The notes below the pieces were generated by a model. It was not told where the DNA came from. It did no database searches and saw only the letters and a list, made by a program, of their open reading frames with translations. This document shows, in pieces, positions 1 through 43,434 of a stretch of DNA of 43,434 bases. The stretch is from Azospirillaceae bacterium (lineage in GTDB: Bacteria; Pseudomonadota; Alphaproteobacteria; Azospirillales; Azospirillaceae), in the NCBI GenBank assembly GCA_028277115.1, contig JANQHG010000278.1, positions 1-43,434 of the forward strand, in the 5' to 3' direction. The first letter of the stretch is position 1. Each line of letters opens with the position of its first letter. The position numbers and the translations under genes are program-made.

Positions 1-60
1 ACCCCCCGACCCCCCCCCCCGACCAGGGGGCACCCCTCTGGCGGGGGGGGGGGGGGGCGG
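1..60 (+). repeat. GC-rich dispersed repeat, copy A (partial, degenerate)
   Basis: Runs of C and G with the shared core of an accaccaggggg-type hairpin (the stretch from about 20 to 40 reads gaccagggggcacccctctgg). It resembles the core of the fuller copies at 9419-9578 and 22455-22614 and lies in the same orientation. The left side is cut by the window edge and the G-run at 42-58 is longer than in the other copies. It ends just before the stop codon of the small membrane protein at 69. Confidence 0.5.
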
Positions 61-68
61 CCGCGGTG

Positions 69-587
69 TCAGCCGCGAACCGTTGCCGAGACGGGGACCG
101 CACACAACAACCCGATCGCAATCGCCACCACCCACCGGCCGGGCTCGGTGCGCACGCCCAAATGACCGACGCTGACCTCGGCAAGCACGGTCAACACGGC
201 GACGATCGGCATCCACATCATAATCACCATCTGGCTCGCCATGCCGCCGCCATAGGGCAACGACCCGGTGATCGCGGCAAACACCGACACAGCCCCGAAC
301 AACGTCACGGCCAACACGGTCCGCGCCACCGCCAGCGGCACCCGGCGCGCCAGCCGCAAGACCGGCGCGTCGTCATCGAACACCTCGCGATGCACCGACA
401 CCGCGGCGACCAGGCCGAGAATGATCGCGGGCAGGCCGATCAGGACAGGCTTCAATATCTCCTGGACGTCACTCGGGCCGTTGATCAGCCCGAACAGCTC
501 ATACAAGCCGGCAAGCCCGACCGCGACCAACGGCGGCGCCATCAAGCACAGCATCGCCAGCGCAAACATCTGGAAAATGCGCTGCAT
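69..587 (-). CDS. Small polytopic membrane protein, function unknown
   Basis: Encodes 172 residues, nearly all hydrophobic. About five membrane segments can be seen, at roughly residues 8-32, 45-67, 88-110, 117-137 and 148-168, separated by short loops; a charged loop (HREVFDDDAP) lies between the second and third. I recognise no family motif and assign no function. The ATG at 587 is chosen over an upstream in-frame start because a strong Shine-Dalgarno stretch (GAGGTGAGG) lies about seven bases before it. It is 112 nt downstream of the cupin gene on the same strand and could be co-transcribed with it. Confidence 0.7.
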   Translation of the reverse strand: MQRIFQMFALAMLCLMAPPLVAVGLAGLYELFGLINGPSDVQEILKPVLIGLPAIILGLVAAVSVHREVFDDDAPVLRLARRVPLAVARTVLAVTLFGAVSVFAAITGSLPYGGGMASQMVIMMWMPIVAVLTVLAEVSVGHLGVRTEPGRWVVAIAIGLLCAVPVSATVRG

Positions 588-699
588 GTCGCGCCTCACC
601 TCGTCATGTCGCGGGATTGCCCGGACGGTGCGAGAACGCGGCCGACCTGTCAATCAAGACCACCGTCCCCAGGCGGGGCGTGCACCCAAGACCTGATCC

Positions 700-1056
700 C
701 TAGATCGCTGTCTTGGGCGCGGCAGTGGCGGCATCCCCGGTGTTCGGCGTCCCCCGAGGTTCGATCAGCAGAATGTGGGCCTCGCTGTCTGCGACCGGTC
801 GGTGCTGCACCCCCCTCGGGATCACCGCGAGTTCCCCGGGGTTCAACGTGACGTCGCCATGCTCGGTTTCAATCTTGATGATGCCGTCAAGAACCAAGAA
901 AAAATCGTCGGTATCCTCGTGGGAATGCCAGACAAACTCACCCTTCACCTTGACAACCATCACATCGTGTCCATTGAATCCGGAGACAATCTTCGGAGAC
1001 CAATATTCCGAGACTGCGCCAAGTTTCTCCGCAAGGTTTACAGCCTTGATCGTCAC
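700..1056 (-). CDS. Small cupin-domain protein
   Basis: A 118-residue single-domain cupin. The first cupin motif is seen as WHSHEDTDDFFLVLDG (residues 43-58), giving the metal-binding HxH, and the second as PRGVQHRPV (80-88) with the third histidine. The usual glutamate of motif 1 is replaced by Asp in the DD pair. Such short cupins bind a metal and are used as small enzymes or binding proteins; the substrate cannot be read from sequence. The start is a GTG at 1056 preceded by CAGGGGGGTGG; an in-frame extension upstream is low-complexity and lacks cupin similarity. An 8-bp hairpin at 1109-1132 lies just upstream. Confidence 0.8.
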   Translation of the reverse strand: MTIKAVNLAEKLGAVSEYWSPKIVSGFNGHDVMVVKVKGEFVWHSHEDTDDFFLVLDGIIKIETEHGDVTLNPGELAVIPRGVQHRPVADSEAHILLIEPRGTPNTGDAATAAPKTAI

Positions 1057-1108
1057 TGCCACCCCCCTGAGAGCTGTCTTTAGGACTCTGGCGGGTCTGC
1101 CCGTCGAT

Positions 1109-1132
1109 GCCGCCATTCTTGACGATGGCGGC
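1109..1132. promoter_or_regulatory. Perfect 8-bp inverted repeat upstream of the cupin gene
   Basis: gccgccat and atggcggc form a perfect stem with an 8-nt spacer, 53 nt upstream of the cupin start. It could be an operator or a leader hairpin. No T-run follows on either strand, so a terminator is less likely. The 255-nt gap between the cupin start and the GGDEF-EAL stop holds no other recognisable element. Confidence 0.3.
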
Positions 1133-1311
1133 AAAGCAACCGGTCCCAATCGTGCCTGGTTAAGATGAGACGCAAAACGCCGTCGAGCCGAACCCGCTCG
1201 CCCGACGGCACCCGCTCGTCGTGCGCCCGCCAATGGCGAAAGCATGGCCCCCCTTGCACCCGGTCTCAAGCACAAAGGGGTGTGGCCCGCCACCGCGGAC
1301 GGCGACCGCGC

Positions 1312-4300
1312 TTAGGCGGTGCGGGCCAGACCGAGGTCGCCCGGGGCGACCTGGGCAGCGCTTGGGGGTCGCTTTTGCCGAGCCAACTCGTCGTCGTGCG
1401 CCCGCATCATCCACCGGGTGGTCTCCGCGGCCGTGAGCGGGCGGCCGAAGTAATAACCCTGGCCGATGCCGCAGCGCTCCCGGACCAGGAAATCCCGTTG
1501 GTGGAGCGTTTCGACGCCTTCTGCGACCACCGTGAATTCCATGCTGCGGCCAAGAGCGATCACGGCGCGCACGATCGCCGACGCCTGGAGGTCGTGGGGA
1601 ACCCCGCCCAGGAACACCTGGTCGATCTTGAGCTTGCTGACCGGCAGGGTGCGCAGATAGGCGAGCGAGGAAAAGCCGGTGCCAAAGTCGTCGATCGCGA
1701 TCGAAACCCCATGGTTGCGCAAGGTTTCCAAGACCCGGGTGGCAACGCCAAGGCGCGACATCAAGGTGGTCTCGGTGATCTCGACCTCAAGATCGGCCGG
1801 GGTCAGGCCCGCCGCGGCGAGCTGGGTCAAAATCCGGTCGGCCAGTTCGGTCTGCTGTTCGACCTGGGCGCTTGAGACGTTGATCGCCAAGCGTCCGAAC
1901 GACAGTCCGGCATTGCGCCACCGACGCGCCTGGGCGCAGGCGGTCTCCAGCACCCAGTCGCCCAGCGACATGATCAGCCCGGACTCCTCGGCGATCGGGA
2001 TGAACCGATTGGGCGGGATCAGGCCGTGCGTCGGGTGGTGCCACCGGACCAGCGCCTCGAGACCTTCGAGCCGGTGGGTGGCGAGGTCGAACTGCGGTTG
2101 ATAGTGGAGCTCCAGCTGGTTGGTCCGGATCGCCTCGCGCAGTTCGCCGACCACCATCACCCGCTCGAGCGCGTGATCGGTCATCTCGCTGCGATAGGCG
2201 CAGACCGTGTTGCGGCCGTGCTCCTTTGCGCAATACATCGCGGCGTCGGCGTTGCGCATCAGCGTCGCGCCGTCGGTCCCGTCCTCGGGGAACAGGCTGA
2301 TCCCGACACTGAGCCGGACATGGAACCTCATACCACCGATCACGTGCGGCTGCTGCGCCTCGGCAACCAGCTTGCGCGCCACCGTCGCGGCGGCATCGGC
2401 GGTGGAAACCGAGGGCAGGATCACCGTGAACTCGTCGCCGCCGGTCCGGGCGAGGGTGTCCTCGGCGCGCAATCCCGAGCGCAGGCGCGCACCCACCGAA
2501 ACCAACACCTGGTCGCCGACGCCATGGCCGAGACTGTCGTTGATCTGTTTGAATTGATCCAAATCGATGAACAACAGCGCGATCCGAATCTGGTTGCGGG
2601 TCGCAGTGCGAATAGCCTGTTCAAGCCGATCCATAAACAGCGCGCGATTGGGCAACCCAGTCAATAGATCGTGATGCGCCAGGAAGTTCATTCGTCTTTC
2701 TTGTTCCTCCAGCGCAACAACCGCTCGATGATGTTCGGTCACGTTTCGCGACACCTGAACGATGCCGGTGATCGTGCCGTCGGATTGTCTGACCGGGCTG
2801 ACGACCGTCTCGAAGATCAAGGCGGCGCCGGCGACCTCTTGGTTGACCAGCTCGCGCAAGGTTTGTCCGGTCGCGATCACCTGTTCGAGCGGGCAGCTGC
2901 GTCCCTGGTCGCCACACGGGGCGGGGGTTTGGTAGAGCAACTGGTGGCAGGGCGGCGGTGGGCCGCCGGCCTGCGGCGGGAGGTCGAGCCGATACCGATT
3001 CTGGGCCGCCTGGTTCATCAGCCGGACCCGGAAATCGGCGCCTATCACGATGATCATATCGTCGACCGCGTCGATGATCGACTTCAGGAAGGCGTGCTGG
3101 GCTTCGAGGGCGCCTTGCGCCTGCTTTCGCTGGACGATTTCGCCCGTCAGCGCCGCGGTCCGTTCACGCACCAGCCGATCGAGCGACGCGTTCAGGTCGC
3201 GCAAACGGTCTTCGGCCTGCCGGCGCTTGGTGGTGTCGGCGATCATGCAGACCAGGCTTTGGGCCCCACCGTCGCCCAGATCAATCGCGGTGACGGTCAC
3301 CGCGCACCACAGCGTGTCGCCACGGGCGGTTTCGAACCGGCACTCGATCCGGTCGTGGTCGCAAACGCGCCCGCGGACCCGTGCCAGGAGATCCGCCAGC
3401 TTCGGCCGGTCGTCGGGCGCGACCAAGTCGTCGAGCTGGGTGCCCTCGAGTGCCGATGCCGCAAGACCGAACATTTGATGCGAAAATGGATTGGAGGTGA
3501 GAACACAGTCGGCCGGGTCGAGCTGAAGGATGCCGACCCCGGCGTCGCGCACGATCGCCGAGTAGCGGGCATGGCTGGCCGTCACCGCGAGCTCGGCAGA
3601 TCGGCGCGCGCGTTCCAACCGACCGACAAACGCCAAGGCGCCGCACAGGATCGAAACGAACAGGCCACAGAAGATCAAGATCAACCGCGTTTTGCGGTGC
3701 CAGTCGACCAACAGCCGATCCGACGACACGGCAACCGCCAGTTGAAGCGGGAAATCCGCCAGTTGATACTTGCTGATCACCCACTGCCCGTCGCGTTCGC
3801 TCGCAAGCCCTTGGTTCAGATCGAGGATCGCCCGGAGCGGGTCCGCCGCGACCTCGCCGGCCGGCGGCCCCGAGCCGGCATCGGCGTCGTCGGCCGCTGA
3901 GGGCCGCCAATCGTGCAGCAGCCGTCCGAAGCGGTCGGCGAGCACGATCCGGTTCGGGATCAAGCGGCGATAAAGATCGTGGAACACGTCGATCCCGGCG
4001 GGGTCGGTGGAAGCTGCGACCACGCCGCCGAACCGCCCATCGTCGGTCCAGGCGGCCCGGCCGAGCCGAAGTCGTTCGGGCCGGCGGTCGGTGCTGCCGG
4101 GAGCGCCGATTTGGCCGATCGTCACATCGATCCACCGGTCGCGGTGGGCCGTGAACCAGTCGGCCGAGCCGATCGCGGCGGGCAGTCCGCGCCCCTGACC
4201 GGCGAGCCGCGCGCCGGCGTGATCGTAGACGGCAAGCGCCGCTTCGAACGGCAACGCGCGGGCGCTCGCCGTCAGCTGGTCCCCGAGCACGTCTTCGGTC

Positions 4301-4599
4301 CCATCGGCGGCGGCCCGCTCGACCGCGAGCGCCCGGGCCAGCGGCACCAGGACGAGATCGAGCGTGACCAGACGCTGATTGATCTGCTGGCCGATCAGGT
4401 AGGCGTAGTCTTCCGCACTCCGTTGACCGAACTCCAGACGCTCGCGCCGATCCCTGGGCAGTTCGACGGCCAAGTAGGCCAGCAGGGCCAGCACGGAGCC
4501 GAGGGCGATCAGGCCGTACGTCATCAGAAGCCGCGACGGCTGGCCGACACGCATGTCCGATGTTGTCACGACGGTGGGTGTTGTCACGACGGTGGGCAT
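1312..4599 (-). CDS. Membrane-anchored PAS-PAS-GGDEF-EAL cyclic-di-GMP enzyme
   Basis: A 1095-residue protein predicted to make and/or break cyclic-di-GMP. In order: a membrane helix (about 27-46), a 250-residue extracytoplasmic sensor, a second helix (about 305-325), PAS 1 (about 345-460), a short coiled coil, PAS 2 (about 502-620), GGDEF (about 640-800) and EAL (about 815-1065). The GGDEF active site is intact at 720-724 and a typical inhibitory I-site (RAED) lies five residues before it. The EAL domain keeps EAL at 848-850, the NVSS asparagine and [10 protein letters not shown], so both activities look possible. The ATG at 4599 follows GGGAAGA; the first residues come from an 18-bp tandem duplication. 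It lies 97 nt downstream of a TRAP-type binding protein on the same strand, which may feed it a periplasmic signal. Confidence 0.93.
4561..4596. repeat. Perfect 18-bp tandem duplication in the start of the GGDEF-EAL gene
   Basis: Two identical 18-bp units (4561-4578 and 4579-4596) encode a doubled TVVTT motif right after the start codon. A second, different duplication (ccgttcgtgccggg at 4612-4625 and 4632-4645) lies in the untranslated leader. The 18-bp unit keeps the reading frame. Confidence 0.85.
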
Positions 4600-4696
4600 T
4601 GTTTTGTCTTCCCGTTCGTGCCGGGTGTCTGCCGTTCGTGCCGGGGTGCACGGAAACGCCGCAACGGAACCATCGGTGACGCAGTGTCTGCCGGTC

Positions 4697-5797
4697 TCAG
4701 GGAGACCGGTCAAGGTCCTCGATCTGTGTCCAGGAGAGGCCGACGATCCCGGGGTCGATGCCGAGGCGCGCGGCCAGAGAACTTTGGTTCGCGGCCATTG
4801 CTTGGCGAACCCTGACCTGTGCCGCCGGGTCGACGGGGCTGACGGTCATGCCGTTTGCGACCATCCGGTCGCGCGCGGCGGCCTGGGCCTTGCGCGCCGC
4901 GTCGCGGGCACTCGGCACGATCCGGTCCCAGACCTCCGTGATCGCCGTGCGCACCGGCGGCGGCAACCGGCGCCAGAACCGCCGGGCGATGATCGGGATG
5001 TACTGCGGGAAATACTGACGATCTTCGAGGCCGAAGCGCAAACCGTGGCGCCACAGGCGGGCGCTGGCGATCGTGGCATGCGTGGTCAACAGGCCGTCGA
5101 TCGCCCGGCGATCAAGGAAGGCCGGAACATCGGGCCAAGCGATCACCACCGGCTCGGCGCCGAGCGCTTCGAGCCGCGCCGCATTGGCACGCCCGCCGGG
5201 AATTCGGATGCGCAGCCCTTCGAGGTCGGCGATCTGACGCAACGGCCGATCGACGGAATAGATGTGGGCAAAGCCGAGATCTATCCAGCGGCCGACCACC
5301 ACCAGATCGAGCGTGTCCTCGATCCTTCGGACGATCCGGGCGCCAACCCGGCCTTCGCGCAGACGATAGTGAGCGTCGGCGCCAAGACCATAGAACATCG
5401 GCAGCATCAAGACGCCGACGTCCGGGACGTGGCGATCAAACTGCCAGGTTCCGGGCACCGCCATCTCGGCCAGACCGCGCTCAAGCGCGTTGATAACGTC
5501 GCGGTCTCGGAACAGCCGGGCGTCGTAACTGTGCTCGACCTCGAGCGACTGCCCGAGTCGCGCTTGAAGACGTTTCGCGAATTGCTGCACAACTCGTGTT
5601 TGCACATGATCTGCCGTGTTCTCGGTAGAGATGCGCAACACCGGCACGCCGCCAAGCGGATTCGATTGGGCCAGGGCCCGGGAAAAGTCGCCGATCGCCC
5701 AGTATAGACAAACCCCCAAGATGAGGGGGATCGACGGGTATCGGGCGACCGGCCGGCGGTGCCGAGCGCGCGCAATTACTGGGGTCATGGCCTTCAC
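4697..5797 (-). CDS. TRAP-type (DctP family) periplasmic substrate-binding protein, orphan
   Basis: Encodes 366 residues. An N-terminal hydrophobic stretch (about residues 22-40) ending ALAQS looks like a signal peptide. The mature part reads as a DctP-family solute receptor: an opening strand [14 protein letters not shown], the region [13 protein letters not shown], and [19 protein letters not shown] carrying the arginine that usually binds a carboxylate ligand. No DctQ or DctM permease gene is present on either side, so transport is not supported by context. The next gene, 97 nt downstream, is a membrane GGDEF-EAL protein, suggesting a sensory role (inference). A GTG at 5797 and an ATG at 5788 are both possible starts; the GTG has the better-spaced GAGGGTGG. 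Confidence 0.85.
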
Positions 5798-6082
5798 CCA
5801 CCCTCAGGTCCTCGGCCGCGAGAGGACGACCGTCTAAATCTCCAGACTTTTTCAAACACCTTGACATCCCGTTAACGGCCGATGGTCGGCCGTCCGGGAT
5901 GGTGCCGCGCCGCCAAGGTTGGCTCAATCAAAAGTGGTAGAGATCGAAGGGGGTGACAGCGGCCGAGCATGTCGACGACGCGAAAACGCCTGGGTTAGCT
6001 TACGAATCGGACGGAAGCTCCGACGATTACCCGCGGAGGTAGATTCTGTTTCCTCGCGATTTCGTGACCAAAGCGGTCGGAC

Positions 6083-6787
6083 CTACAACCCGAGATACGC
6101 CTGTTTCACCCGCTCATGCGCCAACAGCTCGCTGCCGGTGCCGTCGAGCACCGTGCGCCCGGTTTCGAGCACGTACGCGCGGTCCGCGATCGCCAGCGCC
6201 TTGAACGCGTTCTGCTCGACCAGGAAGATCGTCGTGCCGGCGGCGCACAGGCGCCGGATCGTCTCGAAGGTCTCATCGACCAGGTTGGGTGCGAGGCCCA
6301 TGCTCGGCTCGTCGAGCAGCAACAGCCGCGGCCGCGCCATCAGCGCGCGCGCGATCGCGACCATCTGTTGCTGGCCGCCCGACAGCGTGCCCGCGGGCTG
6401 GTGGCGCCGTTCGGCGAGCGCCGGGAACAGCTCGTACTGTTCGGCCAGGGTTTCGCGCAGCTCGGCGGCGGGGCGGGTGTGGGCGCCGAGACGCAGGTTT
6501 TCCTCGACCGTCATCGGGCCGAACAGCTTGCGGCCCTCGGGCACCTGGGAGATGCCGAGCCGGACCCGGCGCGCCGGGGTGGTGCGGGTGATCTCGGCGC
6601 CGTCGAATTGGATCGTGCCGGCGCTTGCCGGCATGACGCCCGAGAGCGTGCGCATCAGCGTGGTCTTGCCGGCGCCGTTGGCGCCGACCAAAGCGACCAG
6701 CTCGCCCGCGCCGACCGCGAAATCGGCCTGGTACAAGGCCTGGATGCGGCCGTAATGGCTGGCAAGGCCCGAGACGGTCAACAGCAT
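6083..6787 (-). CDS. livF: Branched-chain amino acid ABC transporter ATPase LivF
   Basis: A 234-residue ABC ATPase of the LivF type, the second ATPase of a branched-chain amino acid (or related amide/urea) importer. Walker A is GANGAGKTT, the signature is LSGGQQQMVAIARAL and Walker B is LLLLDEPSMGLAP, followed by the switch histidine-region VEQNA, typical of LivF. Only the length and motif spacing of the family are matched; substrate cannot be read. The ATG at 6787 starts 4 nt after the livG stop. It is the last gene of livK-livH-livM-livG-livF, all minus strand. No clear terminator was seen in the 285 nt that follow. Confidence 0.93.
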   Translation of the reverse strand: MLLTVSGLASHYGRIQALYQADFAVGAGELVALVGANGAGKTTLMRTLSGVMPASAGTIQFDGAEITRTTPARRVRLGISQVPEGRKLFGPMTVEENLRLGAHTRPAAELRETLAEQYELFPALAERRHQPAGTLSGGQQQMVAIARALMARPRLLLLDEPSMGLAPNLVDETFETIRRLCAAGTTIFLVEQNAFKALAIADRAYVLETGRTVLDGTGSELLAHERVKQAYLGL

Positions 6788-6791
6788 GGGC

Positions 6792-7562
6792 TTAGCGATT
6801 CCTGCCTTCGGCACCCAGGTAGGCCGCCACCACCTCAGGATTGTGGCGGATCTCGTCCCAGCGCCCCGCCGCCAGCCGACGGCCGCGGTTCAGCACCAGG
6901 ATGCGGTCGCTGACCCCGCGGACCAGGCGCATGTCGTGCTCGACCAGCAAGACCGTGATGCCGCGCGCCGCGATCTCCTGGATCAGGGTGTCGATCGCAT
7001 CGGTCTCGGCCGGGTTGAGCCCGGCCGCCGGCTCGTCGAGCATCAAGAGCTTGGGCTCGGCCGCCAGCGCGCGCGCGATCTCAAGCCTTTTTAGGGCGCC
7101 GTAGGGCAGGGCGTCCGCCGGGCGGTCGCCGAGCCCGGCGAGACCGACCTGGTCGAGCAGCGCGAGCGCGCGGTCGCGGCAGCGCCGCTCGCTCGCGAAA
7201 TGGCCGGGCAGGCGCAGCAGGATCGGCAACAAACGGCGGTCGCAGGCGAGGTGACCGCCGACCATCACGTTTTCCAGAACCGTCATGTTGAAGAACACCT
7301 GGACGTTCTGGAACGTGCGCGCGATCCCGGAGCGCACCACCCGATGCGCCGGCCGGCCGGTGATCTCGCCGCCGTCGAAGCACACGCGGCCGGCGTCGGG
7401 GTGGAGCAGGCCCGAGACCAGGTTGAACAAGGTGGTCTTGCCGGCGCCGTTCGGGCCGATGATCGATTGGATCGTGCCGGGCTCGACCACGAACGACAGC
7501 TGGTCGATCGCGGCGAACGGGCCGAACCGTTTGACCAGGCCCTCGACCTCGAGCCGGCTCAT
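6792..7562 (-). CDS. livG: Branched-chain amino acid ABC transporter ATPase LivG
   Basis: A 256-residue ABC ATPase with Walker A GPNGAGKTTLFN, the LivG-type FQNVQVFFNMTVLENV stretch, a divergent signature segment ALPYGALKRLEIARAL and Walker B LLMLDEPAAGLNP, then VEHDM. The signature lacks the usual LSGGQ and reads LPYGALKR, which is normal for LivG proteins. Its ATG (7562-7560) overlaps the livM stop by ATGA, indicating translational coupling. Pairs with LivF on the cytoplasmic face of the LivHM permease. Confidence 0.94.
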   Translation of the reverse strand: MSRLEVEGLVKRFGPFAAIDQLSFVVEPGTIQSIIGPNGAGKTTLFNLVSGLLHPDAGRVCFDGGEITGRPAHRVVRSGIARTFQNVQVFFNMTVLENVMVGGHLACDRRLLPILLRLPGHFASERRCRDRALALLDQVGLAGLGDRPADALPYGALKRLEIARALAAEPKLLMLDEPAAGLNPAETDAIDTLIQEIAARGITVLLVEHDMRLVRGVSDRILVLNRGRRLAAGRWDEIRHNPEVVAAYLGAEGRNR

Positions 7563-8500
7563 CGCCCAAACCCGACCGATTGGACCAAGCGGACCAGACC
7601 GGGCACCAACCCCCGCGGCAGCACGATCATCATGCCCATCAACACCGCCCCGAACACGATCGATTCATAGTCATGGAACACCGTCAGCACCTGCGGCGCG
7701 ATCGTCAGCAGGGCCGCGCCGACCACCGCGCCGAACACCGAGGCCATGCCGCCCAAAACCACCATGGTCACGAGCTCGATCGAGTGGTGGAACGCGCCCT
7801 CGGTCGGGGTGATGAAGCCGCTGAAATGGGCGTACAGGCTGCCGCACACGGCGGCCAGCACGGCGGACGCGACGAACAACAGGTTCTTGTGGCTGGCGGT
7901 GTTGACCCCGAGCGTTTCGGCCGCGACCTCGGAGCCGTGCAGCGCCCTCAGCGCCCGGCCGATCGGCGAGCCGATCAGGTTGAGCGACAGCCACACCGTG
8001 ACGAACATAAGGCCGGCGGTGATTGCGTACCACTCGAGACTCTCGAACGGCATCCAGCCGAGCACGCTGAACGGCGGCACGATCGTGCCATCGGGCCCGC
8101 CGGTCAGCTCGACCTCGCGGTTGAGCGCGATCGAGATGATCACGCCCAGCCCGAGCGTGCCCATCGCCAAATAGTGGCCCTTCAACTGCAGGATCGGCCG
8201 CGCCACCACATGGGCCAACACCGCAACCCCGAGCGCGCCCGCCGCCAGCGCGCCGAGCGGCGGCCAGTCATAACTCAAGGTCAAGATCGCCGAGGCGTAG
8301 CCGCCGAGCGCGAAAAATCCGGCATGCCCAAGCGAGATCTGCCCGGCGTAGCCGATCAACAGATTGAGCCCGACGCACACCGTGGCGTTGAGGCAGACCA
8401 GGATCGCGATCTCGAAGTGATAGGGATTGTCGAGCACGAACGGCAGCGCCGCCAGGATCACCGCCAACAGACCAAGGCCGGCCGACTGTCCCGCGCTCAC
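7559..8500 (-). CDS. livM: Branched-chain amino acid ABC permease LivM
   Basis: A 313-residue permease with about nine membrane segments. Characteristic LivM stretches include NLLIGYAGQISLGHAGFFA near residue 50 and GRALRALHGSEVAAETLGVN in the middle. The start is a GTG at 8500 overlapping the livH stop by GTGA; reading further upstream would only repeat the livH region in another frame, so that extension is rejected. Acts with LivH as the membrane channel of the importer. Confidence 0.92.
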   Translation of the reverse strand: MSAGQSAGLGLLAVILAALPFVLDNPYHFEIAILVCLNATVCVGLNLLIGYAGQISLGHAGFFALGGYASAILTLSYDWPPLGALAAGALGVAVLAHVVARPILQLKGHYLAMGTLGLGVIISIALNREVELTGGPDGTIVPPFSVLGWMPFESLEWYAITAGLMFVTVWLSLNLIGSPIGRALRALHGSEVAAETLGVNTASHKNLLFVASAVLAAVCGSLYAHFSGFITPTEGAFHHSIELVTMVVLGGMASVFGAVVGAALLTIAPQVLTVFHDYESIVFGAVLMGMMIVLPRGLVPGLVRLVQSVGFGR

Positions 8501-9372
8501 AGGCTGATCCCGTCGCGCCGGCCGAACAGCCCGGACGGCCGGGTCACCAACACCAACAGAATGATCACGAACGCCACCGCATCCTTGTACGCCGAGGACA
8601 GATAGCCGGCGGTCAACGCCTCGGCGATCCCGACCACCAGACCGCCGGCGATCGCACCCATCGGGCTGCCGAGCCCGCCGACCATCGCCGCCGAAAACCC
8701 CTTCAAGCCCAGCATCACCCCGACCCCGGCATAGGTCATTCCGATCGGGGTGATCAAGATGCCGGCGATCGCGCCGAGCCCGCCGGCCAGCGCGAACGCC
8801 AAGGTCAAGACCCGCCGGGTGTCGATCCCGACCAGCAGCGCCGCGGTCGGGTCGTACGAGGTCGCAAGCATCGCCTGGCCGGTCCGGGTCGCCTTGAAGA
8901 ACCAGAACAGGGCCGCGACGATCGCCATGGTGGCGCAGATCACCAGCACCGCCTGGGGCAGGATGGTCGCGCCCAGAACCTCGATCGGCATGCCGCCGCC
9001 GATCCCGGGCAGGGTGTGGAAGTTGCGGTCCCACACCAGCTGGGCGGTGCCGCGCAACAGGATCGACGCGCCGATCGTGATGATGATCAAGGTGACCACC
9101 GATGCGCCGCGCGCAGGCGCGATCGCGACCCGCTCGAGCCCGATCCCGACCAGGACCGCCAGGAGCACGGCGAGCGGCAGGGCTGCGACCATCGGCAGGC
9201 CGTCGGCGACCAGGAACACCGCAGCCATGCCGCCGATCATCACGAACTCGCCCTGGGCGAAGTTGATCACCTTGCTCGCGTTGTAGATGATCGAAAAGCC
9301 GAGGCCGACCAGCGCGTAGATCGCGCCGATGGTTACTCCAGAGATCAGGTATTGCAAGAGCGCGGCGGTCAC
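8497..9372 (-). CDS. livH: Branched-chain amino acid ABC permease LivH
   Basis: A 291-residue permease with about eight hydrophobic segments and the LivH hallmark GFSIIYNASKVINFAQGEF near residue 30. The GTG at 9372 is preceded by GGGAGGACC at a good distance. Upstream, a copy of the GC-rich repeat separates it from livK, so repeat-encoded structure may modulate transcription from livK into livH. Confidence 0.94.
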   Translation of the reverse strand: MTAALLQYLISGVTIGAIYALVGLGFSIIYNASKVINFAQGEFVMIGGMAAVFLVADGLPMVAALPLAVLLAVLVGIGLERVAIAPARGASVVTLIIITIGASILLRGTAQLVWDRNFHTLPGIGGGMPIEVLGATILPQAVLVICATMAIVAALFWFFKATRTGQAMLATSYDPTAALLVGIDTRRVLTLAFALAGGLGAIAGILITPIGMTYAGVGVMLGLKGFSAAMVGGLGSPMGAIAGGLVVGIAEALTAGYLSSAYKDAVAFVIILLVLVTRPSGLFGRRDGISL

Positions 9373-9418
9373 GCCGGCGGTCCTCCCAAGACTGCAGAAA
9401 TCGACGCCGGTTGCGAGG

Positions 9419-9578
9419 GTTTGGCGGCTGGCGCCCCCAGGTCAGGGGGGTTCACCCCCCGACACCCCCCGACCAGGGGGTGCCCCCTGGACCCCATCAA
9501 AAAGTGGGGGTCAAGGGGGGGAAACCCCCTTGCGGGGGTCGAGGGGGCAGCGCCCCCCGAACGGCCGCAAGGCCGCAT
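9419..9578 (+). repeat. GC-rich dispersed repeat, copy B, between livK and livH
   Basis: About 160 bp of alternating G and C blocks that can fold into several hairpins, including ccaggggg-tg-ccccctgg. It aligns almost base for base with copy D at 22455-22614 from ggctggcgccccc to ggccgcat; the main difference is a variable spacer (catcaaaaag here, cgctcattgg in D). It fills most of the 222-nt livK-livH gap and does not encode a plausible protein. Confidence 0.9.
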
Positions 9579-9594
9579 GGTGCCGATCGGGGCC

Positions 9595-10761
9595 TCACTC
9601 GACCAAACGCCAGCCGCCGTCGTGCACCTCGACCATCACGAACGATTCGGTGTCGAGACCCAAATGGTCGGTCGGCGACATCGTGTAGATGCCGTCGGCG
9701 CCGATGTACCGCTCGGTGGTCTCGATCGCCGTGCGCACGGCTTCCTTGTCGGTGGTGCCGGCGCGCTCCAGCGCCCCGACCGCCAGCATCAGCGCGTCAT
9801 AGGCGTGGCCGCCGAAGGTCGAGATCGGCTCTTGATAGCGCGCCTCATAGGCCTCGCGATAGGCAAGACCGACCGCCTTTTGCGGGTTGTCGTCGGGCAG
9901 CTGCTCGGCGACGATCACCGCCGCGGCCGGCAGGCGGGTGCCCTCGGCGGCGGCGCCGGCGCCGTCGATGAACTTCTGCGATGCCGAACCGTGGGTCTGG
10001 TAGTGCGGCAGATCGATCCCGAGCTGGCGCAGGTTCTTGGCAACGATGCTGGTCGGCGCCCCGAACCCGCAGTAAAGGATCGCGTCGACCCCAGGGGTGG
10101 TGCGGATCCGGGTCAACTGCGGCGTCATGTCGGTGTCGCCGCTGGCGTGCAGCTCGTCGGCGAGCACGGTGAGCCCATGGACCTCGGCCAGCGCCTTGGC
10201 GTTGCCGCGGCACGACTGGTCGAAGCCACCGCTGCCCGACAACAGGCCGATCCCGGAGAGGCCGCGCGCCACCATGTCCTCGAACACCCGCGCGACCGCC
10301 AGCCGGTCGGTGTGCGGGGTCTTGAACACCCAGCGCTTGACCGGATCGATGATCACCGAGGCGCCGGCCAGCGAAATGAACGGCACGCCGGCGCGTTCGA
10401 CCAGCGGGATCACCGCCATGGTGGTGCCGGTGGTCGAGCCGCCGATGATCAGATCGACCCGATCCTGGAAGATCAGCCGCTTGACGAAGGTCACCGCCTT
10501 CTTGGCATCGTGCTGGGCGTCATAGGCAATCAGCTCGAGCGGCCGGTCGAGCACGCCGCCCGCGCCATTGATCTCCTCGATATACATCTCGAGCGTCTTC
10601 AGCTCCGGCGCGCCCAGGAACGACGCCGGGCCGGTGACCGCGAGAAACGCGCCGATCCGGATCGGCTCCGCCGCCGACCCGCCGGGCGGGGCAAAGGTCA
10701 GGAGACCGAGCAACAGACCGAGGCCGAACGCGGCCCTCCGCTTCATCGAACGGATCTTCAT
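9595..10761 (-). CDS. livK: Branched-chain amino acid ABC transporter substrate-binding protein LivK
   Basis: A 388-residue periplasmic binding protein (Peripla_BP_6 family). The N-terminus (MKIRSMKRRAAFGLGLLLG, ending GGSAAEP near residue 31) is a signal peptide. The mature protein begins IRIGAFLAVTGPASFLGAPE, the standard opening of LivK-type receptors. It delivers ligand to the LivHM permease encoded downstream. Start at 10761 is chosen because GGAGGAAAT lies about six bases before it. The real ligand could be a branched-chain amino acid, an amide or urea; this cannot be fixed from sequence. Confidence 0.92.
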   Translation of the reverse strand: MKIRSMKRRAAFGLGLLLGLLTFAPPGGSAAEPIRIGAFLAVTGPASFLGAPELKTLEMYIEEINGAGGVLDRPLELIAYDAQHDAKKAVTFVKRLIFQDRVDLIIGGSTTGTTMAVIPLVERAGVPFISLAGASVIIDPVKRWVFKTPHTDRLAVARVFEDMVARGLSGIGLLSGSGGFDQSCRGNAKALAEVHGLTVLADELHASGDTDMTPQLTRIRTTPGVDAILYCGFGAPTSIVAKNLRQLGIDLPHYQTHGSASQKFIDGAGAAAEGTRLPAAAVIVAEQLPDDNPQKAVGLAYREAYEARYQEPISTFGGHAYDALMLAVGALERAGTTDKEAVRTAIETTERYIGADGIYTMSPTDHLGLDTESFVMVEVHDGGWRLVE

Positions 10762-10930
10762 GCGGGATTTCCTCCGGGTTGCCGAACGCACCGGCTTTCG
10801 TGGTTGTTCGGTTTTGGTGCGGCGAACCCGCTGCTAACACAGGTGTGAAAAACACGGCAAGGCTGTGCCATCACGGGGGGCGATCGGCCGCGAGACACGG
10901 TGTCGCAGGTTGCTGGTTCGGCCTGACGCC

Positions 10931-11028
10931 CGTTGCCCCCCTTAACCCCCACTCATGGGGTCCAGGGGGCACCCCCTGGCCGGGGGGTGTCGGGGGGTGA
11001 AACCCCCTGACCTGGGACGAAGCCCCAA
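10931..11028 (-). repeat. GC-rich dispersed repeat, copy C (inverted, shortened)
   Basis: Its reverse complement matches the first two thirds of copies B and D: caggtcagggggtttcacc, then cgacacccccc, then ccagggggtgccccctggacccc and tgggggttaagggggg. The last third (tcgagggggcagcgcc to ggccgcat) is missing. It lies between the chemoreceptor stop and the livK promoter region. Confidence 0.87.
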
Positions 11029-11044
11029 AGCCGTCCGGCGCCGT

Positions 11045-13084
11045 CTACGCCACCCCAGCCGCGCGCAACCGCGACACCAACTGGCGGTCGCTGTCCAGGA
11101 TGTGCTTGGTCAACCAGTCCTTCAGAAACTCCATGACCTCCATCGAGATCTGCACCTCGCTGCGCCGGTGCTTGTCAACCAGGTCCTCGACCCCGGCGAC
11201 CAGGGTCCGGTGCTCGGTCTGGTGCTTGGTGAAGTCCTGGCCCGCGGCCTTGGCCATCAGCGCCTCTTCGCGCGCGAAGTGGCCTTTGATGTAGTCGGTG
11301 AGTTCGTCCAGGATCTCGCCGATCCGGGCCTGGCCGCGGCCGTGGGCGATCCCGTCGTACAGGCGATTGACCAGATCGACCAGGACCCGGTGGTCGCGGT
11401 CGATCACATCGTGGCCGACCGCGATCTTGTCCGACCATTCGATGAAGCGCGCGGTCGCGGCATTGGGCGTGAGCCGCTTAAGCTCGGCGTCGGCGAGCAG
11501 ATCACCTTCGAACCCGAGGATGAGCTCGATCTGGTCGCCGTGCGGGCGCGCCTGGATCACCCGGGCGGTCAGCGGCCGCGCGATCCCGGGCAACCGCACC
11601 CGACCGACCCGGCCGGGGGCGGCGTTGCCGGTGCCGAGCAGCTTGAGCCCGCCTTGCGAGACATTGACCACGGTCACCGGCTCGTCGTCGAAGGTCGCGG
11701 AGAGACCGACCTTGTAGCGTTCGTGGCGCCGGCGGTCGGCTTCGTCGGTCGCGGTGCGCACGACATGGCTGAAGCGGTGCTGGAGCTCGGTCACGGTTTC
11801 GCGCAGCTCGGCCAGTTGGCCCCGGATCTGGCCGGCCAGCGACTTGACCTCGCCCGCGACCACGGCAAAGCCTTTGCCGGCGGTGCCGGCGCGCGCCTCC
11901 TCGATCGTCGCATTCAGCGCGAGCAGGTTGGTCCGCTCGGCGATGTCATCGATCAGGCGCACGATCTTGCCGATGTCCTGGGCGGTCTGGTCGAGCCCGG
12001 TGACCACCGAAAGGCTGTCGTCGGCCCACGCGCTCGCGCGCACGGCGACCGCCCGTGTGGTCTCGACATGACGGCGGATTTCGGCGATCGCGTCGCTGAG
12101 CGCCGCGGCGTCGACCGCGCCGGCATTGGTGCGGCTGCGGTCGCCCGCCTCGGTGCCGTCGAGCATCGCGGCGGTCGCCTGGTCGATCGTCGCCACCTGC
12201 TCGACCGCCTGGGCGACCACGGACGCGGTCTCGGTCTCGACCGTGCCGGCCCTCGACCGGATCGCGTAGCGCCGTTCGCTCGTCGCCGCGGTGCGGTCGG
12301 CATCGGCGCCGGCCGCGGCCGCCCGCTCGGCCGCGCCGGTCCACGCGACCTGAACGGCGCGCACGAGCGCCCCGATCTCGTCGCGCCGGTCTGCACCCGG
12401 CAACGCGTCGAGCGACGCCCCCTCGCGGAGCCCCGCCACCGCCGCGGCCAAGCGGCGGAGCGGCCCGGCCGTTGTGACCCCGACCGCCACCGCGACCCCG
12501 CCGACCGCCAGCGCCGCCACGACCGCCACCAGGATCAAGACCGCGGTGTCGCCTTTGTCCGTCGCAACCGCGGCGGACGGCGCGATCACGGCGATCGCCC
12601 AGCGCCACGGCGCATACGCGCGGACATAAGCAACCGCATCGGGGGCAACCGCATCGGCCCCCGCGGCACGGTCCCATCGAAGACCGGTCACCATGCCCCC
12701 GCCGGCGCGCGCTGCGGCGATCAGTCGGTCCCGGCCGGCCGGCGCGGTGGTCTCGGTCTCGGCGCCCAGCCGGGCACCGTCGAAGCGCAAAACCACCACG
12801 CGGCCGCCCCCGGTCGTTGCCAGATCGGCGATCGCCTGGCGCGCCGCAGTCTCGGCCGTCGCGCGCGCCACCGTCCCGGCGTCCGCAAGTGCGCCGAAAC
12901 GGGCGACCGTGGCGTGGGCCACCTCGACCACATCCTCAAGACGGTTGCGGCCGGCCTGCGTTTGCGCGGCCTCGATCCGGTGGACCGCCACCGCGGCAAC
13001 CGCGACGGAGGCCGCGACCGCCGCAAGCCCGAGCGCGATCAGCCGGCCACGGACCGACATCGCGAACTCTGGTGGCTCTGTCAT
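11045..13084 (-). CDS. Chemoreceptor with HAMP, MCP signalling, PilZ and hemerythrin domains
   Basis: A 679-residue protein. Order: membrane helix (12-34), periplasmic region (35-180), second helix (181-203), HAMP-like (204-255), MCP signalling core (about 330-445, with [20 protein letters not shown] at the tip), PilZ (about 450-530) and bacteriohemerythrin (about 545-670). PilZ keeps both c-di-GMP-binding motifs, RRHER at 452-456 and NVSQGG at 474-479. The hemerythrin part keeps the di-iron ligands: H558, H565, H602 with E606, H621, H625, and H661 with D666. It probably signals to CheA/CheW while sensing oxygen or redox through the di-iron site and cyclic-di-GMP through PilZ. The ATG at 13084 has AAGGG nine bases upstream. 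The MCP region is short, with few methylation-helix residues evident. Confidence 0.92.
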
Positions 13085-13250
13085 CGACCGACCCTTACAG
13101 GTTTCAGGACACACCAATCCTCACCGCAAGGTTCCTCCCCGCAAGGTTGCACGGACCGGCGACGGGTGACCAATGGAATCGCCTCAAAACTGACCGCGCC
13201 CGGATGCCGCACCGGGTGGGGTGCTTGCCGCGCCGCCCGCGGTGCGGTGG

Positions 13251-14510
13251 TCAGAGCGGCTCGCCGCGGACCAGTCGGGGCAGGGTGCCGACCATGCCCA
13301 TCGCGTGCTGCATGAAAAAGCGCCGCGCGCCGCCGATGCCGTTGACGATCCCGAGTCCGGCCTGACGCGCCGCCCGGATCGGCGGGATCTCGTTGGAAAA
13401 CAAGCGCAACAGCCCGTCGCAGACCAACGACAGGCTCAGATTGTCGAACCGGCGCCAGCGCTGGTAGCGCGCGAGCCCGTCCGGTAAGCCGACGTCCTGG
13501 CCGAGCCGCCAGGCATCGACCACCACCTCGGCGAGCGCGGCGACGTCGCGCAGGCCCATGTTGAGGCCCTGGCCGGCGATCGGGTGGATCGCGTGCGCCG
13601 CCTCGCCGATCAGCGCGACCCGCTCGGCGACATGCGCCTCGGCATAAAGGAACGACAAGGGATAAGAGCCGCGCGGGCCGACCACCCTTAAGGCCCCCAG
13701 ATAATCGCCGCTGCGCCGGCGCACTTCGGCGGCGAAGTCGTCGTCGGCGAGACCGAGGTAGAACGGCACCCGGTCCTTGTGTTCGCTCCACACGATCGAG
13801 GAGCGGTTGCCGGTCATCGGCAGCACCGCGAACGGGCCGGTCGGCAGGAAATGTTCGACCGCGACGCCGCGGTGCGGGCGGTCGTGCTCGATCGTGCACA
13901 CGATCGCGGCCTGGTCGTAGGCCCAGCCGATCGTATCGATCCCGGCAAGCTGGCGGATCAGCGACTGGCGGCCGTCGGCGCCGACCACCAGGCGCGCCCG
14001 CACCCGCCGGCCGTCGGCGAGCGTGACCTGCGCGCCGGTGCGGTCTGCCGTCATCGCCGACACGGTCGCAGGCGCCAGGTGGTGCACCGCCGGCACCTCG
14101 GCGATCCGGGCGAACAGGCCGCGCCGGATCACCAGATTGTCGACGATGAAGCCCAAGGGATCAGACCCGAGCTCGCGGTGGTCGTAGTGGACGAACACCG
14201 GCGCAAAATCGTCGGCGACCCGGATGTCGAGGATCGGCTCGGCCCCGGGCGCCAGCGCGTCCCACACCCCGGCACCGTCCAGGATCCGTTTGGAGCCGAA
14301 GGCGATCGCGGTGGTGCGGATGTCGAAGGTCTCGGCGACCTGGTGCGCCGGCGGGTCGCGGTCGATGCACACGGTCGGCACCCCGGCGCTGCCGAGCGCG
14401 CTCGCCAGCGTCAGCCCGGCCAAACCGCCGCCGACGATCACCACGTCCGCCACCTGGTCGGGGGTCGCCGCCGCCGGCGTGTCTGCGGTCGCCGCGCCTG
14501 TTGCCGTCAT
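13251..14510 (-). CDS. UbiH/UbiF/COQ6-family FAD-dependent hydroxylase (ubiquinone biosynthesis)
   Basis: A 419-residue flavoprotein monooxygenase. It has the FAD dinucleotide-binding motif GGGLAGL (27-33), the middle DG motif in VVGADGRQSLIRQ, and the C-terminal GEAAHAIHPIAGQGLNMGL, the trio that defines the UbiH/COQ6 family. The family adds hydroxyl groups to the ubiquinone ring at the membrane; alphaproteobacteria carry several versions (UbiL, UbiH, UbiF), and I cannot say which carbon this one acts on. The ATG at 14510 follows AAGGG by nine bases. It is divergent from glnB and 166 nt upstream of the chemoreceptor on the same strand. Confidence 0.9.
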   Translation of the reverse strand: MTATGAATADTPAAATPDQVADVVIVGGGLAGLTLASALGSAGVPTVCIDRDPPAHQVAETFDIRTTAIAFGSKRILDGAGVWDALAPGAEPILDIRVADDFAPVFVHYDHRELGSDPLGFIVDNLVIRRGLFARIAEVPAVHHLAPATVSAMTADRTGAQVTLADGRRVRARLVVGADGRQSLIRQLAGIDTIGWAYDQAAIVCTIEHDRPHRGVAVEHFLPTGPFAVLPMTGNRSSIVWSEHKDRVPFYLGLADDDFAAEVRRRSGDYLGALRVVGPRGSYPLSFLYAEAHVAERVALIGEAAHAIHPIAGQGLNMGLRDVAALAEVVVDAWRLGQDVGLPDGLARYQRWRRFDNLSLSLVCDGLLRLFSNEIPPIRAARQAGLGIVNGIGGARRFFMQHAMGMVGTLPRLVRGEPL

Positions 14511-15235
<725 letters not shown>

Positions 15236-15278
15236 GCGGAGCTGCCGCGTTGGCGGCGGCCTACGCGATCCTGTCCGG

Positions 15279-15305
15279 GGGGCGGCAGCACCGCCGCCCC
15301 TTCTT
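15279..15305 (+). terminator. Rho-independent terminator of glnB
   Basis: A perfect 8-bp GC stem (ggggcggc, loop agcacc, gccgcccc) 44 nt after the glnB stop, followed by ttctt. This is the most convincing terminator in the window. Confidence 0.75.
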
Positions 15306-15369
15306 GCGACCGATCGCGACCGGGCGGGAAGGCGGGCCGGTGCGTCATCTGTGTCCGGCAGGCCCCGGC

Positions 15370-15691
15370 CGGTCTGCAGTGACGCGATCCAGCGCGCCTT
15401 GATCTTGATCCTGAATTTCAGCGACCTCAATCGCTCGCCGACCACGGTATGGCTGATCGGGTGGCCCATTTCCGCAGCTCACGCGCCAGTTGACGTGGGC
15501 TCTTGCAGGCCAGCGCAGCGGCGACATCGGATCACCCCGCTCGCCGGGAGCGACCAGGCTCTCCAAATCCTGCAATAGCTGCGGACCCTTTCGATCAGTG
15601 ACGTGCGCCCGCCGCCGCGCCGCCGGCCCCGCTCGTCAAGACGCGGCGCCTGCGCCGAACATCGCTCTCGAATGGCGTCGACATCGATCAT
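15370..15691 (-). pseudogene. ISAzo13-family transposase remnant
   Basis: Broken pieces of a transposase read in several minus-strand frames. From 15691: MIDVDAIRERCSAQAPRLDE and RGRR, then a jump directly to RRGGGR, which in intact ISAzo13 transposases lies after the helix-turn-helix region, so an internal deletion is inferred. In a second frame: LQDLESLVAPGERGDPMSPL followed by RW. In a third: GHPISHTVVGERLRSLKF, ending near 15370. The catalytic DDE part is absent. At least one deletion and two frameshifts separate the pieces, so it cannot be active. No terminal inverted repeats or target duplication were seen. Confidence 0.72.
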
Positions 15692-15921
15692 GCGCCCAAC
15701 ATCAACATATGGTAGGATAGCCCGCAAGGGAATCCACCAGATAGGCCAAACTCAATTCCGATTCGCTTGTTTGCTGACCAGTCCTTAGATCAGCGTGACC
15801 AAAGGCATTGTGTCATCGGTTATCGTCGTGGTCTCCGAGTGACCGGCTCCGTGTGGCAACTGACCCCGACCTGAAGTCCCGCGACGGCACCCCCTCGCGG
15901 TCATCCGATACTGGAGCGCGT
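15692..15921. other. Intergenic region upstream of the spondin-domain gene
   Basis: Together with 15306-15369 this completes the 686-nt gap between glnB and the spondin gene. It is less GC-rich than its surroundings around 15700-15800 (for example acatatggtaggatagc and ccaaactcaattccgattcg), consistent with foreign or degraded DNA. No gene was recognised. Confidence 0.5.
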
Positions 15922-16590
15922 ATGATGTCTTGCACCTCTACCTACCTTCGTCTCGGCATGATCGGGCTTTTGCTGGCGCTGCCGACGACGCCCGCCACCG
16001 CGGCGGAGACCGCCACATTCGAGCTGACGCTCGAGGTGACGTGGAGTGCGGCAACCACCCCGTGGGAGTTCCCGTCCAACGCCCATCTCTCCCGTATCAT
16101 CGGGGTCACACATAACAGCCGCTACACGCTGTTCCGGGATGGCCTGACGGCGTCGAGCGGACTGGAGCTGGTCGCCGAAAACGGACGGGGCTCGATCCTC
16201 GATGCCGAGTTTGCCGAGGCGCGGCGAAAAAGGCGGGTCGGACCGGTCTTTGCCGGTCCTGACCTGGCGTCCGTGCCTGGAACCGTCAGCACCGTGTTCG
16301 AGGCGACCAGCGCCCATCCGCTGCTGTCGTTCGTCACCATGCTGGCGCCGAGCCCCGACTGGTTCACCGGTGCGGGCGACATCCGCCTGTTGGCGGACGG
16401 CGCCTGGATCGATCAGATCGAGGTACCGCTTTGGGTCTGGGATTGCGGGACCGACGACGGCACGACCTACGACGCGCCCAACGCCGACACCCAACCCCGG
16501 CAGTCGATCCGCCTGCTTGCGACCCCGCATGTCTTGTCGTCGGATCGGCTGGTGCCCGCGGGGGTCGCCCGCATTCGCCGGCGCTCGTAG
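15922..16590 (+). CDS. Secreted spondin-domain protein
   Basis: Encodes 222 residues. A signal peptide (about 1-28, ending ATAAE) is followed by a single spondin domain (Spond_N). Hallmarks visible are HLSRIIGVTHN (55-65), the stretch RDGLTASSGLELVAENG, the very typical MLAPSPDWFTG (140-150) and WDCGTDDGTTY (173-183). In the animal F-spondin family this fold is an adhesive beta-sandwich that binds calcium; bacterial single-domain versions are exported or anchored proteins of unknown role. The ATG at 15922 has TGGAG six bases upstream; a second ATG follows immediately. It stands alone, with the transposase remnant upstream and a DMT transporter downstream. Confidence 0.88.
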   Translation: MMSCTSTYLRLGMIGLLLALPTTPATAAETATFELTLEVTWSAATTPWEFPSNAHLSRIIGVTHNSRYTLFRDGLTASSGLELVAENGRGSILDAEFAEARRKRRVGPVFAGPDLASVPGTVSTVFEATSAHPLLSFVTMLAPSPDWFTGAGDIRLLADGAWIDQIEVPLWVWDCGTDDGTTYDAPNADTQPRQSIRLLATPHVLSSDRLVPAGVARIRRRS

Positions 16591-16964
16591 CTGCTTTGAC
16601 GGCGTGAAAATCCGTGGCGGGTCGATTAGCCCCGGGCAGCGCATCGCCTGACGCCGGCGCGGTTCTCCGCGAAGTGTTCACGGCCCTCAACAGGCTCGCA
16701 GCCGAGGCGTCTCATACGAAATCCGGTTGAACCGTTCCGTTTGGTCGGGGCACCGCCGATGTTGGGGCGATCGGCCCCCACCGGCGATGCCAACACGGCA
16801 GACCGTGCCGGCCGATCGCCCCAACAGGATCAGGGGGCATCGCAGCAACGGGACCTTTTGCGCGGGCAATGCTATTGTCATCAAGACAATATAGAGATTG
16901 ACTCAGACAGTCGTCGCTTACAGACTGGAAATGAGCGTTCTGGCACTCGATAACAGGTGCAATC
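16591..16964. other. Intergenic region with a long inverted repeat
   Basis: A 374-nt gap between the spondin gene and the DMT transporter. The notable content is the perfect inverted repeat at 16761-16825, listed separately. The part nearest the transporter (16860-16960) is AT-richer and probably holds its promoter. No gene is recognised. Confidence 0.5.
16761..16825. repeat. Perfect 16-bp inverted repeat with 33-nt spacer
   Basis: gttggggcgatcggcc at 16761-16776 pairs perfectly with ggccgatcgccccaac at 16810-16825. The flanking bases outside the arms do not match. It may be a mobile-element footprint, a protein-binding site or a stable RNA hairpin; no T-run follows. Confidence 0.8.
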
Positions 16965-17918
16965 ATGATGTCGGTCTCGGCGCGCGAGATCTCGCGCGGT
17001 AAGGGGATATTATTGGCATTTGTTTGCCTGTCGATCCTGGGGGCCATGCCGGTAATCGCGAACAGCCGGCCCATCGACTTCGATGCCCATAGCTTTGCCT
17101 TGTTCTTGTCGGCCTGGCAGGTGTTGTTCGCGTTGCCGCTGTTTCTGGGCGAGCTGAGGTCGCGCGACCGCGGCATTTTCGCCGCCGATCTGGCGCCGCA
17201 GGCCCAGCGCCGGACCCTTTTGATCATTCTCGGCACCGGCGCGATCTTCGGGCTGTCCACGTATGTTTATGTGCTCGCGGTCGAAAAGGCCGGCGCGGTC
17301 GGCGCGGCGATCGCGATCCAGGCCTACCCCTTGTTCGCGATCTTGTGGGAGACGCTGTTTCTCAAACGCCGCAAAACCGCGGCGGAGTTGGGGCTGACCT
17401 GCGTGTTGATCGCGACCATGGTGTTCTTGTTGACCAAGGGCACCTGGCGGGTCGACGCGATATCCCTTTGGTTCGGGTTCGCGCTGTTGATCCCGTTTTT
17501 GTGGAGCATCGCCCACGTCGTCATCAAGGAGGTGCTGGACGCCACCCCGATCACCCCGGCCCAGGTTACCTTGTTCCGGGTCGTGACCTCGACCGTGGTG
17601 CTGGCGGTCGCGCTGGTCGCGCTCGCAGATACCGATCGCCTGTGGGCGACCGCGGTCTCGATCGACCTGCAAAAGTTCGCGGTGCTGATGGGTTTGGTCT
17701 ACTATCTTGAGCTGATTTGCTGGTTCTCTGCGGTGCGCCACATCCCGGTGTCGTTGGCCAGCTCGATCACCGTGCCGGCCCCGGCCTTGACCATGGTTCT
17801 GGCGATCCTGGTGCTCGGCGACCGGGTCGCGCCGTACCAGGTGGGGGCGATCGGCGTCGTGATGGCGACGATCTACGGCCTTTTGCTCGCCGGGCGCAGG
17901 CGCGCCGTGCCGGCCTGA
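16965..17918 (+). CDS. DMT-superfamily (EamA) transporter
   Basis: A 317-residue protein with about ten hydrophobic segments in two EamA-like halves (roughly 15-155 and 165-310). Typical features are the end of the first half, AIAIQAYPLFAILWETLFLKRRKT, and of the second, ASSITVPAPALTMVLAILVL followed by GDRV. Family members export metabolites such as amino acids; the substrate is not known here. The two ATGs at 16965 and 16968 follow CAGGTGCAATC. Its stop codon lies in the loop of a 9-bp hairpin (17907-17928) at the convergent boundary with the ion-channel gene. Confidence 0.88.
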   Translation: MMSVSAREISRGKGILLAFVCLSILGAMPVIANSRPIDFDAHSFALFLSAWQVLFALPLFLGELRSRDRGIFAADLAPQAQRRTLLIILGTGAIFGLSTYVYVLAVEKAGAVGAAIAIQAYPLFAILWETLFLKRRKTAAELGLTCVLIATMVFLLTKGTWRVDAISLWFGFALLIPFLWSIAHVVIKEVLDATPITPAQVTLFRVVTSTVVLAVALVALADTDRLWATAVSIDLQKFAVLMGLVYYLELICWFSAVRHIPVSLASSITVPAPALTMVLAILVLGDRVAPYQVGAIGVVMATIYGLLLAGRRRAVPA

Positions 17919-17928
17919 GGGCCGGCAC
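17907..17928. terminator. Hairpin at the convergent end of the DMT transporter and ion-channel genes
   Basis: gtgccggcc and ggccggcac form a perfect 9-bp stem whose 4-nt loop contains the transporter stop codon. It is followed by three copies of ccgtcaa (17931-17951 region), not by a T-run. It could stop transcription from both sides, but evidence beyond the structure is lacking. Confidence 0.4.
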
Positions 17929-17950
17929 GGCCGTCGTCAACCGTCAACCG

Positions 17951-20203
17951 TCAACCGCCAAACGCCGCCGCCGCGGTGAGCGCCACGTTGGCCAGGATCA
18001 CCGCGGCGAACAGCGCTGCGGCGAACCAACTCTCGAACCGCCGGCTGAAGCCGAGGCGGTCGGACGCGACCACCGCGACCACCAGCGCCAGCATCACGAC
18101 ATAGGCGGTGATGAAGTAATGATCGATCCGGAGCAGATAGCCGACCGGCGGCAGGGTCGACATCTGCGCCAAGTGGAACACCAAGACACTGATCAACGCC
18201 GAGGTCACCAGGGAGATCCGCGCCTCGAACTTCGAGGCGTCGATCAAAAACGCCAGAAAGGCGATGCAAAACATCGCGCCGAGCGGCAGGAACACCGCCC
18301 AGATATAGGGTGCGATCAGCCGTTTGAGCCGCACCTGGGTCGCGAACACGGAAAACTCGGGCCCGCGGCTGCCCGCGGCCAGCTCCGGGCGACCGAAGCT
18401 CGAGTTGATCGTGTAGGTCGCGCCATAGCTGTCGCTGCCCTCGAACAGCCATTCGTTCGGATAGATCGCGGTGATGCTGTTCGGGCTCAAGCGGCCGGCA
18501 TCGCGCACCAGCATCAGGCTGTCGGCGTGGCGGGTCCGGTGGGCCAGCCGCAACTCGAGTGCTTGATGGTCGAACGGAAACGCGCGCAGATCGTAGTTGG
18601 CGACGAACCGGCTCTTCACCTTGTAGAGCGCATAGGTCACCCCGTCCGTGGTCACCCGGTCCAGCTCGTCGCGGACATTTTCTTCCGAGAAGATCTCGTT
18701 GACGAAGGTGATCTCGTCGGGTTCGAGGTCGCCGGACCAGCGCAGCCATAAAAACCCTTCAAGATCGAAGCGTTGGCCACGGATGTCGACGTCATTGACC
18801 CGGTAGACGTCGAGCCCGGCATAGACCACCTGGATTTCGTGAAACGGCCGGCGGCCAATCGTCACCACCCCGGCGGGCGGACGGCCGCGCTCGATCATCG
18901 CCAAGGCCGCCGGGGCGACCACCCGGCGCAGTTGGCGGAACTCGGGCCGGAACCGGCCGTCGGCGATCCGTGCAAACAGGGTCGGACGCACCGCCGCCCC
19001 GAAGGCGTCGAAGTAAAACCGACCGGTCAGGCCCTCGACCGCGCGCGCCGGTCGGTCGATCGCCGCGAGATGGCGGCGCACCCGACCGCGGTCGGCGCCG
19101 ACCGCGGCGACCGCATCGACCACCAGGCGGGCGGCATCATAGGCGAACGGCACCCAGGGCGACGGCCAGGCGTCGTCGGTCTCGGCCGGCGCCGGGTCAT
19201 GGCCGTCGGTTTGGCCGAGTGCGTGCCGAAGCCGGTGGACGAACCTGACCGTGTCGAGCGACGCGGTTTCATACAGAAACGGCGTTGCCACCGTCAGACC
19301 GGCGGTCGCGCCGTCCAGCCCGGCAATCACGCCGTCGTAGGCGAAATCCTCGGGCCCGATCACCGGCCCGTCGAAGCCGTGACGGCGCAACGCGCGGACC
19401 ACCGCAATGCCGTCGCCGGCGTGGCTCATCACCGCGAGCGCGTCGGGCACCGCAACGTCGAGCATGGCGCCAAGGTCGCGGGCCAAAACCGTGTCGGCAA
19501 ACCCGCCGTCCGGAAACACGTGGCGGGCCGGAACCGCCATGCCGAGCCGCAGCGCGGTGCGTTGGACCGCATCGGCCAGGCTGGTTCCATACGCATCGTT
19601 GCCGTGGACGATCGCGAGCCGACGCACACCTTTGATCCGGTGAAGCCAGGTCGCGATCATCTCGCCTTCGGTGCCGGTTTCGAAATTGAGGCTGAACAGC
19701 CATGGGCTCGCCCGGGTGACCTCGGGACTGCTCGCCGACGGGGTCAGCAAGGGCACGCCGGCGCGATCATAGATCTCGGCGGTGGCGAGCGCGACCGACG
19801 AGAACAGGTGCCCGACCACCGCGACCACCCGCGGGTCGGCGACCAGGACCTCGGCATTGGCGCGGGCCCGGTCGGCGTCGTTGGCGTCGTCGAGCACGAT
19901 CGCCTCGACCGTGCGGCCGTTCGTCGCGTCGGTGGCATTGACCGATTCGACCAGCAGCTCGAGCGCCGCCGCCATTGCCCGACCCTCGTCGGCAAACGCG
20001 CCGCTGAGCCCGACCGACAGCCCGATCGCCACCGTTTCCGCCGCGGCCGGGCGGGCCGGGCCGACCGAGCTTGCGAGCGCGCCGATCAGGACCGCGACGA
20101 CCGCCGCCGCCGCGGCCCGCCACCGACCGCGGCGGGCGTCCGCCGCGCCTGGTTCCCAAGACCCGGACGCCCCCGACCGTCGTCCACCCCTGTTCGGCGT
20201 CAT
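17951..20203 (-). CDS. Periplasmic-binding-protein / pentameric ligand-gated ion channel fusion
   Basis: A 750-residue protein. After a signal/anchor (about 30-56) comes a LivK-type binding domain (about 57-430) with PLLTPSASSPEVT (151-163), the segment that holds the alpha-amino-acid ligand in this family, and GNDAYGTSLAD. A pLGIC extracellular domain (about 453-630) follows, with FLWLRWSGDLEPDE and the Pro-loop signature DLRAFPFDHQ (538-547). Then come four membrane helices: M1 632-655, M2 662-684, M3 693-715, M4 725-748. Aligned from memory with the GLIC channel, Glu660 falls at the -2' position, Ser664 at 2', Ser668 at 6', Ile671 at 9', and LPP follows M2; this predicts a cation-selective channel. 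The ATG at 20203 has AAGGGATCGG upstream. Divergent from an amidinotransferase gene. Confidence 0.93.
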   Translation of the reverse strand: MTPNRGGRRSGASGSWEPGAADARRGRWRAAAAAVVAVLIGALASSVGPARPAAAETVAIGLSVGLSGAFADEGRAMAAALELLVESVNATDATNGRTVEAIVLDDANDADRARANAEVLVADPRVVAVVGHLFSSVALATAEIYDRAGVPLLTPSASSPEVTRASPWLFSLNFETGTEGEMIATWLHRIKGVRRLAIVHGNDAYGTSLADAVQRTALRLGMAVPARHVFPDGGFADTVLARDLGAMLDVAVPDALAVMSHAGDGIAVVRALRRHGFDGPVIGPEDFAYDGVIAGLDGATAGLTVATPFLYETASLDTVRFVHRLRHALGQTDGHDPAPAETDDAWPSPWVPFAYDAARLVVDAVAAVGADRGRVRRHLAAIDRPARAVEGLTGRFYFDAFGAAVRPTLFARIADGRFRPEFRQLRRVVAPAALAMIERGRPPAGVVTIGRRPFHEIQVVYAGLDVYRVNDVDIRGQRFDLEGFLWLRWSGDLEPDEITFVNEIFSEENVRDELDRVTTDGVTYALYKVKSRFVANYDLRAFPFDHQALELRLAHRTRHADSLMLVRDAGRLSPNSITAIYPNEWLFEGSDSYGATYTINSSFGRPELAAGSRGPEFSVFATQVRLKRLIAPYIWAVFLPLGAMFCIAFLAFLIDASKFEARISLVTSALISVLVFHLAQMSTLPPVGYLLRIDHYFITAYVVMLALVVAVVASDRLGFSRRFESWFAAALFAAVILANVALTAAAAFGG

Positions 20204-20354
20204 CGACCGCACCGATCCCTTAACGAACACGCCCGATCCCCCCCGGCCCGACCCGCCAGGGCCGCGCCGAGGGCAGCGATCAAGCCGCCCCGACCGGGCG
20301 ATGTCAAGCGTCCGGGCCGGCGCCGGGGTGCGGTCCGGCCGGTGCCCATAGGGA

Positions 20355-20383
20355 TTGCAGAGCGCAGAACGGTTCGATAGAAC
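20355..20383 (+). promoter_or_regulatory. Candidate sigma-70-type promoter for the amidinotransferase gene
   Basis: TTGCAG (20355-20360), a 17-nt spacer and TAGAAC (20378-20383). Spacing is ideal and each hexamer matches consensus at four positions. The predicted start would give a leader of about 115 nt that includes the hairpins at 20436-20481. Confidence 0.35.
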
Positions 20384-20435
20384 GAGGCGCAGATCTACAC
20401 TCCGCGGCACGATGTTTCAGGGATCGAAAGCTCAG

Positions 20436-20481
20436 GGCGATGTCGGCATCGCCGTTGTTACATAAATGCAAAACAACGGCG
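20436..20481 (+). promoter_or_regulatory. Two mutually exclusive hairpins in the amidinotransferase leader
   Basis: Stem 1: ggcgatg (20436-20442), loop tcgg, catcgcc (20447-20453). Stem 2: cgccgttgtt (20450-20459), 12-nt loop, aacaacggcg (20472-20481), perfect over 10 bp. The two share bases 20450-20453, so they cannot both form. Stem 2 ends 22 nt before the start codon and 10 nt before the GGAAGGA ribosome site. This layout suits a switch or attenuator, but stem 2 could equally be a DNA operator. Confidence 0.45.
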
Positions 20482-20503
20482 ACGGAACGGAAGGAACATA
20501 CCA

Positions 20504-21619
20504 ATGTCCTCATCGAGTGTACCGATGCCGGCAGCACCGATTTCACAAGCGGTCCCGGTCAACAGCCACACCGAATGGGATTTGCTGGAAGAAGTGATCG
20601 TCGGCCGTGCCGACCATGCTTGCGTGCCGGAATGGCATGTCGCGATCGAGGCGACGATGCCGAAGAAGCACCATACCTTCTTTAAGACCCACGGCGGCCG
20701 CCCGTTTCCGGCCGAGCTGTTGGCGGCGGCGGCGCGCGAGCTCGACGGGCTGTGCGCCCGGCTTACGTCGGAGGGGGTGACCGTGCGCCGCCCCGATCCG
20801 GTCGATTGGTCGGTGCCGTTCTCGACCCCGGCGTTCGGGCCGACCCCGGGCCTGTACGGCGCGATGCCGCGCGACGTCTTATTGGTGGTCGCGGACGAGA
20901 TCATCGAGGCACCGATGGCGTGGCGCTGCCGGTATTTCGAAAGCCGCGCCTATCGCCGCCTGGTCAAGGAGTATTTCCACGCCGGCGCACGCTGGACCGC
21001 AGCCCCCAAGCCGGAGCTCGGCGACGCGACCTTTCGCGACGATCTGACCGGCGGCGAGTTCGACGTCTATGCCGACCGGTCTGCCACCACCGAAGCCGAA
21101 CCGGTGTTCGACGCCGCCGATTTCTGCCGGGTCGGCCGCGACATCTTCTGCCAGGTCAGCCAGGTGACCAACCGTTTCGGCATCGCTTGGCTCGCCCGTC
21201 ACCTGGGTCCCGGCTACCGCGTCCATGTTCTGCCGTTCGACGACCCGAACGCCATGCACATCGACGCGAGCTTCGTGCCGCTGGCGCCCGGTCGGCTGTT
21301 GATCAACCCGGCGCGGGTGACCGCCGAGACCCTGCCGGCGATGTTCCGGTCCTGGGAGATCCTGGTCGCGCCCGAGCCGACCGTGCCCGACAGCCACCCG
21401 TTCTACTTCACCAGCAAATGGCTGTCGGTCAACGTGCTTAGCCTCGACGAGAAACGGGTGGTGGTCGAGGCGGCGGAACAGCCGATGATCGATCTCCTGA
21501 AACACCACGGCTTCGAACCGATCCCGGTGCCGTTCCGCAACTTCGGCAGCCTGGGCGGCGCGTTCCACTGCGCGACCGCGGACGTCCGCCGCCGCGGTAC
21601 CCTCGAGAGCTTTTTCTGA
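20504..21619 (+). CDS. Amidinotransferase (glycine/inosamine amidinotransferase family)
   Basis: A 371-residue enzyme closely resembling arginine:glycine amidinotransferase, which moves the amidino group of arginine to an amine acceptor, giving ornithine and a guanidino product. Family signatures: SHTEWDLLEEVIVG (21-34), EPVFDAADFCRVGRDIF (199-215), DPNAMHIDASF (247-257) and GGAFHCATADVRRRGTL (351-367). The catalytic set is Cys356 (nucleophile), His252 and an Asp of the FDAAD motif (203 or 206). The acceptor may be glycine, another amino acid, or an aminocyclitol. ATG at 20504 with GGAAGGA upstream. It heads a same-strand set with an SDR enzyme 58 nt downstream and is divergent from the channel gene. 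Confidence 0.9.
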   Translation: MSSSSVPMPAAPISQAVPVNSHTEWDLLEEVIVGRADHACVPEWHVAIEATMPKKHHTFFKTHGGRPFPAELLAAAARELDGLCARLTSEGVTVRRPDPVDWSVPFSTPAFGPTPGLYGAMPRDVLLVVADEIIEAPMAWRCRYFESRAYRRLVKEYFHAGARWTAAPKPELGDATFRDDLTGGEFDVYADRSATTEAEPVFDAADFCRVGRDIFCQVSQVTNRFGIAWLARHLGPGYRVHVLPFDDPNAMHIDASFVPLAPGRLLINPARVTAETLPAMFRSWEILVAPEPTVPDSHPFYFTSKWLSVNVLSLDEKRVVVEAAEQPMIDLLKHHGFEPIPVPFRNFGSLGGAFHCATADVRRRGTLESFF

Positions 21620-21677
21620 CGCCACCCTCGGGCGTAATCGCGAGAGCGGGCAAGGGCAGAGCAGGGCAGGGCAGGGG

Positions 21678-22439
21678 ATGCGCGGTCTTGCGGGCAAAAG
21701 GGTCCTGATCACCGGCGGCGCGCGCGGCATCGGGGCGGCGACGGTGGCGCGCTTCGTCGCCGAGGGCGCACGGGTCGCGGTGATCGATGCCGACCCGGAC
21801 GGCTGCCGCGACCTTGTCGGGCCGGTGGTCACGGTCGCGGCAGACGTCACCGACGGACCGGCGCTCGCCGCGGCGGTCGACCGGGTGGTGGCGGGGCTCG
21901 GCGGCTTGGACGTCCTGATCAACAACGCCGGGATCAGCGTGCCGCACCGGTTCCTCGAAATCGATCCGACCGACTGGCAGCGGGTCACCGAGGTCAATCT
22001 GACCGGCGTGTTCCGGGTCGCGCAGGCGGCGGCGCGGGTGATGGTCCGCGCAGACGGTGGCGTGATCGTCAACATGGGCTCGGTCAGCGGTCTGGTCGGC
22101 ATGCCCGGCTACGCCGCCTACAACGCGAGCAAGGCGGCGGTGATCGAGCTGACCCGGACCATGGCGCTGGAACTCGCGCCGACTGTCCGGGTGGTCGCGG
22201 TGTGCCCGGGCTATGTCCTGACCCCGATGCAACAGGCCGAGTACACCGACCAGGAGATGGCGGCGGTCAATCGGACGATCCCGCTCGGCCGCCACGCCGA
22301 CCCGGGCGAGATTGCGGCGCTGTTCGCGTTTCTCGCCTCGGACGAAGCGCCGTTCATCACCGGCAGCGCGGTGGTGATCGACGGCGGTGAGACCGCGGGC
22401 GGTCTCGCCAGCGCGCGCACCGGATCGGATAGAGAGTGA
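21678..22439 (+). CDS. Short-chain dehydrogenase/reductase (SDR)
   Basis: A 253-residue classical SDR. The cofactor motif TGGARGIG is at 12-19, NNAG at 82-85, the catalytic serine at 135 or 137, and YxxxK as Tyr148/Lys152. An acidic residue after strand 2 (VIDAD, 35-39) favours NAD over NADP. The substrate is unknown. The ATG at 21678 follows GCAGGGG, part of a short run of gggca repeats (21648-21676). Close spacing to the amidinotransferase suggests co-transcription and possibly oxidation of a common intermediate (inference). Confidence 0.9.
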   Translation: MRGLAGKRVLITGGARGIGAATVARFVAEGARVAVIDADPDGCRDLVGPVVTVAADVTDGPALAAAVDRVVAGLGGLDVLINNAGISVPHRFLEIDPTDWQRVTEVNLTGVFRVAQAAARVMVRADGGVIVNMGSVSGLVGMPGYAAYNASKAAVIELTRTMALELAPTVRVVAVCPGYVLTPMQQAEYTDQEMAAVNRTIPLGRHADPGEIAALFAFLASDEAPFITGSAVVIDGGETAGGLASARTGSDRE

Positions 22440-22454
22440 CGACCGCTGCCGGAG

Positions 22455-22614
22455 TTTTGGGGGCTGGCGCCCCCAAGGTCAGGGGGTTTCACCCCCGACA
22501 CCCCCCGACCAGGGGGTGCCCCCTGGACCCCGCTCATTGGTGGGGGTCAAGGGGGGTGTCCCCCCTTGCGGGGGTCGAGGGGGCAGCGCCCCCCGAACGG
22601 CCGACAGGCCGCAT
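22455..22614 (+). repeat. GC-rich dispersed repeat, copy D
   Basis: The fullest copy along with B: from ttttgggggctggcgccccc to cgacaggccgcat. It is packed with complementary C and G blocks and fills most of the 251-nt gap between the SDR gene and the JmjC-like gene, where it might reduce read-through. Confidence 0.92.
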
Positions 22615-22690
22615 CGGCGCGAAAGCGCCGCGGGCCGGAAAGGAACCAACCGGTATCAATAAGACAAAACGACCGACAGGAGGCTGAGCC

Positions 22691-23590
22691 ATGGATGGTG
22701 GGGCGGTGTCTGCGGACAAGCCGGAGATTGACCGGGTCGAAGGCTTGACCACCGAAGAGTTCGTCAAATCATACTTCAAAAAGAAGCGACCGGTCCTGAT
22801 GGTCGGTGCTGGCAAACACTGGCCGGCCATGGGCAAATGGTCGCTCGAATGGTTCGCCGACCTCGAGCCGCGCGACCAACTCTACACCGAAGCCGGCAAC
22901 GTCATCCAGGGTGAGGCCGATTTTGCGGTGACCAATCTCCGCGACTATCTCCGCCGGCTGATGGATCCGGCCGACCCGATACACGACGTCGGCGGCAAAA
23001 AGCGACCGTATCTGAGCCTGATCAATATCTTTCGGGTGTTTCCTCAGTTGGCCGAAGACGTCGATGTTTCGATCCTGACCGATCGGACCTATTTGAATGT
23101 GATGTATGGCTGGATCGGCCCGGCCGGCACGGTGACCGGGTACCACACCGACTGGAGCGACAATATCCTGACCCAGATCGTCGGTCGCAAGCGGTTGATG
23201 TTGGTGCCGCCGAACCGGACCCGCACCATGTACGTGACCGACCGGTACGAGTTCCGTTCGGAGCTGAGCGCGATCGAGCCGACCGACTACGACCCGGCGC
23301 GCTTCCCGCTTTACCAGCAGGCGGACCCGGTCACAGTGGTGCTGGAGCCGGGCGACATGCTGTACGTGCCGCCGCGCTGGTGGCACCGGGTCGAATCGTT
23401 GGACATATCGATCAGCATCAACAATTTCGGCCAGGACCTGATCGGCCTCGTCCGGTATGAGGCGCCGGCCCGCGTGCGGGAGGCGCTGCATCGCCGCGGC
23501 CTCTATCGCCGCACCTGCACCTGCCACATGTGGATCGACGGCAAGCGGGTCGCCAAGACGACCAAGCTGGTCGGCGCGCCCTATCGGTGA
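22691..23590 (+). CDS. JmjC/cupin_8-type Fe(II)/2-oxoglutarate oxygenase
   Basis: A 299-residue protein with the cupin_8 (FIH-like) fold. The iron site is visible as YHTDW (His152, Asp154) and PPRWWHRVES (His232). Lys168 in GRKRLML is at the usual 2-oxoglutarate-binding position. Such enzymes hydroxylate proteins or small molecules. The C-terminus has a CTCHMW segment with two cysteines of unknown role. The ATG at 22691 has a strong AGGAGG 8 nt upstream, so it is well translated despite the repeat just before it. Confidence 0.87.
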   Translation: MDGGAVSADKPEIDRVEGLTTEEFVKSYFKKKRPVLMVGAGKHWPAMGKWSLEWFADLEPRDQLYTEAGNVIQGEADFAVTNLRDYLRRLMDPADPIHDVGGKKRPYLSLINIFRVFPQLAEDVDVSILTDRTYLNVMYGWIGPAGTVTGYHTDWSDNILTQIVGRKRLMLVPPNRTRTMYVTDRYEFRSELSAIEPTDYDPARFPLYQQADPVTVVLEPGDMLYVPPRWWHRVESLDISISINNFGQDLIGLVRYEAPARVREALHRRGLYRRTCTCHMWIDGKRVAKTTKLVGAPYR

Positions 23591-23668
23591 TACCTGTCGC
23601 GGGGTCGCGGGGGCGTTCGACCGATCGAGCGCCCCCCGTCGTCCGCGCCACGGAGTCCGAGACCGCCC

Positions 23669-25111
23669 GTGTCAGACTTGATCGATCTGGGCGTACGCGC
23701 GTTGCGCGACGGCCTGAGAGCCAGATCCTTTTCCGCGGTCGAGGTCGCCCGGGCGTTCCTCGACCGCATCGCCGCGACCCGCGGCCTCAATGCCTTTCTG
23801 ACCGAGACGCCCGAGCGCGCGCTGGCTGACGCCGCCCGCTCGGACGAGCGCTTGGCCCGGGGCACGCCGCGACCGCTCGAGGGCGTACCGCTCGCGGTCA
23901 AGGACAACTACTGTACCCGCGGCATCCGCACCACCGCGGCAAGCCGGATCCTCGAGCGCTTCGTGCCGCCGTATGAATCGACCGTGTCCCAGAAGGTCTG
24001 GGACGCCGGCTGCGCCCTGCTCGGCAAGACCAACATGGACGAGTTCGCGATGGGCTCGTCTACCGCGGCGAGCGCGTTCGGGCCAACCGTCAATCCGCAC
24101 CGCGCGACCGGCGAGGCGCGCGACCGGGTGCCGGGCGGCTCGTCCGGCGGCTCGGCGGCGGCCGTGGCGGCGCGCGGCGCTCCGGGGGCGCTCGGCAGCG
24201 ACACCGGCGGCTCCGTACGCCAGCCCGCGAGCTTCTGCGGCGTGGTCGGGCTGAAGCCGACCTATGGGCGCTGTTCGCGCTATGGCCTGATCGCGTACGC
24301 GTCGTCGCTGGATCAGCCCGGCCCGATCGCCCGCGACGTCGCCGACGCGGCGGTCCTGCTCGCCGCGATCGCCGGGCATGACCCGCGCGACTCGACCTCG
24401 CTGCCCGAGCCGGTGCCGGACTATGAGTCCGCGGTCGGCCGGTCGATCAAGCGCTGCAAGATCGGCATCCCCAAAGAGTACCGCTTGGAGGGCCTGCGCG
24501 CCGACGTCTGCCGGGCGTGGGATGACGGCGCCGCGCGGCTGAAAGACGCCGGCTGCGAACTGGTCGAGGTGTCGCTGCCGCTGTCGCGCTACGCGTTGCC
24601 GGCGTACTACATCATTGCGATGGCCGAGGCGTCGAGCAACCTGGCGCGCTACGACGGTGTACGCTACGGCCGCCGGACCGAGGGCGGCTCGCTCGAGGAC
24701 CTGTACGCCGAGACCCGGTCCGCGGGCTTCGGGCCCGAGGTCAAGCGGCGGATCCTGCTCGGAACGTACACCCTGTCGGCGGGATACTACGACGCCTATT
24801 ACAAAAAGGCGCAACAGGTCCGCGGCCTGATCAAGCGCGATTTCGACCGGGTGTTCGAGACGGTTGATGCCTTGCTCTATCCGACCTCGCCGATCCCGGC
24901 GTTCCCGCTCGGCGACGAGAGCTTTGCCGCCGACCCGGTCGCCCTGTATCTGATCGACGTGTTCACGATCACGGTCAATCTGGTCGGTGCGCCGGCGATC
25001 TCGATCCCGTCGGCGGTGCCGTCCGACGAGGGCCTGCCGCTCGGCCTGCAACTGGTCGCACCGGCGCTCGGCGAGGCGCGGCTGATCGAACTCGCGTCGG
25101 CGGTCATCTGA
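23669..25111 (+). CDS. gatA: GatA-type amidase (Glu-tRNA(Gln)/Asp-tRNA(Asn) amidotransferase subunit A-like)
   Basis: A 480-residue amidase-signature protein that matches GatA along its length. The Ser-cisSer-Lys triad is present: Lys78 (AVKDNY), Ser157 (GGSSGGS) and Ser181 (GSDTGGS). The GatA-specific ETRSAGFGPEVKRRILLGTY region is also there. GatA releases ammonia from glutamine to amidate mischarged tRNA, working with GatB and GatC. Neither gatB nor gatC is adjacent. A four-residue insert (GEAR) precedes the active-site loop, and the C-terminus stops at LIELASAVI, roughly 10-15 residues short of typical GatA. It may be the cell's GatA, or a paralogous amidase. The start is a GTG at 23669 with a modest GGAG upstream. 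Confidence 0.82.
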   Translation: MSDLIDLGVRALRDGLRARSFSAVEVARAFLDRIAATRGLNAFLTETPERALADAARSDERLARGTPRPLEGVPLAVKDNYCTRGIRTTAASRILERFVPPYESTVSQKVWDAGCALLGKTNMDEFAMGSSTAASAFGPTVNPHRATGEARDRVPGGSSGGSAAAVAARGAPGALGSDTGGSVRQPASFCGVVGLKPTYGRCSRYGLIAYASSLDQPGPIARDVADAAVLLAAIAGHDPRDSTSLPEPVPDYESAVGRSIKRCKIGIPKEYRLEGLRADVCRAWDDGAARLKDAGCELVEVSLPLSRYALPAYYIIAMAEASSNLARYDGVRYGRRTEGGSLEDLYAETRSAGFGPEVKRRILLGTYTLSAGYYDAYYKKAQQVRGLIKRDFDRVFETVDALLYPTSPIPAFPLGDESFAADPVALYLIDVFTITVNLVGAPAISIPSAVPSDEGLPLGLQLVAPALGEARLIELASAVI

Positions 25112-25117
25112 GCTGGG

Positions 25118-25300
25118 TCATCGGTCGCCGCGGTCGGCCGCGACCCAGATCCCGCCCGCGACGATCAACCCGGCGCCAAACACGGTGGCGAGGCGGAGCG
25201 GCTCTCCGAACACGGCGACGCCGAGCGCGGTCGCGAACAAGATCCAGCTGTAGCCGATCGGCCCGAGCACCGAGGCTGGCGCGACCGCAAAGCCGCGAAT
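25118..25300 (-). pseudogene. C-terminal fragment of a DMT (EamA) transporter
   Basis: The minus strand reads in one open frame VAPASVLGPIGYSWILFATA followed by LGVAVFGEPLRLATVFGAGL and IVAGGIWVAADRGDR, then stop. This is the last two to three helices of an EamA transporter. No start codon or earlier helices are found upstream; the similarity ends near 25300. It ends 7 nt from the gatA stop. Confidence 0.72.
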
Positions 25301-25484
25301 ATTGCAATACTGCCCGCCGCTCTCGATCGTCTGTGAGCGTCGAAACCGCTCGTGCCGGAAGCGAACGCCTGAAAACGGGTGGGATGAGCCGACATCGATT
25401 ATCGCACACCTGTCGCGAGAGCGCGATATCGATGACAGAGACAGCCGAATGGGTCACGGTGGGGACGGGACGACGCTCGCCGTC
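25301..25484. other. Non-coding stretch between the DMT fragment and mbfA
   Basis: With the fragment this makes a 373-nt gap. It holds an imperfect inverted repeat: catcgattatcgc (25393-25405) and gcgatatcgatg (25423-25434), one bulged base. This lies 51 nt past the mbfA stop and may form a hairpin at the end of the mbfA transcript. No gene is recognised. Confidence 0.45.
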
Positions 25485-26462
25485 CTACAGCATGCCGATC
25501 GAGATGCCGGCGGCGAACACCAGCGCGCCGCCGAGCACCACCTGGAGTGCGGCGCGGAAGAACGGGGTCTCCATGAACCGGTTCTGAATCCAGGTGATCG
25601 CCCACAACTCGACGAACACCAGCGCAATCGCGATCGCGGTCGCGGTCCAGAAATGCGGGATCAAGTAGGGCAGTGCATGGCCGAGCCCGCCGACCGTGGT
25701 CATCACGCCCGAGGCGACCCCGCGTTTGGTCGGCGAGCCGCGGCCCGAGATCGTGCCGTCGTCCGACGCCGCCTCGGTCACCCCCATCGAAATGCCGGCG
25801 CCGACCGAGGCCGCCAAGCCGACCAGAAAGGTCTGATGCGTGTCGCCGGTCGCGAACGCCGCCGCGAAGATCGGCGCCAAAGTGGATACCGAACCGTCCA
25901 TCAACCCCGCGAGCCCCGGCTGGACCCAGGTCAGGATCATCTGGCGGTGCGCTTGCTGGGCCTCGGCGGCGCGGTCGTCGGCGTCGAGATGATGCGCTTC
26001 CAACGCCTCTGCCTTGGCCCCATGGCGGCTCTCCGCGATCGCGAGATCGCCGAGCAGTTTGCGCGTGTTCGCGTCGGTGACCTGGCGCGCCGCGGTCTCG
26101 TAAAACCGACGGGCATCCGCCTCCATCCGGGATGCCTCTTCGCGGATCCGCTCGATCCCGAGGTTCTCGATCAACCACACTGGGTTGCGGTTGTAGTAAC
26201 CCGAGACATGCTCGCGGCGGAGCAAGGGGATGGTGTCGCCGAAGCGCTGTTGGAACAGGCTGATCAGGCGGGTGCGGTGGCGGTTTTCCTCGGCGGCCAT
26301 GTCTTCGAAAAACTTGGCGCTCTGCTGATAGTCGGCCCGGAGCTTGTCGGCATAGGTCAAATAGATTTTCGCGTCGTCTTCTTCCGACGAGATCGCGAGC
26401 GCGAGGATCTCGCGCTCGCTCAAGTCGCGAAATCTCTTGGTCTTTCTTCCCAATCCAAGCAT
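25485..26462 (-). CDS. mbfA: Membrane-bound ferritin MbfA (erythrin-VIT1 iron exporter)
   Basis: A 325-residue protein with an N-terminal ferritin-like (erythrin) domain and a C-terminal VIT1/CCC1 membrane domain. Iron ligands of the four-helix domain are seen in SSEEDD (25-30), AAEENRH with Glu59/His62, MEADARRFYE (113-122) and AESRH with Glu144/His147. The membrane part (about 175-325) has the VIT features GLMDGSVSTLAP and GAGISMGVTEAASDD. MbfA exports iron and protects from iron and peroxide stress in Agrobacterium and Bradyrhizobium. The ATG at 26462 has AGAGAGG 5 nt upstream. Divergent from hpnB across 166 nt; no clear Irr/ICE site was found. Confidence 0.93.
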   Translation of the reverse strand: MLGLGRKTKRFRDLSEREILALAISSEEDDAKIYLTYADKLRADYQQSAKFFEDMAAEENRHRTRLISLFQQRFGDTIPLLRREHVSGYYNRNPVWLIENLGIERIREEASRMEADARRFYETAARQVTDANTRKLLGDLAIAESRHGAKAEALEAHHLDADDRAAEAQQAHRQMILTWVQPGLAGLMDGSVSTLAPIFAAAFATGDTHQTFLVGLAASVGAGISMGVTEAASDDGTISGRGSPTKRGVASGVMTTVGGLGHALPYLIPHFWTATAIAIALVFVELWAITWIQNRFMETPFFRAALQVVLGGALVFAAGISIGML

Positions 26463-26628
26463 CGAGCCTCTCTTTCCGGCGCGCGGGCAACGGGCGTTCG
26501 CTGGGCCCGACGGTTGCGCACGAATGATGCCGGTCGGCGCCGGCTGGCGGCCGCGCGCCGAGACAAACCATTTGCAATCGGTTGACCATCGGGCGAACAA
26601 TCGGGCGCCCGTCACCCGGACGCCCGCC

Positions 26629-27840
26629 ATGGATATAGGGTTTTTGATCGCGGCTGCCGCCTCCCTGGCCATCTGGTCATACCTGTTGGTCGGCCGCGGC
26701 GGGTTCTGGCGCGCCAACCAGCGGCTGCCCACCGCCGCGCCTGCGCCCGCCGGCGGCTGGCCGGATGTGGTCGCGGTGGTGCCGGCGCGCGACGAGGCCG
26801 CGGTGATCTCGCGCGCGCTCACCGCTCTGCTCGGCCAAGCCTATCCCGGACGCTTGTCGGTGATCCTGGTCGATGACGCAAGCCAGGACGGCACCGCGGC
26901 GACCGCGCAGGCGGCCGCCGAGGCCGCCGGCGCCGGCGGCCGGTTCATCGTGATCGCGGCGCCGCCGCTGGCCCCCGGCTGGTCGGGCAAGCTCGCCGCG
27001 GTCGCGGCCGGGGTCGCGCAGGCGGACCGGGACGCGCCGGACGCGCCCTGGCTGCTGTTGACCGACGCCGACATCGCGCTCGACCGCCCGACCGTGGCGC
27101 GGCTGGTCGCCAAGGCCGAGGCCGAGCGGCTCGAGCTCGCCTCGCTGATGGTCCGGCTCGAGAGCGCCGGGGTGTGGGGCCGCCTTTTGATCCCGGCATT
27201 CGTGTTCTTTTTCCAAAAGCTCTTCCCGTTCCCGTGGATCAACGACCCGGCCAACCCGACCGCCGGGGCGGCCGGCGGCTGCCTGTTGATACGCCGCAGC
27301 GCGCTCAAGCGGATCGGCGGGATCGCGCGCATCCGGTCAGCCTTGATCGACGACTGCGCGCTCGCCGCGGCGGTCAAGGCACTGCCCGGCCGGCTGTGGC
27401 TCGGCCTCTCCGAAGGCGACCAGAGCCTGCGCCCGTACGAGGGGCTCGCCGGCATCCGGCGCATGGTCGTGCGCAGCGCCTACACCCAGCTCGGCCGCTC
27501 GCCGCTCGCGCTTGCCGGCACGCTGGTCGGCATGGCGCTCGTCTACCTGGTCCCGGTCGCGACGGTGGTCGCCGCCCCGTGGCACGCAAGCCCGGCGGCG
27601 CTCGGCTGCGGTCTCGCGGCGTGGGCGGCGATGGCGGTCGCCTATCGCCCGACCGGGCGGCTGTACGGCGAACCGGCCTGGGCGGCGGCGTTGCTGCCGG
27701 CGGCCGGGCTGGTCTATAGCCTGATGACATGCGAGTCCGCGGTTCAGCACTGGCGCGGCCGCGGCGGCGCCTGGAAGGGCCGCCACCAGGCGTCGGCCGA
27801 CGCCACCCCCCAATGTGCCGAGGATCGGGGCAGCGGATGA
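26629..27840 (+). CDS. hpnB: Hopanoid-associated glycosyltransferase HpnB
   Basis: A 403-residue family 2 glycosyltransferase. An N-terminal membrane anchor (about 4-22) precedes the GT-A domain with VVAVVPARDEAAVISRAL, LVDDASQDGT, and the metal-binding LLLTDADIAL. GGCLLIRRSALKRIGG and further C-terminal helices fit HpnB. HpnB lies in hopanoid operons; its exact acceptor is not settled. The ATG at 26629 is used, with only a weak CCGGACG upstream, so the true start may be slightly different. It overlaps hpnC by ATGA. Confidence 0.9.
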   Translation: MDIGFLIAAAASLAIWSYLLVGRGGFWRANQRLPTAAPAPAGGWPDVVAVVPARDEAAVISRALTALLGQAYPGRLSVILVDDASQDGTAATAQAAAEAAGAGGRFIVIAAPPLAPGWSGKLAAVAAGVAQADRDAPDAPWLLLTDADIALDRPTVARLVAKAEAERLELASLMVRLESAGVWGRLLIPAFVFFFQKLFPFPWINDPANPTAGAAGGCLLIRRSALKRIGGIARIRSALIDDCALAAAVKALPGRLWLGLSEGDQSLRPYEGLAGIRRMVVRSAYTQLGRSPLALAGTLVGMALVYLVPVATVVAAPWHASPAALGCGLAAWAAMAVAYRPTGRLYGEPAWAAALLPAAGLVYSLMTCESAVQHWRGRGGAWKGRHQASADATPQCAEDRGSG

Positions 27841-28736
27841 CCCAAGACACCCCTGGCAGCGAGGTCGAGACGCCGTCGGGCAAGGCGGCACGCGACGAGA
27901 ACTTTCCGGTCGGCTCGATCCTGCTGCCGCCGGCGCTGCGGCCCCATGTCGCGGCGTACTATGCGTTCGCGCGCGCCGGCGACGACATCGCCGACAATCC
28001 CGACCTTGCGCCCGAGGACAAGATCGCCCGGCTCGATGCCTTCGATGCCGCACTTGCGACCGGGCAGGGCGATCCGGTCGCGCTGGCAAAGCCGTTGCGG
28101 CTGCGCCGATGCTTGCTTGCGGCCGGGGTCGATCTGCGCCACGCCCGCGACCTTCTGGTCGCGTTCCGGCGTGACGCGACCAAGCTGCGCTATGCCGATT
28201 GGGGCGAGCTGATGGATTATTGCGCGGTCTCGGCCGCCCCGGTCGGCCGCTTCCTGGTCGAGTTGCACGGTGAGGACCCGGCGGCGTTCGCGGCCTCGGA
28301 CCCGTTGTGCGCCGCACTCCAGGTCTTGAACCACCTGCAGGACTTGAAAGACGACCACCGGCGGCTCGACCGGGTCTATCTGCCCCGGGACTGGATGGCC
28401 GCAGAGGGCGTGACCGTGCACGACCTGCACGCACCGGCGGCGAGCCCTGGGCTGCGACGGGTGATCGACCGCTGTCTCGAGCGCACCGACACCTTGATCG
28501 ACCAAGCGCACCGGTTGCCCGGGCGGCTCGCCAACCGGCGCTTTGCCATGGAGTCGGCGGTGATCGTGCGGCTGGCGGCGCGGCTCGCGGCGCGCCTGCG
28601 CAAGGGCGACCCGGTCGCCGGGCGGGTCGCGCTCAACCGCGGCGACTTCGTCCTGTGTGGCATCGGCGGCGTGATCGCCGGCCTGGTCCGGCGGGACGCG
28701 GGCGCCTCCGCGGCGGCGGAACCGGGGCGGGCATGA
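27837..28736 (+). CDS. hpnC: Squalene synthase-like HpnC (hydroxysqualene synthase)
   Basis: A 299-residue all-alpha prenyl synthase. The two aspartate-rich motifs are DDIAD (49-53) and NHLQDLKDD (164-172). In the three-enzyme bacterial route HpnC turns presqualene diphosphate into hydroxysqualene. The ATG overlaps the hpnB stop (ATGA) and the stop overlaps the hpnD start in the same way, showing tight translational coupling. The SD is GAGGATCGGGG. Confidence 0.94.
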   Translation: MTQDTPGSEVETPSGKAARDENFPVGSILLPPALRPHVAAYYAFARAGDDIADNPDLAPEDKIARLDAFDAALATGQGDPVALAKPLRLRRCLLAAGVDLRHARDLLVAFRRDATKLRYADWGELMDYCAVSAAPVGRFLVELHGEDPAAFAASDPLCAALQVLNHLQDLKDDHRRLDRVYLPRDWMAAEGVTVHDLHAPAASPGLRRVIDRCLERTDTLIDQAHRLPGRLANRRFAMESAVIVRLAARLAARLRKGDPVAGRVALNRGDFVLCGIGGVIAGLVRRDAGASAAAEPGRA

Positions 28737-29629
28737 CCGGTCCCGCGGGCCGCGCGCGCAGCGACGCCGACGCCGAGGCGCATGTCCGGGCGGTGGTCCG
28801 CCGCTCCGGCACCAGCTTCTTTCACGGCATGCGCATCCTGTCGCACCGGCGGCGGCTCGCGATGTACGCGCTCTATGCCTTCGGGCGCGAGGTCGACGAC
28901 GTCGCCGACGAGGACGCTGCGCCGGTCGACAAGGTGGCGGCGCTTGACGCCTGGCGCGAAGAGGTCGCAGCCCTCTATGCCGGCCGGCCGACCCGGCCAA
29001 CCACGATCGCGCTCGCCGACCCGGTCCGCCGGTTCGGGCTGCCCAAGGCCGAGCTCCTTGGCCTGATCCACGGCATGGAGATGGACGCGACCGAGGCGAT
29101 GCGGGCGCCCGACGAGGAGCAGTTGGCGCTCTATTGCCGCCGGGTCGCCGGCACGGTCGGCGTATTGTCGATCCATGTGTTCGGCGCAACCGACCCGGCG
29201 GCGACGACGTTCGCGCTCGCGCTCGCCGACGGTTTGCAGCTGACCAACATCCTGCGCGACATCGACGAAGATGCCGCGCGCGGCCGGCTCTACCTGCCGG
29301 CCGAACTGCTCGCGACTCACGGGCTCGACCCCGACGCGCCGGTCGACCGGCTGGTCGCCGACCCGGCGGTCGACCGCGTCTGCCACGAACTGGCCCGCCG
29401 CGCGCGAGAGCGGTTCGCCGCGGCCGACCAGGCGCTGGCCGCGACCAAGGCCCGGGCGATGCGCCCGGCCCTGTTGATGATGGGAGCGTACGAACGGGTA
29501 CTCGACGAGTTGGAGCGGGTCGGCTGGCGGCCGCCGCGGCCGCCGCTCAGGCTGTCGTCCCGGGCCAAGCTGTGGGCGGGCCTGAAGCGCGGCGTCTGGC
29601 CGCGGCCGCGGCGACCGCGCGCCGGCTGA
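28733..29629 (+). CDS. hpnD: Presqualene diphosphate synthase HpnD
   Basis: A 298-residue prenyl synthase. Motif 1 is DDVAD (55-59), motif 2 is TNILRDIDEDAARGRLYLP (171-189), typical of presqualene/phytoene synthases. It joins two farnesyl diphosphates into presqualene diphosphate, the substrate of HpnC. The C-terminal tail is basic and proline-rich (RPPRPPLRL and PRPRRPRAG). Coupled to hpnC by ATGA; hpnE starts 8 nt after its stop. Confidence 0.94.
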   Translation: MTGPAGRARSDADAEAHVRAVVRRSGTSFFHGMRILSHRRRLAMYALYAFGREVDDVADEDAAPVDKVAALDAWREEVAALYAGRPTRPTTIALADPVRRFGLPKAELLGLIHGMEMDATEAMRAPDEEQLALYCRRVAGTVGVLSIHVFGATDPAATTFALALADGLQLTNILRDIDEDAARGRLYLPAELLATHGLDPDAPVDRLVADPAVDRVCHELARRARERFAAADQALAATKARAMRPALLMMGAYERVLDELERVGWRPPRPPLRLSSRAKLWAGLKRGVWPRPRRPRAG

Positions 29630-29637
29630 TCCGCGCG

Positions 29638-30900
29638 ATGGCGACCGCCCATGTGATCGGCGCCGGGCTCGCCGGGCTGGCGGCCGCGGTGCGGCTGGCC
29701 GCGGCCGGCTGGCGTGTCCGGGTTTGGGAGGCGGCCCCGCGCGCCGGCGGGCGCTGCCGGTCGTTCGACGACCCGGTGCTCGGGTGTGCGATCGACAACG
29801 GCAATCACCTTTTGTTGAGTGCCAACCGGGCGGTGCGCCGCTATCTGACTGAGCTCGGGGCCGCGGACAGGCTGGACGGGCCGCCGGTGGCGGCGTTTCC
29901 GTTCCTTGACCTTGCGACCGGCGCGCGCTGGACCGTCCGGCCGGCGCGCGGGGCCGTGCCATGGTGGCTCGCGGTGCCCGGGCGGCGGGTCGCCGGCACG
30001 CGGCTCGCCGACTATCTCGACGTGCTGCGTCTGGTCGCGGCCCGGCCGGGCGACCGGGTGATCGACCGGGTCGACCCGGCGGGCCGGCTGTTCCGGCGGT
30101 TCTGGGAGCCGTTGACGCTTGCGGTGATGAACGCCCCGCCAGGGGTCGCGGCGGCAGCGCCGCTGCGGACCGTGTTCCTTGAGACTTTTGCCCGCGGCGC
30201 CGCGGCGTGCCGACCGCTGATCGCGCGCGACGGCTTGGGCCCGGCCTTGATCGACCCGGGGCTCGCCTGGCTCGACCGCGCCGGCGCCGCGATCACCCTC
30301 GGCCGGCGCATCCGCACGCTGACCTTCGCCGACGGCGCGGGCAGCGGCGCGCCGCGGGTCGCCGGGTTCGCCTGCGCGCACGACACCACAACACTCGGCC
30401 CGGACGACCGGCTGGTGCTGGCGGTGCCGCCGGCGGTCGCGGCCGGGTTGGTGCCGGGGCTCGAGGTGCCCGGGGACGGCGCGCCGATCGTCAACGGCCA
30501 TTTCCGGCTCGACCCGGCGCTCGCCCCGGCGGTGGCGACGCCGTCGCTGCTCGGCCTGGTCGGCGGCACGGCGCAGTGGTTGTTCCGGCGCGGCGCGCTT
30601 GCCAGCGTCACGGTCAGCGCGGCGAGCGCGCTTGCCGACCAGCCGGCCGATGCGGTCGCCGCGGCGCTGTGGCGCGACGTGGCGGTCGCGCTCGGCCGGC
30701 CCGGGGCGGCGATGCCGCCGGTTCGGATCGTCAAGGAACGGCGCGCGACCTTCCACCAGACGCCCGAGAACCAAGCGCGCCGGCCCAGGGCGACCACCGC
30801 GTGGCGCAATCTGCGGCTGGCCGGCGACTGGACCGCGACCGGGCTGCCGGCGACGCTCGAAGGTGCGGTGCGGTCCGGCTGGACCGCAGCCGCGCGTTGA
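29638..30900 (+). CDS. hpnE: Hydroxysqualene dehydroxylase HpnE
   Basis: A 420-residue FAD enzyme of the phytoene desaturase/amine oxidase type. The dinucleotide fold is visible at the start as VIGAGLAGL with Glu31 binding ribose, and the C-terminus has NLRLAGDWTATGLPATLEGAV, the second FAD-contact motif. It reduces hydroxysqualene to squalene. The squalene-hopene cyclase gene (shc/hpnF) is not in the window; the operon seems to end here. Confidence 0.93.
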   Translation: MATAHVIGAGLAGLAAAVRLAAAGWRVRVWEAAPRAGGRCRSFDDPVLGCAIDNGNHLLLSANRAVRRYLTELGAADRLDGPPVAAFPFLDLATGARWTVRPARGAVPWWLAVPGRRVAGTRLADYLDVLRLVAARPGDRVIDRVDPAGRLFRRFWEPLTLAVMNAPPGVAAAAPLRTVFLETFARGAAACRPLIARDGLGPALIDPGLAWLDRAGAAITLGRRIRTLTFADGAGSGAPRVAGFACAHDTTTLGPDDRLVLAVPPAVAAGLVPGLEVPGDGAPIVNGHFRLDPALAPAVATPSLLGLVGGTAQWLFRRGALASVTVSAASALADQPADAVAAALWRDVAVALGRPGAAMPPVRIVKERRATFHQTPENQARRPRATTAWRNLRLAGDWTATGLPATLEGAVRSGWTAAAR

Positions 30901-31290
30901 CCCCCGCGACCACATTCTTTGTAAGGTATTTGTTGGTCGGCACGGCGGTCGCCTTGATTTACGGTGGCGACACCGCTATCCGAAGGTCGTCATGGGTGGT
31001 GAGGTCTCTCGCGGGTGGTTGTTGTTCGCGACGCGCCGAGACCGACCCGGCGGATGATGCGGCCCGATGGTAATGGCGCGGCGGTCGCCGTGTGCTATGT
31101 CTTGGGGTTGACGCGGGTTTTTTCCGAAAGTCCATCCATTTCTTGCTAACTGTCCTTTGCCGCCGGCATCCGTCTATTGAATTAAGTCTTATTGTCTAAT
31201 CTGGTTGGTTGGGCGCGGTCGGGGTCGTGGGGCGGGCGTCGACGGGCAGGGCAGGGGCGCGCGCAACGCGCCGGGGAGGATCAGGAGACG
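30901..31290. other. Intergenic region between hpnE and the CheB-CheR-kinase gene
   Basis: A 390-nt gap. Just after hpnE a plus-strand frame reads FFVRYLLVGTAVALIYGG, reminiscent of the start of a GtrA-like membrane protein, but it then loses similarity and has no good start; it may be a relic. A ttttttcc run lies at about 31120, without a convincing stem. The stretch 31173-31200 is AT-rich for this genome (attgaattaagtcttattg) and is the likely promoter area of the next gene. Confidence 0.45.
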
Positions 31291-34200
31291 ATGACCCAGG
31301 ACACCGATCTCGGCACCGCAGCCGCAGCGGCGGCCGCCCTTGGGCCGGAGCCGTTCGCGGGGCCGACGGTGGTCGGGATCGGGGCGTCGGCCGGCGGGCT
31401 CGAGGCGCTGACCGCGCTGGTCGCCAATCTGCCGCGCCACGGCGGCATGAGTTATGTCGTTGCGCAGCACATGTCGCCCCAGCACAAGAGCATGATGGTC
31501 GATCTCCTGGCGCGCGCGACCGCGCTGCCGGTGGTCGAGGCGAGCGAGGGCCAGGTGCTGGCGCCCGATCGCATCTACATCACCCCGCCCAACCGCAACA
31601 TCGAGATACGCGACGGCGCGGTGGTGCTGACCGGTCCCTATGCCGAGGGACCGAAACCGTCGGTCGATCTGTTGTTCCAGTCGCTGGCCGAGGATCTGGG
31701 CGACCGGGTGGTCGGGGTGATCCTGTCCGGGACCGGCTCGGACGGCGCGCGCGGCATCCAGGCGATCAAGCGCGCCGGCGGCGTCACCGTGGTCCAGGCG
31801 CCGGACAGCGCCAAGTATGGCGGCATGCCCGAGGCGGCGTTGCGCACCGGCCGGGTCGACAAGGTGTTGTCGCCTGAGCGGATCGGGCGCGAACTGCCGC
31901 TGCTCGCCGGCCATGGCTGGGCGGTCGCCGGCGGCGGCATCACCGCTGAGGCCGGTTCGCCCGCCGACGCCGAGATCGAGGACGGCGTCGACCCCGACGA
32001 CTTCCACCACGCCTCGGGGCCGTATCACTCGGTGATCAGCCTGATTCGCCAGCGCACCAACGTCGACTTCCAGCAGTACAAATCGGGCACCATCCAGCGT
32101 CGGATCCAGCGTCGGCTGACCGCCAACCGTCTGACCAGGCTCGAGGACTATGTCGATTTCCTGCTCCAGCACCCCAAGGAGATCGAGCGGCTGTGCGCCG
32201 ACATCCTGATCTCGGTCACCTCGTTCTTCCGCGACCGCGCGGCGTTCGAGGCGTTGGGCCAGGCGGTCAGCGAGATGCTGGAACACAAGCCCGAGCGCGA
32301 GGGCCTGCGGGTCTGGGTTCCGGGCTGCGCGACCGGCGAGGAAGCCTATTCGATCGGCATGGTGGTGACCGAGGAGCTGTACAAGCGCGGCCAGATCCGC
32401 CCGGTACAGATTTTCGCGGTCGATATCGACGAGGCGGCACTCGCGATCGCGCGGCGCGCGGTCTACCCGATCTCGGCGATCGAAGACCTCGCCGACGATA
32501 TGCTGCGCAAGTATCTGACCCGGGTCGACAACGTTTATCAGGTCGATCGGCAGCTGCGCGACATGGTCGTGTTTTCCCGCCAGGATATCACCAAGGACCC
32601 GCCATTTTCTCACATCGATATCATCAGTTGCCGCAACCTGTTGATCTATTTTAATCAGGAGCTGCAACAAAGGATCCTCAACCTGTTCGCCTATGCCCTG
32701 AACCCGGGCGGCATCCTGTTCCTCGGCAAGTCTGAAACGCTCGGCACCAACACCGACGGCTATTTCGAGACGGTAGACGGCACCCATCGGGTGTTCGTGC
32801 GCGCGCAAGGGCCCCGACTGCCGCTCAACCAGCTGGGCGGCCGGGCGGTCGAGATCGGCGCGGGGCGCACCGGACCGCGGCCCAAGCCCGAGGCACCGGC
32901 GCTGCCGGTCCTGGTCAAGATGTCGATCGGCGAGGTGTTTGGGCCCCCCTGCGTGGTCACCGACAACAACCACCGGCTCTTGTACATCCACGGCGACGTC
33001 AGCCCGTTCGTCCGGCTCAACCGCGGCAAGTTCGACCAGGATCTGTTGACCCTGATCGCGCCCGACCTGCGCACCACCTTGCGCGCGGTGCTCCATCGCG
33101 CCGAGCGCAGCGACCGCCAGCCGGTGTCGCTGACCGTCAAGGTGCCGACCGACGACGAAACCCGAACCGTGCGGCTGTCGGTCCACCCGCTCGGCACCCC
33201 CAGCACCGACGGCGCGGTGAGCTTGCGCATGATCGCGTTCGAGCGGCTGCCCGACGACCAGCCGGGCACCGCCGCCGCCGAGGCGTCGCCCGACGACCCC
33301 CGGGTCGGCGAGCTCGAGCACGAGCTGACGGTCACCCGCGAACATTTGCAGACGGTGATCCAGGAGCTCGAGTCGGCGAACGAGGAGCTGCAGGCGACCA
33401 ACCAGGAACTGCAGTCGTCGAACGAAGAGCTGCAGGCGACCAACGAGGAGCTCGAGACCACCAACGAAGAGCTGCAATCGACCAACGAGGAGCTGCAGAC
33501 GGTCAACGACGAGCTCCAGGCCAAGTCGAACGAGCTGTTGGAAAAGGCGACCGATCTCCAGAACGTCTCCAGCGGCATCGAGATGCCGGTGATCATCCTC
33601 GACCGCGATCTGCGCGTGCGCCTGTTCAACGAGTCGGCGCGGGCATTGTTCGAGATCACCCAAAGCGACCTCGGCGCCCAGATCACCCAACTGGCCAGCA
33701 CGATCGATCTGCCCGACATGCGGCGCAAGTTCCAGCGGGTGATCGAGACCGGGGTCGCCTATCGCGCCGACATCACCGACGTCGGCGGCCGGGTCTATGC
33801 GCTGACCATCTCGCCCTACCGCGACAGCGACAAGGTGATCGTCGGCGCGGTGTTCACCGCGTCCAACATCACCGACCGGGTGCGCGCCGAGGCGAGCCTG
33901 CGCGAGATGACCCGCCAGCTGAACGAGGCGCAGCGGATCGCGCATGTCGGCAGCTGGCGCTGGGACGTGGCGTCGGACACGCTGACCTGGTCGCCCGAGC
34001 TCTACCGCATCTGCGGTCTCGACCCCGACGACATGGCGGTGACGCCCGAGACCGCGCTCACCGTCTATCACCCGGACGACCGCGGCCGGGTGCGGGGCGC
34101 GCTCAAGGCGGCGCTCGACAACCGCACCGGCTTTGGGTTCGAGGCGCGGGTGGTCCGCCCGGGCGGCGACGTCCGGCACGTCAAGGTGACCGGCCTGTGC

Positions 34201-35424
34201 AAGCTGACCGCGGCCGGCCAGCCGGAGTCGATCTTCGGCGTGGTCAAGGACGACACCGAGTCGATCAATGCCGCGAAGCTCCTGACCGAATCCCACGCGC
34301 GCCTGACCTCGATCATGAACACGATCATCGAGGGGATCGTGGTGATCGACCCGCGCGGCATCATTCGGCTGGCCAACACCGCAATCAGCCGGATGTTCGG
34401 CTATGCCGAGCCGGAGCTGGTCGGCCAGAACATCAGCCTGTTGATCGCCGAGCCGATGTTGCCGGACCAGGAGCCGGCGACCGGCAACGGCGCCGGCGGC
34501 CGGCGCCGCCTGCTCGGCAGCGGCCGCGAGGTCACCGGCCGGCGCAAGGACGGCACCCAGTTCCCGATCGAGCTGTCGGTCGGCGAGGTGATCGACGAGA
34601 TCGCCAGCGGCGACCCCGACAACAAGCAAATCTACATCGGCACCATGCGCGACATTTCGGCGCGCAAACGCTATGAAGAAGCCTTGATGCTGTCGAAGCG
34701 CGACGCCGAGGCGGCGAGTGAGGCGAAAAGCACCTTCCTGGCCAAGATGAGCCACGAGCTGCGCACGCCCTTGAACGCGATCCTGGGCTTTTCGGAAATC
34801 CTGAAGGAGCAGCTGTTCGGGCCGCTGCACAACGACAAGTATTTGCGTTATTTGAACGATATCCACGCGAGCGGCCAGCATCTCTTGAAATTGATCGACG
34901 ATATCCTGGACATCTCGCGGATTGAATCGGGGAAATTCCGGATCGACGAGGAGATTGTCACCCTGCCGGACCTGGTGCGGCATTGTGCCGACCAGATCCG
35001 CGACGTGGCGGCGCGCAAGGCGATCGCGATCGAGCTGGCGGTGCCCGAGGCACTGCCGCGGCTGCGCGCCGACAGCCGCTCGGTGCGCCAGATTCTGGTC
35101 AATCTGTTGGACAATGCGATCAAGTACACGAGCGACGGCGGCTCGGTCGCGATCGGGGCGGCGTTGATGCCGGATCGCGGCATGTCGTTGACGGTCAGCG
35201 ACACCGGCCGCGGCATGTCGCAATCGGCGATCGACGCGGCGTTCCAGCCGTTCGGCCACGCCTCGACCTCGCGCCTGACCGACACCGAGGGCGCGGGGCT
35301 CGGTCTGTTCGTCGCGAAATCGCTGGCCGAGTTGCACGGCGGCAGCCTGGTGATCGCGAGCGACCCCGGCCACGGCACCGAGGTTACGGTGCGCTTCCCG
35401 CACCACCGGGTGGTCCGGATGTGA
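31291..35424 (+). CDS. CheB-CheR-PAS-histidine kinase hybrid signalling protein
   Basis: A 1377-residue soluble protein. Order: CheB methylesterase (26-205, with triad Ser33, His60, Asp151), CheR methyltransferase (about 245-505, SAM motif [10 protein letters not shown] at 345-354), a coiled coil (about 675-757) made of repeated NEELQ units, a PAS (about 760-865), a second PAS (about 885-990), a third PAS (about 1000-1125), HisKA (His1155 in [10 protein letters not shown]) and HATPase_c (N-box [24 protein letters not shown]). No response regulator domain is attached and none is adjacent. Such CheB/CheR kinases are not part of the core chemotaxis pathway as a rule. The ATG at 31291 has GGAGGATCAGGAG upstream. 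Confidence 0.95.
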
Positions 35425-35496
35425 CGGTGGGGCGTCAGATCAGATCGAACAACGCGCAAACAACGCGCAAGGGCGCGGCCGCCCAGCAGGTCAAGC

Positions 35497-35518
35497 CGGC
35501 ACGCCGGGGGGCGTGCCG
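35497..35518. terminator. Candidate bidirectional terminator hairpin
   Basis: cggcacgcc, loop gggg, ggcgtgccg: a perfect 9-bp stem in the 132-nt gap between the converging kinase and DUF3754 genes. There is no T-run on either side, so this is only a structural candidate. Confidence 0.42.
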
Positions 35519-35556
35519 ACCCCACGGTTCCGGCCGCCGCGCGCGACCGGAGTCGC

Positions 35557-36900
35557 TCAGGCTGCCGGCGCTGCGGCGCGGTCGAACTCGAAGATGCGGT
35601 CCCACAGCGCATCAAGCCGGCGTAACGCCTCGCCGATCGGGGTAACCGCGAGCCGTCCCTCGGCGTCGCGGGTCAACAGGCCGAGCCGCTCCAGCTTGGC
35701 CAGTCCGTCGTGAACCTCGAAGTCGAGGTCGGTATTGAATTTCTGGTGCAGCCAGTGTTCGACCTGATGATCCAGTTCAGTCTCGGTCAGCGGCGCCGGT
35801 GCAGTCAAAAGGAAATAAAAGGCGAGAAAGGCTTCCTTGGTTTCCTGCGCCTCGGCGGCACCGATGATGTAATCGAAGATGCCGGCGTTGTTGTTGACGT
35901 TCCGGTAATAGACATTGTCGGTGACCGCCTTTTGGTACTTAAGCGATTGCCGTTCGAACTTCATCCACTGGCGCATGATGAAGCCGCCGACCGCGGCGAC
36001 ACCGCTCAACGCTGCGAGCGCCTGCTTGACCTGATCGTCTTCGACCGTGCCGGTGAAGCCGAGGTAGAAGCCGATCACCAACAGGATCACCGAGAGCGCC
36101 GGGATCAGATTGATCAACAACGGGATGCCGCCGAACACCGCCGGCACCCCCAGCATCAATTTGTCGATCAGACTGAGCGCGACCCGCGCGTTCGGGAACA
36201 GCATATTGAGATCGGCGACCGCGATATTGTGGAAATACTTGATCAGGACTGACCCTGGCCGCAGGGCGCGCGACGGCTTGCGCTCGTACCAGGCGCGCTT
36301 GCGCAGTTGATCGGCAGGTTTGATCGCGGCGAACAGGATGACATTGTCGAAGAAATCGACCTCAACCTGTTTCGACCATAAGCCGAAGAAGCGCTTGATC
36401 GTGACCATTTCCGTGGTGCGGCCGCGACGGAACAGCCGGACGTCTTGATAGTCCTCGAGGTCATATTTGACAGGGACCCGGACCACGCTCTGTTGTTCTT
36501 TGGTGTCTTCGATCTCGTCCTGTTTGACCTCGGCAAAATTTGCCTTGGTCAGCACATCCTCGAAGTTTCGCACCAGGCGTCGGTAGGTCTCACCGCGTTG
36601 GTCGCTGCCGATATTTGGTTGGTACTTCAGATCCGGGCTGAAGTAGTAATAATCATCCTTGAGATTTTCGAGGTGTTCGAAGTACTCATAATGAAACATG
36701 CTGGCCAGCATATGGCACAGAGTGCGGAATTCCGAGACCTGTTGGGGGTCGAGACCACCGCTTTCGACCAGGGTTTCGATCAGGTCGCGCTTGCGCACCG
36801 GGATGTACTGGTCGCGTTCGTCGGCTGCGGCGCCCGCGGTGTCGGGGCGGACCGCCGCGGCGCCCGATGCTTGCTCGGTTTCGGCACCCGCACTCATCAT
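35557..36900 (-). CDS. DUF3754 (TMEM143-like) membrane protein
   Basis: A 447-residue protein resembling the DUF3754/TMEM143 family, whose function is unknown. The first 250 residues are soluble and contain YIPVRKRDLIETLVE and VEVDFFDNVILFAAIKP. Two hydrophobic helices near the centre (about residues 247-290) are followed by a conserved RQWMKFERQSLKYQKAVTDN segment. The C-terminal about 100 residues look like a winged-helix-type region (HWLHQKFNTDLDFEVHDGLAKLERLG). The ATG at 36900 with GACGGAG is preferred to a TTG 12 nt upstream. The next upstream gene on the same strand is an exported protein of similar obscurity, and the pair may work together. Confidence 0.82.
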   Translation of the reverse strand: MMSAGAETEQASGAAAVRPDTAGAAADERDQYIPVRKRDLIETLVESGGLDPQQVSEFRTLCHMLASMFHYEYFEHLENLKDDYYYFSPDLKYQPNIGSDQRGETYRRLVRNFEDVLTKANFAEVKQDEIEDTKEQQSVVRVPVKYDLEDYQDVRLFRRGRTTEMVTIKRFFGLWSKQVEVDFFDNVILFAAIKPADQLRKRAWYERKPSRALRPGSVLIKYFHNIAVADLNMLFPNARVALSLIDKLMLGVPAVFGGIPLLINLIPALSVILLVIGFYLGFTGTVEDDQVKQALAALSGVAAVGGFIMRQWMKFERQSLKYQKAVTDNVYYRNVNNNAGIFDYIIGAAEAQETKEAFLAFYFLLTAPAPLTETELDHQVEHWLHQKFNTDLDFEVHDGLAKLERLGLLTRDAEGRLAVTPIGEALRRLDALWDRIFEFDRAAAPAA

Positions 36901-37013
36901 CGTCTCCGTCAACGGGAAAAAAGACCAGGTCCATCGCTCCGGTCGTAGCCGGTCGCCGGGGCAGGATCAAGCCGGGACCGGGCACGCCATCCGCGGTGCG
37001 GCGGCGCGCCCGG

Positions 37014-37910
37014 TCATTGACACGGGTCGCGGTAGAACTCGGCCGGGGGTTGGCGCGACAGCGACTGTCGATTAAGGATTGACGGGAACAGACCGAGCTC
37101 GATCGCCAGGTAATCAAGATCGATTTCCGGCCGCTCCGCCAAATCCCGTGCGGCGCCGTCAGCCTCGCGAAGCAAATAAAGTAAAGAAGACAAGGTCAGA
37201 TATGATAATGACCATTGATCGCCGTATCGTTCCATATAGGCGTCGATCTTCGCCCAAACCCATTCGCGCATCTCGCGCGGCTTGTCAGTGGTCCGAAACA
37301 ACACCGTCACCGACGGGCCGGTCACACTCAAGACTTCGGCGACCTTGACCACCTCGTAACCCAGATCCTCGAGATGGCGGTACAGAACCAACGGTTCGTC
37401 CGGCCCGGCATCGGCATAGGGCCGTGGCACCAAAGTAGTGTAGATCTGGGGCAGGGGCAGCAGATAGAACTCGACCTGGACCAGGCTCAGACCGAATTTC
37501 GAAAACAGCCAGGTGGTCGAGGACCCGAAGTAATACAAGACGGACAACACCAGCGATTGCAGGTTGGCCCAGGGGTCGTACCAGGCGTAGTCCGTGGCGA
37601 GCCGGTTCTTGGCCGCCTCGAACGCGTCTTCCAGCTGGTCCATGTCGCCGAATTTTTCGTCGAGCCTTGAGGTGAACGCGACGCAGAACGACGGCACCAG
37701 GCCCCATTTCGAAGCGACCACCAACACGTCGAACCCGACCCCTTCGACCAGGCGGTCGAACGACATGATCGAGTCCGTGTCCTGGTTCGACGCCGCGGGC
37801 GGGGTCCCGGGCGCGGTGGCACCCCGGCTCGGCTCGGACACCCCGGCGCCGACAAGACAGGTGAGACACGCCAGCAAAAGCCCGACGTGGCGCACGGGTC
37901 GGCTCGGCAT
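37014..37910 (-). CDS. Exported protein of unknown function
   Basis: A 298-residue protein I do not recognise. The N-terminus (MPSRPVRHVGLLLACLTCLV) is a signal sequence; LLAC could be a lipobox although Leu at -2 is unusual, so either a soluble periplasmic protein or a lipoprotein is possible. The mature part has a hydrophobic patch (NLQSLVLSVLYYFGSSTTWL) and aromatic-rich YLLPLPQIYTTLVPRPYAD. The ATG at 37910 has AAGGAG at a good distance. It is 113 nt upstream of the DUF3754 gene on the same strand. Confidence 0.75.
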   Translation of the reverse strand: MPSRPVRHVGLLLACLTCLVGAGVSEPSRGATAPGTPPAASNQDTDSIMSFDRLVEGVGFDVLVVASKWGLVPSFCVAFTSRLDEKFGDMDQLEDAFEAAKNRLATDYAWYDPWANLQSLVLSVLYYFGSSTTWLFSKFGLSLVQVEFYLLPLPQIYTTLVPRPYADAGPDEPLVLYRHLEDLGYEVVKVAEVLSVTGPSVTVLFRTTDKPREMREWVWAKIDAYMERYGDQWSLSYLTLSSLLYLLREADGAARDLAERPEIDLDYLAIELGLFPSILNRQSLSRQPPAEFYRDPCQ

Positions 37911-38151
37911 ACCGCGCTCCTTACCTCTCGGGTCGCGACCGGCCTCATTCCCGCCAAGTCGAGGCCAAGACGACAAGGGTGTCGGCACCAAGACACACTG
38001 ACCCGCGCACGGTCAAGCCCTACGGTATCGCGGCGCCGGGCGGCAAAGATTGGTGCGCCGACGCGGCGGCGATGGTTTCGCGCGCCGTGATCGGCGCGCT
38101 ACAGTCGCCCGTGCCGGTCGGGGCCGTCGCCCGCGGCCACGAGGTCGGGCC

Positions 38152-39006
38152 ATGAGACTTGCCGCGCGCGTCGTCCTTTACACCGTCTTCATCATCGCCG
38201 GTGCGGTGACGCTTTATGACTTCCTCGCCAACGTCAAGCTCGGCACCGTGGTCGAGCGCTTGGTCGAAGCACGCTATGCGATGCTGGCCCGTGACGGCTT
38301 CCAGACGATCGAGCAAAGCCTGGGACTCGGCATGACGCTCGAGCAGTCGGCGAACATTCAGGACGTGATCGACCGCCTGCACCGCCATGCGGGGGTCGGC
38401 GCGGTCGTGGTGTTCGACGCGGCGGGGCGGGTGCTTTACCGCGCCGGCGCGACCGCGACCGGGCCACCCGGGGCGGCGCCGGGCAAGGGCGCCGCGCAGT
38501 GGCATCGGCTCGCCGTGGGCGGGGCCGACCGGCCGGGGCGCCATCGCCTGGACGCCGCCGACGCGGACCTGGTCTGGCTGATCCACCCGCTGGTTTATCC
38601 CCATGGCGAGCGGGCCGGCGGCATCGCGGTCGGCTACCACCGCGACGAGTCGCGTGCGATCCTTGCCAAGGCCGGCGCCTGGCAGTGGCGCGCCGGGCTT
38701 GCCGCGAACGTGTTCGCCGCGATCGCGGCCGCGGCGGTCGCGCTCGGGCTGTTGCGCGGCACCGCGCACCGGTTTGTGCGGCTGGCCGATGGGATCGCCG
38801 CGCTCGACCAACTGACGACCGCGTCGGGCGTCGGCGGTCCGGCACCCTGGCCGGCGACCACCCCGTCGGGCGCGCCGGACCCGACGATCGATCAGACCTT
38901 GGCCGCGCTTGCCGATCAGGTCGCCGACCTCGCGGCCTGTGCCGACCGGATCGAGCGGGCGATCGACACCGCCGCCGGCACCACCGACCCGGGGCCGCCC
39001 GCATGA
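38152..39006 (+). CDS. Two-helix extracytoplasmic sensor-like membrane protein
   Basis: A 284-residue protein with helix 1 (about 5-26), an extracytoplasmic region (about 27-180) with a small PAS/Cache-like feel (GVGAVVVFDAAGRVLYRAG) and helix 2 (about 182-204), then a short cytoplasmic tail (205-284) without a recognised output domain. The tail has a HAMP-like beginning (HRFVRLADGIAALDQL) and helical ADQVADLAACADRIERAI. It overlaps the next gene by ATGA and has a similar topology to that protein's N-terminus, suggesting a partner. The ATG at 38152 has GAGG 8 nt upstream. Confidence 0.8.
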   Translation: MRLAARVVLYTVFIIAGAVTLYDFLANVKLGTVVERLVEARYAMLARDGFQTIEQSLGLGMTLEQSANIQDVIDRLHRHAGVGAVVVFDAAGRVLYRAGATATGPPGAAPGKGAAQWHRLAVGGADRPGRHRLDAADADLVWLIHPLVYPHGERAGGIAVGYHRDESRAILAKAGAWQWRAGLAANVFAAIAAAAVALGLLRGTAHRFVRLADGIAALDQLTTASGVGGPAPWPATTPSGAPDPTIDQTLAALADQVADLAACADRIERAIDTAAGTTDPGPPA

Positions 39007-41069
39007 TCGATCGCACCCCGACCGGCACCGCCGGGGCCCCCGCCGAGCCGACCGCGATCGGCGAGCTCGCCGACAGCCGGCGGGTGCGCATCGGTCTGAT
39101 CGCGATGCTGTTTGTGATCGTCGTCGCCACCTTGGCCGGCCTGTCGTTGGCCACGCTCGCGATGTTCGAGGACGCGCTCGCGCCGGCGCTCGCGCGCAAG
39201 GCCGGGACGGTCGGCGAGCTGATGGCCGGGCGCCTGGCGCGCACCGTCGCGCTCGGCGTGCCGATCGACCGGATGGTCGGGCTCGACGCCTTCGTGGCCA
39301 ACCGCCTGGACGGCCATCCGGAAATCCACCGGGTGACGCTCCACGACCACGACGGGCGGTTGCTCTATGAGCGCAGTTTCGAACCCGATCCCCACGCCGC
39401 GGCGACCGGTCGGGCGCCGGCGCACGACCCGGCGCGCGACCCGGTGCGGCGCTTCCCGGTCACCGTCGGCGACCGGGAGGTCGCAACGCTGGCGTTCGCG
39501 CTCGACCCGGACTGGCTCGCGCGTGAGTTCAACCAGATATTCTATGACGTCTTAACGATCTTTTGTGTATCGCTGCTGCTGACATTCGAGATCATTTACA
39601 TCGTGTTGCGGTTGCATATCGAAACGCCGATCCGCCAAGTGGTCGCGCTGCTTGCGCGGGCCCGTGCCGGGTCGTTCCGCCATGTCGCGGTCGCGCCGGC
39701 GCGCGACGAGATCGGGCGCAGCGTCGCCGCGCTCAACCGCCTGATCCGCGACCTGCACCACCGCCGCGCCGCGTTGGCGGCCCGGGTCGCCGCGATCGGC
39801 CCCCGGTTGCCGGCCGCGGTCGCGCACGACTTGGCGACCCTGACGGCGCGGCTCGGCGCCGCGCCCGAGCGCTTGGTGCTGTCGTCGCCGAGCGACCTTC
39901 GGCTGCCTTTGTTTGTGTTTTTTTTCGCGACCGAGCTGTCGCGCGCGTTTCTGCCGCTCTTTGCCGCGGCGCTCGCCCCCGACGACGGGCTGGTGCCGAG
40001 ATCGGTCGCGGTGGCGTTGCCGATGATCGGCTACGGCCTGGTCGCGGTGGTCCTGACCCCGGTCGCCGGCACGCTGGTCGACCGCTGGGGCGCCAGGCAC
40101 CTGTTCCTCGTCGGGCTGGTGCCGACGGTCGCCGGCCTGGCCGGGCAGGGGGTCGCCGGCGGCCTGTGGGCGTTGGTTGGGTGGCGCGCGGTCGAAGGCG
40201 TTGGCTTCGCGCTCGTCAGCATCGCGGCACTCGGCTACATCCAAACCGTGACCACCCCGGACACCCGGGCCCGTGGGGCTGCGGTCTATGCGGCGGCGTT
40301 CGTTACGGCCGGCATCTGCGGCACCCTGATCGGCGGCGTGCTTGCCGACCGGATCGGCTATGGGCCGACGATCGGGATCGGGGCCGTGCTCGCGGCGGTC
40401 TCGGCCGCGATCGTGTGGAGCGAGTTGCCGGATCTCGGCGGCGGCCGTGCGGCCGCGGCCCGGCTGGGCCGCGGCGATTTCCGCCGGGCGCTCGCCGCGC
40501 CCCGGTTTCTTGCGGTCGCGCTTCTGGTCGGGGTTCCGGCCCAGATGATCGCCAGCGGCTACCTTTACTATGCGATCCCGCTGCTGTTGAACGATGCCGG
40601 TCTGACGACCGCGACGATCGGGCGGGTGATGATGGTGTACTTCCTGGCCAACCTGGTGGTGACCCAGGGTGCAGCCCCGCTCGCCGACCGGGTCGGCCAT
40701 CACGCCGGGTTTGCCGGCGGCGGTCTGGTGGTCGCCGGGTTCGCTGCCCTGGTGCCGATCGTCTGGTTCGAGCTGTGGCCGATCGTCGCCAGCGTCGTGG
40801 TCCTCGGGGTCGCCCAGGCGGCCGGCGCACCGTCGCGCGGCGCCCTGATGATCCGGGAGTGCGGGCAGATCACCGGCGTCGCCCCCGGGGCGGCGATCAG
40901 CCTTTACCGACTGATCGAACGTCTGGGCGCGGTCGCCGGGCCGATTGCGACCGCGGCCCTGGTCGACACGCTTGGTCTAAAGGCCGCGGTCGCGGCGACC
41001 GGGGGGCTGGTCGCGGGCACCGGGGCGCTCTATCTGCTGGCGGCGCGGCGTGCGGCGGATCGGGCTTGA
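39003..41069 (+). CDS. Sensor-HAMP-MFS transporter fusion
   Basis: A 688-residue protein that joins a receptor-like front end to a transporter. Helix 1 (about 27-55), an extracytoplasmic region (56-178, with VTLHDHDGRLLYERSF), helix 2 (180-203), HAMP (about 204-255, with TPIRQVVALLARARAG and DEIGRSVAALNRLIRD), a helical linker, then an MFS domain (about 298-685) with about twelve membrane segments. The MFS loop motif is seen as GTLVDRWGARHLFLVG and again as APLADRVGHHAGFAG. The N-terminal part is like a chemoreceptor or kinase but the usual output domain is replaced by a transporter. Substrate unknown. It starts within the previous gene's stop (ATGA); a periplasmic binding protein gene follows after 77 nt. 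Confidence 0.9.
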   Translation: MIDRTPTGTAGAPAEPTAIGELADSRRVRIGLIAMLFVIVVATLAGLSLATLAMFEDALAPALARKAGTVGELMAGRLARTVALGVPIDRMVGLDAFVANRLDGHPEIHRVTLHDHDGRLLYERSFEPDPHAAATGRAPAHDPARDPVRRFPVTVGDREVATLAFALDPDWLAREFNQIFYDVLTIFCVSLLLTFEIIYIVLRLHIETPIRQVVALLARARAGSFRHVAVAPARDEIGRSVAALNRLIRDLHHRRAALAARVAAIGPRLPAAVAHDLATLTARLGAAPERLVLSSPSDLRLPLFVFFFATELSRAFLPLFAAALAPDDGLVPRSVAVALPMIGYGLVAVVLTPVAGTLVDRWGARHLFLVGLVPTVAGLAGQGVAGGLWALVGWRAVEGVGFALVSIAALGYIQTVTTPDTRARGAAVYAAAFVTAGICGTLIGGVLADRIGYGPTIGIGAVLAAVSAAIVWSELPDLGGGRAAAARLGRGDFRRALAAPRFLAVALLVGVPAQMIASGYLYYAIPLLLNDAGLTTATIGRVMMVYFLANLVVTQGAAPLADRVGHHAGFAGGGLVVAGFAALVPIVWFELWPIVASVVVLGVAQAAGAPSRGALMIRECGQITGVAPGAAISLYRLIERLGAVAGPIATAALVDTLGLKAAVAATGGLVAGTGALYLLAARRAADRA

Positions 41070-41146
41070 GGTCGCGGCGCCGCACCGGCAAGACGGCGAG
41101 CGGGTGCACGGGGCAAATGGGCACGGGCGCGGCGTGGGAGGGGCGA

Positions 41147-42229
41147 ATGGACGGACGAACAGACACGGGCGCCGCGCGGGCGCGCGGCTCGGCGGCGGTC
41201 GGTTTTGCGCTCGCGCTCGCGCTCGCCGGCGCGACATTCGGGACCACGTCGGCCGTCGCGGCGACCGGCGCGCCCCGGGCGGCCGCCTACCAGCCCCACC
41301 GGATCTATATCGCGACCTGGCGCGGGTGCGAGGAGGTCTGCCGGGCGTTTCAGGACCATCTGGTCCGCCGCGGTCTCAGTGTCGATTTCCTGGTGCGCAG
41401 CGCCCGGCGCGACCCGGCCCGGCTCGACCGGATGGTCGCGCAAGCCCGGCAACTTCAGCCCGACCTGATCGCGACCTGGGGCACCACCGTCACCACCGCC
41501 TTCGTCGGGCGCCATGACGCGGTCGATCCGGCGCGCCACATCACCGACATTCCGGTCGTGTTCATGTATGTCAGCGACCCGGTCGGCGCCGGGCTGACCA
41601 CCGGTCCCGACCGATCGGGCCGGCCCAATCTGGCCGGCGCGCATTACACCGTGCCGGCGGCGAGCCAGATCCGCGCGATGCAGTCCTACCGCGCGGTCGA
41701 CCGTCTCGCGATTATCTACAACCCGGCCGAAGCCCATTCGGTCGGCGCCTATCAGGCGCTGCGCCACGCCGCCCGCGACCTTCGGATCGCGATGATCGCG
41801 CGTCCGCTTGGCCTCGGCCCCGACGGCCGTCCGACCGACGGCGACCTCGCGCTCGCGGTCAACGAGATCGCGGCGGCCGAGCCGGACTTCCTGGTGTTCG
41901 GCTCGAGCTCCTATCTCATGTCGAATGTCGAAACCCTGACCGGTGCTGCGGTCGACATCGGTGTCCCGGTGTTTTCGATCGGCGAGCAGGTCCTGCGTCG
42001 CGGCGACGGCCTGCTCGGCCTGATCGCGACGGTCGAGAACATCGGCGAGGTCTCGGCGTTCCAAGCCGAACGCATCCTGCGCGACGGCATCGCGCCCGGC
42101 GATCTCGAGACCGCACATCTCACCCGTTTCCTGCTGCTGGTCAACATGCGGGTTGCGCGTCAGCTCCGCCTCTACCCGCCGATGTCGATGATCCCGCTTG
42201 CCAAGTTCATCGAGCTCGGCGAGCCGTGA
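41147..42229 (+). CDS. ABC_sub_bind-family periplasmic binding protein
   Basis: A 360-residue protein with a signal peptide (about 1-38, ending AVAATGAP) and the ABC_sub_bind (TrpX/DUF534-like) fold: YIATWRGCEEVCRAFQDHL, DLIATWGTTVTTAFV, IPVVFMYVSDPVGAGL and a C-terminal FSIGEQVLRRGDGLLGLIAT. No ABC permease or ATPase gene is adjacent; instead it follows the HAMP-MFS fusion. The ligand may be sensed through, or transported by, those partners (inference). Two cysteines (GCEEVC) near residue 60-65 could pair. The ATG at 41147 has GGGAGGGG 5 nt upstream. Confidence 0.9.
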   Translation: MDGRTDTGAARARGSAAVGFALALALAGATFGTTSAVAATGAPRAAAYQPHRIYIATWRGCEEVCRAFQDHLVRRGLSVDFLVRSARRDPARLDRMVAQARQLQPDLIATWGTTVTTAFVGRHDAVDPARHITDIPVVFMYVSDPVGAGLTTGPDRSGRPNLAGAHYTVPAASQIRAMQSYRAVDRLAIIYNPAEAHSVGAYQALRHAARDLRIAMIARPLGLGPDGRPTDGDLALAVNEIAAAEPDFLVFGSSSYLMSNVETLTGAAVDIGVPVFSIGEQVLRRGDGLLGLIATVENIGEVSAFQAERILRDGIAPGDLETAHLTRFLLLVNMRVARQLRLYPPMSMIPLAKFIELGEP

Positions 42230-42285
42230 CCCGGGCTTGCTGAAGACCCGCGCGGCGGCCGGCCGCCCGCGTCCCCGATCGGTCA

Positions 42286-43137
42286 TCACCCGGGCGGCGG
42301 CACCCGCGCCAGGGTGACCAGATCGATCCGGCGCGCACCGGCGGCGCGCAGCACCCGGGCACACTCGTCGGCGGTCGCGCCGGTGGTCAGAACGTCGTCG
42401 ATCAACAGGATATGCCGGCCGGCGACCGCGTCGCGCCGGGTCGGCGGCACCCGGAACGCGCCGGCGACCGCGCGGCGCCGGCGCTCGGCGCTGCGATTGC
42501 GGTGGGGCGCGGTCGCCCGGTGGCGCTCCAACAGGTCCGGCACCACGGTCAGCGCGGCGGCGCGCCCGGCGGCGTCGGCCAACAGCGCCGCCTGATTGAA
42601 CCGCCGCGCCCACAACCGACGCCAATGCAGCGGCACCGGCGCCACGATCGCCGCGGCCGGGTCGGCACCGCCGTCGGCGACCAACGCCAGTCCGAGCCGC
42701 GCCAACCACGGCCCGTAAACGGCCGCGGCATGGGTCTGGTCGCGGTACTTGAGACCAAGGATCAGCGGTCGGCTCGCGTGGTCGTACACCAAGACCGCGC
42801 GGGCGTGATCGAACCGCGGGGGCCGGACCGCGCAGGCGGCGCACGGCTCGGCCGGGTCGCCGGCGGGCACGGCGTCCACGTTGCGCGGCGCGCCGCAGCG
42901 CGGACACACCGGATGGGTGATGAAGGAGAGGCCGTACCAACAGAACGGGCACAGCCCGCTCTGCCGGTCGATCAAGGTGCCGCAGCCAAGGCAGCGCGGC
43001 GGCAAGACCAGATCGAGGACGCGCGCCCCCAGCGATCGGTGGTCCGATCCGACCCTGGTCCCGGCCTGGCCGCGCCCGCGGCCGGCGACAGGCGCCAAAG
43101 GGTCGGCGGCCGCGTCGCTTGGGTCACCCGACACCAT
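42286..43137 (-). CDS. comF: ComF-family phosphoribosyltransferase-like protein
   Basis: A 283-residue ComF/GntX-type protein. An N-terminal zinc-ribbon region has several CxxC pairs (CLGCG, CPFC, CPRCG, CAAC), followed by the phosphoribosyltransferase fold with ILLIDDVLTTGATADECARVL near the end. ComF is required for DNA uptake in naturally competent bacteria, but many non-competent proteobacteria also carry it. The first 40 residues before the zinc ribbon are poorly conserved and there is no clear ribosome site at the 43137 ATG, so the true start may be further in. Confidence 0.9.
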   Translation of the reverse strand: MVSGDPSDAAADPLAPVAGRGRGQAGTRVGSDHRSLGARVLDLVLPPRCLGCGTLIDRQSGLCPFCWYGLSFITHPVCPRCGAPRNVDAVPAGDPAEPCAACAVRPPRFDHARAVLVYDHASRPLILGLKYRDQTHAAAVYGPWLARLGLALVADGGADPAAAIVAPVPLHWRRLWARRFNQAALLADAAGRAAALTVVPDLLERHRATAPHRNRSAERRRRAVAGAFRVPPTRRDAVAGRHILLIDDVLTTGATADECARVLRAAGARRIDLVTLARVPPPG

Positions 43138-43284
43138 CGGGGACCCCGGTTGGCCGGCGGAACGGGATGCGCTCCGGGCGGCGACCGTGTGCGGCGCTGG
43201 GACGCAGTGGGTGGAGCGGGGCGATCTCGCGCCGTCGGCTGCAGCCGGGCGCGCCGCATCGCCCCAATCGGGCCCCGACCGGGG

Positions 43285-43434
43285 TCACGCGGCTTTGCGG
43301 ATCTGCGCGGCTTCGACGAACACCCGCGAGGTCTCGGCAACGAAGGTCGCAAGCGCCTCGGAATCGCACGCGGTGACCAAAAGGCCGTCAACCACCACCG
43401 GCTCGTCCGAGACCGTGCCGCCCGCGGCCTCGAT
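43285..43434 (-). CDS. DJ-1/PfpI-family protein, C-terminal end (cut by window)
   Basis: The last 49 residues are visible. They include SDEPVVVDGLLVTACDSEAL, matching the final strands of DJ-1/PfpI glutamine amidotransferase-like proteins (typically a DEPVVVDGNLVTS motif). The catalytic cysteine lies outside the window, so the particular activity (glyoxalase, chaperone, or other) cannot be judged. It ends 147 nt upstream of comF on the same strand. Confidence 0.7.
   Translation of the reverse strand: MEAAGGTVSDEPVVVDGLLVTACDSEALATFVAETSRVFVEAAQIRKAA

Follow-up and report, generated by a model that had tools for sequence, protein, structure and literature searches.

Within a 43,434-nucleotide stretch of DNA from an Azospirillaceae bacterium (the whole stretch analysed, hereafter the window), a single gene joins a LivK-type periplasmic binding domain (PBP-I), an extracellular domain (ECD) of the Cys-loop-receptor type and the pore of a pentameric ligand-gated ion channel (pLGIC). 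PBP-I and ECD quite probably form a portable two-layer receptor, of which the window protein represents the branch with a pLGIC pore and which bacteria have joined to an unrelated MscS pore as well. With the same confidence, we read the MscS branch as one that sometimes adds a cytoplasmic cyclic-nucleotide domain, that has its Pro-loop rewritten and that is often encoded in type I secretion clusters. The sharing of the module between both types of protein is observed directly. pLGICs are pentameric and MscS channels are heptameric. Should this reading be correct, a Cys-loop-type ECD works outside the pLGIC family, and a receptor has been naturally transplanted between channel superfamilies of different symmetry. 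The receptor shared by two unrelated pores is more important than the window gene as a clean example of an architecture described in 2005. Natural relatives with the same receptor and a different pore would allow signalling from the ECD to the pore to be tested, including the effect of fivefold versus sevenfold symmetry.

The complete CDS of the PBP-I and pLGIC fusion, identified as an ORF and by its homologues, occupies positions 17951–20203 of the minus strand, with its ATG at 20203 and its stop codon at 17951, and encodes 750 amino acids in a single unbroken frame. The interval given in the earlier note stands, but the strand needs correction, as the ORF runs on the minus strand and frame 1 of the plus strand is interrupted by a stop. 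The window genome is a draft in 285 contigs, and the fusion could in principle be an artefact of a frameshift, of the assembly or of mis-annotation. We give this explanation practically no credit: the frame is unbroken, the GC content by codon position is normal (0.70/0.51/0.86, similar to that of four neighbouring genes) and the identical fusion architecture occurs in independent genomes. In genome G008, an uninterrupted frame of 782 amino acids has 48% identity to residues 23–744 of the window protein. Since the codon-position GC resembles that of the neighbours and this relative is uninterrupted, the fusion is not due to chance; uninterrupted homologues rule out an assembly or frameshift artefact.

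Domain order, fold and homology could be read directly from the window protein. The N-terminal signal sequence (residues 1–54; 20042–20203, minus strand), recognised from sequence and hydropathy, is hydrophobic at residues 30–48 and Ala-rich before Glu55, with a predicted cleavage site. The PBP-I (LivK-type) periplasmic binding domain (residues 57–428; 18920–20035, minus strand) is supported by Pfam and Foldseek, the ECD beta-sandwich (residues 446–627; 18323–18868, minus strand) by phmmer and AlphaFold2, and the pore domain with M1–M4 (residues 630–748; 17960–18316, minus strand) by HMMER, AlphaFold2 and hydropathy. The Pro-loop FPFDHQ, already pointed out in the earlier note, is confirmed in the sequence at residues 542–547 (18563–18580, minus strand). 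The ECD is cysteine-free, the sole cysteine of the protein being residue 646; the cysteine pair that forms the disulfide of animal Cys-loop receptors is thus absent from it.

Pfam assigned Peripla_BP_6 to residues 57–416 (E 2.2e-43), together with ANF_receptor (4.4e-14), and detected neither an MscS domain nor a PBP-II family in the window protein, the pore being that of a pLGIC instead of an insert of the ionotropic glutamate receptor type. This HMM search, proposed in the earlier note as a check, is clear for the binding domain but not for the channel: Neur_chan_memb matched residues 643–712 with an E of 0.0096 and 16.6 bits, under the Pfam cut-off of 28.1, which counts against the assignment. 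The NCBIfam models LIC (3.7e-10) and LGIC_1 (2.1e-6) are both far under their curated cut-offs. The comparison of the C-terminal 305 amino acids with PDB sequences does back a pLGIC. The closest pLGICs are 9ftg (4.1e-9) and 6v4a (4.9e-9), the latter of which we take to be DeCLIC; both give the identical alignment to the pLGIC part, with shifted numbering, and their similarity is significant over ECD and transmembrane domain. GLIC-type entries follow from 4.1e-8, and 3uq4, presumably ELIC, has 4.7e-8.

An AlphaFold2 model of the window protein was obtained from a 49-row alignment, the other 48 rows of which span PBP-I and ECD only. Its mean pLDDT is 78.5. The PBP fold (57–428) has high confidence, and the ECD beta-sandwich has pLDDT values mostly of 62–91, but of 34–49 at residues 571–610. 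Helices are modelled at residues 630–654, 656–682, 690–717 and 721–748, and the low confidence of this transmembrane part (42–72 per ten-residue block) counts against it. When the whole model was submitted to Foldseek, the best match was 3hut (7.9e-28), followed by LivJ/LivK types; the 50 matches listed comprise only PBP-I proteins and no pLGIC, which also counts against the assignment. Pfam, phmmer and AlphaFold2 together nevertheless support what had previously been proposed, a LivK-type binding protein joined to a full pLGIC in one frame, and the four helices M1–M4 are found both in the model, at low confidence, and in the hydropathy.

Several known systems share parts of this architecture. 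GLIC and ELIC, which to our knowledge have no N-terminal sensor domain, have the ECD and M1–M4 in common with the window protein, and GLIC also the Glu at -2'. LivJ/LivK-type proteins (1z15, 3hut, 4gnr) show the same fold and the same three polar anchors, but they are free partners of ABC transporters, whereas the PBP-I of the window is fused to a channel. The likeness to MscS-family channels, including the cyclic-nucleotide-binding ones, is established only through relatives in which an MS_channel_2nd pore follows PBP-I and ECD. Ionotropic glutamate receptors likewise carry a PBP-I amino-terminal domain on a channel; unlike the window protein, they have the pore inserted in a PBP-II domain, according to excerpts of PMC549065. 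DeCLIC is also a pLGIC with a large periplasmic N-terminal domain (NTD), and the earlier note had drawn that parallel for the extra domain. It does not extend to the domain itself, as the DeCLIC NTD consists of two jelly-roll lobes in the excerpted description (PMC12664993) and that of the window is a PBP-I.

The architecture as such is not new. M. magnetotacticum and B. japonicum have PBP-I fused to ART-LGIC according to excerpts of Tasneem et al. (2005; PMC549065), who compare these proteins to NMDA and metabotropic glutamate receptors and suggest that they form homopentamers involved in chemotaxis. In those fusions, as in the window protein, an N-terminal PBP-I, a Cys-loop-type ECD and a four-TM channel domain are combined in one protein; as described, the architectures are essentially alike. 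Since such fusions were described then, the window protein is a further example of the 2005 architecture. The word MscS is absent from the text of that article (PMC549065). A 2022 review states, in the part cited here, that the N-terminal domains of prokaryotes are in many cases similar to periplasmic binding proteins (PMC9221113), and an excerpted 2025 paper singles out DeCLIC as the one pLGIC whose NTD has been characterised in part (PMC12664993).

When 99 relatives were searched with the window protein, the 48% relative in G008 and two more full PBP-channels (28–31%, in G015 and G020) were obtained. The ECD profile A1, which also picks up plain pLGICs, had matches in 43 of the 82 genomes of the order, and in at least 8 of 385 genomes of the class and at least 44 of 398 of the phylum, the last two counts being lower bounds as at most seven candidates were scored per genome. 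The 130 distinct ECD-bearing frames collected correspond to 129 genes (L154 and L159 are cut from a single gene), and 12 of them contain the full set of PBP-I, ECD and pLGIC pore. Twenty further regions added 15 frames with all three domains (L209–L223) and one cut by the region end (L226). The full PBP-I and pLGIC proteins total 27, including the window protein and L002, that is, the 48% relative and 25 others besides the window protein. They were aligned with L225 in a 28-row alignment (A7), in which Peripla_BP_6 is present in 28/28 rows, Neur_chan_memb in 16/28 and Neur_chan_LBD in 9/28 at 0.05. A PxD Pro-loop occurs in all 27 channels (26 by a scripted pattern, plus one WPFD row). L225 (L225:1866-4052), which has no pLGIC pore and is left out of the channel count, consists of PBP-I and ECD, with neither M2 nor Pro-loop and with one C-terminal TM segment; it can be read as a poreless receptor or as a broken MscS-type gene.

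Anchor residues and pore signature are likewise directly visible in the window protein. The putative ligand anchors S135, S158 and E285 (spanning 19349–19801, minus strand) align by HMMER with S79, T102 and E226 of LIVBP (1z15), which presumably hold the carboxylate and amino groups of the amino acid. The corresponding columns of A7 contain Ser/Thr in 24/28 rows, Ser/Thr in 24/28 and Glu/Asp in 22/28, so most of the PBP-channel group keeps an amino-acid-type pocket. An amino-acid-like ligand, as had been suggested from the sequence, is therefore plausible for the window protein. The ligand need not be uniform across the group, because the 48% relative has Ala in place of S135 and Asp in place of E285, and because MscS-type proteins, L003 for instance, depart from the anchors as well. 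As for the pore, the residues at 658–664 read KFEARIS, and HMMER aligns EARISLV with EANVTLV of GLIC. An acidic residue, Glu660 (18224–18226, minus strand), thus stands at -2', the inner end of M2, as the earlier note had placed it, which makes cation selectivity a plausible prediction for this channel. This prediction should not be extended to the group as a whole, since an acid occupies that column in just 4 of the 27 A7 channels (window, L002, L208 and L209), the remainder having Ala, Ser, Met, Pro or Gly. Arg is found at 0' in 24/28 rows, the window protein among them.

The MscS branch was encountered in the same search of 99 relatives. After four channels, the best matches to the window protein end by residue 632 and lie in frames of 1033–1157 amino acids, five of which contain PBP-I followed by an MscS domain according to Pfam. 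A profile of the MscS-type ECDs (A2) was used to scan named genomes and gave 79 loci, including Azospirillum, Skermanella, Arenibaculum, Paramagnetospirillum and Magnetococcales, as well as Desulfamplus magnetovallimortis, Methylococcaceae, Gallionellaceae and others. The fusions of PBP-I, Cys-loop-type ECD and MscS (L003, L006-L020, L071-L149; e.g. L139:3684-6668 and L229:2983-6051) come from many Pseudomonadota and from Desulfamplus. Among the 130 ECD-bearing frames, a sample picked by ECD hits that contains many close strains and is not a census, 93 are uncut PBP-I, ECD and MscS proteins and 10 more are cut; the rest comprise 4 cut frames with PBP-I and ECD only, 1 without a PBP match and 10 without PBP and MscS. 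Pfam recognised MS_channel_2nd in 48/48 and Peripla_BP_6 in 47/48 of the MscS-type proteins scanned. The fusion is also present in complete replicons, for example pAB510b of Azospirillum sp. B510 and those of A. brasilense Sp 7; the B510 protein, WP_012976639.1, is annotated as an ABC transporter substrate-binding protein. In L053-L057 and L070, from relatives of Azospirillum, a CRP-like C-terminal domain, judged by eye, follows MscS, and in the one member scanned (L054:1367-4870) Pfam found cNMP_binding (7.1e-18); in these proteins two ligand inputs would potentially converge on one pore. We know of no MscS channel with a Cys-loop-type ECD, and no such fusion was found in a full-text collection that covers only a minority of subscription papers and preprints.

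The identification of the middle domain of the MscS-type proteins as a Cys-loop-type ECD relies on a mixed profile, on local pLGIC matches of A2 and on the fold; the sequence evidence is thin, and the predicted structure decides. The A2 profile gave no pLGIC match among PDB sequences, which counts against it, but the mixed ECD profile matched GLIC (4.8e-4), and A2 itself matches five of seven plain pLGIC frames of a small local set (2e-9 to 1.2e-5). The middle domain of the D. magnetovallimortis protein, modelled with AlphaFold2 from 55 rows (pLDDT 81.2), is a beta-sandwich for which 49 of the 50 Foldseek matches listed are AChBP, nAChR or GLIC, the other one being the conotoxin complex entry 7txf, of similar length. 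The best match has 6.7e-9 and probability 1.00, and 1103 matches reach 1e-3 or better. TM-scores by query length are 0.49–0.58 and rmsd values 4.8–13.1 in the matches listed, and the domain is accordingly a diverged relative of the Cys-loop type. The coupling loop agrees with the type of pore: PxD, present in 27/27 channels, occurs in 0/48 MscS-type rows, most of which have a YG or FG pair there.

The history of the pair was then examined in trees of its two parts. For the PBP tree (56 rows), MscS rows were thinned to 30 at 58% identity, and L181, a fragment of an MscS-type gene, was left out of the set of free binding proteins; the ECD core tree has 50 rows, with L156 and L188 left out. In the PBP tree, a branch (99/98) separates the 14 free binding proteins, which were taken from hits to the window protein, from the other rows. 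The channels L004, L005, L153 and L178 fall with the MscS rows, and the MscS label has to change two or more times. The window branch (L001, L002 and L182) and the Magnetococcia-type channels fall with the free proteins (95/86), and because of this position the window branch may have gained its PBP-I separately. The ECD core tree sets the module-bearing proteins, including that of the window, apart from eight plain pLGICs (99/94), and the MscS rows form one clade (99/98). Nearest to them, with modest support (93/83, 92/26), are again L004, L005, L153 and L178. That both trees share the same nearest channels would be predicted for a receptor that moved in one piece. A single clade of PBP-channels is not rejected for the ECD (p-AU 0.276).

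The best overall explanation, which we hold to be likely, is that the window protein is a subunit of a ligand-gated cation channel of the inner membrane that has two sensor layers stacked in the periplasm and an amino-acid-like ligand, the pair of layers being the receptor module. Ligand binding, the pentamer, the direction of gating, ion selectivity and the role of the protein are what we infer here. The channel would most probably be homopentameric. The LivK-type PBP-I clamshell would bind an amino-acid-like solute, its closure would be passed to the Cys-loop-type beta-sandwich beneath, and the ECD would open the M2 pore through the FPFD loop. In general, the clamshell would most likely act by way of the ECD on the pore to which it is joined, pLGIC or MscS.

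Two other functions of the PBP-I have to be weighed. The agonist might sit between subunits, in the classical pocket of the ECD, and the PBP-I would then only capture or concentrate the ligand or tune the gating in the manner of the DeCLIC NTD. This agrees with the proposal, in excerpts of Tasneem et al., that fused domains concentrate or sense ligands which then bind the LBD (PMC549065), and with the excerpted finding that the DeCLIC NTD appears to speed gating (PMC12664993). We consider it rather unlikely, as the three LIVBP anchors are kept in the window protein and mostly in the group, and as PBP-I accompanies the ECD on an unrelated pore; the kept anchors and the joint travel of the pair suggest that PBP-I and ECD together are the receptor. 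It is even less probable that the PBP-I has lost the binding of small molecules and docks a partner protein or holds the oligomer together. Pocket residues do vary in some branches, but the fold is well preserved, and the window protein, like most of the others, has the polar anchors.

The genes around the fusion do not inform further on the receptor. Its divergent neighbour (20504–21619, plus strand) is a very close homologue of L-arginine:glycine amidinotransferase (AGAT; E 5.9e-125 to PDB structures, 1jdx), beyond which lie an SDR, a cupin-8 protein and GatA. The convergent neighbour is an EamA-family transporter by Pfam (16965–17918, plus strand), adjoined by a Spondin_N-domain protein (15808–16590, plus strand). 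Eight window neighbours were compared by tblastn with 110 loci (31 around channel-type hits and 79 of MscS type), with one weak SDR match (36%, L065) as the result. No conserved neighbourhood of the channel gene was found in these loci, many of which have flanks of 1–3 kb, and this counts against the overall explanation given above. A guanidino ligand, envisaged in the earlier note, would fit the adjacent AGAT homologue; we rejected it, as no AGAT homologue was found in the 110 loci, which with many flanks of only 1–3 kb is weak evidence of absence.

The MscS-type genes do have recurrent neighbours. In B510, the gene shares an overlap with an ABC gene, after which comes a type I secretion adaptor of the HlyD family, and a VCBS-domain protein is divergently encoded (L229:2983-9000). 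Among the 79 named MscS-type loci (L071-L149), tblastn detected one or both of the two genes in 52, with ABC in 51, HlyD in 49 and the two together in 48; 96 of the 100 secretion-gene matches are on the same strand. Neither gene lies within the available stretch, in some cases short or cut, of the other 27 loci. ABC and HlyD secretion genes were found in none of the 30 channel-type loci, including the window, many of which have shorter flanks. As background, HlyD occurs at 39 places in 20 whole genomes (0–7 per genome), from which about 0.5% would be expected in a stretch of 10.7 kb. Three neighbours tested (in L139, L133 and L118) are outer-membrane efflux proteins. The MscS branch points to MscS channels that are controlled by a ligand and linked to type I secretion, in Azospirillum and in several magnetotactic lineages. 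In two methanotroph MAGs, the MscS-type gene has downstream of it two frames matching in size and order (L135:7075-9128 and L146:7067-9150); those of L135 encode an SPFH/Band-7 protein and another, free PBP-I protein.
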